Made by a program: the position numbers and the translations under genes. This document shows, one piece after another, positions 1-58,533 of a DNA stretch of 58,533 nt. Below the pieces are notes generated by a model. It did no database searches, was not told the origin of the DNA, and worked only from the letters and a program-made list of their open reading frames with translations. The stretch covers positions 1 through 58,533 of the forward strand of contig JAFIFY010000004.1 in NCBI GenBank assembly GCA_020831765.1. The letters are read 5' to 3'. Every line of letters starts with the position of its first letter. Position 1 is the first letter of the stretch. The stretch comes from Phycisphaeraceae bacterium (lineage in GTDB: Bacteria; Planctomycetota; Phycisphaerae; Phycisphaerales; Phycisphaeraceae).

Positions 1-1
1 C

Positions 2-34
2 GCCGGGTCGGCGGCTCCGGCGGCGAGTTGTTGA
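2..34 (+). CDS. possible 3' end of an upstream gene (partial)
   Basis: Frame 2 is open from the window edge and stops with TGA at 32-34, giving an Ala/Pro/Ser-rich tail of about ten residues. The stop overlaps the GAGG ribosome site of the next gene, an arrangement expected inside an operon. A sensor kinase would be a natural upstream partner for the response regulator, but nothing here shows what the gene is. Confidence 0.25.
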   Translation, partial: AGSAAPAASC

Positions 35-42
35 GGTACAGG

Positions 43-1464
43 ATGTCCGAAAAGACACGATCGGAGAACGAACAGGCCGTCGCCCACGAGCCGGCGCCCA
101 CGGCGCAGGTGCTTGTGGTGGATGATGAAGAAGGCCACGCCGAGGTGATGGCCGAGGCGCTCCGCCGGATGGGCCATGTGTGTACGCTGGTTCACGATCT
201 GCCCTCGGCGATGGATGAGCTCAAGCACGGCGGATTCGACCTGGTCGTGACCGACCTGGTGATGGATTCGCCGGAGGATGGTCTGGCGATCCTCGATGCG
301 GCGCGGAAGACGCAGACCAACGCCCACGTCATCATGGTCACCGCCCACGGCGATATCCCGACGGCCAAACGGGCCTTGCGCGGCGGGGCATACGACTTCA
401 TCGAAAAGCCGCTGGACCTGGAAGTGTTCCGTAATCTCTGTCAACGCGCCATCGATGCGGTGATGCTCCAGACGCAGAACGACCACCTCCGCTCGCGCCT
501 GGATGAGAGCTTCGGGTTCGAGGGCATCATCGGATCGTCGCCGGCGATCCGTAAGGTGATCACGCTGCTCAAGCAGGTCGCCCCCAGCCACATTCCGGTG
601 TTGATCACGGGCGAGAACGGCACGGGCAAGGAACTGGTCGCCCAGGCGCTGCACAACAACTCCCGCCGCGCCAAGCGTCACTTTGTTCCGCTGAACTGCG
701 CCGGCCTGACCGAGTCGATCCTCGAAGATGAACTGTTCGGCCATGTCCGCGGCGCGTTCACCGGCGCTGAGCGCGACCGCGAGGGGCGATTCGAGTTCGC
801 CGACGGCGGCACGCTGTTCCTCGATGAGATCGGTGACATGCCGCTGGTGATGCAGGCCAAGTTGCTTCGCGTGCTGGAAAGCGGCGAGGTGGTGCGGTTG
901 GGAAGCAATGAGCCCAGGCATGTCGATGTGCGGCTGATCTCGGCGACCAATCGAAAACTTGAAGACACGATCAGGGAAGGACACTTCCGCCAGGACCTCT
1001 ATTTCCGCATCAAGGGCGTTGAGATTCACATTCCGCCGCTGCGCCAGCGACGGGATGACATTCCCGTCCTGGCCCGGCATTACGTGGCCAAGTTCGCCCG
1101 CGAGCTGGAAAAGCCCGCGCCGACCATCTCCGAGGAGGTCCAGGCCGCGCTGATGCGCTTCGACTGGCCCGGAAATGTCCGCCAGCTCATGAGCGTGATC
1201 CACGGCATGGTCATCATCGCCGAGGGCGATCGGCTCGAACCGCGCCACCTGCCGCCCGATCTTGAGAGCATGGCCGATGAGGCCGGTGGGGCGGGGCTGA
1301 ACGCCACGGGCGCATCGACCGGCCTGAGCCTGGATCAGATCGAAAAGCACGCCATCCGCGAAGCCCTGCGGACCAACAACGGCAATCGCGAGGCCACGGC
1401 GAAAATGCTTGGCATCGGAGAGAGAACGCTCTATCGTAAACTCAGGGAGTACGGCCTGAAGTGA
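43..1464 (+). CDS. sigma-54-dependent response regulator (NtrC family)
   Basis: This is a cytoplasmic transcriptional activator of RpoN promoters, 473 residues with three domains. The receiver (about 20-135) has acidic pair D27/D28, phosphoacceptor D71 in VVTDLVMD, T100 and K122 in FIEKP. The AAA+ domain carries Walker A GENGTGKE, the sigma-54 contact loop GAFTGA and Walker B LFLDEIGD. The C-terminal Fis-type helix-turn-helix ends in [16 protein letters not shown] at 43 is preferred because GAGG lies 6 bases upstream; a TTG at 28 would add five residues. All key receiver residues are present, so control by phosphorylation is expected. The kinase partner lies outside the window and the target genes are unknown. 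Confidence 0.95.
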
Positions 1465-1505
1465 CCGCCGGCTCCATCGCACCCGGATGAATACAGGATA
1501 TTGAC

Positions 1506-2057
1506 ATGTCGTTTCGCATTGGACACGGGTTTGATCTGCATCGAATGGAGCCCGACCTGCCCCTGATCGTGGGCGGGTTGCGCCTGGAATCCGATTTTGG
1601 CTGCGCAGCGCACAGCGATGGTGATGTTGTTTACCACGCGGTGACCGATGCCATTCTCGGCGCGTTGGGCGAGGATGACATCGGCCAGCTTTTCCCCGAC
1701 AAGGATCCGCAATGGAAGGCCGCCGATTCGCGGGTTTTCGTCCGCGAGGCGGTCAAGCGCATGCTCGTGGCCGATTACCGGGTCAACAACATCGATATCA
1801 CCCTGATCCTCCAGCGCCCCAGGATTTCACCGCACAAGCGGGCCATCCGCGCCGCCCTGGCCGATCTTCTGGTCTGTGATATCGATCAGGTCAACCTCAA
1901 AGGCAAGACCAACGAGCATGTCGATGCGATCGGTGAATCCAAGGCCATCGCCTGCCATGCCGTGGTGCTTCTGGAGCGGGTCGAGGCCGAGGAGCCCGAA
2001 CCCCGCATCGAGCCGCCGGAGGATGAGGAACCGGAAGCCGAAGGCGAGGAGCCTTGA
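1506..2057 (+). CDS. ispF: 2-C-methyl-D-erythritol 2,4-cyclodiphosphate synthase
   Basis: This enzyme converts CDP-methylerythritol 2-phosphate to the cyclic diphosphate, releasing CMP, in the MEP isoprenoid pathway. The metal ligands are visible as D10 and H12 in GFDLH and H44 in YHAVTDA; H36 and D40 lie in AHSDGD. The core matches the usual length of about 158 residues. About 25 extra residues at the C-terminus are almost all Glu and Pro, which is unusual for the family. The stop overlaps the next start in a TGATG arrangement, so the two genes are probably translationally coupled. The pathway neighbour ispD is not visible here. Confidence 0.95.
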   Translation: MSFRIGHGFDLHRMEPDLPLIVGGLRLESDFGCAAHSDGDVVYHAVTDAILGALGEDDIGQLFPDKDPQWKAADSRVFVREAVKRMLVADYRVNNIDITLILQRPRISPHKRAIRAALADLLVCDIDQVNLKGKTNEHVDAIGESKAIACHAVVLLERVEAEEPEPRIEPPEDEEPEAEGEEP

Positions 2058-2800
2058 TGCGCAGTCTGACGCCGGGCGAGATTCGCCGGATCGATGAACT
2101 TGCCGTCAGCGAACTGGGGCTGCCCTCGATCGTTCTGATGGAGAACGCGGCGATCAATGCCGCGGCGGCGGCCCTGGATTTCCTGGACCAGTTGGGCGGC
2201 TGGTCGGTAAGACGGGCCCGGGTGGCGATCTTCTGCGGGCCGGGCAACAACGGTGGTGATGGCTTTGCACTGGCCCGGCATCTGCTGGCCTGGGGTGTGG
2301 AGCCGGTGGTCTATGCCACGCTGCCGCCGGAAGAGCTCAAGGGTGATGCGGCGATCATGGCCGCGGCGACGGTCAAGGCGGGCATTGCCGTGCATGATGT
2401 GAATATGGCCCGGCGGGTTCTGGCTTCGGCCGGAGATGACGGCCCGGATTGGGATATGGCCGTCGATGCGCTGTTGGGAACCGGAAGCCGGGGTCGGCCG
2501 CGCGGCAAGGTCGCCGAGGCGATCGAATTGCTGCGCCAGTCGGGCGGGAAGTTCGGTCCGCCGATCATGGCGGTCGATTGCCCGTCGGGATTCGATGCCG
2601 GGACCGGTCAGAGTTCTGAAGATGGGATCGAGGCCGATCTGACCGTCAGCTTCGTCGCCCGCAAGAAGGGATTCGATGTTCCCGGAGCCGAACGCTGGAC
2701 GGGCCGGATCGTGCTGGCGGATATCGGCGTGCCCGAATCCGTCATCGAATCCTGGCTGGAACAGGGAAAACTGGCCGAAGCCGATGGACCGGAGGCGTAA
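2057..2800 (+). CDS. nnrE: NAD(P)H-hydrate epimerase (YjeF N-terminal family)
   Basis: This enzyme repairs damaged NAD(P)HX by interconverting the R and S hydrates before an ATP/ADP-dependent dehydratase acts. Family motifs are present: GPGNNGGDGFALARHL, VDALLGTGSRG and VDCPSGFDAGTG. At 247 residues it is the stand-alone epimerase, without the C-terminal NnrD dehydratase domain found in fused bacterial versions. The ATG at 2057 overlaps the ispF stop; a TTG at 2054 would add one residue. Convergent with the lipoprotein gene 15 bases downstream. Confidence 0.9.
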   Translation: MRSLTPGEIRRIDELAVSELGLPSIVLMENAAINAAAAALDFLDQLGGWSVRRARVAIFCGPGNNGGDGFALARHLLAWGVEPVVYATLPPEELKGDAAIMAAATVKAGIAVHDVNMARRVLASAGDDGPDWDMAVDALLGTGSRGRPRGKVAEAIELLRQSGGKFGPPIMAVDCPSGFDAGTGQSSEDGIEADLTVSFVARKKGFDVPGAERWTGRIVLADIGVPESVIESWLEQGKLAEADGPEA

Positions 2801-2815
2801 TCTGATGCGCCAGGA

Positions 2816-4021
2816 TCATTCTTCCTTCTGGTCGGGCTTTTCGGATTCCAGGGCGGAAATCTGCACGTTCCAGCCGCGCTCGCGGGGAGGCGTCGTGTCG
2901 AACACTTTCTGGTCCACCGGCTGGTTGACCTGCTTTTCTTCATCGATGAACAGATAAAAGATCGTCAGGGTGTTGGTATCGTCCAGGCTCTGCACGCGCA
3001 GCGGAATGAGCGATTCCTTGTGATACCAGAGTTGGACATCGCGAAGGTTCATCCGCGTGTTGGCTCGGGGAGTCAGTCTGAGCCGAACGCCATCCTTGAG
3101 GTGATTGCGAAGGGACTCGGGCACCTCATCATCCTTATCGATGCCTTGAAGGGTGGGGAGCAACTCGACATGGAATCGGGCGAGGATTCGCTGGCGGTTG
3201 GCATCCAGCGGCAGTGGGAACGGTCCCTGCCCCAGTCCCAGCGGATTCCGCCGGCTGGCCGGTGCATCCGGTTCAACGATCTGTCGTCGGATGAAGCTTC
3301 TCTGATCGTGGTCGCGCTCGGCCAGCCAGATGCCATCAAAGATGATCCAGCGATTGGCGGCCTCGTTGCGTTCATCGATTCGCGACCGCTGGACATGCGC
3401 GGCGAACTTGGCCGGCTCCTTGGCATCGTAGTGCAGCGTACCCGCGAAGACCTGCTCGTCTCCGAGCAACGCCTGAATCTTCTCCCATCGGAATCGCGCT
3501 TCCAGCGTCTTGATCTCCTTCATCCGGGTCTCAAGCCGCTTGAGCAGCGCATCGACCTCCGGATCGACCTTGGGCTCGGCTTTTTCGCCGCTGGCTTCCT
3601 CATCATTCGGCGTCGAGGGTGATTCGGCCGCCTGCGCATCGCCCTGCGCGGGCGCCTTATCCTCGCTGGATTCACCAGCAGCGGGCGATTCGGTCGCAAG
3701 GTCGGTCGGTCCTTCGGCCATGGCATGGTCCGGCGTCAGGATCGGCGGATCGGCGTCGGTGGCATCGGCAATCGGGATTTCATCGCGCTCCCGGATCACG
3801 ATCGAGCCGTCATCGATTGACGGCTGGGCATCGTCAGTCACTTCGGTGGCTGAATTCGGGTCGGCGTCAGGTTGTACCGGTGCAGTGGCAGTCATGCCTG
3901 CATCCGCGGCCTGGTCGGCGGTTTGTGCGGAGGGCACGGGCGGCTGGGCCGGAGCCGGTTCAGCGGCGCATCCGACGGCCAGGGAAAAGGCGAGCAGCAG
4001 GGTGGTTGTGCTGATGGTCAT
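2816..4021 (-). CDS. LolA-like lipoprotein
   Basis: The 401-residue precursor has a signal peptide ending in lipobox AVGC (Cys18), so it should be a lipid-anchored envelope protein. Residues about 19-150 are a low-complexity Ala/Pro/Asp/Glu linker. The C-terminal 250 residues begin with a helix containing ETRMKEIKTLEARFRWEK, followed by beta-rich sequence, the pattern of the LolA/LolB lipoprotein-carrier fold. It could bind lipids or lipoproteins, but planctomycetes carry several LolA-fold paralogues of unknown role. It is a single minus-strand gene between plus-strand neighbours. Confidence 0.75.
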   Translation of the reverse strand: MTISTTTLLLAFSLAVGCAAEPAPAQPPVPSAQTADQAADAGMTATAPVQPDADPNSATEVTDDAQPSIDDGSIVIRERDEIPIADATDADPPILTPDHAMAEGPTDLATESPAAGESSEDKAPAQGDAQAAESPSTPNDEEASGEKAEPKVDPEVDALLKRLETRMKEIKTLEARFRWEKIQALLGDEQVFAGTLHYDAKEPAKFAAHVQRSRIDERNEAANRWIIFDGIWLAERDHDQRSFIRRQIVEPDAPASRRNPLGLGQGPFPLPLDANRQRILARFHVELLPTLQGIDKDDEVPESLRNHLKDGVRLRLTPRANTRMNLRDVQLWYHKESLIPLRVQSLDDTNTLTIFYLFIDEEKQVNQPVDQKVFDTTPPRERGWNVQISALESEKPDQKEE

Positions 4022-4305
4022 GAGGAGCTCCCGATCGTCTGGGCAAATCGTCTTCGCACCGGCTGATCCGCGATCCGGTGCGTGTTTGGGATCAACCCGG
4101 CCAAGGGTTGAACGCGTGACCGGCCCGCTGGATCGCCCAAGCGCAAGTCGTGCAGGTTCTGTTCATGGTAGCCCGAACCGGATCGGTTAACAGGCGGCTG
4201 CACCGAACGGGGCAATCGTCGGGGGCGGCATGCGTTTGGCGGTTCCCGGCCGACACGGTCTTGTATCCGGCCGCGATCGAAAGTTTGCGAAGATCGGTTC
4301 CGTTG

Positions 4306-5607
4306 ATGAATGATTCCCCTTTTTCCGCCGGCGTTGCCCGCATCGACATCACGCCCCCGGTCGGCGTTGACCTGACCGGAGGTGCGTTCGGCCCCTCCCG
4401 GGGCGTGCTTCATCCGCTTTGGGCCAAGGCCGTGGTCCTCCGGCGTCCGGAAGCGTCCGTGCTGCTGGTGGTTTGCGATCTGCTGGGCATTGATGAACAG
4501 CGTTCGGACGATCTCCGCCGCGCCATCGCCGGGGCGACCGGGCTTGCGTTCGAGCGAATCATGCTGGCCTGCACCCACACCCACGGAGCGCCGGCCACGG
4601 TGCCGTTGCGCAACTGGGGCCGGGTCGATCCGGATTACATGTCAACGCTTTGCGATCGATTGGTGCGGGTAGCCGAAGATGCGGTTCGCGCAGCCGCGCC
4701 CGCGAGGCTGGCCCACGGGCAGATCGCCTGTCCGGGGGTCGCGATCAATCGCTGCCTCGGTGAGCGGGGTGTGGTGGATGATGTTCTGGGCGTCATGCGG
4801 TTGGACGATGCGACGGGCAGGGCGATGGCCGTGGTGATCAGCTTCGCGTGCCATCCGGTCAACCTGCATTCGGCGGGCGTATTCACGCCGGATTTCCCGC
4901 ATTTTGCCGAGCGGGCGATCCAGGCCGGGCTTGGTCTGAACATCCCCGTGCTGTTTCTCTCCGGTGCCGGGGGTGATCTGAATCCATCGAATTTCACCAA
5001 TCAGACCCCGAGTGAACCCAATGCCCGTCAGACCGGTGAACTTATCGCGGCCAAGGCGTTGGAACGGCTGGGCGAGATGCGATCGGTGGTTCCGGATCGC
5101 TTGAGCGCGGCGGCGATGCCCATCGATCTGCCGCTTCGACCGCTGCCCGATGCCCAGACGCTGCGGGCCACGGCCGAGGAAGCCGGTCAGCGGCTTGAGA
5201 CCATCACGGATCGTTCGCCCACGAACTGGACCTACGCGGGTGTCAAGACGCGGATGGAATGGGCGCTGGAAGCGCTGGAGTTGGTTGAGCAGGGGGGCGT
5301 GCCCGACCGGCGAACGTTGATACTTCAGGGGTTCGCCCTCGACGATCTGGCGGTGGTGGGCATCGGGGGCGAACTGTTCGCCGAGTACGGACAGGCCGTC
5401 CGGCGATCCGGCGTCTTCGAGCACATCATGATCGCAACCCAGGCTAACGCGAGCGTGGGTTACCTGTTCTCGCCCGAGGCCCTGGCCATGGAGCGGTATG
5501 AGGCGGTGGCCTGCCCGCGATATCTGGGGGTGGACAGCTTCACGGGAGATTGTGGCTCGTTGGTTCGGGATGGCGCGATCGCCCTGTTGCGGCAATTGGC
5601 GGGATAG
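4306..5607 (+). CDS. neutral/alkaline ceramidase-like protein
   Basis: 433 residues resembling the N-terminal catalytic domain of neutral ceramidases, Zn-dependent amidases that cleave the N-acyl bond of sphingolipids. The start ARIDITPPVGVDLTGG, the metal-site-like THTHGAP and FACHPVNLHS, and GAGGDLNP are all family features. It lacks the C-terminal immunoglobulin-like domain of true ceramidases and has no signal peptide. The substrate is therefore uncertain, and many bacterial homologues are annotated only as hypothetical. ATG at 4306 was chosen because the domain begins directly after it; the open frame extends back to 4150 without homology-like sequence. Confidence 0.8.
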   Translation: MNDSPFSAGVARIDITPPVGVDLTGGAFGPSRGVLHPLWAKAVVLRRPEASVLLVVCDLLGIDEQRSDDLRRAIAGATGLAFERIMLACTHTHGAPATVPLRNWGRVDPDYMSTLCDRLVRVAEDAVRAAAPARLAHGQIACPGVAINRCLGERGVVDDVLGVMRLDDATGRAMAVVISFACHPVNLHSAGVFTPDFPHFAERAIQAGLGLNIPVLFLSGAGGDLNPSNFTNQTPSEPNARQTGELIAAKALERLGEMRSVVPDRLSAAAMPIDLPLRPLPDAQTLRATAEEAGQRLETITDRSPTNWTYAGVKTRMEWALEALELVEQGGVPDRRTLILQGFALDDLAVVGIGGELFAEYGQAVRRSGVFEHIMIATQANASVGYLFSPEALAMERYEAVACPRYLGVDSFTGDCGSLVRDGAIALLRQLAG

Positions 5608-5753
5608 GGCGATTTTAAGCACGGATAAGACTGGGGGGTGGATTGGCCGGGGCGCACGGCCGATGTGAGGCGAAAGTTTCGCCATCACCGTGATTTATAC
5701 CCCCGGATCGCCCGTCGAGGATACGGCGGAACCGAAGCGTCACCAGGGCAGGG

Positions 5754-5759
5754 TTGACA
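5754..5759 (+). promoter_or_regulatory. possible -35 box upstream of the small lipoprotein
   Basis: A perfect TTGACA lies 55 bases before the start at 5814. The matching -10 position is not convincing (GAAAAT at 17-base spacing), so this is only a weak promoter suggestion. AAGGAA at 5801-5806 is a good ribosome site for the gene. Confidence 0.25.
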
Positions 5760-5813
5760 ACCTCACGGGTTATCCGGAAAATCCCCTAAGCCTTTGATAC
5801 AAGGAACTCAAGC

Positions 5814-6122
5814 ATGCTGACCACGCGTTTGACGATCACCTGCCGTTGGCTTCTGGCCGCGGCGCTTCTGGTGAGCCTGACCGGTTGCTTCAACCCCACG
5901 CCGTCACGTTCAACGTCGGCATGGTTTGAGCAGACGGATGAGGTTCACGAGTGGGCCAGCGCGCCGACGAGCGAGTTCTACACCACCACGGCCACGGCCG
6001 ATCAGCAGTGGGAGTCCTATCGCCGTACGATGAACCTCAATCAGCGGCAGCTTCGCGATGACCTGATCAATTTTTGGCGGTTCGATGCCCCGATTCGCGG
6101 CAATATTTCCCGCGTTCGCTGA
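5814..6122 (+). CDS. small lipoprotein of unknown function
   Basis: A 102-residue protein with a basic N-terminus, a hydrophobic stretch and lipobox LTGC followed by FNPTPS. The mature part is about 75 residues, rich in Thr, Trp and Arg, with no recognisable domain. AAGGAACTC sits just upstream of the ATG. The gene stands alone with about 200 non-coding bases before it. It is likely anchored to a membrane by its lipid; no function can be assigned. Confidence 0.7.
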   Translation: MLTTRLTITCRWLLAAALLVSLTGCFNPTPSRSTSAWFEQTDEVHEWASAPTSEFYTTTATADQQWESYRRTMNLNQRQLRDDLINFWRFDAPIRGNISRVR

Positions 6123-6290
6123 GCATTGAAGTGAGGATCGATGCGTGGTGGTCGCGTCATCGGGCATGGGTGCGGCCTGATCGAACGTGAGGGGATCGCT
6201 CCGGCTGAGGGAAAGCACTTTGGAAGTTCGAAATTGATCGGCGGGCTCACTTTTTCAGTGCCCGTGCGTCGGGTGCTTGAAGTATTGCCC

Positions 6291-6752
6291 ATGAGCCTTC
6301 CCAAACCTGAACAAGTCCTGCGTAAGCTCGAGCAGCTTGAATCGCTCCGCGACGCCACCGCCACGAACAGACAACGTCGGTTCGCCCGCCACACGGTTCG
6401 CGGCGAGGCGATCGTGACGGAGTTGCACCTGCCCCCAACATCCGGGGAGGATTCTGGCGCAGCGCTTCGCGATGTGGCCTTGGGCGGCGTTGGTTTCCTG
6501 TCCACCCGGGAATTACCCACGGGTTCGATCCGGCGGATCATTTTCCTGAACCATCACCATGTCGTCGGAAGCGCGGCCATTTACATTCGTCACGTACGAT
6601 CGGTGGAGGATGGTCTTTATCTTGTCGGGGCGCAGTACCTTCTTGATCCCGGCCTGATGCTGTGTCAGGGCGTTGATCCGGCGGAGCTGGAAATTTCCAT
6701 CAACAAACTCGCCAAGTCGGATTTCAGCAGTCCCAGCGATATTCGCGAGTAG
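6291..6752 (+). CDS. PilZ-domain protein
   Basis: 153 residues: a short N-terminal helix, then a PilZ-type beta-barrel. The first c-di-GMP motif RxxxR is present as RRFAR. The second, usually D/NxSxxG, reads DVALGG, with Ala in place of Ser. PilZ proteins relay c-di-GMP to motility, polysaccharide synthesis or pilus machinery; this one may bind weakly or not at all. The start at 6291 removes an upstream open stretch (from 6141) that does not look like coding sequence. No strong ribosome site is visible. Confidence 0.7.
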   Translation: MSLPKPEQVLRKLEQLESLRDATATNRQRRFARHTVRGEAIVTELHLPPTSGEDSGAALRDVALGGVGFLSTRELPTGSIRRIIFLNHHHVVGSAAIYIRHVRSVEDGLYLVGAQYLLDPGLMLCQGVDPAELEISINKLAKSDFSSPSDIRE

Positions 6753-7039
6753 TTTCCGAGTCCTTGTCGGCGATCGGTTCGGTGTGCGTTGTCGTCGCGG
6801 ACCACCATGCATTCCATCCTGGCGGGCGAGTTGTCGATTCCGATATCGCCATCGATGCGATCTGCCGCGACGATACCGCCCATCGACAGCGCATCGACGA
6901 ACCTTCAGACGCCATGAATCCGCCCGGGTGATCATGCCCGCGACTCGTTGAAGCGGCACAGCGGCCTTGGTACGCTCTTACTGATCCGATCCGTTCGTCG
7001 TCGGTTCTTGGTATACCCATCCGGACCCAGGAGGCACGC

Positions 7040-8236
7040 ATGTCAGCGAAATCAATCAATGTGGCCCTGATCGGCTCGAAGTTCATGGGCCGGGCCCATT
7101 CCAACGCCTACATCACCGCGCCCAAGTTCTTCGATCTGCCGCTCCACCCGGTCATGCACACGGTTGTCGGGCGCAACGCCAAGGAGCTTGAGGCTTTTGC
7201 CAGGCGATGGGGCTGGGAGCGTTGCTCAACCGACTGGAAGGCGGTGGTCCGCGATCCCGAGATCGGGCTGGTGGATATCGGTGTGCCCAACGATACACAC
7301 CGTGAGATGGCCATCGGAGCGCTGGAAGCCGGCAAGCATGTGGCCTGCGAAAAGCCCCTGGCCGATACGCTGGACAACGCCCGGGCGATGGTGCAGGCGG
7401 CCAAAAAGGCGAAGAAGTCCAAGACCATGGTGTGGTTCAACTATCGCCGGTGTCCGGCGGTGAGCCTGGCGCGGCAGATTGTGCGGGAGGGTCGGCTCGG
7501 TCGGATTTTCCACATGCGATTCTTTTACCTCCAGGACTGGGCGGGCCCGGATACGCCCTTGCTCTGGCGCTTCCAGGGCAAGGTGGCCGGGTCCGGTTCG
7601 CTGGGTGATCTGTGCGCCCACAGCATCGACACCGCGCGATTCGTGACCGGGGATGAGTTCGTGCAGATCATCGGCGCGACGATGGAGACATTCGTCAAGG
7701 AGCGAGCGCTTCTGGCCGGCGGCTCGGGTGGTGAGATATCCGGCACCGGTGCGGCCAAGGCGGCCAAGAAGGGCAAGAGCACCGTGGATGATGCAACGCT
7801 CTTCCTCGCCCGAACGCGAGGCGGAGCGCTGGCAAGCTTTGAAGCCACGCGACTCTCGACCGGCAACAAGAACGGTAACCGGTTCGAGATTCACGGTGAG
7901 AACGGCGCATTGCGATTCAACTTCGAGAGGATGCCCGAGTTGGAATGGTACGATGCCACGCTGCCCAAGCACTTGCAGGGTTGGTCGACGATCAATGTCA
8001 GCGACGGCGCGGCGGGCCATCCCTATGCCCATGCCTGGTGGCCCGTGGCCCATGCCATCGGCTACGAACACAGCTTCATCAACCAGGTCGCGGACATGAT
8101 GGGGCTTCTGGCCGGCAAGGAGATCATCGCGCCCCTGCCCGACTTTAACGAAGCCTACCAGACCCAGCGGATCATGGAGGCGGTGACGCTCTCAGCGAAG
8201 AACCGCTGCCCGGTCGACCTCTCGGAGGTCAAGTGA
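7040..8236 (+). CDS. Gfo/Idh/MocA family oxidoreductase
   Basis: A 398-residue NAD(P)-dependent sugar or inositol dehydrogenase-like enzyme. The N-terminal Rossmann fold has an atypical glycine motif (ALIGSKFMGRAH) and the family signature CEKPLA that contributes to cofactor and substrate binding. The C-terminal alpha/beta domain includes a GDLCAHSID segment near the expected active site. AGGAGG stands 5 bases before the ATG, the strongest ribosome site in this part of the window. It follows a 287-base non-coding gap. The substrate cannot be read from sequence; related planctomycete proteins are numerous. Confidence 0.92.
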   Translation: MSAKSINVALIGSKFMGRAHSNAYITAPKFFDLPLHPVMHTVVGRNAKELEAFARRWGWERCSTDWKAVVRDPEIGLVDIGVPNDTHREMAIGALEAGKHVACEKPLADTLDNARAMVQAAKKAKKSKTMVWFNYRRCPAVSLARQIVREGRLGRIFHMRFFYLQDWAGPDTPLLWRFQGKVAGSGSLGDLCAHSIDTARFVTGDEFVQIIGATMETFVKERALLAGGSGGEISGTGAAKAAKKGKSTVDDATLFLARTRGGALASFEATRLSTGNKNGNRFEIHGENGALRFNFERMPELEWYDATLPKHLQGWSTINVSDGAAGHPYAHAWWPVAHAIGYEHSFINQVADMMGLLAGKEIIAPLPDFNEAYQTQRIMEAVTLSAKNRCPVDLSEVK

Positions 8237-8288
8237 TCGCCGCCGACTCATGCCGGGGTCGTTGGCTGAATCGCGAAGTCCGATCAGC

Positions 8289-8972
8289 TCATGTGCGAAC
8301 CGTGATGGACAGATCGGCGGCGATGCCACAGCTCAGGATGTTGCGGGCCTGCGGCAGGTCAACGCGAAGGTAATGATCCAGGGCATCTTCCGGCGTTCGG
8401 CCGCCGTGGATGTGCCGTGCGATCATTCTCCCGCGGGCCAGTTCGATCGGAATGTCCATCATCCATGTCCACGAGGCCAGGGGCGCGAGGCTGGACCACG
8501 GCTCGGTGTTCAGCAGCACGAAGTTTCCCTCGATGATCAGGACCTGTTCCCGACCGTCGATGATGCCGCCATCGGGAACGGGATCGTGGATGGCGCGGTC
8601 ATAGACAGGAAAGACAAGCGGGTGGGCGTTGTCGGACAGTTGTCGCATCCAACGCACGAGGCGGTCGGCATCGAATGTTTCCGGTGCGCCCTTGATGTTC
8701 CGCAGGTTCAGCGCCTCGAGCTCGCGGTTGGTGCGGTGAAACCCATCCTGTCCGACCACCGCGCATCGAACCTGGTGGCGCCGGCCCAGTTCCGTCGTCA
8801 CGGCGTGTGCCAGTGTTGTCTTGCCCGAAGCGCCGATGCCGGCCAGCAGGATGATCAGCGGGCCACAGCGTTGTGGATCGCGCGGCGATGCATCAAGCCT
8901 CGCCCTGATCAGATGCGCAAGCTGGGTCGGGTCGTCGGGAACCACGGAAGTTTGGCGGCTATGCTCCTGCAT
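8289..8972 (-). CDS. P-loop kinase of the uridine kinase/pantothenate kinase type
   Basis: 227 residues with Walker A GIGASGKTT near residue 47, a substrate-loop-like GQDGFHRTN, and LIIEGNFVLLN as the Walker B region. RMIARH resembles the lid. This layout is typical of nucleoside or sugar kinases such as uridine kinase, but the phosphate acceptor is unknown. The ATG at 8972 is the first start after the region where the divergent plus-strand gene begins. It converges with the oxidoreductase gene, 52 bases apart. The frame is open further upstream, but that part reads as shadow sequence of the neighbouring gene. Confidence 0.8.
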   Translation of the reverse strand: MQEHSRQTSVVPDDPTQLAHLIRARLDASPRDPQRCGPLIILLAGIGASGKTTLAHAVTTELGRRHQVRCAVVGQDGFHRTNRELEALNLRNIKGAPETFDADRLVRWMRQLSDNAHPLVFPVYDRAIHDPVPDGGIIDGREQVLIIEGNFVLLNTEPWSSLAPLASWTWMMDIPIELARGRMIARHIHGGRTPEDALDHYLRVDLPQARNILSCGIAADLSITVRT

Positions 8973-9012
8973 GGTTGCATTGGGTGGACGTTGGCGGCCA
9001 GGGAGCGGTATT

Positions 9013-9399
9013 TTGCGTGAAATCCAAAGAATCGTACTGGTCGGACACTGCGGGGCGGATACCTTTGCGCTCAGGCGGGCGCTTGAGCCCCTCGAGCGGG
9101 AGGGTGTAGCGATCGATTCGGCCTCCGATGATGCGGACCTGGAGCCGGTCACCGACGCCCGTGCGCTTTGGTTGGTCAACCGTGTGCTGGACGGTGATTT
9201 CGGCGCGGGCGATGGATTGTCGCTGATCCGCCGCGCTGCGTCCATGCCCGATCCACCAAAGTTGATGCTGGTATCCAACTTCGCTGACGCCCAGACCGAG
9301 GCCGAGCAACTTGGCGCGCTGCCCGGTTTTGGCAAGCAGCGTCTTGGCGATGCGAAGCTGGTGGACGATATTCGTCATGCGATCGGCGGTTCCGGCTGA
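9013..9399 (+). CDS. response-regulator-receiver-like protein
   Basis: 128 residues. It starts with a Rossmann-like beta strand (RIVLVGHCGADTFALRRAL), has a strand ARALWLVNRVLDG where a receiver aspartate would sit, and later PKLMLVSNF. The size and alternation fit a CheY-like fold without a clear acidic pocket or phosphoacceptor, so it may be a degenerate receiver. A TTG start at 9013 is proposed, with GGAGCGG just upstream; no in-frame ATG precedes the conserved strand. It is divergent from the kinase gene with about 40 bases between starts. Confidence 0.65.
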   Translation: MREIQRIVLVGHCGADTFALRRALEPLEREGVAIDSASDDADLEPVTDARALWLVNRVLDGDFGAGDGLSLIRRAASMPDPPKLMLVSNFADAQTEAEQLGALPGFGKQRLGDAKLVDDIRHAIGGSG

Positions 9400-9526
9400 G
9401 TCTGGCACGAAGGCTTGGGGGTGTGCGGAGATCAGGATCGACAACGGCGATGCGTTAGAATGCCGGAGGTGGCGGGTGTTCATCCTCCCCGTATCGTGAC
9501 TCCGGTGGGATAAGGAGTTTAACGGA

Positions 9527-11227
9527 ATGCAGCATATGAACATGCGATGGTTGCCAGCGCTTTGGATCATCATTCTGGGTGGTTGCATGACCGCGGGCGC
9601 AACTGGAACCGCAACCCCGGCCCCGGCCCCGCCCCCGGAGGAGACCTCGGAAGTCCTCGTCGAAGCGCGCTCGGATGTCCCCGCGCGAGCCCAGCGCGAG
9701 GCGGATACACCCCGGCCGCGCATTCTGATGATGATCGCCGATGGCTTCAATCACAATGAGTTCACTCAGCCCTTTGCCGCGCTCCGCGCTGCGGGGTATC
9801 TGGTCGATGTCGCAGCGCCGCGCCGGGGGAATATCGAGTCAGGCAATCGAGGGCGGCCCGATGCGATCGCCAACCTGACACTGGATGAGGTTCGCCCCGA
9901 GCTTTACGTTTCGCTGGTCATTCCCGGAGGCTACAGTCCGGCCAGGCTTGGTGAATATCCGCGCGCGCTGGAATTGGCCCGCTGGTTCATGGAGCGCGAC
10001 AGGCCCGTCGGTGCGATCTGCCATGGACCACGTCTGCTGCTACAGGCCGAGTTGCTCGATGGCCGGCCGATGACCGCGCTGTGGTCGGTCAAGGAGGAGA
10101 TGGCGGAGCTGTGGAAAGCGCGGCGGTTTGGCGGATACCTCGATCAGCCGGTGGTGATTGATGGCAAACTGCTGACCGGCCGCCACGTCGCCGACCTTGG
10201 CGTGTTTGTTCCTGAACTGCTGGCCCACCTGGCACGGCACGGTGGTCTGGGTGTCATCACCGAGCCGGTTCACATTCTCGCGATCGCGCCCGGGCTGGAT
10301 GATCATCGTCGCTGGGAATTGACCCACGGTGCCCGGGATGCGGGATTGCGCATTACGCTGGCCGGCACGGTTGCCGAGCTGGAAGACGTCGATGGCGATG
10401 GGCGGTTTGCCGGTGTGGTGATCGGCGGCGATGGAGAAAGCCTGGCCGGCATGGGCGATGCCGAAGCGCTCAAAGCCGCCGTCGAGCGATGGACCGCCAA
10501 CCGGCCGGTGCATGCCCATATTCAATCGGCGGCGTGGCTGGCGCGGCAGGGTGTGAGTATCGAGGGCTGGATGCGTTCGGACCGGTTGCCGCTGGACCTT
10601 GCCGGTGATATCGCCCTGACCGCCGCGCAGCGCGCCGTGCCGGCGCTGGCGCGGGATGAACGGTTCGATGCGGTGATTGTGGTTGAGGAGGGCTTTGATG
10701 ACCATAACGCCCTGGCCATGCGGGGTATGCTGCTTGCGCGCGGCCATGGCGTGGGGATTGTCGGCCCGAAGCCGGGCAAGTGGGTTCGCGGCGTCAGCGG
10801 GGTGCCGCTCCAGGTCGATGCATCTTGGGATGATGTCAAGCTCACCGACAATGCCATCATCGTTGCCCCGGGCGCGGCATGGCCCGTCCTGGCCGAGGGT
10901 GAAGGCAACACGGTCGATCGGGCTCGGCGGACACCGCGATATCAGTGGCTGCTCGAGCAGCATGAAGCCGGCCGTAGCCTGATCCTTTTCGGCTACGACA
11001 GTCTCGTGGTGGGTCGTGATGAACGGTTTCGCGGCAAGCAGTTTGCCAGTTCCAGACAGGCGGTCTGGGCCTTCGGCCGCAACGCTGGTGCCGGCTTCAA
11101 CAATGCCGGGGCGCTTCGATCCGACACGCGATTGATCACCGCGCGGGACTCAGACAGCATCGCCGAGGTGGCTCGGTTGCTCGAAGAGATCGTTCTGGAT
11201 CGAGCACCGGCGGCCGACCGCGATTGA
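9527..11227 (+). CDS. lipoprotein with three DJ-1/PfpI-like units
   Basis: 566 residues with lipobox LGGC (Cys20) and an Ala/Pro linker. Unit 1 (about 64-240) is a complete DJ-1/PfpI domain: VIPGGYSP, nucleophile Cys165 in AICHGP, and acidic E78. Unit 2 (about 245-350) keeps the strand pattern and GVVIGGDGES but has Gln at the elbow (HIQSAAW). Unit 3 (about 370-560) has IIVAPGAAWP and LILFGYDS, again without Cys. DJ-1 family members act as glyoxalases, chaperones or amidotransferases. Here one active-looking unit is tethered outside the cytoplasm with two degenerate copies. AAGGAG precedes the ATG; other nearby starts are at codons 4 and 6. Confidence 0.8.
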   Translation: MQHMNMRWLPALWIIILGGCMTAGATGTATPAPAPPPEETSEVLVEARSDVPARAQREADTPRPRILMMIADGFNHNEFTQPFAALRAAGYLVDVAAPRRGNIESGNRGRPDAIANLTLDEVRPELYVSLVIPGGYSPARLGEYPRALELARWFMERDRPVGAICHGPRLLLQAELLDGRPMTALWSVKEEMAELWKARRFGGYLDQPVVIDGKLLTGRHVADLGVFVPELLAHLARHGGLGVITEPVHILAIAPGLDDHRRWELTHGARDAGLRITLAGTVAELEDVDGDGRFAGVVIGGDGESLAGMGDAEALKAAVERWTANRPVHAHIQSAAWLARQGVSIEGWMRSDRLPLDLAGDIALTAAQRAVPALARDERFDAVIVVEEGFDDHNALAMRGMLLARGHGVGIVGPKPGKWVRGVSGVPLQVDASWDDVKLTDNAIIVAPGAAWPVLAEGEGNTVDRARRTPRYQWLLEQHEAGRSLILFGYDSLVVGRDERFRGKQFASSRQAVWAFGRNAGAGFNNAGALRSDTRLITARDSDSIAEVARLLEEIVLDRAPAADRD

Positions 11228-11247
11228 AGCCGTGTACAATCGGCCGC

Positions 11248-12951
11248 ATGACCGTAGAACGACATCGAGAGATAGTGACCCGTTTCGCCCCATCGCCGAC
11301 GGGGCATCTTCATGTGGGCGGTGCCCGGACGGCTCTGTTCAACTGGGCGTTTGCGCGGAAGCGCGGCGGCACGTTCGTCCTTCGGATCGAGGACACGGAT
11401 GTCGCCCGATCGAGCGTGCAATCGACCTTGGGCATCCTCGAGGACATGCGATGGCTCGGCCTTGACTGGGATGAAGGGCCGTCGTTGCCTTCGGCACGCG
11501 ATGCGGATGAATCGCTTTTCGATCCTGAGACGCAGAAGGGCGAGCACGGGCCATATTTCCAGAGCGAGCGGGGCCATCTATACCGCGAAGCGCTGGACAG
11601 GCTTCTCGAATCCGGCCGGGCTTACAAGTGCTTCAAGACCGCCGAGGAGCTTGATGCGTTGCGCAAGAAGGCGCGTGCCGAGGGCAAGGCTTATCAATAT
11701 GACCCGACCGATGCCCTTTCGATGTCACGCCAGGAGGTGGCCAGGCGCGAGGCGGCCGGCGAGCCGTTCGTCATCCGGTTCCGCATGCCTGACCGGGACA
11801 TCGTCGTCGATGACCTGATCCTTGGCCAGGTCCGCATCAAACGGAACGAGCTGGAGGATTTCGTCATCGTCAAGAGCTCCCGCGCCGGCGGCGGGCCGAC
11901 GTTTCATTTCGCCAATGTTGTTGACGATGCGGCCATGGGCATCACGCATGTGCTCCGCGCCCAGGAGCACCTGATGAACACGCCCAAGCACGTTGCGCTT
12001 TTCGAGGCGTTGGACATCGCGCCGCCGCGCTACGCCCACATGCCGCTGATCTTCAATAGCGATGGCTCGAAGATGAGCAAGCGTGACAAGGCCAAGGCCG
12101 CACGGGCCGCGGCGCGGCAGGCCGGGCTCAAGGAAGTTCCCGGGATCGATCAGCCGCTGTTCGACGAGTTCATGGCCAAGAAAAATGATGATCTTCTGGT
12201 CGCCGCGGCGATCGCCGCGAAGCTGGAGCTGACGCTGCCGGAGATCGATGTCTTCGATTTCCGGCGAAGCGGCTATCTGCCCTGGACGCTGCTCAACTAT
12301 CTCTCCCTGCTGGGCTGGTCGCCGGGCAACGATATCGAGCGGTTCGGACTGGATTTTCTGGTCGAGCATTTCGATCTGTCGCGCGTGGGTAAGGCCAACG
12401 CCCGTTTCGACCGTGCCAAGCTGCTGGCTTTCAACACCGATGCCATCGCTGAGCTGGATGCCGCGACGTTCCAGCGGATGCTCAGTGAGCACCTCAGGGC
12501 GTTTCATCCTGAATATGACCAGCTTCGCGGCGAAGTCGAGCGTTTCGCCCTCTTTGCCGAAAGCTATCGGCCCCGGAGCCGCACGTTGGAGGAGCCGGCG
12601 ATCAACGGTCGCTTCTTCGTGATCGAGGATTCAGCGCTGGTTTACGATGCCAAGGCCGTGCGCAAGGTGCTGTTGAAGTACGATGGCCGGGGTCTGGCGT
12701 TGCTCGGCCCGCTGCATGATGCGCTGGCGGCGCACGAACCGTGGGAGGCTGATTCGCTGGAGAAGGCGATCGCTGATTTCGCCGCGGACCGGGGTGTGAA
12801 TCTTGGCGATGTGGCCCAGCCGCTGCGTGTGGCGGTCAGCGGTGGAACGGTCAGCCCGCCGATCAACCACACGCTGGTGATTCTCGGCAAGGGCTCGACG
12901 TTGGCGCGGATCAAGCTGGCGATGGACCGCGCGCCCGCGATGGGCGAATGA
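11248..12951 (+). CDS. gltX: glutamyl-tRNA synthetase
   Basis: Charges tRNA-Glu with glutamate, 567 residues. The class I signature is present as APSPTGHLHVGGARTALFNW and the second signature as SKMSKR. Between KMSKR and GYLPWTLLNYLSLLGW lie about 65 residues, where the family normally has about a dozen. The extra segment is Ala/Lys-rich at first, then helical. ATG at 11248 places the class I motif at the usual distance from the N-terminus; the frame is open further up into the previous gene. Whether the enzyme also charges tRNA-Gln cannot be decided from sequence alone. Confidence 0.95.
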   Translation: MTVERHREIVTRFAPSPTGHLHVGGARTALFNWAFARKRGGTFVLRIEDTDVARSSVQSTLGILEDMRWLGLDWDEGPSLPSARDADESLFDPETQKGEHGPYFQSERGHLYREALDRLLESGRAYKCFKTAEELDALRKKARAEGKAYQYDPTDALSMSRQEVARREAAGEPFVIRFRMPDRDIVVDDLILGQVRIKRNELEDFVIVKSSRAGGGPTFHFANVVDDAAMGITHVLRAQEHLMNTPKHVALFEALDIAPPRYAHMPLIFNSDGSKMSKRDKAKAARAAARQAGLKEVPGIDQPLFDEFMAKKNDDLLVAAAIAAKLELTLPEIDVFDFRRSGYLPWTLLNYLSLLGWSPGNDIERFGLDFLVEHFDLSRVGKANARFDRAKLLAFNTDAIAELDAATFQRMLSEHLRAFHPEYDQLRGEVERFALFAESYRPRSRTLEEPAINGRFFVIEDSALVYDAKAVRKVLLKYDGRGLALLGPLHDALAAHEPWEADSLEKAIADFAADRGVNLGDVAQPLRVAVSGGTVSPPINHTLVILGKGSTLARIKLAMDRAPAMGE

Positions 12952-12987
12952 GCATGACTCCCGGCTTCGTGATGAACCGACGCCACC

Positions 12988-14460
12988 TCACGAAGCTTCA
13001 TGCCGGCCGATCGCCCGGACATCGATATCACGGCACTCATGCTGTTCGATCGGTTCGGCCTGGTGGTTGGGTGCCAGCCAGGGGCAATCGATCCGGGCCT
13101 GATCGACCTTGCTCAGCCACATGCCGCCCATGCGCGGCGTTTCGGTGCCCGCCGCCGGCATCGCCGCCCGGATATCTTCCATCCACAGCCGATGAACGTT
13201 CTCGGCGACGACCACGGCGTTCCGCTTTCGCGCCTCGGGGTTGTCGTTGTTGTTCTGGCTGGACCGATTGGTTTTGATCAGTTCCGCCGCGTCCTCGATC
13301 TCCGGATAGCGTAGATGGATGCCGCGCAGTGTGACATCGCTGATCATCGCCCCTTCGGTGGCGGTCATGATGCAGCGTCCGCGCGTTACGGCCGTGATGC
13401 CCTCGATGTGAATGTTGCGCATGTGGCCAAGTGCGCCATCCGTTCGTCCGTGGTGCTGGATATCCATGTAGATCACCTTCTCCATGGGCACATCCTCGGG
13501 CGTCATGGTCCGGCCGGAGAGATTGGAAATCGCCACGTTCTCGATCGTGCCCGGGTTCCACATCTCGAACTGAACCATGCGCAGCGCCTGGCGGATGATG
13601 CAGTTGGAGAACGTGACATCACGGATCGACTGGCTGGTCTCGGCGCCCAGTCCCAGGGCGGCGCAGTTCGTGGTCAGGATGCAGTTGGTGACGGTGACCC
13701 GTTCGGTGGACCGGGCGTCCTGGGTGGCCTTGAGGATGATCGAATCATCGCATCCCGTGATCGTGCAGTTGCTGATGATCACATCGCGGCAGCCGTTGAT
13801 GTCGATCCCATCGGTGTTGGGGCCGTACAGGTGATCGTCGATGGTGATGCCATCGATGCGCACACGGTCGCAGCAGTAGGGGTGGATGGTCCAGCCCGGT
13901 GAGTTGCGGAAGATCACATCGCGCAGCACCACATCGCGGCAGTTTCGTATCTCGAGCATGGGGCTGATTCGCGGCTTCCAGCCCCGCCACCAGGGGCCAT
14001 CGATGGGCCAGTGGGCCGGCGCGCGGGCGATATCGTCGGTGACATCCTTGCCCTGGGCGCGAAGATCGCGGATGGGCGGCTCCCAGAACGCCGTTCCGTT
14101 GCCATCGATGACGCCATCGCCGGAGATGGTGATCTGGTCGCAATCCTGGGCCATGATCAGGTGATAGCCGGTGCGGTCCTTGTTGTGGCCGCGCGTGTGG
14201 GTGGGATAGTCGGCAAGGTCGGTATGGGCCTTGAGCACCGCGCCCCGGCTCAGGTGCAGTGTCACGCCGGAACGCAGGTAAAGCGTGGTGATGGTCCAGG
14301 TTCCCGGCGGGATGATGACCATGCCGCCATGGGCCGAGGCGTCTGCCGCCGCGCGGTCGATCGCTTCCTGCACGATGCCGGTGGTGGCCTTGGGATGGCC
14401 GGTTTCCCGCAGGGCGGCCCAGAGTGAATGATGCACGTTATCAGGTTGGTTCGAAGGCAT
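12988..14460 (-). CDS. glycoside hydrolase family 28-like protein (polygalacturonase fold)
   Basis: 490 residues forming a right-handed beta-helix, with repeats of the form I.NCTITG and VTNCIL. The N-terminal pectate-lyase-like start IIPPGTWTITTLYLRSGVTL is clear. Of the GH28 signatures, NTDG is present in GPNTDGIDI and the DD pair in GCDDSI. The position of the usual GHG catalytic His reads GLGAE. It may therefore have altered catalysis or a non-pectin substrate. No signal peptide is visible. ATG at 14460 is used; an in-frame ATG at 14472 adds four residues. Neither has a good ribosome site, which a short upstream frame may explain (separate entry). Confidence 0.8.
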   Translation of the reverse strand: MPSNQPDNVHHSLWAALRETGHPKATTGIVQEAIDRAAADASAHGGMVIIPPGTWTITTLYLRSGVTLHLSRGAVLKAHTDLADYPTHTRGHNKDRTGYHLIMAQDCDQITISGDGVIDGNGTAFWEPPIRDLRAQGKDVTDDIARAPAHWPIDGPWWRGWKPRISPMLEIRNCRDVVLRDVIFRNSPGWTIHPYCCDRVRIDGITIDDHLYGPNTDGIDINGCRDVIISNCTITGCDDSIILKATQDARSTERVTVTNCILTTNCAALGLGAETSQSIRDVTFSNCIIRQALRMVQFEMWNPGTIENVAISNLSGRTMTPEDVPMEKVIYMDIQHHGRTDGALGHMRNIHIEGITAVTRGRCIMTATEGAMISDVTLRGIHLRYPEIEDAAELIKTNRSSQNNNDNPEARKRNAVVVAENVHRLWMEDIRAAMPAAGTETPRMGGMWLSKVDQARIDCPWLAPNHQAEPIEQHECRDIDVRAIGRHEAS

Positions 14461-14500
14461 GAATCCAAGCATCGCCCACCATCGGGTACCTGTCAAACAT
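14441..14500 (-). CDS. 19-codon upstream ORF overlapping the GH28-like start
   Basis: ATG at 14500 is preceded by GGAGGA six bases away, the best ribosome site in the region. It encodes 19 residues and stops with TGA at 14441-14443, in a different frame from the GH28-like gene, whose start lies inside it. It could be a leader controlling translation by coupling, the sign of a frameshift, or chance. Confidence 0.35.
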   Translation of the reverse strand: MFDRYPMVGDAWIHAFEPT

Positions 14501-14617
14501 GAGGCTCCTCCGTCCGGAAAGCTCACTTGTCCGGTCGGGGCGACGGTGGAATAATCATCAGGGTGGCGTGGTTTCAATCTGTGTCTTGGTGCGCGATTGG
14601 GTTTTCAGGCATCCATC

Positions 14618-15088
14618 ATGAGGTATCACCCGGCCCATTCCTGTGTGTTGATCCTTCTTGGGGCGGCGTTGCTTCTGCCGGGGCTGTGGTGTTGTTGTGT
14701 CGGTCGCTTGATTCAGACGAACCTGACGGGCTCTGTGAGCGATGAGGTTGCGTCGGCATCGATGCCGGTGGAGCGGTGCCCGCGCTGCGCGGGCGAGGCT
14801 CCGGCCGGGAACGAACCCCACCAGGCACCCGGCGAGCCCGGCGGCCCGATCCCCGATCGGGCACCGTGTCCGTGTCCCGATACGCTTGGCATCGGGCCTG
14901 CGCCCCATGAGCTTCGTCTGCTGCATCTGGTCTCCGCATCGCCGCCGGATGTGGCACCCGCTGAGGCCATGCGATGGGATGATGCCATCCTCGAGCCTTT
15001 CCACTTCCGGCTCTCCTTTCCTGAAGGTCCGCCGCGATCGGCGTTGCATGTCCATGACCGCGCTCGAACCGGGCGCTGGCTGATTTGA
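14618..15088 (+). CDS. membrane-anchored Cys-rich protein, possible metal handling
   Basis: 156 residues. A hydrophobic N-terminal segment (VLILLGAALLLPG) is followed by three consecutive Cys, then RCPRC, a Pro/Gly-rich linker and APCPCPD. Cys pairs of this kind can bind soft metals. The gene is followed by an HMA-domain lipoprotein and a beta-barrel protein on the same strand, which supports a metal role by context only. ATG at 14618 is chosen; a TTG at 14597 would add seven residues. No family is recognised. Confidence 0.55.
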   Translation: MRYHPAHSCVLILLGAALLLPGLWCCCVGRLIQTNLTGSVSDEVASASMPVERCPRCAGEAPAGNEPHQAPGEPGGPIPDRAPCPCPDTLGIGPAPHELRLLHLVSASPPDVAPAEAMRWDDAILEPFHFRLSFPEGPPRSALHVHDRARTGRWLI

Positions 15089-15258
15089 ATCGATTGAACG
15101 AATGTTGAGCATCCGGGGTGAATCGCCGCGCAACCAGCGATCATCGCATCCCACTGTCTCTTGCGCAGCGAGCCCGTGTTCCAGACCTGTTCCGTCCGGT
15201 TGTGGCAATGACGAGCCCAAGCAACCGGACAATCAATTCAATCGATAAGGACTTCATC

Positions 15259-15702
15259 ATGAAATCTCAAGTCAGGAAATACAAGACAACCGGCGGCTTC
15301 AGCACGATCGGACTTCCGCTGTTGGCGGCGATGGTGTTCAGTGCCGCCGCGTGTGGCACCACACCATCGTCGGAGAACGCAACGTCCCGGGGCGATCAGG
15401 AAGGGCGAACCGTTGAAGGCTCCGAGATCCAGGTGTCTCTTCCCGAAGGCGCCAACCAGGCGCGCATGTCGGTGCGCGGCCTGAGCTGCCCGCTTTGTGC
15501 CCACAACGTGGATGTCCAACTTCTGCGAATGAAGAGCATCAAGCAGGTCGAGGTGGACCTCGGTACCGGCCTTGTTCTGGTCGATTTTGATCCGAACGAG
15601 CCGCCCTCGGCCGATGCCCTGGCCAGGGCCGTGCGAAACAGCGGCTTCACCGTTGAGAAGATCGAATTTCACGCGAAAACAGGGGTCAATGGCGATGAAT
15701 AA
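15259..15702 (+). CDS. lipoprotein with heavy-metal-associated (HMA) domain
   Basis: 147 residues with signal peptide and lipobox SAAAC (Cys about 32). The C-terminal 75 residues form a ferredoxin-like HMA domain with metal site LSCPLCAHNV, a variant of GMTCxxC, and the usual closing strand RNSGFTVEKIEF. Such domains bind Cu(I), Hg(II) or Zn(II). Attached by lipid outside the cytoplasm, it could capture or pass on metal. AAGGA precedes the ATG. The stop overlaps the start of the following beta-barrel gene, so the two are probably co-translated. Confidence 0.85.
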   Translation: MKSQVRKYKTTGGFSTIGLPLLAAMVFSAAACGTTPSSENATSRGDQEGRTVEGSEIQVSLPEGANQARMSVRGLSCPLCAHNVDVQLLRMKSIKQVEVDLGTGLVLVDFDPNEPPSADALARAVRNSGFTVEKIEFHAKTGVNGDE

Positions 15703-16534
15703 GTTGATTTCACTGGCGGCGGTGTTGCTTTGCGCCTGGATCGTTGCGCCGGCGTCCGGTCAGCAGGCGACTTTCGCGCCGGCGGCGGTGCAGCCCTCGG
15801 CGGATGTCTGGCAGTTTCGACAGTTGGTGGGGTACACGCGGCTGAAGGACCGATCCGCTGACGATCCGGCGACGATTGATCGCTGGGAGACGCGGAGCAT
15901 CATCTCGTATGGGTTGACCGGCGACCTTGCGCTGGTGGCTTCCATTCCGTCGGTGGTGCGGGTCAGCCGCGATGATCTTTCGGGTGACCGGGACACGGTG
16001 GGCGGGATCGAGGACATTACGATTCTCGGTCAGTGGCGTTTCTGGCAGGATGACAGCGGCGCCACGGACACAACGCGGCTTGCGCTGCTGTTCGGTGCGG
16101 AAGTTCCCACGTTCATCACGCCGTTGTCCAGCGAATCGGTCGATCCGATCGTGGGTATCGCGGCGACACACATCACCGGCCGGCACAGCTTCAACGGCGG
16201 CGTTCGCTACAAGCTCAATACCGGCGGGCCGGACAAGCGGATGATGGCCGGTGATGGCGGCCATGATGCGTTGTTCGCCGACGTGAATTATCTGTATCGG
16301 ATCGCGCCGGCGGCCTACGGTCCGGATACCACGGCCGCGACTTACCTGGTGAGCGAGTTCAGCTTCGTGTATGAGACCAACGGTGACACCGAAGGCCGAT
16401 TGGGGCTGGGGATTCTGTACGAAGCCCGCACCTGGGCGGCGGAAGTGGCGGTGCAGTTTCCCGTCTGGCGCGATCTGCGGTATCGCCCGGAGCCGGGTGT
16501 GAGCATCGTGGTGGGCATCCGCTTCCTGTTCTAA
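15695..16534 (+). CDS. outer-membrane beta-barrel (MetA-pathway/transporter-like) protein
   Basis: 279 residues with signal peptide MNKLISLAAVLLCAW cleaved after ASG. The rest is alternating polar/hydrophobic strands ending in RFLF, the C-terminal aromatic typical of BAM substrates. The pattern resembles the phenol MetA-degradation/transporter barrel family, which is often found beside metal or aromatic-compound genes. ATG at 15695 overlaps the HMA gene; ATG at 15689 is equally possible. Together with the two preceding genes it may form a periplasm-to-outside metal route, but the cargo is unknown. Confidence 0.75.
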   Translation: MNKLISLAAVLLCAWIVAPASGQQATFAPAAVQPSADVWQFRQLVGYTRLKDRSADDPATIDRWETRSIISYGLTGDLALVASIPSVVRVSRDDLSGDRDTVGGIEDITILGQWRFWQDDSGATDTTRLALLFGAEVPTFITPLSSESVDPIVGIAATHITGRHSFNGGVRYKLNTGGPDKRMMAGDGGHDALFADVNYLYRIAPAAYGPDTTAATYLVSEFSFVYETNGDTEGRLGLGILYEARTWAAEVAVQFPVWRDLRYRPEPGVSIVVGIRFLF

Positions 16535-16615
16535 GCCGCGGCCCGCGGCGACCCGGTCCGCGGCCTTGGCTGGAGCGCGATGTGGCTCGATATGGCGCGG
16601 TATGTTATCCATACC

Positions 16616-18004
16616 ATGCCGCCGAACATCATCTACCTCCATTCGCACGACACCGGCCGGATGATCTCGCCCTATGGCGCGGCGGTGAATACACCCAACC
16701 TCCACCGGTTCGCCGAACAGGGCGTGGTCTTTCGACAGGCGTTCGCCGCGGCACCGACGTGCTCACCGTCCCGGGCAGCGCTGTTGACCTCGATGATGCC
16801 CCATCAGGCCGGCATGCTGGGGTTGGCTCATCGCGGCTTCTCACTGCTCGATTACCGCAAGACGTGGCTGAGCGTGTTTCGGCGGGCCGGACTGAGGACC
16901 GTCCTGGCGGGGTTGGAACATGTCGGCCTGCGGGAGCGGATCGGCCGAGACGATGGGCCGGCGTTGGATATCGACCTCGGGCCCGCGCGGATGGATATCC
17001 AGCGCGTGGTTCCATCGGCCTGTCGCTGGCTGGAAAGCGATCAGGCGCGCGAACCGTTCTTCATGGACATCGGGGTGTTTGAAACCCATCGGACACCTCG
17101 GCGGGGCTGGCCGGAGCAGTGGCACAACGAAGATGATTCACCGTTGGGCGATCCACGGTGGGTTCGTCCGCCGTGCATTCTTCCCGATACCGCCCAAGCG
17201 CGGGAGGACTTCGCGGATTTCATGGCCAGCGTCGAGCGTCTCGATGCCGCCTGGGGTCAGGTGCTCGATGTGCTTGCATCTCGAGGATTGGATCGGAACA
17301 CGATCGTCATCATCACCACCGATCACGGCATCGCGTTTCCAGGCATGAAGTGCTCGCTGACCGATCACGGCACGGGGGTGTTGCTGATGATGCGCGGGCC
17401 GGAGGATACGCCGCTTGGCGGCGGCAAGGTGGTGGATTCGATGGTGATGCAGACGGATGTGCTGCCGACGCTATGCGATCTGCTTGGTGTCGATCGGCCG
17501 CGCTGGGCCAACGGCCGCTCGATGCTCGGCCTGCTGGATGGCTCGCTGGATGCCGATACGTCCGACAGCCTGCATGATGCCATCTTCGGCGAAGTCACCT
17601 ATCACGCCGCCTATCAACCTATGCGCGGTATCCGCACCGCGCGGCATAAGCTGATCCGAAGGTTTTATCACCAGCCGCTTGCCATCCCGGCCAACTGTGA
17701 CGATTCGGTATCCAAGAATCAATGGATCGCCGACGGCGGGTTGGATCGGCCTGAGCCCCGGATCGAACTTTTCGACCTCGCCGCCGATCCGGCTGAACGC
17801 TGTAACCTCGCCGAATCGCCCCGGCACCGAGCGATTCGAAGCGATCTGGAAAGCAGGCTGGCCGACTGGATGGCCCGAACGGATGATCCGCTGCTTCTCG
17901 GGCCGGTGCCACTACCGGAAGGTGGGCAGGTCAACGCGACCGGAAACCTCTCCCCCAACGAGCCACCCATGACCGGCGATGCATTTGATCCATCGGTGGT
18001 GTGA
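16616..18004 (+). CDS. family S1 sulfatase (sulfamidase-like)
   Basis: 462 residues. The formylglycine signature CSPSR places the modified residue at Cys49, so activity would need a formylglycine-generating enzyme, not present in this window. The N-terminal metal site reads HSHDTGR. The segment AALLTSMMPHQAGMLGL closely follows the pattern of N-sulfoglucosamine sulfohydrolases, and ITTDHGIAFPGMK carries the later metal Asp/His. The C-terminal part with ELFDLAADPAERCNLAES is standard for the family. No signal peptide is visible. The target is probably a sulfated glycan, but the exact linkage cannot be read. The start was chosen because sulfatase homology begins at MPPNIIYLHS. Confidence 0.9.
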   Translation: MPPNIIYLHSHDTGRMISPYGAAVNTPNLHRFAEQGVVFRQAFAAAPTCSPSRAALLTSMMPHQAGMLGLAHRGFSLLDYRKTWLSVFRRAGLRTVLAGLEHVGLRERIGRDDGPALDIDLGPARMDIQRVVPSACRWLESDQAREPFFMDIGVFETHRTPRRGWPEQWHNEDDSPLGDPRWVRPPCILPDTAQAREDFADFMASVERLDAAWGQVLDVLASRGLDRNTIVIITTDHGIAFPGMKCSLTDHGTGVLLMMRGPEDTPLGGGKVVDSMVMQTDVLPTLCDLLGVDRPRWANGRSMLGLLDGSLDADTSDSLHDAIFGEVTYHAAYQPMRGIRTARHKLIRRFYHQPLAIPANCDDSVSKNQWIADGGLDRPEPRIELFDLAADPAERCNLAESPRHRAIRSDLESRLADWMARTDDPLLLGPVPLPEGGQVNATGNLSPNEPPMTGDAFDPSVV

Positions 18005-18030
18005 CCCCGTGCAAGCTGGACCTTGGACCT

Positions 18031-18558
18031 TCAAGCGATTGGCTTGGCATCGCGCGTTCGTACGATCAGTTCCATCAGCGCTCCGCTGAAGACGAAAGGC
18101 TGCTCGGGCAGATCGATCTTCTGCCGGGCATGGTCGATGTGGCTGAAGAGCAGATCGATCTCGGCCAGAAGAAAGGCCGGTTCCAGTCCGGCTGGATCGA
18201 TCCGTTCGACGCGGCCCTTTGTCGAGGCGCCGGCCCGGTCGAAGCGCTCGAGGGTCGCCTCGAAACGAAGCGTGAAGCCCGGCGGCATCGTGCCGTGGAA
18301 CGTTGCCCGGGCGATCTTGGCCAGGATGACGTTTTCCTTGAAATCACCGGCATGCCCGACCAGGATGCCGGCCGTCTGGGCCATGCCTTCGATGATGAAC
18401 GGGTGCGGCATCAAGGGCGGAGCATCGCCGTCGATGCCCATGGCCGCGTTGGCGTGGAAGTAGGGCTCGGCGAAGGTCGTGTTGCGTGTGGCCACACAGA
18501 GGCGGCCGGCCTCGAGTTGGATGACCCTGTCAATCCAGATCCAGCGCATCGGCACCAT
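18031..18558 (-). CDS. hotdog-fold 3-hydroxyacyl-ACP dehydratase-like protein
   Basis: 175 residues starting with RWIWIDRVIQL, the opening strand of FabA/FabZ-like enzymes. The central hotdog helix reads PHPFIIEGMAQTAGIL with a conserved Glu, and PYFHAN replaces the canonical HFPxxP. It may dehydrate or bind acyl chains on the ACP encoded upstream. It is the last gene of a minus-strand set of three. A later ATG at 18549 is an alternative start. The gene converges with the sulfatase gene. Confidence 0.75.
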   Translation of the reverse strand: MVPMRWIWIDRVIQLEAGRLCVATRNTTFAEPYFHANAAMGIDGDAPPLMPHPFIIEGMAQTAGILVGHAGDFKENVILAKIARATFHGTMPPGFTLRFEATLERFDRAGASTKGRVERIDPAGLEPAFLLAEIDLLFSHIDHARQKIDLPEQPFVFSGALMELIVRTRDAKPIA

Positions 18559-18613
18559 CCAGGAGAGGTTCAGTCGTCAACAAGGCCAGGCCGAATGCCC
18601 AAGCGGGCATCCA

Positions 18614-19009
18614 TCAAGACTTGGCGGCCTCGAGCTTGGCCATCACGAAATTGACGAGGGTGTCCACCGTGAAGATGTCCCAGAAATGCTCGACCTGCCG
18701 GTCCTCATCGAACCGATCCAGATCGGCGTGCGGCAGGCGATTGCGCAACACGGTCATGCCCTCATCGGTCACCACGCCATTGACCACATAATCGCTGTTG
18801 GAAAGCACGTTCTCCGGGAACAGCTCGGCCTGCTCGATCTTGATTCCGAACGCCTTCTCCAGACGAAAGACGATGTCGAGAAAGTCGATGGACTCAGCGC
18901 CGAGGTCCGAAACGAGCTTGGCATCGGGGGTGACGTCCTCCTCGTCCGCCCCGAGGGCTTCGACCAGGATTTCATTGACCTTATTCAGAACATCCTCGCG
19001 AACTTCCAT
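18614..19009 (-). CDS. acyl carrier protein with C-terminal extension
   Basis: Residues 1-80 are a typical ACP with the 4'-phosphopantetheine attachment Ser40 in DLGAESIDFLDI and an acidic surface. The protein continues to 131 residues, about 50 more than a normal ACP. The extra part is helical and contains EHFWDIFTVDTLVNFV. GAGGT precedes the ATG. It lies between two hotdog genes (55 bases to the downstream one, 207 to the upstream one). It is probably a specialised carrier, not the housekeeping fatty-acid ACP; no ketosynthase is adjacent. Confidence 0.88.
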   Translation of the reverse strand: MEVREDVLNKVNEILVEALGADEEDVTPDAKLVSDLGAESIDFLDIVFRLEKAFGIKIEQAELFPENVLSNSDYVVNGVVTDEGMTVLRNRLPHADLDRFDEDRQVEHFWDIFTVDTLVNFVMAKLEAAKS

Positions 19010-19216
19010 ATTTGACCTCTTCGGTGGTTATTCAGTGGGAGCCATCTTAGTCGCTGTCTGGCAACAATGCGAAAAGGCGGTGGCGATGACCCCGCCGGAA
19101 TCCGCCGGGCTGACCCGTCCCGAATCGGACGTGTTGCTGGTCGGTCGTTCCGGCCTTCATGGAGCGGAAGAACCGACGCCGTCCTGTCGGATGACCCGCC
19201 CGCCCGCGGTGATGGC

Positions 19217-19663
19217 CTAAGCGTTTTCGGCGACCGGGCTCCGGGGAAAAACGCGGGCGCGAACGAGGGTGAACCGCCCCTGCGCCGCGACATTCTCTCC
19301 GAGGCGAACACTGCCGCCAAACTCAGCCACCCCATCCTGCCCGGCATCGGCCGACTGCCGCTTCCTCAGTGTGACTTCCACTCGGAGGGTCGCCCCGGGT
19401 CGAACCACGGCACCGTAGCGAAGGTTGCGCACCTCACCAAGCACCCACGGGCCCTCCGGTGCGGGCTCGCTCCCCGGCGACGACGGGCCGGACAGCAGCT
19501 TGCGCCCCGCCTGCACGAGACACTCGAGCATCATGACGCCGGGCAGAACGGCAAAGCCCGGAAAATGGTCGCCCAGAAACTCCTGATCGGCATCGACCTG
19601 ATGATGCATCACGATGCGATCGGATTCCTGTTCGACAACCTGGTGGATGAGCTTAAAGTCCAA
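19217..19663 (-). CDS. FabZ-like 3-hydroxyacyl-ACP dehydratase
   Basis: 148 residues with the FabZ catalytic elements: His in GDHFPGFAVLPG and Glu in MMLECLVQAG. It should dehydrate 3-hydroxyacyl-ACP to trans-2-enoyl-ACP. The start is TTG at 19663, the only start ahead of the first strand, with AAGGG nine bases upstream. It is the first gene of the minus-strand hotdog/ACP/hotdog group. The modest divergence from standard FabZ and the special ACP suggest a dedicated lipid or secondary product. Confidence 0.82.
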   Translation of the reverse strand: MDFKLIHQVVEQESDRIVMHHQVDADQEFLGDHFPGFAVLPGVMMLECLVQAGRKLLSGPSSPGSEPAPEGPWVLGEVRNLRYGAVVRPGATLRVEVTLRKRQSADAGQDGVAEFGGSVRLGENVAAQGRFTLVRARVFPRSPVAENA

Positions 19664-19876
19664 TCGGATCGACCCTTATCCAGTGGTAGCCGGGCAGAAT
19701 ACCGATGGGCGGTCCATCTGGCAATGCTCGGCGTATTTTGACAGCCAAAAACGACAAGTTCAAATTACCTATCCGTCTTATTATGATTCAGCCGATACGC
19801 CAGGCTCAGTCGAATCGCCGGTCGATGCCGGCGAATCGCGCGGCTTGAACGTCCAACCCCTGCGAACTCCCACGCC

Positions 19877-20878
19877 ATGACCCACACGCAACTGCCCCGA
19901 CGCCCCTTCGGCAAGACCGGTCTTGCGGTCACCCAGCTTGGCTTTGGCGCTGCGGAAATGCGCGGCCCGGATGCCTACCGTGGTCGCCCGGTCACCGAAG
20001 AACAGTGTCAGGCCATCGTGCAGACGGTGCTCGAAGCGGGCATCAACTTCATCGACACCGCCGATGACTACGGGCTCAGCGAAGAGCGACTGGGCCGGCT
20101 GTTGCGAGGCCGCCGCGATCAGGTGATCCTGGCCAGCAAGTGCGGCTATGCCGGTCCGCCCGTCCAGCCGGGCGGCATCGTGCCAAGGCGCGATCTTGGC
20201 CGGGAGAACCTCTGGCGCGGGTTGGAGCGAAGTCTGCGGCGGCTGGGCACCGATCACCTGGACATTCTCCAGCTTCACAATCCAAAGCCGCAAGAGGTTA
20301 TCGAGGCCAATGCCGTGGACACGATGCTGGAGATGAAGCGACGGGGTATGGTCCGATGGATCGGTGTCTCCACGGGATTGGCGGATGTGCGGGCATATTT
20401 CGAAATGGGGGTGTTCGATGTGTTTCAGTTGCCCTATTCGCTCTTCGATCATCGATGCGGCGAATGGATGGATCGAATCGGTGATGCGGGGGGCGCGATC
20501 ATCGTTCGCAATGCCGCGGGGCGGGGCGGCACCACTCGTGCGATCAAGGAGTTCGGCTCCGCCGGATATCCGCCGCCACCCGATCTCTGGACACTGGCCG
20601 GACTGGATGATTTTCTCCACGATCACCAAAGAATGGAGCTGATCCTTCGCTACTCTCTGAGCCATCGTTACACCCACACGGCGGTGGTGGGGACGATCAA
20701 TCCCGATCATCTGCTGGCCAATGTTCAGGCCGCGCAATGCGGCCCGTTGCCGCGCGAGGTGCTCGAGCGGATCGATGCGCGGCTGGATGAGGTTCAGGTC
20801 ACGCACCTCGAGCCGTGGCGAGCAGAGTGTCGGGCCATAAGACAGGCATATATGCTGGCAGCAAATTCTCCTCCGTGA
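19877..20878 (+). CDS. aldo/keto reductase
   Basis: A 333-residue (beta/alpha)8 NADPH-dependent oxidoreductase. The catalytic tetrad is visible: Asp and Tyr in DTADDYG, Lys in LASKCG and His in LQLHNP. The later cofactor-binding loop is present as VVGTINPDHLLANV. The N-terminus RRPFGKTGLAVTQLGFG is standard, so ATG at 19877 is secure. It stands alone, divergent from the hotdog/ACP genes. The physiological substrate cannot be inferred. Confidence 0.92.
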   Translation: MTHTQLPRRPFGKTGLAVTQLGFGAAEMRGPDAYRGRPVTEEQCQAIVQTVLEAGINFIDTADDYGLSEERLGRLLRGRRDQVILASKCGYAGPPVQPGGIVPRRDLGRENLWRGLERSLRRLGTDHLDILQLHNPKPQEVIEANAVDTMLEMKRRGMVRWIGVSTGLADVRAYFEMGVFDVFQLPYSLFDHRCGEWMDRIGDAGGAIIVRNAAGRGGTTRAIKEFGSAGYPPPPDLWTLAGLDDFLHDHQRMELILRYSLSHRYTHTAVVGTINPDHLLANVQAAQCGPLPREVLERIDARLDEVQVTHLEPWRAECRAIRQAYMLAANSPP

Positions 20879-21129
20879 ATCGCGATCTAAAGGTATAGCT
20901 GAACAAGATTTACGTCGATGTGGGTCAGGCGATGTCTCGTTGGAGGCCGGATTTCGCCCCGAAGATGCATCCTTTGCGTTCTGTCCAGGGTAAGCTAGTT
21001 GATCGGGGTTTCCGATCACGCGACGTGACAGGTTCCGGTCGCGGCGCTTGGCAATGTCTTTCCGATGGCGTTGCGGGGGCTCGGTCAGATTTTCGTATCC
21101 GGATTCTTGCTGACAGGAAAGGTGACGAC

Positions 21130-22533
21130 ATGCAACGAAAAGTGGGATTTCTCCTGATCACCGGCATGATCTGGGCCGGTATGGGCGTGGCAACGGCTGA
21201 CGACCTCTCCGGGCCGGAACCAGTCCCGAGTCAACCGACCCCGGCCGAGCGGGCTCAGGCCGAGCAGACGCGAGCCGAGCGGGTCCCCGACCTCTTGCCC
21301 AACCATATCGATCCATTCAACATCAATATGGTTCGCCCGGCCTTCCTCCGTGCCGCGGGCATGGATATGGAACTGAATCGTCAGGAATTCGAAGCCGCTC
21401 AGCAGGCCAGCGCCGGCGTGGTTTTCAGCTACGACCGATGGGAAGACCTGCTGCGGTTCGATGCGAACGGTAACGGCACCATCGACTGGTTCGAGTTTCA
21501 GGCCTATCGCACCGATGTCCGCGGTCGCGTGATCGCCGCGTTTGATGAGAACGGTGATGGCCGCTTGACCGGCCAGGAGCGTATCGCGGCCAACCGTGCC
21601 CTGGCGGCCGGCCGTCTGCCCGGTCGAACCGAGGGGCGACGCGGCGGCGAAGATCGCGTGATGGGTGGCGGTGAAGGCGCTCGGGGCGGTGAAGGCGCTG
21701 CCGGCCGGCGTGGCGGTGGCTTCGGGCAGCGCGGCGAGCGCGGCGACCAAGCCGAAGGAGGCGCCGGCGAAATGATGCAGCGGTTCCGCCAGGTCGGCCG
21801 CCAGCTTCAGGAGCTGCGCCAACAGTTCGACCCCGATGGCACTGGCGAGATGACCGACGAGCAGCGCGAAGCGATGTGGGCCCAGGCCGCCCGAATCATC
21901 GATGAGGAGGTATACAAGGAACTCGATGCCGATGGGGATGGCGTCATCAGCCCTGAAGAGATGCGGGCGGGGATGGAACGGGCTCGTGAAGCGATCGGCG
22001 AGGAAATCAGGCGCCGGCAGCAGGAGTTCATCGAGCGGTTTGACAGCGATGGCGATGGCCAGTTGAGCGAAGCGGATATGCGTCGTGCCAGGGATACCCT
22101 GATCAATGAGCAACTGATGCGCCGATTCGCCCCGGATGGTGACCCGACGCCCGAACAGCAGGCCCAGATCGATGCGGCCCGCGAGCGTTGGACCGAGCGG
22201 GCCAACCAGTGGGAAGCGCGGATGCGTGAGGCCGGCCGGCAGTGGGAGCAGCGCTTCCAGCATGAAGACGGCACGCCGATGAACGAAGAAGAACGCGCCC
22301 AGGCGATGCAACAGATGCGCGAGCAGTTTGAGGAGCGTACCCGCGAGATGCGTCAGCAATGGGAGCGGCGCTTCCAACGCGAGGATGGCACGCCGATGAA
22401 CGAAGAAGAACGCGCCGAAGCCATGCGGCAGATGCGCGAACAGTGGCAGCAGCGCATGCGCGAACGCCGCGAGGAAGGCGGCGAACGCCCGATGCGCGGC
22501 CGCGGTGGACGCAGCGCCGATGATCAGACCTGA
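21130..22533 (+). CDS. secreted EF-hand calcium-binding protein with repeated Glu/Arg tail
   Basis: 467 residues with a signal peptide (KVGFLLITGMIWAGMGVATA). Calcium loops are DANGNGTIDWFE, DENGDGRLTGQE, DPDGTGEMTDEQ, DADGDGVISPEE and DSDGDGQLSEAD, most with correct ligands. A Gly/Arg-rich linker separates loops 2 and 3. The C-terminal third is a charged helix holding two copies of a roughly 38-residue repeat that contains EDGTPMNEEERA. AGGAAAGG precedes ATG 21130; the longer open frame upstream lacks a signal sequence. The protein is presumably periplasmic or extracellular. Its role is unknown. Confidence 0.85.
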   Translation: MQRKVGFLLITGMIWAGMGVATADDLSGPEPVPSQPTPAERAQAEQTRAERVPDLLPNHIDPFNINMVRPAFLRAAGMDMELNRQEFEAAQQASAGVVFSYDRWEDLLRFDANGNGTIDWFEFQAYRTDVRGRVIAAFDENGDGRLTGQERIAANRALAAGRLPGRTEGRRGGEDRVMGGGEGARGGEGAAGRRGGGFGQRGERGDQAEGGAGEMMQRFRQVGRQLQELRQQFDPDGTGEMTDEQREAMWAQAARIIDEEVYKELDADGDGVISPEEMRAGMERAREAIGEEIRRRQQEFIERFDSDGDGQLSEADMRRARDTLINEQLMRRFAPDGDPTPEQQAQIDAARERWTERANQWEARMREAGRQWEQRFQHEDGTPMNEEERAQAMQQMREQFEERTREMRQQWERRFQREDGTPMNEEERAEAMRQMREQWQQRMRERREEGGERPMRGRGGRSADDQT

Positions 22534-22563
22534 TGACTCGTGATATGCATGTACAGTGACCCC

Positions 22564-22594
22564 AAGGGCATCGGGCCGAAAACCCGGTGCCCTT
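22564..22594 (+). terminator. hairpin after the EF-hand gene
   Basis: A 12-bp stem with one T-G wobble (22564-22575 pairs with 22583-22594) encloses a 7-base loop. It is followed by TGCTTTG and lies 31 bases past the stop. It resembles an intrinsic terminator, although the T-run is short. Confidence 0.6.
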
Positions 22595-22899
22595 TGCTTT
22601 GCGGCATACGGCAACGCATCGGTTCATTCGACGGACAAGCCACCGAACCCCTTAATCGGCCAGGCCAATACTTCGTGTCCGTTCCAGTAGCCCCGTCTTC
22701 CGATAGGTTGGCCACGTTGTCATGCTGGGGCAATGAATACCCCGCTTGATGATTCGAAATCCGATGGTGATGTGGCAGGGCCCTTGATGGTCCCCGCTCG
22801 GCAACGGCGTGTGCGGCGGGATGGGGGGGCTTGGGGTGCGATCCTGGACCGCCAGCGTGACCGTGGACTTTTGGTGATGGCGTCTGGCCATCGTCGATT
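22595..22899. other. intergenic stretch, nothing recognised
   Basis: About 300 bases between the hairpin and the repeat cassette. Short open frames on both strands look like shadow sequence. No gene, RNA or repeat was recognised. Confidence 0.5.
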
Positions 22900-23085
22900 G
22901 TCTTCAATCCGGGGTTGGTGAATCGAGGATCGCGGGGTATACTTTGAGAATATCCGTGTACCGGTCTCCACGGCACCCCGCGCCCGAACGCGGCTTGTGC
23001 TCTTGCGGTTTAGAACTTGATGACAACGAGGAAATCTTCCGGCCAGAGAGTTTCGCCCGCATCCGCGTGGCGGGAACTGTCCCAC
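22900..23085 (+). repeat. promoter-leader cassette, copy 1
   Basis: About 185 bases that match a second copy at 35261-35430 on the minus strand. Conserved parts in order are a promoter (separate entry), a stretch around TGTGCTC, GAA-TTG-TGACA, then GGAAATCTTCCGGCCAGAG-TTTCGC, and a GC-rich hairpin with a GGAACTG-type loop. The distance from the -10 box to GGAAATC is 92 bases here and 90 in copy 2. It stands ahead of the LRR lipoprotein gene. Confidence 0.75.
22915..22943 (+). promoter_or_regulatory. sigma70-like promoter within repeat cassette, copy 1
   Basis: TTGGTG (22915-22920), a 17-base spacer, then TATACT (22938-22943). The same boxes and spacing occur in copy 2. It probably drives the LRR lipoprotein gene. 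Confidence 0.65.
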
Positions 23086-23211
23086 GCCTCGCCCGATGTT
23101 CCGGTCGAGCGATACCGGTACAAGCCATGCGGTCAGGTGACTTTCCTTGGCAAAGGCGATGGCCTGAGGGGCTCGACAATTCAGCGGCAACCATTTGCAG
23201 GGAGTTCAGCC

Positions 23212-24615
23212 ATGCACAGGGCATTGACACTCGCGGCGGTATTGATCGGGTTATTGGGCACAGTCGCGGGCTGCAGCTCGGTTCAGAGCAGGGGCAATGG
23301 CGCGGCGGCCGACTCCCCGCGCCCGGCCGAGGTGATGTTCAACTCCGACCTGCCGCTTGAAGTCTGGACGTGGAGCGGCGAGTTTGAAGATCCGGACGAA
23401 CGGCTGGGCCGAACGCCCGCTGAAGAGGCGATCCGCATCCCCGCCGGAGTGCAGTGGGGGGTGCGACCTTCTATCGAAGTTGATCTGGCGGAACTGGCCG
23501 CGGAAATGGGGGCCAAGTCAGTTCCGGGTCTAAAGCTGATTCCTGCCACCGATGCCGACCTGGCACACCTCGCGGAACTGCGGAATCTCCAGACGCTGGG
23601 CCTTGGGGGCACGCAGGTCTCCGATGCGGGGCTGGCTCACCTCAGGGAGATGCGGAATCTCGAGCGGCTGGACCTAACGCTCACGCAGGTCACCGATGCC
23701 GGTCTGGCACACCTCGCGCAGCTACGAAACCTCCAATTGCTGGACCTTGTGGGTACGCGGGTGACCGATACCGGGCTGGCACAGCTCGCGGAACTGCGGA
23801 ACCTCCAGGGGCTGAGTCTTGCGCGCACGCGGGTCGCCGATGCCGGGCTGGCACACCTCAGGGAACTGCGGAACCTTCAGTGGCTGGACCTTCGGAGCAC
23901 GCAGATTTCCGATGCCGGGCTGGCGCGCCTCGGGGAACTGCGGAATCTCCAGACGCTGAACCTTTGGAACACGCAGATCACCGATGCCGGGCTGGCGCAC
24001 CTCGCGGAACTGCGGAACCTCGAGACGCTGTCCCTTGGGAGCACGGGGGTCTCCGATGCCGGACTGACACACCTCGGGGAACTGCGGAATCTCCAGACGC
24101 TGGACCTTTCGTTTACGCAGGTCACCAATGCCGGTCTGGCACAGCTCAGCGAACTGCGGGACCTCCAGGCGCTGTTCCTTGAGGGCTTGCGGGTCACCGA
24201 TGCCGGGCTCGAGCACCTCGCAGAACTCCGGAATCTCCACTCGCTGACCCTTTGGGGCACACAGATCACCGATGCCGGGCTGGCGCACCTCGCGGAACTA
24301 CGGAATCTCCAGACGCTGAACCTTTCGATCACGTGGGTCAGCGATGCCGGGCTGTCATACCTCGGTGAACTGCGGAATCTCCGTGCGCTGGACCTTTCGG
24401 GCACTCAGGTCACCGATGCCGGGCTGGCGCGCCTCAGGGAACTTCGGAACCTCCGGACGCTGTACCTTACGGACACGAAGGTCACCGATGCCGGGCTGGC
24501 GCACCTCAGTGAACTGCGGAATCTCCGGACGCTGTACCTTACGGACACACAGGTCACCGATGCCGGCGAACGGGAGTTGCAGCAGGTCTTTCCAGCGTTG
24601 CGGATCGTGAGGTGA
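23212..24615 (+). CDS. leucine-rich-repeat lipoprotein
   Basis: 467 residues with signal peptide and lipobox TVAGC. After a roughly 90-residue N-terminal part come 14 regular 24-residue repeats (about residues 117-455) of the form LAELRNLQTLxLxxTQVTDAGLAH, then a short capping segment. Such 24-residue repeats stack into a curved binding surface, so a role in protein or glycan recognition at the cell surface is likely. The ATG at 23212 has AGGGAG upstream. The frame is open back to 23017 through the repeat cassette, giving a possible 65-residue longer form. The 72-bp DNA repeats are well preserved, suggesting recent expansion or exchange. Confidence 0.9.
   Translation: MHRALTLAAVLIGLLGTVAGCSSVQSRGNGAAADSPRPAEVMFNSDLPLEVWTWSGEFEDPDERLGRTPAEEAIRIPAGVQWGVRPSIEVDLAELAAEMGAKSVPGLKLIPATDADLAHLAELRNLQTLGLGGTQVSDAGLAHLREMRNLERLDLTLTQVTDAGLAHLAQLRNLQLLDLVGTRVTDTGLAQLAELRNLQGLSLARTRVADAGLAHLRELRNLQWLDLRSTQISDAGLARLGELRNLQTLNLWNTQITDAGLAHLAELRNLETLSLGSTGVSDAGLTHLGELRNLQTLDLSFTQVTNAGLAQLSELRDLQALFLEGLRVTDAGLEHLAELRNLHSLTLWGTQITDAGLAHLAELRNLQTLNLSITWVSDAGLSYLGELRNLRALDLSGTQVTDAGLARLRELRNLRTLYLTDTKVTDAGLAHLSELRNLRTLYLTDTQVTDAGERELQQVFPALRIVR
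23551..24558 (+). repeat. 14 tandem 72-bp repeats encoding LRR units
   Basis: The LRR coding region consists of 14 imperfect 72-bp units in frame. Each has near-identical segments such as CTGCGGAATCTCCAGACGCTG and ACCGATGCCGGGCTGGCGCA. The high DNA similarity makes unit-number change by recombination likely. Confidence 0.85.
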
Positions 24616-24657
24616 TGCCACGCCGCGCATAATGATCTGAACGTGTATGGCATTCCG

Positions 24658-24675
24658 CATGCCCCGGCGGGCATG
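24658..24675 (+). terminator. possible hairpin after the LRR gene
   Basis: A perfect 7-bp stem CATGCCC/GGGCATG with a 4-base loop, 42 bases past the stop. There is no T-run, so this is a weak terminator candidate. Confidence 0.3.
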
Positions 24676-24807
24676 AGCGCGGGGGCGTCGCGAAAGCGTG
24701 CGCGGAGCCGCGATTGAACTTGAAGAATTACACCGGACCGCATCCCGGTCGCGAAAGGTCAGTGGATCTGAGCCAGCCGCCGCGCTCGATCGCAACTCCG
24801 ATCATCC

Positions 24808-24919
24808 TCCGTGCCTTGGTGAGAGCATGCATCAATTTCTCTCACGGAGGCACTAAGGCACGAAGATTTTGGAAGTTGAAGAGATCGAGTTGCTCCCTGG
24901 CTGGTCGTCGGCCAGTCGA
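24808..24919 (+). repeat. 110-bp dispersed repeat, copy R1
   Basis: A direct imperfect copy of 25169-25285. It starts with CCGTGCCTT, contains GAGAGCATGCATCAA and CTCACGGAGGCAC, and continues with a tail including GTTGAAGAGATC and GGTCGTCGGCCAGTC. The first 60 bases are a rough palindrome (CCGTGCCTT against AAGGCACGA). Confidence 0.8.
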
Positions 24920-24963
24920 TCAAGGGTGTTTCGGACCCGCTTTCCGGTTCCCACTTTCGCGTG

Positions 24964-25113
24964 TTTCGCGTGTTTCGTAGTTTGAATATTGTCTTGGTCC
25001 GGCCAGCGGCGGCGGCAGTGGAATACAGCCGATGGGCCAAGCATCCTTGCGCGGCTGGATCACTGCCGCGCGGGCTCAAAATTCAGAGTGAAACAACTAC
25101 GAAACACGCGAAA
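24964..25113. repeat. 150-bp MITE-like element A
   Basis: Perfect 19-bp terminal inverted repeats at 24964-24982 (TTTCGCGTGTTTCGTAGTT) and 25095-25113 enclose 112 bases. A second element of the same total length lies at 35456-35605. No open frame of note is inside. An extra TTTCGCGTG unit lies just before the left arm. Confidence 0.75.
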
Positions 25114-25168
25114 AAGGGAGGCGGGGGTGTGGACTTCTGGACTTCCCCACGATTGGTGGAGAAATCCA

Positions 25169-25285
25169 CTCCGTGCCTTGTGTCTTTTTGAGAGCATGCA
25201 TCAAGGTCTCTCACGGAGGCACAAAGGCACAAAGCTTTTGGACGTTGAAGAGATCAAGGTGCTCCTCGGCGGGTCGTCGGCCAGT
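25169..25285 (+). repeat. 110-bp dispersed repeat, copy R2
   Basis: Second copy of the repeat at 24808-24919, same orientation, on the other side of the 150-bp element. It shares GAGAGCATGCATCAA, CTCTCACGGAGGCAC, GTTGAAGAGATC and GGTCGTCGGCCAGTC. Confidence 0.8.
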
Positions 25286-25725
25286 CCAAGTAGGCTTGGT
25301 AGGGCTCCTTTCTCTGATCAGGAATCGCCGATCACATTCCTGCCGACTTGCGGGGTTCGAGGGAGCGCGAGATTCCCTTGGCGGGATGTCGCCGAGCCCC
25401 GAGACGGATTGCGACCGAACCCCGAACCGCGATGATCGACCGACCCTCGGCACGCCCAGCGCATGGGGTCGGCTCATCCCAACTCGCCGCGATGAACCCC
25501 TGGTCCGCGGGTTCGCGACGATGACATCAGCGCCGCTGTGGAGAACATGGCCGGTTGGTTCTCCGCATCCGCGAGGCCATAAAGAGTTGGCAACCGCAGA
25601 AACGACCCCGGCAAAGGTGGTGCGCAAACCGGTGCGCGCAGCGCCGGCAAGGGAGCGCATCGAGGCCCGAAAAGCCCCGATTCAACGCGTTGGAACGCAC
25701 TGTAACCCCTTATGTGACAAAGGGA
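25286..25725. other. intergenic stretch before the tRNA, nothing recognised
   Basis: About 440 bases with short open frames on both strands rich in Arg, Pro and Ser. They have no motifs and no ribosome sites, and the base composition looks non-coding. Nothing else was recognised. Confidence 0.5.
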
Positions 25726-25798
<73 letters not shown>

Positions 25799-25910
25799 GA
25801 TGGGCGTATTCAAGCAGTTTTTGGCGTTGGGGTCAAGCCTAACCGTCGGGTCGTGTGGGGGTGGGGGCTTGTCCTGTTTTTCGTTCGCCGATGCATTGGG
25901 TGTTGGACCG

Positions 25911-27908
25911 TTATTCGCCGGACTTGGCCGCAGTCTGGATGACCAGGGTTTCGTGGATTTCCAGTTTCGGGATGGTGACGTGGAGCGTGCCGGATTCGTG
26001 TTGGGTGGCGATCGTCTGGCCGGATGGCTCGAGGGTGATCGCAGCGGGGGGTTCGGGCAGGGCGATCTTCAGTTGGATATCCATCAACGGCGGCAGTTCA
26101 TCGATCAGGATGCGTTTGGGTGGGAGAACGATGCCCGGGCCGCGGTTGATCAGGTGGATGAGCAGTTGCTCGCCGCGCGTTCTTGCGACGATTTCCAGGC
26201 GGGAAGCTCCATCAGCCTGGATTCGCCAGTCGATACCGGCGTGGTCGATCAGCTCGTGAATCAACCGCCGGAGATCGGTAAAGCGGCTGTTGAAGTAGTA
26301 GCCAAAGAGCGGGCCGTGCGCGGCGATGATCGAACCTTGGCCGATGATCCGGCGCGTGACCAGGACATCATCGGTCCGATCTTTCTCCGGCTCCTGATCG
26401 CTGAGGCGATGGATCAGGGGCTCGCCGCCATCGCGCGGCTTGACGGGTTGCCACGTGCCAAAGAGCCGCGCGCAAGCGCCCTGGATCGGCAGGATGTTGC
26501 CGCGCTCGATCGGCTCGCCGGCCGGATCAGCGCCGACAAGGTCCGGGGTCTGAACCGCCAGATGCGCCCCGGTCATGAGAACATGGCCGCCCCGCTGCGC
26601 GAACGCCTCGATCTGATCACGAATCCGAGCGTCGAGGTTCGTCTGCTCGGGCACGATCAGCAATCGATAACCATTCGCATTCCGCTCGAAGGCATCTTCG
26701 GTGAGGATATCGACGCTCAGTTGATGTTCGATGGTGCCGTGCAGCGTGCCTTCGATCGGCTCGGTGGCCGGTTCATACTCGTAAAGCGGGATGTTGTTGC
26801 GATAGAAGTGGTCGGCGGTGTGGAGGATGGCGACTTCGGATGCGGTCTGCGTGTCCCGGCAGAAGGGTTTTCGCTTGCGGAGGAAATCGGCCAGCGCCGC
26901 GATGCGTTCGTGATGCCATCCGGTCAGCCACCCGGAGCGTTGGGGTTGCTCATAGACCATGGCCGCGCCGCCCTGGGCGATCGCTTCGCTCAGTTCCTGG
27001 CAGAGGTGGATCAGCGGTTTGACGACCCAGGGTCTTGGATCGCGCATCTCACCGGGCTTGGTGTGCATCCAGGCCATGAGATTCCAGGGCAGGCCACGGG
27101 CGTTGAAGACGCGGCTCTCGAGCATGGCGTGTTCAGCGCCCCATCGAAAGTCCATGTCGCCGCTCATGCAGTCGATGGGCGCTTCGATCAGGCGATCGGG
27201 CTGGCGGGCGCCGAAGGCATAGCTGCTGATGGCCACGCAGTCGGGCTTGCGGTCGTGAACCGCATCGATCCAGCGGTTGAGATAATCGACGAAGAGCTCG
27301 CGGTGAAAGGCCAGCCATTCGTGCCAGTATGGATGATCGGGCCGGCGTGGGGCTTCCTGGCCGCTCTGTTCGCCGAACGCGGTCAGGCAGCGGACACACC
27401 AGCACGGCTTGCTCGCCCAGTTATCGCCATCGACCCAGAAGCCATCGACATCGTACTGATCGATGATCTCAAGCAGTTGGGGGATCATCAATTCATCGAG
27501 ATATTCGCTGTGGCGGCAGGTGATGCGGAGATCGGCGTTGCCGGATTCATCGATCCGGGCCCAGTCCGGGTTAAGCTCGATCGCCCGCGCATCCCAGACG
27601 CCCGAGTAATGCACGCCCAGGCGTATGCCCAGATCGCGGGTGACCTGACGGTGGATGGCCAGCGGATCGCCAACGAGGCCGGGTGCCGCCGAGCCGATCC
27701 GCGTGGGATAGCCGCAATAGCCCTTGTGCCCCTTGCAGTCGCACTGAATCCAATCGGGCCGGATGGCTTCCAGCCTGGCGCGGAGATGCTCGGCGGTGAG
27801 TTCGGCACCGAAGCCGGCATCCTCGGCTGAAGCATGAAGATCGTAATGAATGCCGAAGAACACCTCGCGGTGCCATGTGGCGGTGGTGGTGAGCGTGCTG
27901 CGGGTCAT
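25911..27908 (-). CDS. putative glycoside hydrolase with beta-galactosidase-trimerisation-like domain
   Basis: 665 residues. The N-terminal half reads as a TIM barrel: FFGIHYDLHASAEDAG, HYSGVWDARAIELNP and VDGFWVDGDNW, a pattern seen in alpha-L-fucosidase-like and GH42-related families. The second half contains a glutamine-amidotransferase-like fold (VAILHTADHFYRNN, then LLIVPEQTNLDARIRDQIEAF and GGHVLMTGAH) as in GH42 trimerisation domains. A beta-sandwich follows. No signal peptide is visible, so it may act on imported oligosaccharides. The substrate is unknown. It is divergent from the next gene across 120 bases. Confidence 0.7.
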   Translation of the reverse strand: MTRSTLTTTATWHREVFFGIHYDLHASAEDAGFGAELTAEHLRARLEAIRPDWIQCDCKGHKGYCGYPTRIGSAAPGLVGDPLAIHRQVTRDLGIRLGVHYSGVWDARAIELNPDWARIDESGNADLRITCRHSEYLDELMIPQLLEIIDQYDVDGFWVDGDNWASKPCWCVRCLTAFGEQSGQEAPRRPDHPYWHEWLAFHRELFVDYLNRWIDAVHDRKPDCVAISSYAFGARQPDRLIEAPIDCMSGDMDFRWGAEHAMLESRVFNARGLPWNLMAWMHTKPGEMRDPRPWVVKPLIHLCQELSEAIAQGGAAMVYEQPQRSGWLTGWHHERIAALADFLRKRKPFCRDTQTASEVAILHTADHFYRNNIPLYEYEPATEPIEGTLHGTIEHQLSVDILTEDAFERNANGYRLLIVPEQTNLDARIRDQIEAFAQRGGHVLMTGAHLAVQTPDLVGADPAGEPIERGNILPIQGACARLFGTWQPVKPRDGGEPLIHRLSDQEPEKDRTDDVLVTRRIIGQGSIIAAHGPLFGYYFNSRFTDLRRLIHELIDHAGIDWRIQADGASRLEIVARTRGEQLLIHLINRGPGIVLPPKRILIDELPPLMDIQLKIALPEPPAAITLEPSGQTIATQHESGTLHVTIPKLEIHETLVIQTAAKSGE

Positions 27909-28028
27909 GGAGAGAAGCCTGTCAAGGTTCTGAGCGATTGAAGATGCCGTTCAACGACTGTTTTTACAATGGTAACATGGACCAACGCGCCAAGGTTCCG
28001 AATCGACGGTACTTCATGAGGAGTCAAG

Positions 28029-30086
28029 GTGATTGAATATACCCTGAATATGGCGGAGGAAATCTCGGATGAAGCGCTGACCGATCCAACGTCCGGGCTT
28101 TCGGCCGGTTGGGCTGTCCGAAGACTGGAGGAATCGCTCAAGCGACGCCGTGGCCGGGGTGAGGTGGCGGGAGGATCGGAGCGCCGGACCATTCGCCTGG
28201 CGATCGATCCATCCATCGGCGAGGAAACCTTCATTATCGGCCACACCCGGAGCGATGCCGACTACATGGCCATCGCCGGCGGTGATGCGGCGGGACTGGG
28301 ATTGGGTTGCCTGCATCTGGCCGATGCCCTGGATCGGGGAGACGATCCGGCCGACATTCCCGGCGTGCGGATCAAGCCGCGCTTCAGCATCCGGGCGCTG
28401 AAGGTGAACCTGCCTTGGGCTTCGTACCGGCAGCATGAATCGCTGGACCTGCACGACCAGGCCGAGCGGGAGTTCTCCTTCTGGGAATCGTTGCTGGATC
28501 ACATGGCCCACAGCCGGCTGAACATGCTTTCACTCTGGTCGCTGCATCCTTTCCATTTCATGGTGGATGTCCCCGAGTTTCCCGAAGCGCGATCATTCGC
28601 GTTGCAGGAAATGGATCAATGGCAACAACTGTGGCGGCGGGTCTTCCGCGCGGCTCATGACCGGGGCATCCAGACGTATGTCTTCTTCTGGAACATTTTC
28701 GTTTCTCCGGGCTTCATGCGGGCTCATGATGTCTGCCATTACTGCGGGAACTGGGATTACATCGGTGATGGCGATGATTCGGAATTGATCCGGCGCTACA
28801 ACCGATCCTGCGTGCGGACACTGATCGACACATACGATGACCTGGATGGCATCGGCGTGGCGATGAGTGAGCGGATGGGCGGCATGACACCGGCTCAGCG
28901 CGCCGATTGGGTCGAGCAGGTGATCATTCCGGGCATGCATGATGCCCGTCGGCCGGTGGGCTTGTGCCTTCGTGTGCCGCACTCGGCCGGATTGAACAAT
29001 GGCGGCTCGACCGACCGGGCCTCGGAATCGATCGGGCGCGACCTGCTCGAGCGGGTAGACGTACCGGGCCGGCTCTGGACGGAGGTGAAATTCAACTGGT
29101 CCCACGGCCACTCGACACCGCACTTGCGCAAGATTCATGGTGGTCCGCCCAGTGATGTGCTTTGGAATCCGCCGCCGGAGAAATATGAGCTGACCTGGAT
29201 GGTGCGCAACGAAGATTTCTTCGTGCTGCGGTGGGGCGATCCGGATTTTGTGCGGGAGCATATCCGCATCAATGGCCGCGCTGGCGTGGCGGGCTACTTC
29301 ATCGGCTCGGAGTGTTACATTCCCGCCCAGGACTACATCACCCGCCCGGATACCGATGCACGATACACGTGGGCTTTTGAGCGGCAGTGGCTCTTCTATC
29401 ACCTCTGGGGCCGGTTGCTGCACGATCCGGAAACCCCGGACTCGCATTTCCAGGCGCTGATCGATCAGCGTTACGGCCAGGGGGTCGGCGGCCCGCTGCT
29501 GGCGGCCATGATGATCGCCGGCCAGACTCCCTTGCGCATCGCCACGTTCCTGAACTTCACCTGGGACCACACGCTTTACGCCGAGGGCATGCTCAACCGC
29601 CAAGGCATCGTGACCATCCGCGACATGATCCAAGCCGAGCCGATCGAGCCGGACTGGATGAGTATTCGGCGATTCCTGGATGCGGGCGAAAAGCCCGCCG
29701 GCCCGGACATGCTCACGCCGCCGGCGCTTGCGGCCCGGTGCCTGGAGGATGCCGATGAGGCCGAGAAGCGGATCGCCCCGCTGGATGGGGCGACCGGCAA
29801 CCTGGGCGAGGAGGTGATCGACATTCATGCCTGGGCCGAGTTATCCCGGCACTTTGCCCACAAGCTTCTGGCAGCGCTGAGCCTGGCGCGATTTGAGGCC
29901 GCCGGCCGGGAAACCGACCGTACCGAGGCACGGGAGCATGCGCGGCGGGCACTCGAGCATTGGCGCAAGCTGGCTTCGATCACCGAGAAGCGGTATCGGC
30001 CCATACCCTTGCAGATTCTCGGGGACCAGCCGTTTTCATGGACGGAACTGATGGCCGATGTGCAGCGCGATCTGGAGGCGGTCTGA
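28029..30086 (+). CDS. putative TIM-barrel carbohydrate-active enzyme
   Basis: 685 residues. An N-terminal alpha/beta part (about 1-115, with GDAAGLGLGCLHLADAL) resembles the accessory domain ahead of GH20 and GH67 catalytic barrels. The barrel follows with RALKVNLPW, LNMLSLWSLHPFHFM, YVFFWNIFVSPGF and LDGIGVAMSERMGG, where an acidic pair could be catalytic. A helical C-terminal part resembles alpha-glucuronidase-like proteins. GTG at 28029 is supported by AGGAG eight bases upstream; ATG at 28050 is an alternative. No signal peptide. The specificity is unknown. Confidence 0.65.
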   Translation: MIEYTLNMAEEISDEALTDPTSGLSAGWAVRRLEESLKRRRGRGEVAGGSERRTIRLAIDPSIGEETFIIGHTRSDADYMAIAGGDAAGLGLGCLHLADALDRGDDPADIPGVRIKPRFSIRALKVNLPWASYRQHESLDLHDQAEREFSFWESLLDHMAHSRLNMLSLWSLHPFHFMVDVPEFPEARSFALQEMDQWQQLWRRVFRAAHDRGIQTYVFFWNIFVSPGFMRAHDVCHYCGNWDYIGDGDDSELIRRYNRSCVRTLIDTYDDLDGIGVAMSERMGGMTPAQRADWVEQVIIPGMHDARRPVGLCLRVPHSAGLNNGGSTDRASESIGRDLLERVDVPGRLWTEVKFNWSHGHSTPHLRKIHGGPPSDVLWNPPPEKYELTWMVRNEDFFVLRWGDPDFVREHIRINGRAGVAGYFIGSECYIPAQDYITRPDTDARYTWAFERQWLFYHLWGRLLHDPETPDSHFQALIDQRYGQGVGGPLLAAMMIAGQTPLRIATFLNFTWDHTLYAEGMLNRQGIVTIRDMIQAEPIEPDWMSIRRFLDAGEKPAGPDMLTPPALAARCLEDADEAEKRIAPLDGATGNLGEEVIDIHAWAELSRHFAHKLLAALSLARFEAAGRETDRTEAREHARRALEHWRKLASITEKRYRPIPLQILGDQPFSWTELMADVQRDLEAV

Positions 30087-30169
30087 AGCCAATCTCAATG
30101 CGCTGCCGGATACAATTGGCGACGATCGGAGGTTTTGGACGTTCCATGGCCTTGCAGGAGTGTTGAACC

Positions 30170-30259
30170 ATGGTGATGGTGAAGATTCGTGATGAATCGG
30201 CAACGGGCGAAGCGACCGGCGAACTGACCCTGGATATCCTGCGCCAGCTCGGTCCGTAA
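30170..30259 (+). CDS. 29-residue small ORF, possibly a truncated gene
   Basis: ATG at 30170 has AGGAG nine bases upstream. The product begins MVMVKIRDESATGEATGELT and stops after 29 codons. The short amphipathic, beta-strand-like start looks like the N-terminus of a longer conserved protein, so it may be a remnant. Alternatively it is a small leader ahead of the methyltransferase gene 50 bases downstream. Confidence 0.3.
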   Translation: MVMVKIRDESATGEATGELTLDILRQLGP

Positions 30260-30309
30260 CGTCGGCACACTGATCGATGCGGTCCGTTCCGCCGATTACG
30301 ATATCCACC

Positions 30310-31173
30310 ATGCCACCCAAAAAGCCGCCGCTTGTGATTCAACCGACGACGCTGTGGGACTACCCCTCTCAGCATTATGGCTCCGACGTGCAGGGCGATC
30401 CTCGGTATAAGGGTGCGACGCCCAGCTACATCATCTGGAACCTGCTCCAGCGTTACACGCGGGAAGGGCACCTGGTGATCGATCCGTTCGCCGGCAGCGG
30501 GACGACGCTGGATGTCGCGCGGGACATCAATCGACGTGCCCTGGGTTACGACCTGGCCCCGACCAGCAAGGACATTTTCCGCGCCGATGCCCGCAAGCTG
30601 CCGCTGGAAGATGCCAAGGCCGATTTCGTCTTCATGGATCCGCCTTACTCAACCCACATCGAATACTCCGATGACCCTCGCTGCATCGGCAAGTTGGATG
30701 CGGCCGGGCCGGACTATTACCAGGCGATGGATGAAGTCTTCGCCGAGGTCGATCGCATCCTCCGGCCCGATCGCCATCTGGGCCTCTACGTCTGCGATTC
30801 CTTCGTCAAGGGCAGAGGATTTTTCCCGATCGGCTTCGAGTTGTTCGCCCTGCTCAGAAGGAGGTTTACTCCGGTGGATATCGTCGCGGTCACGCGGCAT
30901 AACCGGACGCTGGAGATGGGCAACTACCGCGCGGCGGCGGAGACCGGCAATTTCTTTCTGCGTGGGTTCAATTATCTGCTGATCTTTTCCAAGCCAGCCG
31001 ATGGATCAGGGCAGCAGCGCGAACGTGCCGGGCGGACGCCGAAAGTGCGGAATGCCCGTGATGGACGACCGCCGCGCAGGCCGGGCGCGAAGGGCCGGAA
31101 ACCCTTGAGCCCGCTTCCCCCCAAAGCGCCCGGAAGAGGCCGAAAGCCCCGAACACCGAAAGGGACGCGCTGA
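30310..31173 (+). CDS. orphan DNA methyltransferase (N4-cytosine/N6-adenine type)
   Basis: 287 residues. The AdoMet-binding motif is DPFAGSGTT (58-66) and the catalytic motif is DPPY (110-113). This order, with motif X-like LWDYPSQHYG in front, fits an alpha- or gamma-like amino-methyltransferase. The last 70 residues are a basic Arg/Lys/Pro/Gly-rich tail that could hold DNA non-specifically. No restriction enzyme gene is next to it, so a regulatory or other solitary role is more likely than a restriction-modification system. The start at 30310 removes 11 residues of a longer frame; neither start has a clear ribosome site. Confidence 0.8.
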   Translation: MPPKKPPLVIQPTTLWDYPSQHYGSDVQGDPRYKGATPSYIIWNLLQRYTREGHLVIDPFAGSGTTLDVARDINRRALGYDLAPTSKDIFRADARKLPLEDAKADFVFMDPPYSTHIEYSDDPRCIGKLDAAGPDYYQAMDEVFAEVDRILRPDRHLGLYVCDSFVKGRGFFPIGFELFALLRRRFTPVDIVAVTRHNRTLEMGNYRAAAETGNFFLRGFNYLLIFSKPADGSGQQRERAGRTPKVRNARDGRPPRRPGAKGRKPLSPLPPKAPGRGRKPRTPKGTR

Positions 31174-31475
31174 CACGGCCCGGTCCAGAGTGAAGGCCGA
31201 ATTCACGGTGATGCGCTCTTCTGGGGTGGTCTGACGGCTTGGGCCGGGCGGGGTGCGTTGGGCGATTCGGGCCGGATCGACCCCGAACGAGATTCGGCCA
31301 CCGATCCCAAGCCCTCCGGGCATGCCGCCCCGCGACGGGCGAATGTCGGCATGGCCGCAAAGACGTATACTCTTCACTCCGATGGGCTTGCCGCGCTGGC
31401 CGGAAATCCGGTCTCTGCGCCGTCGAAGGTGCGCGGCGGGATGGCCCCGACCCTGAAGGTAAGGATGATTCGTTT
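31174..31475. other. intergenic stretch upstream of clpP
   Basis: About 300 bases. The clpP frame is open through part of it, but that sequence does not resemble protease. AAGGATG near 31461 can serve as the ribosome site. A TATACT-like hexamer lies near 31367, but no good -35 was seen. No other feature is apparent. Confidence 0.4.
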
Positions 31476-32129
31476 ATGCCCCTGGTTCCCATTGTCATCG
31501 AAAAATCCGGGCGCGGCGAGCGCGCGTACGACATCTACTCCCGACTCCTGCGCGACCGGATCATTTTCCTGGGCGGCGAGGTCAGCGATGATTCGGCCAA
31601 CCTGATCGTCGCCCAGATGCTCTTCCTCTCCAATGAAGACCCGGACGCCGAGATTCACTTTTACATCAACTCGCCCGGCGGCTCGGTCACCGCGGGACTT
31701 GCGATCTACGACACCATGCAGTTTGTTCGCTGCGAGGTTTCGACCTACTGCATCGGTCTGGCCGCATCCATGGGCGCGGTGCTGCTCCTGGCGGGCACGG
31801 CCGGCAAGCGATATTGCCTGCCCAACAGTCGCGTGCTGCTCCACCAGCCGCTGATCGGCGGGGTGCAGGGCGTGGCGACGGACCTTTCGATCCATGCCCA
31901 GGAGATGATCAAGACCCGCGAGCGGCTCTACAGGATCATCAGTCATCACACGGGTAAGGATCAGGAATCGGTGTCACGGGATTGCGAACGGGATAAATGG
32001 CTCGACGCCGAGGAAGCGGTCGAATATGGCTGCGCCGATTCGATCCTGCGTCACATACCCCAGAGCATCAGCGATGCATCCAAGGCATCGGGCCCGGATA
32101 ATGATGATGAAGGTGGCGATGAGGATTAA
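31476..32129 (+). CDS. clpP: ATP-dependent Clp protease proteolytic subunit
   Basis: 217-residue serine protease that forms the double heptamer driven by ClpX or ClpA. The catalytic triad is visible as Ser98 in GLAASMGA, His123 in [10 protein letters not shown] and Asp173 in CERDKWL. The substrate-strand motif [16 protein letters not shown] and the conserved EAVEYGCAD are present. The C-terminal tail is acidic ([10 protein letters not shown]). ATG at 31476 gives [16 protein letters not shown], the usual N-terminus. No clpX or tig follows, so it is a stand-alone copy; planctomycetes often carry several. Confidence 0.95.
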
Positions 32130-32168
32130 GCGCGGGAGTGTGTGACCGTGAGGCCGGCTGAACCTGAC

Positions 32169-32900
32169 ATGATCCAGATGCCCATCCGGACGTTGCCTCT
32201 GATGCCAGCGGCACTTCTCGTGGCCGTAGTCGGCGTTCTCGCCGGGCTTGGGGGTTGTCTGCCGGCGCGGATCGGCGGCGATCGAAGCCTTGAAGAATCG
32301 GCCAACGAGCTGCGTCGCTCAAACCTTGAGCTTCGACGCGACAATGAACGGCTCAGCACCGAGAATCAGGACCTGGTCGAGGCGATTCGGGAACTGGAGG
32401 CGCGGCTGGCCGATCCGCCGGCGTTGCCGGAGGTCGAGCCGCAACGATTGCCTCGCCTGACCCGGCTTGGTATCGGGCGATATTCCGGGGCCATCGACAC
32501 CACACGCGATGGCCGCGATGACACCTTGCGGCTTTACCTTGAGACGCGGGATCAGGATGGCCGGTTTCTGGTGGTTGCCGCGGTGGCGCGGATCTCGGCG
32601 GTGATGGTGCCGATGGCCGCCGATGAGGATGAGCCGTCGCCGATCGCCCTTGGCAGTCGGTCATTCTCGGCCGAGGAGTTCGCCCGCGCCTATCGTTCCG
32701 GGCTGACCGGCACCCACTACACCCTCGAAATGCCGATCGACCACGAGCGCATCAAACACATTCCGGCCGAGCATCGCCCGGAACTGATCACGCTCCAGGT
32801 GGAACTGACCGAGGCGGCGACCGGCCAACGCCTGACACGGCAGATGCCGGTTCGAGTACGATGGTCGGCCAGATCAAGCGGCGAATCCGGCGAACCGTGA
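32169..32900 (+). CDS. coiled-coil lipoprotein of unknown function
   Basis: 243 residues with a signal segment ending in lipobox GLGGC. A coiled coil follows (about 40-85: ESANELRRSNLELRRDNERL), then a roughly 150-residue beta-rich domain including GIGRYSGAIDT and DTLRLYLETRDQDG. A GTG at 32142 would give nine more residues; ATG at 32169 was preferred because of GAGG upstream. It is 40 bases downstream of clpP and may be co-transcribed. It is likely an envelope protein with no known family. Confidence 0.7.
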   Translation: MIQMPIRTLPLMPAALLVAVVGVLAGLGGCLPARIGGDRSLEESANELRRSNLELRRDNERLSTENQDLVEAIRELEARLADPPALPEVEPQRLPRLTRLGIGRYSGAIDTTRDGRDDTLRLYLETRDQDGRFLVVAAVARISAVMVPMAADEDEPSPIALGSRSFSAEEFARAYRSGLTGTHYTLEMPIDHERIKHIPAEHRPELITLQVELTEAATGQRLTRQMPVRVRWSARSSGESGEP

Positions 32901-32925
32901 ACCCCCGAAACCGGTAAGGTCAGTA

Positions 32926-33003
32926 AAACCCCCGGAACCCCGGCCCCGGAACCCCGGCCCTCGGCCCCCGGAAATACCCCCGGCCCTCGGACCCCCCGGA
33001 AGT
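32926..33003 (+). repeat. GC-rich low-complexity repeat
   Basis: Overlapping units of CCCCCGGAACCCCGG and GGCCCTCGG form a short tandem tract between the lipoprotein and EbfC genes. It has no coding potential. Confidence 0.6.
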
Positions 33004-33124
33004 AACCCGCCTGCACGAGTCGTGACTCCGAATCGGCAACGCGGCGGCCCGGCCGATCGCCGGCCGCAATCCACCGCACCGACACCAACCCGGCCGCACC
33101 GCCGGCAACTGAAAAGAGCTTTCC

Positions 33125-33520
33125 ATGTTCGATCAACTCAAGAACATCAAGGGCCTGATGGGCCTCATGGGTCGCACGGATGAACTTCGCCAGAAGTACG
33201 ATGAGGTTCAGGAGCGGCTCGGTCGGCGGACGGTCGAAGCCGACGCCGGCGCCGGCGCTGTGCGGGTCATCGTCAATGGCAAGCTCGAGCTTGTCCGTGT
33301 GGAACTCGATCAGGCCATGATCCAGACGCTGACCCGGGCCGACGGTGAGGCCACGGTCGAACAGGAGCAGGATAATCGGAAGATGATCGAGGAATTGATC
33401 AAGAGCGCGGTCAACGAGGGCCTGAACCGTGCGCGGGCCCTGTTTCAACAGGAATTGCAGTCGGCGGCGAGCGAGATGAACCTCCCCGGTCTGGAGGGCA
33501 TGTTCCAGGCGGGGCGGTAA
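33125..33520 (+). CDS. YbaB/EbfC family nucleoid-associated protein
   Basis: 131 residues, a small dimeric DNA-binding protein. The layout is standard: an N-terminal Met/Leu-rich helix with an LMGLMGRTDELRQKYDEVQ heptad pattern, a central three-stranded sheet (GAGAVRVIVNGKLELVRVELD), and C-terminal helices. It is somewhat longer than the usual 105-110 residues because of the C-terminal extension. In many bacteria ebfC sits between dnaX and recR; here it stands apart from both. No strong ribosome site is visible. Confidence 0.88.
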   Translation: MFDQLKNIKGLMGLMGRTDELRQKYDEVQERLGRRTVEADAGAGAVRVIVNGKLELVRVELDQAMIQTLTRADGEATVEQEQDNRKMIEELIKSAVNEGLNRARALFQQELQSAASEMNLPGLEGMFQAGR

Positions 33521-33635
33521 CGCGGATCGAAGCTTTAAGCCATTGTTCAAGCCGGATCGTATCGGGCCGGTCCGGGCGATCTCTTGCCCGATGGCCGTGA
33601 TCCGGCGGCCTGCCCGTGGGCGGAGTGTGCCGCTG

Positions 33636-34502
33636 ATGAGCCTGCTGAGCTTCAACCGGTTGCCGGAGGCCGAGAAGCGTCGGCGGTGCATCGATCTGGT
33701 GCCGGTTGGGCTGGTCGACCATGTTCTCTCGCTGGGCCTGTGTCCAACGGTCATTGCCGGCGGTGATCCCCGATCGTATGAAGATGAAGCCGAGCGCATC
33801 CGAACGTTTGCGCAGGAGCCGGCCGCGCTTCGACTGATCGGTCTGCCGAACCGAGGTGAGCTTCAGCTTCGCGTTCCGGCGGCACGTTTCAAAGGCGATT
33901 ACGCCCTGGGCATCGATCTGGCTGATGTGGGTGGCGGCCAGATCGAGCTGGCGTTCATTGTGATCAACGACCTGGCCTCGCCGCGCTTCGATATCGATCG
34001 TCACAACGGTATGCCCACGCTGCTGGGCACCGCGAGCCGCAATATTGAAGCCGAAGTGGCGGCGATGCGGGCCGGCCTGGGCCCTTGCCAGGTTCGGCGC
34101 GGCCTTCGATTGCTGGGCGAATTGGTCCCGGGGCTCGAACGCTTCGCCCGGGCCCTGGGCTATGTCAGCTTGCAGCTTCGACCCCTGACCTACCACGTAG
34201 CGCTAAGCTATGAGCGGTGCGGTTTCGGTTATCTGGACGGCCATCGGCGAATGCTTCAGATCGACCGCGAGTTTGCGCGGGGCGGGGCACTGGCTCGCGC
34301 GCTCGATGGCTCGACGCCATTCCGGCGGCCGGAACAGGCGCACACGGCCCGAGGTCGAAGCTGGGCGATTCACGATGGCATTCTCGAAGCCCTGGATGGT
34401 AAGGACTGGCTTGAGCTTCAGATGTTCAAGGTCTTTGGCCGCGAAGAAGGCATCCGCACCGCGCCGGGCCTCATCGATGCGCGGCCGGCGCGAACCGAGT
34501 GA
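33636..34502 (+). CDS. conserved-looking protein of unknown function
   Basis: 288 residues, soluble, with no signal peptide. The sequence has mixed alpha/beta character. Segment RPLTYHVALSYERCGFGYLDG resembles the acetyl-CoA-loop end of GNAT acetyltransferases, which would place an acyltransferase-like fold in the C-terminal half, but the typical Q/RxxGxG/A motif is not clear. ATG at 33636 is chosen; ATG at 33591 and TTG at 33543 are alternatives. It is separated by 115 bases from the EbfC gene. Confidence 0.5.
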   Translation: MSLLSFNRLPEAEKRRRCIDLVPVGLVDHVLSLGLCPTVIAGGDPRSYEDEAERIRTFAQEPAALRLIGLPNRGELQLRVPAARFKGDYALGIDLADVGGGQIELAFIVINDLASPRFDIDRHNGMPTLLGTASRNIEAEVAAMRAGLGPCQVRRGLRLLGELVPGLERFARALGYVSLQLRPLTYHVALSYERCGFGYLDGHRRMLQIDREFARGGALARALDGSTPFRRPEQAHTARGRSWAIHDGILEALDGKDWLELQMFKVFGREEGIRTAPGLIDARPARTE

Positions 34503-34766
34503 TCGGCGCTGGATTGCCACGGAGGGTGCAAGAATCGGGGCAGGGTCGAGAAGCCTGGCCTGTCCGATCAATGGCAACCCCAGGCCGGACCCGTGATCCC
34601 ATCCGAGTTCGAATGGCTTCAAGCCCAACGGGCGATGGAACACTTAATGTTTAGCGGCTTGCCAGTGAATCTGCGTTTAAGGGCCGGATCACCGTTAGCC
34701 TTCTCGGAAGCAGTCGATCCATTCTTTGAGGCAAACTGTCGAGTACACGACACCGTTTCCGGCCCC

Positions 34767-35321
34767 TCAAGGCTGTTCCGCACCATCAGGCAACAAATCA
34801 CGTGGCATCCAGATTATGGAATAGAGCTGCACGCTGGCGGCAAAGTCCCGATCAAGCTGTCGGCGCTGATCTCGGGGTAGAAGGCGGAACCATTCGAGAT
34901 AGTGCTCTACGGCCGGCCCAAATTCCTCCTGATCTATCGCCAAGCGACGCAAGTCGATTGGAGCGCCGCCGGGCCGCTTGGCGCGCCGGAAGGGCGGCGG
35001 CGCACCGGCACGTTCGCACTCCTTCGCAGCTAGATAGAACCCGTTACGATCTTCACTGGTAAGCGCAGCAATTACATCATACTTCTCAGCCAGGTATTCA
35101 GCATCCGATCTGGGCTGCAAGGTGCAGCCCGGCATGGTCAAGTGGGTCAGCAGCAGGCACGCTGCGTAGAAGTAACGCGCTCCGCGGGCGCGACGACACG
35201 CGGCTTTGGGTTGTCCATACGTCGGGTAAGTTGTGGTGCATGCAACGCCGGAAGCGCGATGCGGCAGTTTCCGCCGCGAAAGGCTCTGGCCGGAAGATTT
35301 CCGCGCTGTCAGCAAATTCAA
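34767..35321 (-). CDS. small lipoprotein behind repeat cassette, copy 2
   Basis: 184 residues if read from ATG 35321. A long basic N-terminal region (about 50 residues, starting within the repeat cassette) leads to a short hydrophobic stretch and lipobox TMPGC. The mature part is about 118 residues, charged and helical, with no known domain. No in-frame start exists between codon 1 and the hydrophobic stretch except rare codons, so the long N-terminus is probably translated or the gene is partly decayed. The layout mirrors the LRR lipoprotein gene behind copy 1. Confidence 0.5.
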   Translation of the reverse strand: MNLLTARKSSGQSLSRRKLPHRASGVACTTTYPTYGQPKAACRRARGARYFYAACLLLTHLTMPGCTLQPRSDAEYLAEKYDVIAALTSEDRNGFYLAAKECERAGAPPPFRRAKRPGGAPIDLRRLAIDQEEFGPAVEHYLEWFRLLPRDQRRQLDRDFAASVQLYSIIWMPRDLLPDGAEQP

Positions 35322-35430
35322 ACCCCGTGAGCACAGGCCCGGTCAGGCGTGAAATCCCCAAGACACCGGCGGACCGCCATGTTCAAAGTATACCCGACGA
35401 TCTCAGATGGACCAACCCCGGGACGAAGAA
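35261..35430 (-). repeat. promoter-leader cassette, copy 2
   Basis: Minus-strand copy of 22900-23085. It keeps the promoter, the TGTGCTC and GAA-TTG-TGACA stretch, the near-identical block GGAAATCTTCCGGCCAGAG, and a hairpin (GCGGC, loop GGAAACT, GCCGC) at the equivalent place. The 3' part is in the reading frame of the lipoprotein gene. Confidence 0.75.
35387..35415 (-). promoter_or_regulatory. sigma70-like promoter within repeat cassette, copy 2
   Basis: On the minus strand, TTGGTC (35415-35410), a 17-base spacer and TATACT (35392-35387). This matches copy 1 in boxes and spacing, and points toward the small lipoprotein gene. Confidence 0.65.
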
Positions 35431-35455
35431 TGATAAAGACTCCATTTGGCTCCGT

Positions 35456-35605
35456 TTTCGCGTGTTTCGTCGTTGGATCTCTTTCGGCGCGGCACATCCT
35501 CGCCCATGGCTTGGTCGCACGTGAAGTCGTGCCGGGTTCGCTCCAGCCTTTGGCGATCGTTATCTTCGGAGTCAAGGCGGTTTGTGAACGACGAAACATG
35601 CGAAA
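35456..35605. repeat. 150-bp MITE-like element B
   Basis: Terminal inverted repeats at 35456-35474 and 35587-35605 differ at a single position over 19 bases. They match those of element A except for one symmetrical base. The total length is again exactly 150. The interior shows partial similarity to the reverse complement of element A near GCGCGGCA and GCTTGG. Confidence 0.7.
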
Positions 35606-35912
35606 TACTTGAAAGGGGAATTGGAAGGTCGCGAGTGGGGAGTCGAGAGGTGAGCGATCGGTTGTTCTACTTTCCCTTCCCTGCCGCCAACGGAGGCAAC
35701 CTTCGTGTTTTTCGTGGTCTTCGTGCTGGCTTTGGCCGCGCATGGCCACGGGGCGTCTCTCCTTCGCTGAAGCTTCGGAGGGCGTTGGCTTCCCGGGTTG
35801 CTTCCGGGGCCTTCCGGGGCCTTCCGGGGTTGGTTCCGGGGGGGGGTGAATCGCGAATCGCGGGGCTTGGGGTGGGAGTGGTAACTCACCGTGAGAACTT
35901 TGGTGTTTTCTC
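35606..35912. other. repeat-flavoured intergenic stretch
   Basis: Contains a Phe-Val-Phe-coding tract TTCGTGTTTTTCGTGGTC near 35702, related in style to the 150-bp element arms. It also has a tandem 10-mer CTTCCGGGGC (three times at 35801-35830) and a G-run near 35840. No gene was recognised. Confidence 0.5.
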
Positions 35913-37175
35913 ATGGCCCAGGAAAAGCGCACATCCGAGTCGGTGATGCCTCGATTGCCCGAGCCGGGTGAGCGGGTGAATCAGTTTGAGATGAGGCTGC
36001 TCTGTCAGCAGTGGATCGCCCACGGGCTGGGTCTGGATGCCATTTTCCTCAAGGCTCGCGAGCATGACCCGGATATAACGCTCGAACGCCTCGAGGGAGT
36101 GCTCCGGGGCGTGCGGCTGAGCATCATTCGCGAGATGCAGTTCACGGAGGTCGAGCATCGGGCTGATGCGCTGATGTTCTATCGCCACATCCTCAGCGAT
36201 CCATCAGCAACGGTCACGGAGAAACTTCGAGCGCGGCGGGATATGAATGCCCTGCTCAACATCAAGCCCATCCCGCCGAATGAGCCGAGGTTCCCTGATC
36301 CCCGCGATCCGCAGCGCCGGCGCACCGATGAAAAAGCCTGGTGGCGAACGCCGCGCCCACGGCCTTCCAATCCAGAACCCCGACCACCTTCCGGCCCGAA
36401 CGGGCCGGCGGCCAACACCGATCCTCCGCGACCGGCCGCGCCGGAACACACACCTGAAACAAAATCATCGCCGCGGGCAATCCCGCGGCCGACGTCATGC
36501 ACGAGTCCTCATACGGATTCCAACCCGGCCGGACACATCGATCTTGTGGATGGTCCGTCCGCCAATACTCCGGAGTTGGACCAAAGCCCGCTCGAGGGTT
36601 TGCCTCGCTACGGTAAGCCTGTCTTCCTGGGCGGCGGGCCGGGTCAACCGGTCATCCTCATCTATCCGCCGATAACCGAGAGCAAGACCGCTGAGACTGA
36701 TGCGCCAGGCGGCCCACCAACACCCGCCAGTTCCAGCCAAGCGCGGCCGGCGACCAATCAAACCGATTCCGAGCCAGATTCCGACGTATCATCCGAGCCG
36801 GCCAATCCTCGGGCTCAAGATTCCCCGATCGAGCGGGAACAGCCATCACCCGCCCAAGCCAAACCTCAGTTCAGCGGGGCAGAGCCAGTCTCACAAGCCC
36901 AAAAGCCTCTGACCCAACCGGACACGCAGACTGTCCACGTATCGCACGACGTACCATCACCCGCTGGGCGTGATCCGTTGGACTCCGAAGCTGACCAGGT
37001 TCCCCGCACGCCGACGGCGTGCGTGATCCATGCCATTCATCAGGTTGAAGCACCGCCACATCAAGGACGATGCGCGGCAATCCCTGAAACCCATATCCGT
37101 CCCCTCACGACCCATCGAACCCCACAAAATCCCCGACAACGCGACCCGCCCGACCAACAAGCCGCCGCCGCCTGA
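35913..37175 (+). CDS. unknown protein with helical N-domain and long disordered tail
   Basis: 420 residues. Residues 1-115 form a plausible all-helical domain (NQFEMRLLCQQWIAHGLGL, then DALMFYRHILSDPSATVTEK and LRARRDMNALL), loosely reminiscent of small DNA-packaging or regulator proteins, but without a defining motif. From about residue 125 onward the sequence is Pro/Thr/Ser/Asn-rich and almost certainly disordered. The nucleotide sequence also changes toward more A and C. ATG at 35913 has only weak ribosome-site support. The lower coding quality and neighbouring repeats suggest an accessory gene. Confidence 0.5.
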   Translation: MAQEKRTSESVMPRLPEPGERVNQFEMRLLCQQWIAHGLGLDAIFLKAREHDPDITLERLEGVLRGVRLSIIREMQFTEVEHRADALMFYRHILSDPSATVTEKLRARRDMNALLNIKPIPPNEPRFPDPRDPQRRRTDEKAWWRTPRPRPSNPEPRPPSGPNGPAANTDPPRPAAPEHTPETKSSPRAIPRPTSCTSPHTDSNPAGHIDLVDGPSANTPELDQSPLEGLPRYGKPVFLGGGPGQPVILIYPPITESKTAETDAPGGPPTPASSSQARPATNQTDSEPDSDVSSEPANPRAQDSPIEREQPSPAQAKPQFSGAEPVSQAQKPLTQPDTQTVHVSHDVPSPAGRDPLDSEADQVPRTPTACVIHAIHQVEAPPHQGRCAAIPETHIRPLTTHRTPQNPRQRDPPDQQAAAA

Positions 37176-37301
37176 ACCCAACACAACCTCGGTTTCGCCC
37201 ACTGCTGAGTTTCCAACGACGCATCGCGCCGCCGCGCCTGTCGTTCGGCCAGAGGTCCGCCTCAGCACAACGTTCGTCGAGGACTTGGGCCAACGGTTGA
37301 T

Positions 37302-39179
37302 CTACTCGACCGTGACGCTCTTGGCCAGATTGCGCGGCTTATCGACATCATGGCCGCGCAGCAGGGCGGCATGGTAGGCCAGAATCTGCAGCGGAATCAC
37401 CGAGAGGATCGGCTGAAGCGGTTCGGGTACCGATGGGATGTAGAAAACTTCATCGGCGTAGTTGCTGATGGCCTGATCGCCTTCGGTGGCGACAGCCAGA
37501 ACTCGGCCGCCGCGTGCTCGAATCTCTTCGATGTTGATCATCACCTTGTCATACTGACTGCCCTGCGGGGCCACGAAGACCACGGGCATGCCCTTGTCGA
37601 TCAGGGCGATCGGTCCGTGCTTCATCTCGGCGGCGGGCATCCCTTCGGCGTGGATGTAGGAGATTTCCTTGAGTTTGAGCGCGCCTTCCAGCGCGGTGGG
37701 GTAGTTGTAGCCGCGGCCGAGGAACAGCCAGTTGTCACGGTCCACACAGCGTTCGGTGGCTTTGCCGATCGAATCAAACTGTTCCAGCACCCGCTCGGCA
37801 TAGTTCGGCAGTCGTTCCAGCTCCCGCAGATAAGTGCGAACGACCTCGTCGCTGAGGAACCTGCGCTTGCCGATGTAGAGCGTGATCAGCGTCAGGACGG
37901 TCACCTGTCCGAGGAAGGCCTTGGTCGATGCGACACCGATTTCCGGGCCGACATGCAGGTAGACCCCGGCGTCAGTTTCGCGGGCGATCGTCGAGCCGAC
38001 GGCATTGACCGCGCCGATCGCCAAGGCGCCACGATCGCGCGCTTCGCGAAGCGCTGCCAGCGGGTCGGCGGTCTCGCCGCTCTGGCTGATGGCGATGGCC
38101 ACGGTGTCCGGTTCGATGATCGGATTGCGGTAGCGGAATTCGCTGGCATATTCACAGCGGGCGGGAATTTTGGCCAGGTCTTCGAGCAGGTACTCGCCGA
38201 TCAGGCCGGCATGGTAAGCCGTGCCCTGGGCGGTGAGGATGAACCGTTTGGCGCGGACCAGCTCGCGCGAATAGCGCGAGAGTCCTCCAAGCACGACGCG
38301 GCAATCTCGGTGGTCCAAGCGGCCCCGAAGACAGTTGCGCAGGGCATCGGGCTGTTCGAATATTTCCTTGTGCATGAAGTGCTTGAAGCCGCTCAATTCG
38401 ATCTGTTCCAGTTCGAAGTCCAGCCTCGTCACTTCCTGGGTTACCGGAATGTTGTCGATGGTCGTGGTCTTGAACTGCACCGACCAGGGGCCGCCATCGC
38501 CCAGCCTGTCCTCGGGGCCGGCACAGAGCTTGGCCACCTGGTGGTCATCGAGAGAGATCACCTGCGAGGTATGACTGATGATGGCCGCCGCGTCCGAGGC
38601 CACGACATAGCTCTTGTCCGCCACCCCGATGATCAGCGGAGCCCCTTTGCGGGCGCAGACCAATGTGTGCGGTTCATTCTCGCAGATGGCCGCGATGCCG
38701 TAGGTGCCGTTGACCTCACGCAGCGCCGCCTGGACGGCTTTTTCCAGATCACCCTGATAGAGCTCACAGATCAGCTTGGCCAGGACTTCGGTATCGGTCT
38801 CACTGTCGAAGACCTGCCCTTTTTCGGTCAGGTATTTCTTGAGCGTGGCGTAGTTCTCGATCGTGCCATTGTGAACCACCGCGACGCGGTGACCGCTCCT
38901 GGTCATGCCGGTATGTGGGTGGGCGTTGTACTCGGTCGGGGCACCATGGGTGGCCCAGCGGGTATGGGCCAGACCCAGCGTGCCATCGGCGGCATCCATA
39001 TTCTCGACCATCGTCTCCAGCACGCTGACCCGACCGACCGACCGGGCGATCTTCAGGCCATCGGGGGTCATCACCGCAAGGCCGGCTGAGTCGTAGCCAC
39101 GGTATTCAAGACGTTTCAGTCCTTCGAGCAGGAGCGGCGTGGCCTGACGATTGCCTACATACGCGACGATTCCACACAT
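37302..39179 (-). CDS. glmS: glutamine-fructose-6-phosphate aminotransferase
   Basis: Makes glucosamine-6-phosphate from fructose-6-phosphate and glutamine, the first step to UDP-GlcNAc for peptidoglycan or LPS. It is 625 residues. The N-terminal Ntn-amidotransferase has catalytic Cys2 in MCGIVAYVG and the family stretches YRGYDSAG and HTRWATHG. Two SIS domains follow with AISQSGETADPLAALREA and HAEGMPAAEMKHGPIALI, ending in PRNLAKSVTVE. AAAGGGA precedes the start. No glmS-ribozyme-like leader was recognised upstream. Confidence 0.97.
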   Translation of the reverse strand: MCGIVAYVGNRQATPLLLEGLKRLEYRGYDSAGLAVMTPDGLKIARSVGRVSVLETMVENMDAADGTLGLAHTRWATHGAPTEYNAHPHTGMTRSGHRVAVVHNGTIENYATLKKYLTEKGQVFDSETDTEVLAKLICELYQGDLEKAVQAALREVNGTYGIAAICENEPHTLVCARKGAPLIIGVADKSYVVASDAAAIISHTSQVISLDDHQVAKLCAGPEDRLGDGGPWSVQFKTTTIDNIPVTQEVTRLDFELEQIELSGFKHFMHKEIFEQPDALRNCLRGRLDHRDCRVVLGGLSRYSRELVRAKRFILTAQGTAYHAGLIGEYLLEDLAKIPARCEYASEFRYRNPIIEPDTVAIAISQSGETADPLAALREARDRGALAIGAVNAVGSTIARETDAGVYLHVGPEIGVASTKAFLGQVTVLTLITLYIGKRRFLSDEVVRTYLRELERLPNYAERVLEQFDSIGKATERCVDRDNWLFLGRGYNYPTALEGALKLKEISYIHAEGMPAAEMKHGPIALIDKGMPVVFVAPQGSQYDKVMINIEEIRARGGRVLAVATEGDQAISNYADEVFYIPSVPEPLQPILSVIPLQILAYHAALLRGHDVDKPRNLAKSVTVE

Positions 39180-39428
39180 ACAAATTTCCCTTTCCGATTC
39201 TGGACTCGGACGATCGGGTTGGCGAGGGTACGGCCGTTTTTCTTATCGAACCACCTGCGAGGGCGCAATCAGTATAAGGTGCTTGCCTGGCATCCCGGCG
39301 AGAAACAAGACATGACGAGTCTGGTCGAAACTCTCCTTCACTGGAGTCACGGTGCTGGCGGGGTTCACTCCAGGACCGGGAAGGGAGCGTCTTGAGGGAA
39401 ACCAGCTTCAAACTATCACTTACGACGG

Positions 39429-39992
39429 TCAGTTCATTCCGACGGTCAGTGGAACCGGCTGTGGCTGGGTCCGATAGCTGGGCTCGATGGCGATCTGAAG
39501 CGGAACCCGTCGCCCGCTGGGTGGAATGCCATCGTTGTCGACGATCCGCTGGATGGCCATGATGCCCTCGATCAGCATCTCCGGGCGGGGCGGGCATCCG
39601 GGCACGTACACATCGACCGGAATGAACTGATCGACTCCCTGCACAACCGCATAAGTGTCGAACACGCCGCCAGTTGAGGCACACGCTCCCATGCTGATCA
39701 CCCATTTGGGCTCGGTCATCTGCTGATAGATACGCTGCAGCACGGGCAGCATTTTCACCGAGACGCGTCCGGCAACGATCATCAGATCACTCTGCCGGGG
39801 CGAAAAACGCATGACTTCGGCACCGAATCGGGCCAGGTCAAACCGGCTCGATGCCGTCGCCATCAGTTCGATGCCACAGCATGCGGTGGCAAAAGGCATG
39901 GGCCAGAGGGCGCTTCGCCTTGCCCAGTTGACCACACGCTGGAGTTGGGTGGTCAGAATGCCCTCGTTCTGAAGTACGGCTTCCAGGCCCAT
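39429..39992 (-). CDS. nuoB: NADH-quinone oxidoreductase subunit B
   Basis: 187 residues, the subunit that holds cluster N2 next to the quinone site of respiratory complex I. The four Cys ligands are present: adjacent pair in [10 protein letters not shown], one in MGACASTGG and one in [15 protein letters not shown] precedes the ATG. No nuoA, nuoC or nuoD flanks it; the neighbours are glmS and a non-coding stretch, so it is separated from the rest of complex I. It could be a relocated housekeeping copy or a paralogue. Confidence 0.95.
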
Positions 39993-40175
39993 CAGTGTAA
40001 ACTCCTCTAAGACAATCCTATCGGTTGATCGTCCAGAACGGGGAGTTTAAACTCCGGTTCACGCGATCGCCGATAAAGCTCGGTGGATTATTGACGCTCC
40101 GGCGCTTTTCGGCAAGCCGGAGAGACCAAGGGCGATCCGGGTTGGAGGCAGCCCCGATCAACGGAGGCCGGATTC

Positions 40176-40271
40176 ATGAAATCAACCTCGGATTGGTGTC
40201 TCTGGGCGACAGCGATCTTCGCGATGATGATCCTGTTCGTTATGGCTGGTGCGCTCCAGGCCTGGGCCTAG
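40176..40271 (+). CDS. 31-residue single-span membrane microprotein (probable)
   Basis: ATG at 40176 is preceded by GGAGG six bases upstream, an excellent ribosome site. The product has a short polar start with KSTSDW and then a continuous hydrophobic segment (CLWATAIFAMMILFVMAGAL), ending in AWA. It is predicted to cross the membrane once. It is divergent from nuoB and upstream of the polysaccharide operon. No family is recognised. Confidence 0.5.
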   Translation: MKSTSDWCLWATAIFAMMILFVMAGALQAWA

Positions 40272-40494
40272 CGGGCCGGATACGGTGCTTGGGCGATTTT
40301 TTGCCCATCGGTGCCTGAGCCTGACCTGGCCAGTCGCCATCACCTTGAATCAGATATCGAAGGCCGTCGTTTCCGGGTCAGAGCGAAAATGAATCGGCTG
40401 GAGGCCAGGCCGATGATCGCTGTCGGCTCAGGGCGGGGAACCCAGCCGCTGACCAGGGGCTGAACCGGGGCGACCTCGTCATTCAGTACACACT

Positions 40495-41748
40495 ATGGAT
40501 GGTCCTGAGCGTCAACCGATCGGCGATTCGAATTCGGCCGGGTCCGACCTGTCACGGGCGGTGGTACTTCACACCCGTGTGGTTACCGGAACTGGCGGCG
40601 GCCCGGACAAGACCATCCTTCTCTCGGCCCCGTTCCTGGCCCATACCCGATATTGTCTGACCGCCGCCTATCTGCATCCGCCGGGAGATACCGGATTCGA
40701 GTCGATTCGCGGCCGCGCCGAGGCGCTGGGCAGCCCGCTGGTGTCGATCCCTGATCGCGGCCCCCTGGATTTCAGGGTGCTCCGGCGGTTGATCCGGCTG
40801 TGTCGCGACTTGAAGGTCGATATCTGGCATGGTCACGATTACAAGACCAACTTCCTGGGCATCCTCGTGCGATGCTTCCATCGCATGAAGCTGGTCACCA
40901 CGTTGCACGGATGGGTCAAGCACACCCGGAAAACCCCGCTCTACTACGCGATCGATCGGTTTTCCCTGCGGTTCTATGATCACGTGATCGCGGTATCCGA
41001 GGACCTTTACCATGAGGCATCGCGGCTTGGTGTGCCCGCGTCGCGATTGACGCTCGTACACAATGCCATTGATGAACGGACGTTCAACCGCCAAGGCCCA
41101 CCGGCGGATGCTCCGCTGCGGCGGCAATCGGGCACTCCGGCCGGCAGGTTGGTGGTGGGCGCGATGGGACGCCTCAGCCCGGAGAAAGGGTTCGACACCC
41201 TGATCGAGGCGTTCGGTCAGGTCATTGCCGGCGGTGTTGATGCGGAGCTGTGGATCGGCGGCGAAGGCGATATGCTGGAATCGCTCAGGCGGCGGGTTTC
41301 CGAAGCCGGATTGGATGATCGCGTGAAGCTGCGTGGGTTTGTGTCGAATACGAAGGATTTCTACGAAGCGTTGGATTGCTTCGTGCTTTCGAGCCTTCGA
41401 GAGGGGCTGCCGAACGTGATACTTGAAGCGGCCGCGATGCGGGTTCCGATCGTCTCGACGCGCATCGCCGGCGTCGGTTGCATGCTCACCGACGGGCGGA
41501 ACGCCCTGATGTGCGATCCCGGGGATACCCGTGCCCTGGCCCGAAGCATGTCACAGATGCTCGCGGATGCCGCGCTTCGCCGTCGCCTTGCGGAAAACGC
41601 CCGAGATTTGATCGAACGTCGTTATGGCTTCTCTCATCGAATGGCCCGGATACGCGCGATCTATGATCGGGTTCTGGGCTTGCCGATGGACGATCAGACC
41701 CCGATCGTCGCCGATCCAGTCATCGATCCGAGTGGAGGAACGCGATGA
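40495..41748 (+). CDS. glycosyltransferase family 4
   Basis: 417 residues, a GT-B retaining transferase. The N-terminal domain binds the acceptor (RVVTGTGGGPDKTILLSAP and HGHDYKTNFLG). The C-terminal domain holds the donor-binding features GAMGRLSPEKGFDTLIEAF and the EX7E motif in REGLPNVILEAAAM. It probably adds a sugar in extracellular polysaccharide assembly. It is the first gene of the operon that ends at 52926; its stop overlaps the next start in ATGA. The ribosome site is poor. Confidence 0.92.
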   Translation: MDGPERQPIGDSNSAGSDLSRAVVLHTRVVTGTGGGPDKTILLSAPFLAHTRYCLTAAYLHPPGDTGFESIRGRAEALGSPLVSIPDRGPLDFRVLRRLIRLCRDLKVDIWHGHDYKTNFLGILVRCFHRMKLVTTLHGWVKHTRKTPLYYAIDRFSLRFYDHVIAVSEDLYHEASRLGVPASRLTLVHNAIDERTFNRQGPPADAPLRRQSGTPAGRLVVGAMGRLSPEKGFDTLIEAFGQVIAGGVDAELWIGGEGDMLESLRRRVSEAGLDDRVKLRGFVSNTKDFYEALDCFVLSSLREGLPNVILEAAAMRVPIVSTRIAGVGCMLTDGRNALMCDPGDTRALARSMSQMLADAALRRRLAENARDLIERRYGFSHRMARIRAIYDRVLGLPMDDQTPIVADPVIDPSGGTR

Positions 41749-42398
41749 AGTCCGTCGCGAAGATCATCGGTGCGATACTTGGCGAATTACGCGCTCTGCC
41801 GGCCCTGATCCTGCATCCGTTGGGCGTGATGTTATATGGCCGGGATCGGGCGGTGGCGCTTGGGAGTGAACGGCTGGCGGGCATTCCCGGGAATCTGGGC
41901 ATCTACGCGCGTCAGGCCTTTTACCGAAGAGTGCTGCGATCGGTGGGCCGGGATGTGCATTTCGGATTCATGAGCCTGTTCAGCAAGTCCGGAGCATCCC
42001 TGGGCGACCGGGTCTACATTGGGCGCTTTTGCACCCTCGGGTGGGCCGAGTTGGGCGATGATGTGCTGCTTGCCGATGCCGTGCAGATTCTAAGCGGCGG
42101 GCGTCAGCACGTCGGATCCGGAACGATGGAACCCTCGTCGGCGGTCGCGACGGATTCGGGAAGTTACCGACAGGTCAGAATCGGAGCGGGAGCCTGGATC
42201 GGAGCCGGCGCGATCGTTATGGCGGATGTGGGTGAAGGTGCGATCGTCGCGGCGGGGGCGGTGGTCGTGAAGCCTGTTGCCGCCGGAGCGCGGGTCGGGG
42301 GCGTGCCGGCGAAACCGATCGGTCAAGGTGAACGCTCGGATTCGGTTTCCGTATCCCCCTCGGCTATTGGGCAGGTGGTGGATCAGGTCGATACATGA
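41745..42398 (+). CDS. hexapeptide-repeat acyltransferase
   Basis: 217 residues with a left-handed beta-helix of hexapeptide repeats (GASLGDRVYIGRFCTLGWAELGDDVLL, given here only as the start; later GAWIGAGAIVMADVGEGAIV). This is the fold of serine or sugar O-acetyltransferases. ATGA overlap with the upstream glycosyltransferase gene indicates coupling. It likely acetylates the polysaccharide or a sugar precursor; the acceptor is unknown. The C-terminal 25 residues are Ser/Gln-rich. Confidence 0.82.
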   Translation: MKSVAKIIGAILGELRALPALILHPLGVMLYGRDRAVALGSERLAGIPGNLGIYARQAFYRRVLRSVGRDVHFGFMSLFSKSGASLGDRVYIGRFCTLGWAELGDDVLLADAVQILSGGRQHVGSGTMEPSSAVATDSGSYRQVRIGAGAWIGAGAIVMADVGEGAIVAAGAVVVKPVAAGARVGGVPAKPIGQGERSDSVSVSPSAIGQVVDQVDT

Positions 42399-42447
42399 GT
42401 CAGCGGCGTTGCTTTCCCGGGGGCACGCGGCTTCGAGTCGAGGGCAG

Positions 42448-43542
42448 ATGCGGTTCGAAACGGTTAAATATCCCGATATCCGCTTATCTCACGCGGTTGA
42501 GCGATTGCTCGCCACGGCCGGGCCGGAACACGGCCTCTGTGGCGAGCATGATCCGCGTTGGCTGGAGGTCTTGAGCGAGGCCCTGCGGCATGAGCCCTGG
42601 TGTGTTTTGGCCTGGGATGAGTCGGCTGGGGGAGAGCCGTCGCTGGCCGGATACTTGCCGTTGATGTTGGTCAGGTCCGCGCTTTTCGGACGCTTTCTGG
42701 TCAGCCTGCCATACCTGAATCGCGGCTCGTCAATCGCGATGACCCAAGAGGCGGCCCAGGGGCTGATCAGCGAGGCGGCGGCCCTGGCTGGCCGACTCAA
42801 GGTCCGGTATCTGGAGCTTCGCCGTCATCAGGACCGCATCGAGCATCCGGCCCTCGGTGCCGCGCGTGATGATAAGCATTTGATGATACTTGACTTGCCA
42901 GATTCTGAGGAGGCGCTGTGGGAAGGCCTGTCGGCCAAGGTTCGAAACCAGATTCGGAAGGGTGAGCGCAGTGGATTGCAGGTCGACTGGGGGGCGGGAC
43001 GAACCGGACTGAAGTTGCTGGAAGAGTTTTACCGAGTCTTCGCCATCAATATGCGCGATCTGGGCACGCCGGTTTACACCTCGCGTTTATTCGCCAGGAT
43101 TCTGGAGAGGTTCGGCGATCAGGCCGAGTTGTGTGTGGTGCGGCTGGATGGGCGGGCTGTGGCCGGGGCGATGCTCATCCATGACCGTCTGGGCAATATG
43201 GTGCCCTCGACGCAGGTTCCTTCGGCTTCATCGCTGCGGGAATTCAACGCCAGCAACGCCAATATGTGGATGTACCATCGGCTATTGATTCGGGCCATCG
43301 AACGGGGCTCAAGACAATTTGATTTTGGCCGATCCAGCGAGGGGTCGGGCACGTATCGTTTCAAGAAGCAATGGGGTGCCCACCCACAACCGACGGTCTG
43401 GCAGTACCATATATTGAAGGGAGAAATCGGCTCGATGCGTCCGGATCATCCATCCAACCAGCGGCGAATCCGCATCTGGCGGAAGTTGCCGTTGTGGCTG
43501 ACGTTGCTGGCGGGTCCACCGATAGTGCGGGGAATTCCATGA
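42448..43542 (+). CDS. FemAB-like GNAT protein, exosortase-associated type
   Basis: 364 residues with the two-GNAT-domain architecture of FemAB transferases. Recognisable segments are CGEHDPRWL near the start, KVRNQIRKGERSGLQ in the middle and FDFGRSSEGSGTYRFKKQWG near the end. The last one is characteristic of the PEP-CTERM/exosortase-linked FemAB subgroup. ATG at 42448 follows GAGGGC. The stop overlaps the exosortase start by ATGA. It may modify a surface polymer, or the exported proteins handled by the next gene. Confidence 0.85.
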   Translation: MRFETVKYPDIRLSHAVERLLATAGPEHGLCGEHDPRWLEVLSEALRHEPWCVLAWDESAGGEPSLAGYLPLMLVRSALFGRFLVSLPYLNRGSSIAMTQEAAQGLISEAAALAGRLKVRYLELRRHQDRIEHPALGAARDDKHLMILDLPDSEEALWEGLSAKVRNQIRKGERSGLQVDWGAGRTGLKLLEEFYRVFAINMRDLGTPVYTSRLFARILERFGDQAELCVVRLDGRAVAGAMLIHDRLGNMVPSTQVPSASSLREFNASNANMWMYHRLLIRAIERGSRQFDFGRSSEGSGTYRFKKQWGAHPQPTVWQYHILKGEIGSMRPDHPSNQRRIRIWRKLPLWLTLLAGPPIVRGIP

Positions 43543-45455
43543 GCGATCAGAACCAGACAAACGACCCACTTCCCGAGCCGGATGATGGTCGGTCCAAGCT
43601 CCCTCGCAGCGAAGGTGTGGACAACACCTCGGTTGATGGCCGCGCCACGGCCGCGGGCGTCCGCCAGATCGCCGAGGCCGAGCGCCGCCTGTCCGAGCTT
43701 CAAGCCAAGCAACGTCACGCGGCCAGGCCGCTGTTGCGCGGCCGTGACTGGATGGGCTTTGTCGTTCTTGGTGGTTTGATGGCGTTCGGCTGGGCGTGGA
43801 CATTTCAGGAAATGTGGGTTCGTTGGTTCGAACGGTGGCACCGCACCGAACTCACGCTGATGCAGCGGCTCACCGAGGGCAATTCCTATTACACCCACGC
43901 CCCGCTGGTGCCCCTGGCATGCCTGGTGATCGCGTTTTACATCTATCGGCGGGTTGGATTCCCGGCGGATGACCCGGATCGAAAGCCTTCGCCCGGCAAA
44001 TCACTATGGGAGATGCGGCGTCTGGGCCGGACGCTAGGCTGGGTGGTACTGGGCGGCAGCCTGTTCATGCATCTGCTGGCCAGTGTGAGTGGCGTCATGT
44101 TCGTATCGGGCTTCAGCCTGATCGGGGTGATCGCCGGGCTTGTGCTGGTCTGGGGCGGTTGGCCCCTCTTCCGCGCGTATTGGGTTCCGGTTGTGCTGCT
44201 GGTGTTCATGGTCCCACTGCCCGAACTGGCCATTGCTCGTCTGAATTTCGAGCTTAAGGGCGTGGCCAGCGACGGAGCCATGTGGATCAGTACTCAGCTA
44301 TTTCAGATCCCGGCGTTTCGCACGGGCAGTTTCGTTCACCTCCCGCCGGACGTTGCCGGAGACGAGCCCAAGATGCTGGTGGTTGAGAATGTCTGCAGCG
44401 GGCTGCGGAGCCTGATTTCGCTGACCTTCTTCGCCTCGATGTTCGCGCTGGTCTGCCGGGTCCGCGGCCTGTGGCGCGTTGTGCTTCTGCTGCTGGCGGT
44501 CCCCGTTGCGGTGGTGACCAACGTCATTCGAATCGCGGGCCTGATTGTCGTGGCTCACCACCACGGGGTCGAGCATACATCTGAAGGGGCCGCGTTCCAT
44601 GATTATTCGGGCCTGCTGGTTTTCGTCCTGGCACTGGCCATCCTCTTCGCTCTGGAATACACGATCATCGGGCTGGGTAAGCTGACCGGCCGCAATTGGG
44701 TTGATGAACGGCTGATGGGCTTCATCGAGCGCATCCGGCCCGACCCAGGCGCCTCGGCACGCGTGCTTCGGCCTTCACTGGTGTGCGTTCTGGCGTTGGT
44801 CACCGCGCTGAGTTTTTATTACATCTATCAGCCCGGCCGCGCTCACTCGGGGGATGTCGCCGGGCGTGCGGTCGAACGTGAAGCGGTGTTCGCCGGCGTC
44901 CGATACCAGAGCTTCGATCTCCCGCTGTCCCAGCAAGCCCAGGACATTCTCCAGACCGACGATTATCTCTACCGCATCTTCGATGCCGGCGACAATCATC
45001 CGCGGATCGACTTGTTGATCGTCTTCAGTCCGAACAATCGGAAAGGCACGCATCCGCCGGAGGTCTGCCTGGAGGGTGAAGGGCACCAGATGCTGCGGCA
45101 AAGCAATTCGAGGATCGATGTTGAAGGTCTGGGCCCACTGGTCTTCCGTGAACTTGTCACTCAACGTGGCCGGCAGACGAATCTTTTCGTCTATATTTAC
45201 CGCGCGGGATCGGGCTATACGCCCAGCTTCTTCCGACAGCAAGTGAGCATTTTCTCCCGTGCCATGCTCGGGGGCGATGCGGCGGGGGCATTGATCCGTC
45301 TCTCGACCCCAATCGTGAACGATGACTATCAAGCCGCGCGTCGTCTTCTTGACGATGCGGTGAGCACACTGATGCCGTCGATCGACAAGGGACTGAACAC
45401 CGCCTCCGATCACCGGGAGGTCACGTCCACGACGATCGAAGCCGTCGGCCGCTGA
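43539..45455 (+). CDS. exosortase fused to an EpsI-like (DUF3485) domain
   Basis: 638 residues. Residues 70-385 are a multi-spanning exosortase with the putative catalytic triad Cys286 in ENVCSGLRS, Arg331 in VTNVIRIAG and His354 in FHDYSGLL. Residues about 430-610 are an EpsI-like periplasmic domain with the motif HPPEVC. Exosortases cleave and process C-terminal sorting signals of exported proteins, usually alongside exopolysaccharide genes. No target protein with such a tail was seen in this window. An N-terminal, Glu/Arg-rich, cytoplasmic stretch of about 65 residues precedes the first membrane helix. Confidence 0.93.
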   Translation: MSDQNQTNDPLPEPDDGRSKLPRSEGVDNTSVDGRATAAGVRQIAEAERRLSELQAKQRHAARPLLRGRDWMGFVVLGGLMAFGWAWTFQEMWVRWFERWHRTELTLMQRLTEGNSYYTHAPLVPLACLVIAFYIYRRVGFPADDPDRKPSPGKSLWEMRRLGRTLGWVVLGGSLFMHLLASVSGVMFVSGFSLIGVIAGLVLVWGGWPLFRAYWVPVVLLVFMVPLPELAIARLNFELKGVASDGAMWISTQLFQIPAFRTGSFVHLPPDVAGDEPKMLVVENVCSGLRSLISLTFFASMFALVCRVRGLWRVVLLLLAVPVAVVTNVIRIAGLIVVAHHHGVEHTSEGAAFHDYSGLLVFVLALAILFALEYTIIGLGKLTGRNWVDERLMGFIERIRPDPGASARVLRPSLVCVLALVTALSFYYIYQPGRAHSGDVAGRAVEREAVFAGVRYQSFDLPLSQQAQDILQTDDYLYRIFDAGDNHPRIDLLIVFSPNNRKGTHPPEVCLEGEGHQMLRQSNSRIDVEGLGPLVFRELVTQRGRQTNLFVYIYRAGSGYTPSFFRQQVSIFSRAMLGGDAAGALIRLSTPIVNDDYQAARRLLDDAVSTLMPSIDKGLNTASDHREVTSTTIEAVGR

Positions 45456-45482
45456 ACACGAATTTCGACAGGGGAAAGCACC

Positions 45483-48440
45483 GTGCCCATGGTCAAGCGA
45501 AGACAACATCGAAGACGCGGCCCTGACCCGAGAGTGGTCTGGGGCGCGATCGCGCTGGGGCTGGCACTGGTGTTGGGCCTGGTCGTGGCGATGAACTGGC
45601 CGTTGAGTGAAGCGCGAAAGGCCGAATTGCGGCTTGAGATGACCGATGCCAGCCCCACGGTGCGGCTCCGCGCCGCCGAAAGGCTGCTGGAAAATACGCC
45701 GTCGGATTCTGAAGCCCTGCGGATCGCCGTCGAAGCGCTCCTGGAAATGCGCCGACCACTGATGGCCCGGGAAATGCTGGGTCGATACGGCCAGGGCGAT
45801 ATCGCCTACCGATCGCTTCTGGCACGCGTGTATGTCCTGGAGGCCGAGGCCTATGTCGATTCGCTCTCGGTCAGCGCCATGACGATGACCGAGCCGGCCG
45901 CATATCTCGAACAGATGTTTGAGCAGGTCGAGCGGCTCAAGCTCGCACTCCTTGCCGAAGATCATCCAGTCGAAGTCGCGGCCTTGACGGTCAGCCAATA
46001 CAGCATTCGCCTGAGTCTTGCCCGACAATTGCTGTCCCTCGCCGAAACCGAAAGATTCCGCGTTGAGTTGGTTTCAGACGATACCGAGGATCATTCGGAG
46101 GCCGGAGCGCGTGTCGGGCAGTTGCGGGTCGAGGTATCCGATCTTCAGCGGCGTCTTGAGGACGCCCTGGCCGAACTGGAAACGTTGGACCCGGAGCACT
46201 CGCTTCCAGCACTCGTTCGATTCTCGACGGCCATGGATCGGGGGGCGATGGGCGAAGCGATCGAGATCGTCCGCAAGGTGAGCGAACGTTCCCGGATCGA
46301 CAGGGCGGTGGCCGGTGAAATGGCCATCAGTCTGCTCCGCTCAGAAGCGCGCTATGCCCAGCCGCGCACCCGAAGTCAGCTGGAATTGGCCCGTACCCTG
46401 ATCGAGCATCCGGGCCTGGAAGGTCCGGACCGGGCCGGTCTCATCATCGCGGCATGGAAATTGGCCACGGAGGGCGGCGATTTTGAAGAGGCGCTGGCCC
46501 TGGCCCGTGACCTGGAAAAACTGCGTCACCCCGAGGCCATTCCCCTGGTCGCGCGCTCACTGGCGGCGAAGGGGGAAGCTGAACGGGCCATCCTGCTTTT
46601 GCAGGATGTGCTGACGCGTGCCAATGAAGAACTGGACCTGCGTTTTGCGCTGGCCGAAGCGTACGCTTCGCGAGGCGATGATGCCCAGGCGCTGATTCAG
46701 TACCGTCGTGTGCTGCAGGTTCGCGAGAACCACCTGCCAGCGCTGCTTCAGATCGCCAGGATCAATGATCGGGCCGGGACTCTGATCGGAGCCTCGGAAG
46801 CGATTGAGACGGCTTATGCCATCAGCCCCCGTCATCCCGAGGTGATCATGTTCTGGGCTCGTCTCCTGGTTGAGACCGATGCCCACGACCGGATCACGGG
46901 CCAGATATGGCGGTACTTCAAGGAACACGGCCAAATCAGGCCCGAGTCGCTGGACCTTCTGGCGGCCATCATCGATGATGACACGGAGAGGGCGAATCGA
47001 GAGATTGCCGCCGGACTCTCCGAGAATCCCAGGGATGTCTTCCTGCAGATCATCAAAGGATGGACGCTCACGGATCGGGATCGACGCGCCTATCTGACCA
47101 CCCTCATCGCGCAAAGCGTGGTGGATGTGCTGGCGGCTGATCCTCTGGCACGTTGGAGTTCGCCCAGGTCTCCGGTGATCACCTGGACCCAACGCCTGAC
47201 CCGACCGGTCACGGAACTGGACCTGCGCCCCAATCCGGCTTACCTCAGGTTCTCACGATTCGCCTATGGCCCGACTGAGTTCCTGGCCGATGCCCTGGAG
47301 CTGGCCTTGCAGCAGGGCACCGTGGATCGCCGTGTGGTGGAGCGTGCGATCGAGGCGGCGTTCGTGACCGAGCGGAACGAGCTTCTGGATATGGCGCTTG
47401 CGATGGCCGACGACGGCCATTCTCCACTGGGCCGGGTGATCGCCTGTATCCATCAGGAGCGATGGCACGAGGGGCGGATCGCTTTTGACGAGCTCGATGT
47501 CCCGTGGCGATCGCGACTGGCGGGGCGAGTGGCCGAGCTTCGTCTACTGCTTCACGAAGAGCGGATGGATGCCGCCGCCGCGCGTGTCCTGATCGATCTG
47601 GAGCAGGTCGCATGGCCATTTGAGACACTGGCCGAGATTATTGAGCACATGATCGCGCAGCGTCACCTTGATGAGTCGAGGCAACTGCTGCGTGAAGCCC
47701 GTCGGCATAACCCTCGATTGGTGACTTTGATCGAGTGCCGCGCGTTGCTGGCGCAGGGCAAGCCCCGAGAGGTGCTTGAACGCATTGAAGTGCCCGCCCG
47801 CGATGAGCGTGAGAATCTTCAGTTCAGACGATGGGCCAGTGACCTGGTGGCTTCGGCCCATCTTCAGGCTGGTGATGTCAACGCGGGGCTGATTCCGCTT
47901 GACCGCCTATGGAATCGCCGCGCGGAGCATGAACAGGCATCCCGGTTGGCGACGGTGGACGTGCATATCGAGGCCAATGCCCGGACGTCGGCCATCAACT
48001 CGATCGGTGCTATCGTCCATCACGGGCGCCAGCCTGCGCGATGGCTGGATGAGACCTTGATTCGCGCACGGCTGATGTTGCCCCCGGAACAGCTCTTGTC
48101 CATGCTCGATGATCTGATGATCAGCCGCGAGAACGACCGGGTGGTGTTGCGTTGGTGGCGAGCGGTGGTCCTGGGGGATATGGAGCGATGGGAAGAGGCG
48201 GCGAACGTGGTCGAGGATGTGCTTGAAAAACGGCCCGATTCGCCGCGGGCTCTGCGTCTGGCGGCGCAGATATATAGCGAATTGGAGCAACTGGACCGGG
48301 CGGAGGCCGCGATGAACAGAGCCCAGAGCATGGGCGGACTGATCGCGCTACTGGCCCGTGAGCAGAAGTCCCGATGGGCTGGCCGTCGGGATCAGGCTCC
48401 AACAGAGTCGCCCGATCCCCAGATCGGACTGGAACGGTAA
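45483..48440 (+). CDS. large TPR protein anchored by one N-terminal membrane segment
   Basis: 985 residues. A basic start (VKRRQHRRRG) and one transmembrane helix (AIALGLALVLGLVVAMNWP) precede at least a dozen helical TPR-like repeats. Typical stretches are AERLLENTPSDSEALRIAVEALLE and LGDMERWEEAANVVEDVLEKRP. It is likely a scaffold facing the periplasm for assembly or export of polymer. The start codon may be GTG at 45483 (AGGGGAA at good spacing) or ATG at 45489. It lies 27 bases after the exosortase gene and 16 before the next. Confidence 0.85.
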   Translation: MPMVKRRQHRRRGPDPRVVWGAIALGLALVLGLVVAMNWPLSEARKAELRLEMTDASPTVRLRAAERLLENTPSDSEALRIAVEALLEMRRPLMAREMLGRYGQGDIAYRSLLARVYVLEAEAYVDSLSVSAMTMTEPAAYLEQMFEQVERLKLALLAEDHPVEVAALTVSQYSIRLSLARQLLSLAETERFRVELVSDDTEDHSEAGARVGQLRVEVSDLQRRLEDALAELETLDPEHSLPALVRFSTAMDRGAMGEAIEIVRKVSERSRIDRAVAGEMAISLLRSEARYAQPRTRSQLELARTLIEHPGLEGPDRAGLIIAAWKLATEGGDFEEALALARDLEKLRHPEAIPLVARSLAAKGEAERAILLLQDVLTRANEELDLRFALAEAYASRGDDAQALIQYRRVLQVRENHLPALLQIARINDRAGTLIGASEAIETAYAISPRHPEVIMFWARLLVETDAHDRITGQIWRYFKEHGQIRPESLDLLAAIIDDDTERANREIAAGLSENPRDVFLQIIKGWTLTDRDRRAYLTTLIAQSVVDVLAADPLARWSSPRSPVITWTQRLTRPVTELDLRPNPAYLRFSRFAYGPTEFLADALELALQQGTVDRRVVERAIEAAFVTERNELLDMALAMADDGHSPLGRVIACIHQERWHEGRIAFDELDVPWRSRLAGRVAELRLLLHEERMDAAAARVLIDLEQVAWPFETLAEIIEHMIAQRHLDESRQLLREARRHNPRLVTLIECRALLAQGKPREVLERIEVPARDERENLQFRRWASDLVASAHLQAGDVNAGLIPLDRLWNRRAEHEQASRLATVDVHIEANARTSAINSIGAIVHHGRQPARWLDETLIRARLMLPPEQLLSMLDDLMISRENDRVVLRWWRAVVLGDMERWEEAANVVEDVLEKRPDSPRALRLAAQIYSELEQLDRAEAAMNRAQSMGGLIALLAREQKSRWAGRRDQAPTESPDPQIGLER

Positions 48441-48456
48441 GCAAAGGAGACACGGC

Positions 48457-51400
48457 ATGCGTGCGTTGATGGTATCCCTGGTCATACTGATGTTGGCCCT
48501 TGGCGGTTGTGGAAGAAGCACGGAAGTCAAGATCGAAATGGGCAAGCTCGCGCTTCAGAACCGCAAGTTTGATGAAGCCCTCAAGTTGGCTGAAGAGGTT
48601 CTGGCCAAGCAGCCTCGACACCAGGAAGCCGCACGCCTGGCCGCGGAGGCGGAAACGAGGCTGGGACGGTTCGACGAGTCGAGGAAACGGATCGATGATC
48701 TGATCGCGCGGGAGGATTCGGGCATCGCTGACCATCGGCTCATGGCTGGTTGGTCGCTCAGCAAGGCGGCGATGCTGATTTCCCGCTCCGAGTTCGTCAC
48801 CGATGAGGAAGCCTGGCGTCGATTGGAGCGAGTGCTGCTTGACGGACGAACGGCGGTCGACTGGGTCCTTGCCCATGGCGACGAGCCCGGACAGGCCCGC
48901 TTCAATCGGGCGCGGCTGTTCGAGGTGGAGTTGGCGGCGGTCGATTTGGACATCCGCAGGCTCGAGGAGTCGGTTGAGATGCGCGTGCAGCGACAGGCCA
49001 CGGGCCATACACCGGCCCCCTTGGCCGCTAGATACCGCCAGCGCGACGAACTGATCGCCGAGGCCCTGCATGAGTTGGCCCGGGCGATCGAGAAGATGCC
49101 CGATGATGTTCGAGCCCATCGATCGTTGATCTCGCTGTCGGAACGGGATGGACGCTGGGAAGACATCTGGGAACTGAGCGCCAAAGTCGCGGAACGGTCG
49201 GAGCTGGACTCCCAACTTGCCGTTGCCTATTCCGGGTCGCTTCGTCGCTTCCCCGGCGGCATGAGATCGCCGGTGGAGCTACGTGATCGCGTGAAGCAGT
49301 TGCTGGTTCGCGTGCCGGAAGGTCGGCGGGACAATCGGGACTGGCAGGTGGCCATGGCTCGTGTCCGCGCGACCGAAGGGGATTTCGAGCGATCAAGACA
49401 ACACGCCGACCGGGCGTTGAGCCGGGCCCCGGCCGATGTTGAGGCACTCTATCTTCTCGGATTGTGCCTGCTGGAGTTGGGCGAGTATGAGCAGGCCAGG
49501 CAGAAGCTTGAGGATATTCCCAGCCGGAATCGGAACAACACCCAGTATCATCTTGTCCATGGGCGGGTCATGCAGGCGCTCAATCAGGAAGATTTGGCCC
49601 GCCGGAGTTTCCGCGAAGCGGTCAATATCGATCCAACCAACGTTGAAGCCCGCCGGCTCTGGAACGCGGCCATGGTCGCCCTCGGACGCCGCGACACGGT
49701 TCGGTCCGATATCGAGAGTTTCTATTCCAGCAACCCCACCAACCCGGTCGCCATCAATGAATGGCTGACGTTCCTGCTCCGGGAGAATGAGACCGCACTG
49801 GCGGCCGAGTTGCTGCGTGTCACGAGCGGTATCGAGGACAAGACTTTCGCTCACCTGGAAATCCTCCATCGAGGTCATGCCGCCCTGAACGATATGGAGC
49901 GGAGTGAAGCCTACGCCCGGCAGGCCGTCGAGCGGTTCAATGACCGTCTTGAAAGCCATGTCATGCTTGCCGGAGCTCTGATCGGCAGGGGAGAGGAAGC
50001 TCAAGCGCGGGAAGTCCTCAGGGCCGCCCGGGAACGCTTCGACGATGCCCCGGCCATGGACATGGTGTTCGCGCAGCTCTCCGCGCAGCAGGGCCGGCTG
50101 GATAACTCGATCGATCTGCTTGCCGAGGTGATTCGCCGTGAGCCGGGAAACATCGCGGCGCGGGTGCTGCGGGCTCAGTCGCTGATGCGTCTGGCGTTGT
50201 TGGAGGAGGCGGAGATGGAGGCCAGGGAGGTGATCGCCCGGGAACCGAATCACCCCCAGGCCAATGCGATCCTTGCCCAGATTTTCCAGCAGACCAATCG
50301 GATGGATGAAGCATCCGAGCATCTGGCCAGGATCGATGAGACAGGTATCGATCCAAGACGACAGCCGCTGCTGGCGGCGACGCTGGCGTATCGCAGGGGG
50401 GAGGACGATCGCGCCTATCAGATCGCGGCCGAGGGTGTTTCCGACGGCGTGCAGGAGCCGTCCCTCCTGATCATGTTGGCCGAAATCGCCGCGCGAAAGG
50501 GAAGGTTTGATGAGGCCCAGCGGCACATGACCGAGGTGATCAGGCGGTTTCCGAACAGCCCGATGGCTTACCGGGCCTTTTTCCGCTATTTCAGCAACGT
50601 GCCGCAGTCCGGCGGACTCGCGCGCGCGGGCGAGATACTTAGAACACTCCGGCAGGAAACGGGAGGATCGGTCTGGGTGGCCTTCGCCGAGGCCCAGCTT
50701 CTCGCCGTGACCGGCCGTCCGGAGGCGGCGATCAACTCGGCGATGGAGGTCCTGGATCGAACCATCAACCAGAACCCTCGCTTCGCCTTCGAAGTGGCGA
50801 CTTTCATTGCCCAGGTGCAGTTGGCGACGAATCGGCCAAGTGAAGCGATCGCCGTTTACGACCGGCTGCGTCGAGCCGAAGTCGAGCCTTCGCTCGCCCG
50901 CTTGCGACAGATCGAGATTCGGATGCGTCTGACCGAACCGCAGAACGTGATCCCCGAGCTGGTTGACTTTGCCCGCGATCTTGATGATGGGCAGGAGATC
51001 ATCCGCAGGCAGGCGGTGATGCGGATGATTCAGCTTGGCGCGCATGACCAGGCCATCGAGCTTCTGAGCCGATGGATGGAAGAACGGCCCGACGATATGA
51101 ACTGGCCCGCGATGGTCGCATCGGCGCATCTGGGCAGGGGCGAACATGACGATGCCATCAAGGTTCTCGAGCGGGCGATCGAAGCGGCTCCCGAGAATCT
51201 CCGGCTTCGGATGATGCTTGCCGCCATCCATGGACGCCGCCATCAGCATCCGCTCGTCGAGGCGGTATTCCGCGACATGGCCGGGATCGATCGCGGCGCC
51301 GCGATCACGGCACTGGGATCGTGGGGCCAGACGCTCATTCAACTGGGTCTGACCCGTGAGGCGTCCCGGGTGTTCACTGAGCTTGAAGAGAAGGGCCGGT

Positions 51401-52926
51401 CGCGCGATCCCCGCATCATTTACGCCATGGGTCAGGCCTATTTCCAGATTCAGCGTGATGACGAGGCATTCGATCGCCTCGGAAGCATCGCAAGCTATGC
51501 GCCGCAGTATCTCCCGGCACAGATTCTCATGGCGAGAATCGAACAACGAAAGGGCAAACTGGACCAGGCTCATCAACGTCTGGCCGCCTTGGCTGAGGAT
51601 CGCCGGTTCGCCGCTCGAGCCGCCACTGAACTGCTTGCGCAACGATTCAATGATCCGGAGTCGTACGAAGTGCTGCTCGAGGGATTGGATCGCATCCTGG
51701 ACCTTGAAGACCTGCCGGGCGAAGGACGTGCCCGTTGGGTGCTTTTCCGGATAACGCTGCTTGATCGCCAAGGCCGATGGGATCAGGCGATCCGGGAATT
51801 GGAAAGGCTTGGAGATATCGCCGATCGCAATGTCAACCTGGATGCGGCCAGGCTGCTGATGCTCCGTCAGCAGGGCCGGACACAGGCAAGCCGTCTGCTT
51901 TATGAAAGTGCTCCCCATCTACGCGCTTCGCCCCTGGCGGGCGTGCTGGCCGACATCATCGGCTTGCCGGCGACTGAGGCATCCTCTTCCCAGGACCAGG
52001 GGGCGACCGTGGCGATGCTTCGTGCCCTGGCCAGAGCGGATGTTGACAAGGCGCGGCAATTGCTGGAGGAGATGCCTCCTCATCGGTTCATCTTCCGTGA
52101 TGATCTCCGCAAGTTATTCGAGGGAATGGCCGCCAGCCCGGACCGAGCCAGAGAGGCTGGTCAACTGGTTCTGGCGGCCCGCGTGGCCTTGGACCTGCAA
52201 CTATCTGGACTGTCAAGGGAATTGGCAAGGCAGGCGGCCGAGCGGCAACCGGCCAACCCGCTGGCCTATGCGGTCTGGGGAAGTGCCCTGGCCCAGATGG
52301 AGCAGTCGCAGGCTGATCTGGTTCAGACGATCCGGACACGACTGCCCGATAGCGGACTGGGCCTGGTCATTCGCGCCGATGAGGCGCGGAGTCAGGAGCG
52401 CTATGGTGATGCGGCCGATCTGCTGGGGCAGGCTTTCGAGCGGGAACCCACTCAGGTTCAACTCCGATTCGAACAGTCACAGATGCTTCGACTGGCCGGT
52501 CGCGTCGATGAAGGGATCGCGATTCTTCGTACGCTGGCTGAGGGTGGGCCGATGCAGGCTGTCGCACGGAATGACCTGGCTTATCAGTTGGCCGAACACC
52601 ACCCGGACCAGCTTTCAGAGGCTCGGGCGCTGGCCGAGGCCGGCTTGAGCGAGCTTCCCGATCATCCGGCTCTGGTGGATACCGTCGCTTGGATTCGCCA
52701 TCTTCAGGGCGAACATCAGCAAGCCCTCGAAATGCTCCAGAGCGTTGCCGTGCCACTCGCTGATCAGCCTGAAGTTCACTATCACCTTGGAGCGGTCTAC
52801 CACGCCTTGGGCAATGAACGTTGGGCCAGGATGTATCTGGATGAAGTCATGAACGGCAAGGACAGGAATCTTGCGGCACGTGCCGCCCGGCTTCTGGGGC
52901 AGGCCGAGTCCCGGACGAATCCGTGA
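48457..52926 (+). CDS. giant TPR-repeat lipoprotein (PrsT-like)
   Basis: 1489 residues with lipobox LALGGC (Cys18) after a clear signal segment and AAGGAG ahead of the ATG. The rest is almost entirely TPR-like repeats of about 34 residues. Examples are ALKLAEEVLAKQPRHQEAARLAAEAE near the start and RSFREAVNIDPTNVEARRLWNAAMV in the middle. This matches the exosortase-system TPR lipoprotein PrsT in position and type, but is longer than the usual 900 or so residues. A terminator follows 46 bases later. It is probably an outer-membrane scaffold of the polysaccharide machinery. Confidence 0.9.
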   Translation: MRALMVSLVILMLALGGCGRSTEVKIEMGKLALQNRKFDEALKLAEEVLAKQPRHQEAARLAAEAETRLGRFDESRKRIDDLIAREDSGIADHRLMAGWSLSKAAMLISRSEFVTDEEAWRRLERVLLDGRTAVDWVLAHGDEPGQARFNRARLFEVELAAVDLDIRRLEESVEMRVQRQATGHTPAPLAARYRQRDELIAEALHELARAIEKMPDDVRAHRSLISLSERDGRWEDIWELSAKVAERSELDSQLAVAYSGSLRRFPGGMRSPVELRDRVKQLLVRVPEGRRDNRDWQVAMARVRATEGDFERSRQHADRALSRAPADVEALYLLGLCLLELGEYEQARQKLEDIPSRNRNNTQYHLVHGRVMQALNQEDLARRSFREAVNIDPTNVEARRLWNAAMVALGRRDTVRSDIESFYSSNPTNPVAINEWLTFLLRENETALAAELLRVTSGIEDKTFAHLEILHRGHAALNDMERSEAYARQAVERFNDRLESHVMLAGALIGRGEEAQAREVLRAARERFDDAPAMDMVFAQLSAQQGRLDNSIDLLAEVIRREPGNIAARVLRAQSLMRLALLEEAEMEAREVIAREPNHPQANAILAQIFQQTNRMDEASEHLARIDETGIDPRRQPLLAATLAYRRGEDDRAYQIAAEGVSDGVQEPSLLIMLAEIAARKGRFDEAQRHMTEVIRRFPNSPMAYRAFFRYFSNVPQSGGLARAGEILRTLRQETGGSVWVAFAEAQLLAVTGRPEAAINSAMEVLDRTINQNPRFAFEVATFIAQVQLATNRPSEAIAVYDRLRRAEVEPSLARLRQIEIRMRLTEPQNVIPELVDFARDLDDGQEIIRRQAVMRMIQLGAHDQAIELLSRWMEERPDDMNWPAMVASAHLGRGEHDDAIKVLERAIEAAPENLRLRMMLAAIHGRRHQHPLVEAVFRDMAGIDRGAAITALGSWGQTLIQLGLTREASRVFTELEEKGRSRDPRIIYAMGQAYFQIQRDDEAFDRLGSIASYAPQYLPAQILMARIEQRKGKLDQAHQRLAALAEDRRFAARAATELLAQRFNDPESYEVLLEGLDRILDLEDLPGEGRARWVLFRITLLDRQGRWDQAIRELERLGDIADRNVNLDAARLLMLRQQGRTQASRLLYESAPHLRASPLAGVLADIIGLPATEASSSQDQGATVAMLRALARADVDKARQLLEEMPPHRFIFRDDLRKLFEGMAASPDRAREAGQLVLAARVALDLQLSGLSRELARQAAERQPANPLAYAVWGSALAQMEQSQADLVQTIRTRLPDSGLGLVIRADEARSQERYGDAADLLGQAFEREPTQVQLRFEQSQMLRLAGRVDEGIAILRTLAEGGPMQAVARNDLAYQLAEHHPDQLSEARALAEAGLSELPDHPALVDTVAWIRHLQGEHQQALEMLQSVAVPLADQPEVHYHLGAVYHALGNERWARMYLDEVMNGKDRNLAARAARLLGQAESRTNP

Positions 52927-52972
52927 TCGTCCGCGTTCGTGCAATCCTTCGGTGAATCCGAACGTTTCACCT

Positions 52973-53002
52973 CGCCCGGAGCCCATGGTTCCGGGCGTTT
53001 TT
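52973..53002 (+). terminator. intrinsic terminator ending the exosortase operon
   Basis: Stem CGCCCGGA (52973-52980) pairs perfectly with TCCGGGCG (52990-52997) around a 9-base loop, followed at once by five T. This is the clearest rho-independent terminator in the window. Confidence 0.9.
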
Positions 53003-53115
53003 CGCTTCGAGTGATCACCAAGGATGAATGAGGATTTCCGCGACTGGCGGACAGGCACGTAACCCGCTACAACGGTGGAAATTCGCTCCGACCATTCTCG
53101 AAGGAGACCGATCCG

Positions 53116-54615
53116 ATGAAGGCCATCATGGTCATGTACGACTCGCTCAATCGCCACATGCTGCCCGCATATGGATGCTCCTGGACACATGCGCCCAATT
53201 TCGCGCGACTGGCCGAGCGTACCGCGACCTTTGACCGCTCCTATGTCTGCTCCATGCCATGTATGCCCGCACGCCGCGATTTTCACACCGGGCGGCCGAA
53301 CTTTCTCCATCGTGCCTGGGGGCCGGTGGAGCCCTTCGATGTGTCGGTGCCCGAGATTCTCAAACGCAACGGCATCTACACCCATCTGGCCACGGACCAC
53401 TATCACTATTTCGAGGAGGGTGGGGCCACTTATCACACCCGTTACCAGTCCTGGGAGTCGTTCCGCGGACAGGAGGGCGATCCGTGGTTCGGTCAGGTCA
53501 AGCCGGCGCCGCCTCCGGCCAACGCGCTGGGACGGAATGCGGCGACCGATCGATGGCACCTTCAGGATTGGGTCAATCGCCGGGCGATGCCCCATGAACA
53601 CCAGATGCCGCAAGCCCGGACCTTCGCCGCCGGGCTGGATTTCATCCAGCGGAACGCCGAAAGTGACAACTGGTTTCTGCAGATCGAGACGTTTGATCCG
53701 CACGAGCCGTTTTTCAGCCACCGCAAGTACAAGGACCTGTTCGCCGGGCATTACGAGAAGTGGCGCAGCACGCTGAATCGCATATGGGATTGGCCGCCGT
53801 ATGAGAAAGTCAGTCAGGAATCGGAACTGGTCGAGCATATGCGATATGAATACGCATCGCTCCTGGCGATGTGCGATGCCCAGCTTGGATGCATCCTGGA
53901 CAGCATGGATCAGCACAATCTATGGGACGACACGATGCTGATCGTCTGGACGGACCATGGCTTCCTGCTGGGCGAGCATGATTGCTGGGCCAAGTGCTGG
54001 ATGCCGTTTTACGAGGAAGTGGCCCACACACCGTTTTTTGTCTGGGATCCCCGAAGCCGGCAGGCCGGCGTCCGGCGATCGAGCCTTGTGCAGCCGTCGA
54101 TCGACCTGGGGCCTACACTCCTGGATTTCTTCGGCCAGCCGCCGGCCGAGCACATGACCGGCCGCGCCCTGACGCGAACGATCGCGGAGGATGAGCCGGT
54201 TCGCGAATATGGCATCTTCGGGATGTTCGGTGCCCATGTGAATCTGACCGATGGCCGGTATGTATACATGCGTGGTGCAGGAAACGACGAGAATCAGCCG
54301 CTCTTTGAATATACGCTGATGCCGACGCGCATGCGTCGCACGATGGATGTCGAGGAGCTCCAGAAGGCCGAGCTTGCTTCCCCGTTCAGCTTCACAGCGG
54401 GCTGTCCGCTGCTGCGGATCCCTGTCGAGGGACGCTGGGGCGGGCACAAACCCGGGCTTGAAACTCTCCTGTTCGATCTTGAAACCGACCCCAAACAGGA
54501 AAAGCCGCTGGAAGATGCGAAGCTTGCCGACACGTTCGATCGGGAACTGGTTCGACTATTCAAGGAGGTGGACGCCCCGGCGTGTCAGTATGAGCGGCTG
54601 GGACTGCCGGTATGA
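53116..54615 (+). CDS. family S1 sulfatase
   Basis: 499 residues with formylglycine signature CMPAR (Cys49). The protein includes the later metal residues IVWTDHGFLLGEHD and the family C-terminal LLFDLETDPKQEKPL. AAGGAG precedes the ATG. No signal peptide is seen. The stop overlaps the start of the following glycoside hydrolase gene (ATGA), suggesting joint action on a sulfated glycan. The ring position of the sulfate removed cannot be deduced. A formylglycine-generating enzyme must be encoded elsewhere. Confidence 0.9.
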   Translation: MKAIMVMYDSLNRHMLPAYGCSWTHAPNFARLAERTATFDRSYVCSMPCMPARRDFHTGRPNFLHRAWGPVEPFDVSVPEILKRNGIYTHLATDHYHYFEEGGATYHTRYQSWESFRGQEGDPWFGQVKPAPPPANALGRNAATDRWHLQDWVNRRAMPHEHQMPQARTFAAGLDFIQRNAESDNWFLQIETFDPHEPFFSHRKYKDLFAGHYEKWRSTLNRIWDWPPYEKVSQESELVEHMRYEYASLLAMCDAQLGCILDSMDQHNLWDDTMLIVWTDHGFLLGEHDCWAKCWMPFYEEVAHTPFFVWDPRSRQAGVRRSSLVQPSIDLGPTLLDFFGQPPAEHMTGRALTRTIAEDEPVREYGIFGMFGAHVNLTDGRYVYMRGAGNDENQPLFEYTLMPTRMRRTMDVEELQKAELASPFSFTAGCPLLRIPVEGRWGGHKPGLETLLFDLETDPKQEKPLEDAKLADTFDRELVRLFKEVDAPACQYERLGLPV

Positions 54616-57422
54616 CCGGCGATCGTCCGACGAGGAGGCCTCGAGTGATTCCCTCGGTTAATCTCCATCGATTTGTACCCGTCCTGTTGCTGGTGCTGAT
54701 CGGTCACTTGTCCGCCGCGTTCGCATTGGCGGCCGAGGGCGGCGCGGTTCCGGTCATCTGGCATCCGGGGCAGGCAACCGCATCAAGCACCTTCCAACCG
54801 CATGGGTGGTATGACTCGGTTCAACGCGGGGAACTGGTCGGAGGTGCTTGGGCATCGCACTTCAGCGATCAGGGGCCCGGGCAAGTGAGTTATCGACTGA
54901 CCGTGCCGCGGGATGGCCGGTATCACTTCTGGCTTCGGGCCAACCCCGTGCGGTCAGCCTTGCGCTTTCGGTTGGGTGATGGACCGTGGCGCGACGTGGA
55001 TTTCCAGCAGGCGATCGACCGTCGCAACATCGCGGCCGATGGAGCGCTCGATCTCCGCTTTGTCGCCTGGGTGCGCCTGGGGCGATTCGACCTGTCGCGG
55101 GGACCGCTGGAAGTCACATTCGAAGCCCGCGGTGATCATCACCATCACGGCGGGATCGATGCCCTGTTCGTGAGTACATCACCGATCCAGCCGATTGGCA
55201 ACGAGCGGCCCGATCCAACGCAGATGGGCGAATCCATGCTGGATGAGGATCGGACCTGGCCCTTCATGCCCATGTCCAGCGATAAGGCGGAGCGAGGGCG
55301 ACGGCTGCTTGATCTTCGCTCCCTGAACGAGTCCGAAGCCGGGCGTCACGGATTCATCCGTCGCTCGGAGGATGGTGAAGGATTCGTGCGAGGTGATGGG
55401 CGTCCGATCCGCTTCTGGGCCGTGGGCAGTGATCTCTACCGGGGTGAGCCCGAGGCCATGGAAGTTCATGTTCGCTTCCTTGCGCGGCTGGGGGTGAACA
55501 TGGTCCGGCTGCATGCCAATATCGCCGACACCCGGCCGGGCGCGAAGCTCACTGATGTCAACCAGGCCCAGATCGATGGCATTCACCGCTTCGTCGCCGC
55601 CGCGCGGCGGGAGGGAATCTATGTGACCATCTCCCCGTTCTGGGCGCACATTCGCCGCGTTCCTGAAAGCTGGGAGATCGAGGGTTACCCGCCCGGATCA
55701 CATCTCTGGGGCGTGATGTTCATCGATCAGCGGCTGGAAAACGCCTACCGGGGTTGGCTCCGCAAGCTGCTGGTCGAGCCCAACCCGCACACCGGAGTCG
55801 CGCTGAAAGATGATCCGGCCGTGGCCATCCTCCAGGTCAAGAACGAGGACAGCCTGCTGTTCTGGACGTTCCAGGGAATCGCCGAGGCACACCGGAAGCG
55901 ATTCGAGTCGAGATTTACACAGTGGGCGGTGGCCAGATATGGGTCGTTGCCGGCCGCGCTGGCCGCATGGGATGGATATACCTTCAATCGGGATGATCAG
56001 GAAGCAGGACACCTGGGGCTGCACGACACCTGGCACCAAACCCAGCGATGGCGCGGGGGCAAGGCGAAGCGCCTGGCGGATGAACTGGAGTTCATCGCCG
56101 GCGCGCAGCGGGATTTCTATGCCCGAACCCACCGATTCCTGCGCGAGGAACTGGGCTGCAAGCAGTTGATCAACGCCATGAACTGGAAGAGCGCGGATCC
56201 GGTTCTGTTGGATGATGTGGAGCGTTGGACGTATCTCCCGGCCGAAGTCATCGCCGTCAATCGCTATACGGGCGTGGTCCACGTCGGTGAGAACCACGGC
56301 TATCGCATCGATCCGGGGCATCACTTCCAGAGCCGGTCCGTGCTTCGCGACCCGGCATCACTTCCGATGGCCCTCAAACGTCCGGCCGGACGGCCCATGC
56401 TGATCACCGAAAGCACATGGGTCCACCCGACGCAGTGGCAGAGCGAGGGGCCGTTCCTCACCGCGGCCTATCTTTCGCTGACCGGTGTCAATGCGCTCTA
56501 CTGGTTCAGCGCCACCGAGCCGGAATGGCTGACCGATCCCAGGCGGCTATGGTGGCAGGTCGGTGACAGCCACGCCTTGCACAAGTGGTCATGTTCCGTG
56601 CCGATGCTGATGGGTCAGTTTCCCGCCCACGCGCTTGCGTTCCGGCGAGGCGATCTTGAACAGGGCCGGCCGGTGGTGGAAGAGCATCGTTCACGGGAGG
56701 ATCTCTGGAACCGAAGAATTCCGATCATCAGTGAATCGGGAAGCTACGATCCCAATCGTGATGCCGACCATTTCCCCGCCGAATCGCCGGTGGATCAGCC
56801 CGTGGATCGGCGCGCTTTTCTGGTGGGTCCGGTTCGTGTTCATTTCGACAGCGATGCATCAGAATCCCAGGTGGCCGATCTTTCGCCTTACATTCTTGAC
56901 AATGGGCGCCAGGTGCGCTCGAACACCGGTCAGATCGGTTTGGATTCGGCAAGGGGGGTGCTGGTGGTCGATAGCCCCCGTTACAAGGGTGTCAGTGGCT
57001 TCCTGGCTGAAGCCGGGGGAAGGTTTGAATTGACCGATTTGGTGATCGAATCTGGGAACCGGTACGCATCGATCGCGTTGGTCGCACTCGATGAGCTTCC
57101 CCTGACCGAATCCCGGCGCATTCTCGTGCAGGTGGGAACCGAGGCGCGGCTGACTGGCTGGCAGACCCGCAAATCGCATTTTGAGGTGCGCAATCGCCAG
57201 ATTTCCGGCGAGAGGATCATCAACACCGGCCGACCACCTTGGCGGATCGCCAATACTGAAGCCGAACTGGTCCTGCGGAATCCGCATCTTCGCCGCGCCA
57301 CGGCATTGGATGTCGATGGTTTTGCCGCCGATCGTCCCATCCGTGCCCGCGGGGGATCGGACGGATTCGAAGTGGAGTTGCCCCCCGATGCCATGTATGT
57401 GCTGCTAACGGCCGAGGAATGA
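54612..57422 (+). CDS. large secreted glycoside hydrolase (clan GH-A-like)
   Basis: 936 residues with a hydrophobic signal segment near residues 22-40. Residues about 45-190 look like a carbohydrate-binding beta-sandwich (GRYHFWLRANPVRSALRFRLG). A TIM barrel follows (about 235-690). It contains the probable acid/base Glu in LQVKNEDSLLFW and the probable nucleophile in MLITESTWVHPT, the usual pair of clan GH-A enzymes. A C-terminal beta-rich region of about 200 residues ends the protein. The overlap with the sulfatase gene indicates a shared pathway. The exact GH family was not settled. Confidence 0.8.
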   Translation: MTGDRPTRRPRVIPSVNLHRFVPVLLLVLIGHLSAAFALAAEGGAVPVIWHPGQATASSTFQPHGWYDSVQRGELVGGAWASHFSDQGPGQVSYRLTVPRDGRYHFWLRANPVRSALRFRLGDGPWRDVDFQQAIDRRNIAADGALDLRFVAWVRLGRFDLSRGPLEVTFEARGDHHHHGGIDALFVSTSPIQPIGNERPDPTQMGESMLDEDRTWPFMPMSSDKAERGRRLLDLRSLNESEAGRHGFIRRSEDGEGFVRGDGRPIRFWAVGSDLYRGEPEAMEVHVRFLARLGVNMVRLHANIADTRPGAKLTDVNQAQIDGIHRFVAAARREGIYVTISPFWAHIRRVPESWEIEGYPPGSHLWGVMFIDQRLENAYRGWLRKLLVEPNPHTGVALKDDPAVAILQVKNEDSLLFWTFQGIAEAHRKRFESRFTQWAVARYGSLPAALAAWDGYTFNRDDQEAGHLGLHDTWHQTQRWRGGKAKRLADELEFIAGAQRDFYARTHRFLREELGCKQLINAMNWKSADPVLLDDVERWTYLPAEVIAVNRYTGVVHVGENHGYRIDPGHHFQSRSVLRDPASLPMALKRPAGRPMLITESTWVHPTQWQSEGPFLTAAYLSLTGVNALYWFSATEPEWLTDPRRLWWQVGDSHALHKWSCSVPMLMGQFPAHALAFRRGDLEQGRPVVEEHRSREDLWNRRIPIISESGSYDPNRDADHFPAESPVDQPVDRRAFLVGPVRVHFDSDASESQVADLSPYILDNGRQVRSNTGQIGLDSARGVLVVDSPRYKGVSGFLAEAGGRFELTDLVIESGNRYASIALVALDELPLTESRRILVQVGTEARLTGWQTRKSHFEVRNRQISGERIINTGRPPWRIANTEAELVLRNPHLRRATALDVDGFAADRPIRARGGSDGFEVELPPDAMYVLLTAEE

Positions 57423-57560
57423 GTGTTTTGAGCACCTCCGCTCGACTCTGATCGCCAGGCTTCAGCGCGTTTGATGGATGTTCGGGAACGTCGAGTCGCC
57501 CCAGGCAATCCGGCTGGTATAGTTGGTGGCTTGTTTTCGCGTCTGATCGAGGACTGATCT

Positions 57561-58178
57561 TTGCTGAATCGAATGACTTTCCGCCTCGTGATATTGCTGG
57601 CCGGGATCATCGCCACGGGATGCACTTCCACGGTGAGGACCACCGATCCCGCCGCAACGGCGACCGAACGTTTTCTGACCTCGCAGGCGGTGGCCGAGGC
57701 GGTGGCGATGATCAACGTCGATCCTCTTCGTGACCGGCTGGTGTTTGTTGAAAGCAGCTTCCTGGCGCCAGCCGACCAGTTCTATCTCCTTGGTGAGCTT
57801 CGGGCACACCTGCTTAACGAAGGCGTGCGAATCGTCCGCAACCGTGAGGATGCGGCGGTGGTTCTGGAGGTCCGTACGCCGGGCATCGGCATCGATCGTT
57901 CGGGCCTCCTGGTCGGGTTCCCGCAGTTCATCCTGCCGGCATCTCCGGATTCCGATCTTTCGGTGGTCACCACGCAGTTCGCCACGCCCGAGCTATCCCT
58001 GTTCAAGAATATTAGGCAGGAGGGCTTTGCCAGTATCGCCATGGTGGCCTATTGGGCCGACACGGGTGAGGTTCTGGCCAGTTCCGGACCGTTTGTCGGA
58101 CGCACCTTCCGAACCGATTGGTGGATATTCGGCCTGGGCCACAACATCCGGGGCGACATCGCGACCACGGAGGATTAG
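57561..58178 (+). CDS. DUF6655-like lipoprotein
   Basis: 205 residues with lipobox ATGC and the opening pattern TSTVRTTDPAATATERFLTS, which matches the planctomycete DUF6655 type. The domain continues with VFVESSFLAP and a conserved beta core (AAVVLEVRTPGIGIDRSG) to WWIFGLGHN. TTG at 57561 is the start, with GAGGA about seven bases upstream; ATG at 57573 is the alternative. Such proteins are lipid-anchored and may be accessory to export or cell-wall functions. No function is established. Confidence 0.8.
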   Translation: MLNRMTFRLVILLAGIIATGCTSTVRTTDPAATATERFLTSQAVAEAVAMINVDPLRDRLVFVESSFLAPADQFYLLGELRAHLLNEGVRIVRNREDAAVVLEVRTPGIGIDRSGLLVGFPQFILPASPDSDLSVVTTQFATPELSLFKNIRQEGFASIAMVAYWADTGEVLASSGPFVGRTFRTDWWIFGLGHNIRGDIATTED

Positions 58179-58293
58179 GAGAGCGTTTTTCCCCTCTCCG
58201 CTTGTCTGCCCTTTGGATGGCGGATATTGATCTTCGGGGGTATCCCTTGCGGCCATGCTTGTACGTTGCCGCGGTTCGGACCAGGATGGGCTC

Positions 58294-58533
58294 ATGAAGA
58301 GGCGACTGTGGCAACTACTGTATGTCTCGTGTGCGCTGCTGATCCTGCTGGTGCTGGCTGTGGTTGCCATCCACCTGACGCTCCGCTCCGACCTGCCGCG
58401 AAGAATCGTTGTGGATGCCTTGCGGAGCCAGACGGGCCTTGAGGTGGAGATTCAGTCCCTGTCGGTCAGTTGGTGGGGCCGAACCCGGGCCGAAGGCATC
58501 GCCATATCCCTTCCGCTGAGTAATGTGCCGCTG
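58294..58533 (+). CDS. AsmA-like membrane protein (partial at window end)
   Basis: The first 80 codons lie in the window and the gene continues beyond it. After a basic start (MKRRLWQLLY) there is one membrane segment (ALLILLVLAVVAIHLTL), then TGLEVEIQSLSVSWWGRTRAEGI. This is the typical opening of AsmA/DUF-type proteins that bridge the inner and outer membranes and move lipids. AGGATGG precedes the ATG. Family placement is tentative because only the beginning can be seen. Confidence 0.6.
   Translation, partial: MKRRLWQLLYVSCALLILLVLAVVAIHLTLRSDLPRRIVVDALRSQTGLEVEIQSLSVSWWGRTRAEGIAISLPLSNVPL

Follow-up and report, generated by a model that had tools for sequence, protein, structure and literature searches.

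A dispersed cassette with a promoter-like site and a TTG start candidate at the head of short RHS genes in a Phycisphaeraceae bacterium

That toxin and immunity modules can occur as orphans is well known. The ones on record generally have no start signals, and it is an open question whether they are expressed and by what means. According to the accessible part of one study, orphan rhs-CT genes usually have no translation initiation signals (PMC3967940). For S. Typhimurium, the accessible part of a second study reports conserved promoters within the main and the orphan rhs sequence and expression of the orphan rhs-CT with a working CTG start (PMC7043789). Among the immunity types of polymorphic toxins, LRR and ankyrin proteins (Imm-LRR, Imm-Ank) are listed in the available text of an earlier survey, in whose collection the lipobox family Imm65 is the only apparent lipoprotein immunity (PMC3482391).

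As far as the accessible parts of these papers go, the genes described here are similar to the Salmonella orphan rhs-CT/rhsI modules (PMC3967940, PMC7043789) in that a short gene with an RHS-core tail and a variable C-terminal part has an immunity-type neighbour. They also share with the S. Typhimurium orphan the combination of a conserved, here putative, promoter with a non-ATG start, which is CTG in that organism (PMC7043789). In contrast to the orphans of PMC3967940, for which the available text describes start signals as usually missing, we find a promoter-start cassette in about 21 dispersed copies. Unlike the promoters of PMC7043789, which according to its accessible part lie inside rhs sequence, the cassette occurs nowhere within the long RHS genes examined. 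The LRR, ankyrin and lipoprotein-like genes of this genome are in line with the immunity types named in the available text of PMC3482391. Similar to orphan immunity genes of the T6SS, as the accessible parts of PMC12247911 and PMC10539506 describe them, an immunity gene seems to be kept without its toxin; in contrast to these, the putative immunity gene would here still carry the promoter-start cassette that had belonged to the missing toxin gene. Among the open-licence PMC matches listed, no title or abstract start mentioned a dispersed promoter-start cassette before RHS orphans.

The window, which is the whole stretch of 58,533 nucleotides analysed here, contains two cassette copies (Table 1). 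An earlier note on this DNA had reported that about 170-190 bases recur at 35261-35430 on the opposite strand. We confirm this recurrence with 74% identity over 154 bases (E 6e-19), and both copies match a sequence-only family profile built from 15 copies. The two are not an isolated chance resemblance, as the earlier note had allowed for: with a cut-off of E 0.01, the profile search of the contigs detects 21 places, and 15 of these score 125 bits or more. DNA searches return 20 places with copy 1 as query (itself included) and 25 with a better-preserved copy, five of the latter matching only a separate upstream repeat. On balance, we favour the reading that the cassette represents the common 5' end of short RHS genes belonging to orphan RHS-CT/immunity modules, and that it was left on an immunity-type gene after toxin loss. 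The interpretation of the earlier note is thereby supported in part; the link to RHS genes had been missed.

Table 1. Coordinates of the cassette copies, the adjoining genes and further features. Positions without a prefix refer to the window.
Feature	Position	Strand	Basis or remark
Cassette copy 1 (promoter-like site, untranslated leader, start region)	22907..23086	+	profile 129 bits, E 2.9e-37
Putative core promoter, copy 1: TTGGTG, 17-base spacer, TATACT	22915..22943	+	family 5' edge just upstream; 18 aligned copies similar
TTG start candidate to KSSGQ end, copy 1	23017..23046	+	TTG in 18/18; ATG follows at 23020; KSSGQ 23032-23046
Decayed RHS-repeat remnant, 55 nt, reads PVERYRYKPCGQVTFL	23095..23149	+	similar to the C64 and C101 RHS starts in local alignment
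LRR lipoprotein gene, own ATG at 23212, in frame with leader	23212..24615	+	LRR families; lipoprotein rules passed
tRNA gene	25726..25798	-	Rfam, gathering scores
184-aa frame fused to copy 2 leader	34767..35321	-	ORF; membrane or lipoprotein nature uncertain
Cassette copy 2	35262..35423	-	profile 125 bits, E 4.8e-36
TTG start candidate to KSSGQ end, copy 2	35286..35315	-	further in-frame TTG at 35321
Putative core promoter, copy 2: TTGGTC, 17-base spacer, TATACT	35387..35415	-	sequence; 18-copy conservation; strict scan negative
Tandem of three cassettes (C115)	L018:888-5024
RHS frame with in-frame jump (C66)	L020:1-372
Separate upstream repeat without cassette	C65:388-449; C17:186-217, 469-527; C52:458-491; C148:14415-14484		DNA search
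Y1-transposase-like remnant	~L017:240-560; L013:1-40 (edge only, contig end); L009:2270-2480		sequence appearance
RHS-CT, membrane-like and LRR lipoprotein-like genes in a row (G051)	L155:775-3890
Repeat of 145-220 bases, 89-97% identical (G001)	L117:709-930; L117:4219-4365; L118:3169-3388; L119:2023-2233		beside RHS loci

A search of the whole genome and of relatives, which the earlier note had proposed, reveals many copies in the genome itself; the relatives searched yield none. We could not detect the cassette by DNA search in 40 relatives, nor by profile search with stricter filters in 50 other genomes of the family. It was likewise not found by profile in 300 other genomes drawn from the order, family members included; the filters of this search were strict, few candidates were scored and 8 of the 21 own copies were recovered, so that single weak copies could be missed. 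The copy on C114 has no match in plasmids or phages, and a 20-base cassette pattern has none in viral contigs. In public genomes, this pattern gives six matches in unrelated organisms. We read them as chance, because the profile scores two of them at 9-12 bits over short stretches and finds nothing in the other four; a stricter 23-base pattern gives no match. The copies carry too little signal for a tree (10 of 15 inner branches unresolved), and toxin loss is not clustered on it (154 of 500 shuffles as low). Three cassettes are arranged in tandem on C115, where an uninterrupted RHS-CT gene and an ankyrin membrane-like protein are followed by a truncated RHS module and then by a partial cassette.

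The cassette is proposed to consist of a core promoter, an untranslated leader of about 66 nt, a TTG start and about 20 leader codons. Across 18 aligned copies, the promoter-like site contains GGGTA.ACTT without change. The -35-like tetramer reads TTGG in 13 copies, CTGG in four and TAGG in one, and the -10-like hexamer is TATACT in 13, TACACT in four and TAGACT in one. The AAATCTTCCGGCCAG block is mostly invariant, with AAA....C.GG.CA conserved in full. A TTG five codons before KSSGQ is kept in all 18 copies; the -10-like hexamer begins 77-80 nt upstream of this TTG, and the assumed transcript start lies 65-68 nt upstream of it. Short length changes are present in the untranslated part, and there are none from TTG to KSSGQ. 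Directly after KSSGQ there is a gap that leaves the frame intact; in window copy 2 it spans 12 bases. Both promoter-like sites of the window carry the elements that the earlier note had pointed out (TTGGTG or TTGGTC, 17 bases, TATACT). Because a strict sigma-70 consensus scan calls neither of them, we infer the promoter from its conservation and from the 5' edge of the cassette.

The frame from TTG through KSSGQ is free of stops into the downstream gene at both window copies, as previously noted. The codon statistics give no clear signal of purifying selection on the leader codons: pS is 0.24 and pN 0.20 in frame, a ratio of 0.82 compared to 0.95 and 0.98 in the two other frames, and with the 15 core copies the ratio is 0.90 in all three frames. 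Some copies may therefore be relics. A translated leader nevertheless fits best among the three options that had been considered, namely a mobile regulatory unit, a structured RNA leader and a shared translated leader. It is suggested by the constant TTG, the open frame and the continuity with RHS sequence, not by substitution rates.

An RNA leader conserved for its fold, as in a riboswitch or an attenuator, appears highly improbable to us. Each window copy can form the GC-rich hairpin described earlier on its own. The registers of the two hairpins differ, however, and the family preserves neither stem: paired cells make up 57% and 66%, compared to 56% and 64% in shuffles, and pairing does not exceed that of the best slid control. 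Folding of all 18 copies by RNAalifold gives 11 of 35 pairs changed on both sides, where shuffles have 3.4 and 1 of 500 reaches this number, and a covariation score above all 500 shuffles, so that an excess of compensatory changes, as the earlier note had suggested looking for, does exist in the full set. It counts as circular, because these very rows had been used to derive the structure. In the first 15-copy alignment, the covariation term is unfavourable (+0.53). The structure of 11 core copies is kept in seven held-out divergent copies at chance level (153 of 207 pairs, compared to 150.6 expected for random placement of the substitutions of these copies; p 0.34), and a leave-one-out test is borderline (152 of 196 pairs kept, compared to 143.5; p 0.051). 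Single copies do not fold more stably than shuffles in any of eight tested (z 0.12 to 1.60), and the cassette has no Rfam match at gathering scores in the window. We therefore reject the structured RNA leader. At its gathering scores, Rfam recognises a single RNA in the window, a tRNA gene.

The cassette is linked to RHS genes. From 20 stretches taken, 17 contain an anchor, and in 13 of these 17 the leader frame (TTG...KSSGQ) runs into RHS-repeat sequence, recognised by eye, always in the same frame. The RHS sequence joins the leader at one of two points, DAWNRL or VERYLYDPYG. The other four anchored copies are window copy 2, the C39 copy with a transposase-like remnant, and the C82 and C51 copies at contig ends; C13 and C93:59k, outside the anchored set, have no RHS in view. 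Four short RHS genes behind the cassette are uninterrupted, with 389, 415, 538 and 549 aa, and three of them pass the curated cut-off of TIGR03696 (Rhs_assc_core), the fourth scoring below it. The genome contains 19 places with an RHS C-terminal region. The tails at 13 RHS ends are of 12 kinds, only those of C41 and C50 being alike (33% identity). Behind each of these 13 ends an open frame begins within 80 bases; the one on C115 is doubtful, and the ankyrin gene there starts at +399.

The cassette genes of 389-549 aa compare with long RHS open frames of 1165 and 1374 aa, both cut by contig ends. The longer one, on C192, is cut at its 3' end and has its 5' end on the contig, with an N-terminus that looks signal-like by eye. 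On C41, a frame of 874 aa has its 5' end on the contig and no cassette, and the frames on C58, C50 and C138 (1165, 649 and 768 aa) run off their contigs with 5' ends outside view; several contigs of the assembly break off within RHS copies. None of these five contigs contains a cassette by profile, and the RHS fragment on C70 also has none. Considering the short length, the RHS core, the variable tails and the adjoining open frames, the cassette-headed family is best read as bearing the marks of orphan RHS-CT modules. Each module would comprise the tail of an RHS core with a variable C-terminal part, and an immunity-type gene next to it. The promoter would drive transcription and the TTG would start translation, with the tails as putative toxins and the neighbours as putative immunity genes.

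Three copies carry a Y1-transposase-like remnant with GGGGCAGAAAAGGGG-like ends behind the leader or the RHS remnant, presumably of a REP-associated (Y1) transposase. On C66, an RHS frame jumps, in frame, from the C-terminal VERYLYDPYGRV point to the upstream part of long RHS (IMSLQPSG), which looks as if it had recombined within GRV. In the relative G001, repeats beside RHS loci were considered as analogous cassettes and rejected, as they look like group II intron sequence and not like a leader. Upstream of a G001 RHS fragment beginning at the DAWNRL point, the DNA matches that genome at only one other place, over a short stretch.

The 5' edge of the cassette is mostly abrupt and lies a few bases upstream of the -35. 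This follows from ten copy pairs that are 94-97% identical inside the cassette: 40-70 bases upstream of the -10, seven are at 0.50-0.60 identity and three at 0.67-0.70, compared to a mean of 0.58 for unrelated 50-base pieces, so that most near-identical pairs are near background. The pair C93/C159, with 0.91 identity inside the cassette, shares its upstream DNA at 0.92-0.93. Between different upstream classes, sorted by hand, the stretch 35 to 15 bases upstream of GGGTAT shows a rise in identity from 0.38 to 0.54-0.75. One cassette class is preceded by a separate dispersed repeat (ACGAAACACGCGAAAA and around), which also occurs without the cassette.

Such an edge with unrelated upstream DNA would also be expected of a MITE-like mobile promoter element that inserts before genes and for which RHS modules are merely frequent targets, and full or partial copies without RHS do precede other genes (C13, C160, C93:59k). 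We consider this explanation improbable. The ends of two copies examined carry no terminal inverted repeats, and there is no fixed 3' end, as the shared part continues in frame into RHS coding sequence in most anchored copies. The mobile regulatory unit envisaged by the earlier note thus stands as far as recurrence and a mostly abrupt 5' edge are concerned, but the cassette is mainly the head of RHS modules.

Since the cassette often heads short toxin-type RHS genes or their remains, the two window genes probably inherited their switch from such modules. Deletion of the toxin part would place the cassette in front of the remaining immunity-type gene; copy 1 is a likely example of this and copy 2 a possible one. 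At copy 1, a short remnant behind the leader aligns to RHS starts with a score of 43, compared to maxima of 27 and 28 in 500 shuffles each. Because of this alignment, we read copy 1 as probably a module that has lost its RHS and toxin part and is joined in frame to the LRR lipoprotein gene, a putative orphan immunity-type gene.

For copy 2, the evidence is different. We could not detect an RHS remnant behind it (scores 16-19, p 0.14 or more, five targets). The 184-aa frame has no protein family match, and its 119-aa body has no convincing relative in 50 genomes of the family. Its start codons are TTG at 35321 and 35315 in the cassette, and TTG at 35141 and ATG at 35135 behind a hydrophobic stretch. 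The ATG would yield a shorter product without this stretch, and the gene may start there. The cassette start is thus not needed for this gene, and the idea that it is was dropped. The earlier note had called both downstream genes lipoproteins: the LRR protein passes the lipoprotein rule, while the 184-aa frame fails it. The copy 2 cassette may nevertheless now drive a toxin-less gene.

That the copy 2 gene can start at its own ATG also suits a neutral account, in which cassettes spread through duplication of RHS modules and most of them, including both in the window, are decaying debris with no present function, their in-frame continuity being inherited or accidental. The pN/pS of 0.82-0.90 in frame agrees with this, as do the many copies that are truncated, interrupted by transposase-like remnants or cut short. 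We regard it as rather unlikely that this account holds: TTG and GGGTA.ACTT do not vary across 18 copies, although the leader of some departs from the core at 29-41 positions, and the four short RHS genes mentioned above are uninterrupted.

The preferred reading, in which the cassette belongs to RHS modules and stays behind after toxin loss, is also consistent with the genes that follow. The next gene is lipoprotein-like at 5 of 12 toxin-less cassettes, compared to 15 of 214 background frames (Fisher p 0.0017); these numbers are small, the genes of the test sets were chosen by hand (at C115 the ankyrin gene) and some lipoprotein matches in the background are doubtful. The five are the window LRR protein and the genes at C178, C145, C160 (Sel1 repeats) and C13; the rule is failed by the window copy 2 gene and the C191 gene. 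The toxin-less set comprises the 21 places and a 32-base partial copy (C191), minus the four uninterrupted RHS genes and minus six others at contig ends or before the next cassette (C51, C82, C39, C66 and two on C115). Next to RHS ends, the share is again 5 of 12 (Fisher p 0.0017 against the same background), C101 being left out as its contig ends soon after. The background frames were taken from six contigs, in 16 stretches elsewhere. An initial, stricter rule had missed candidates such as C145, C160 and C13 and was then loosened; the same loose rule was applied to all three sets. The equal share behind toxin-less cassettes and RHS ends, above background, makes the former genes look like immunity genes remaining after toxin loss. 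In contrast to the collection of PMC3482391, where according to the available text Imm65 stands alone, this loose rule would give five lipoprotein-like genes of putative immunity function behind the 12 RHS ends. A related arrangement is present in G051, from another genus of the family, where, judged by eye, the gene behind a 509-aa RHS-CT gene encodes a membrane-like protein and the one directly after it is LRR lipoprotein-like. This is a single case, with the LRR gene two genes behind RHS-CT and a match in the repeats only; the three genes could include a two-part immunity set.

Beyond that, a more far-reaching proposal is that the bacterium uses a standard, copyable start cassette, promoter and TTG together, to switch on a scattered bank of RHS toxin-immunity modules, and that immunity lipoproteins retain this cassette once the toxin has been lost, so that a stock of expressed orphan immunity genes builds up. 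We put this forward tentatively and consider it rather unlikely. If true, the question of orphan expression would have a simple answer in a promoter-start cassette that scattered modules have in common. The finding further suggests a stock of immunity-type genes encoding lipoproteins, a class of which one earlier survey had found only one. Such a stock of orphan immunity genes would, if the proposal holds, be expressed, in contrast to orphans elsewhere, which are usually described as fragments without start signals.
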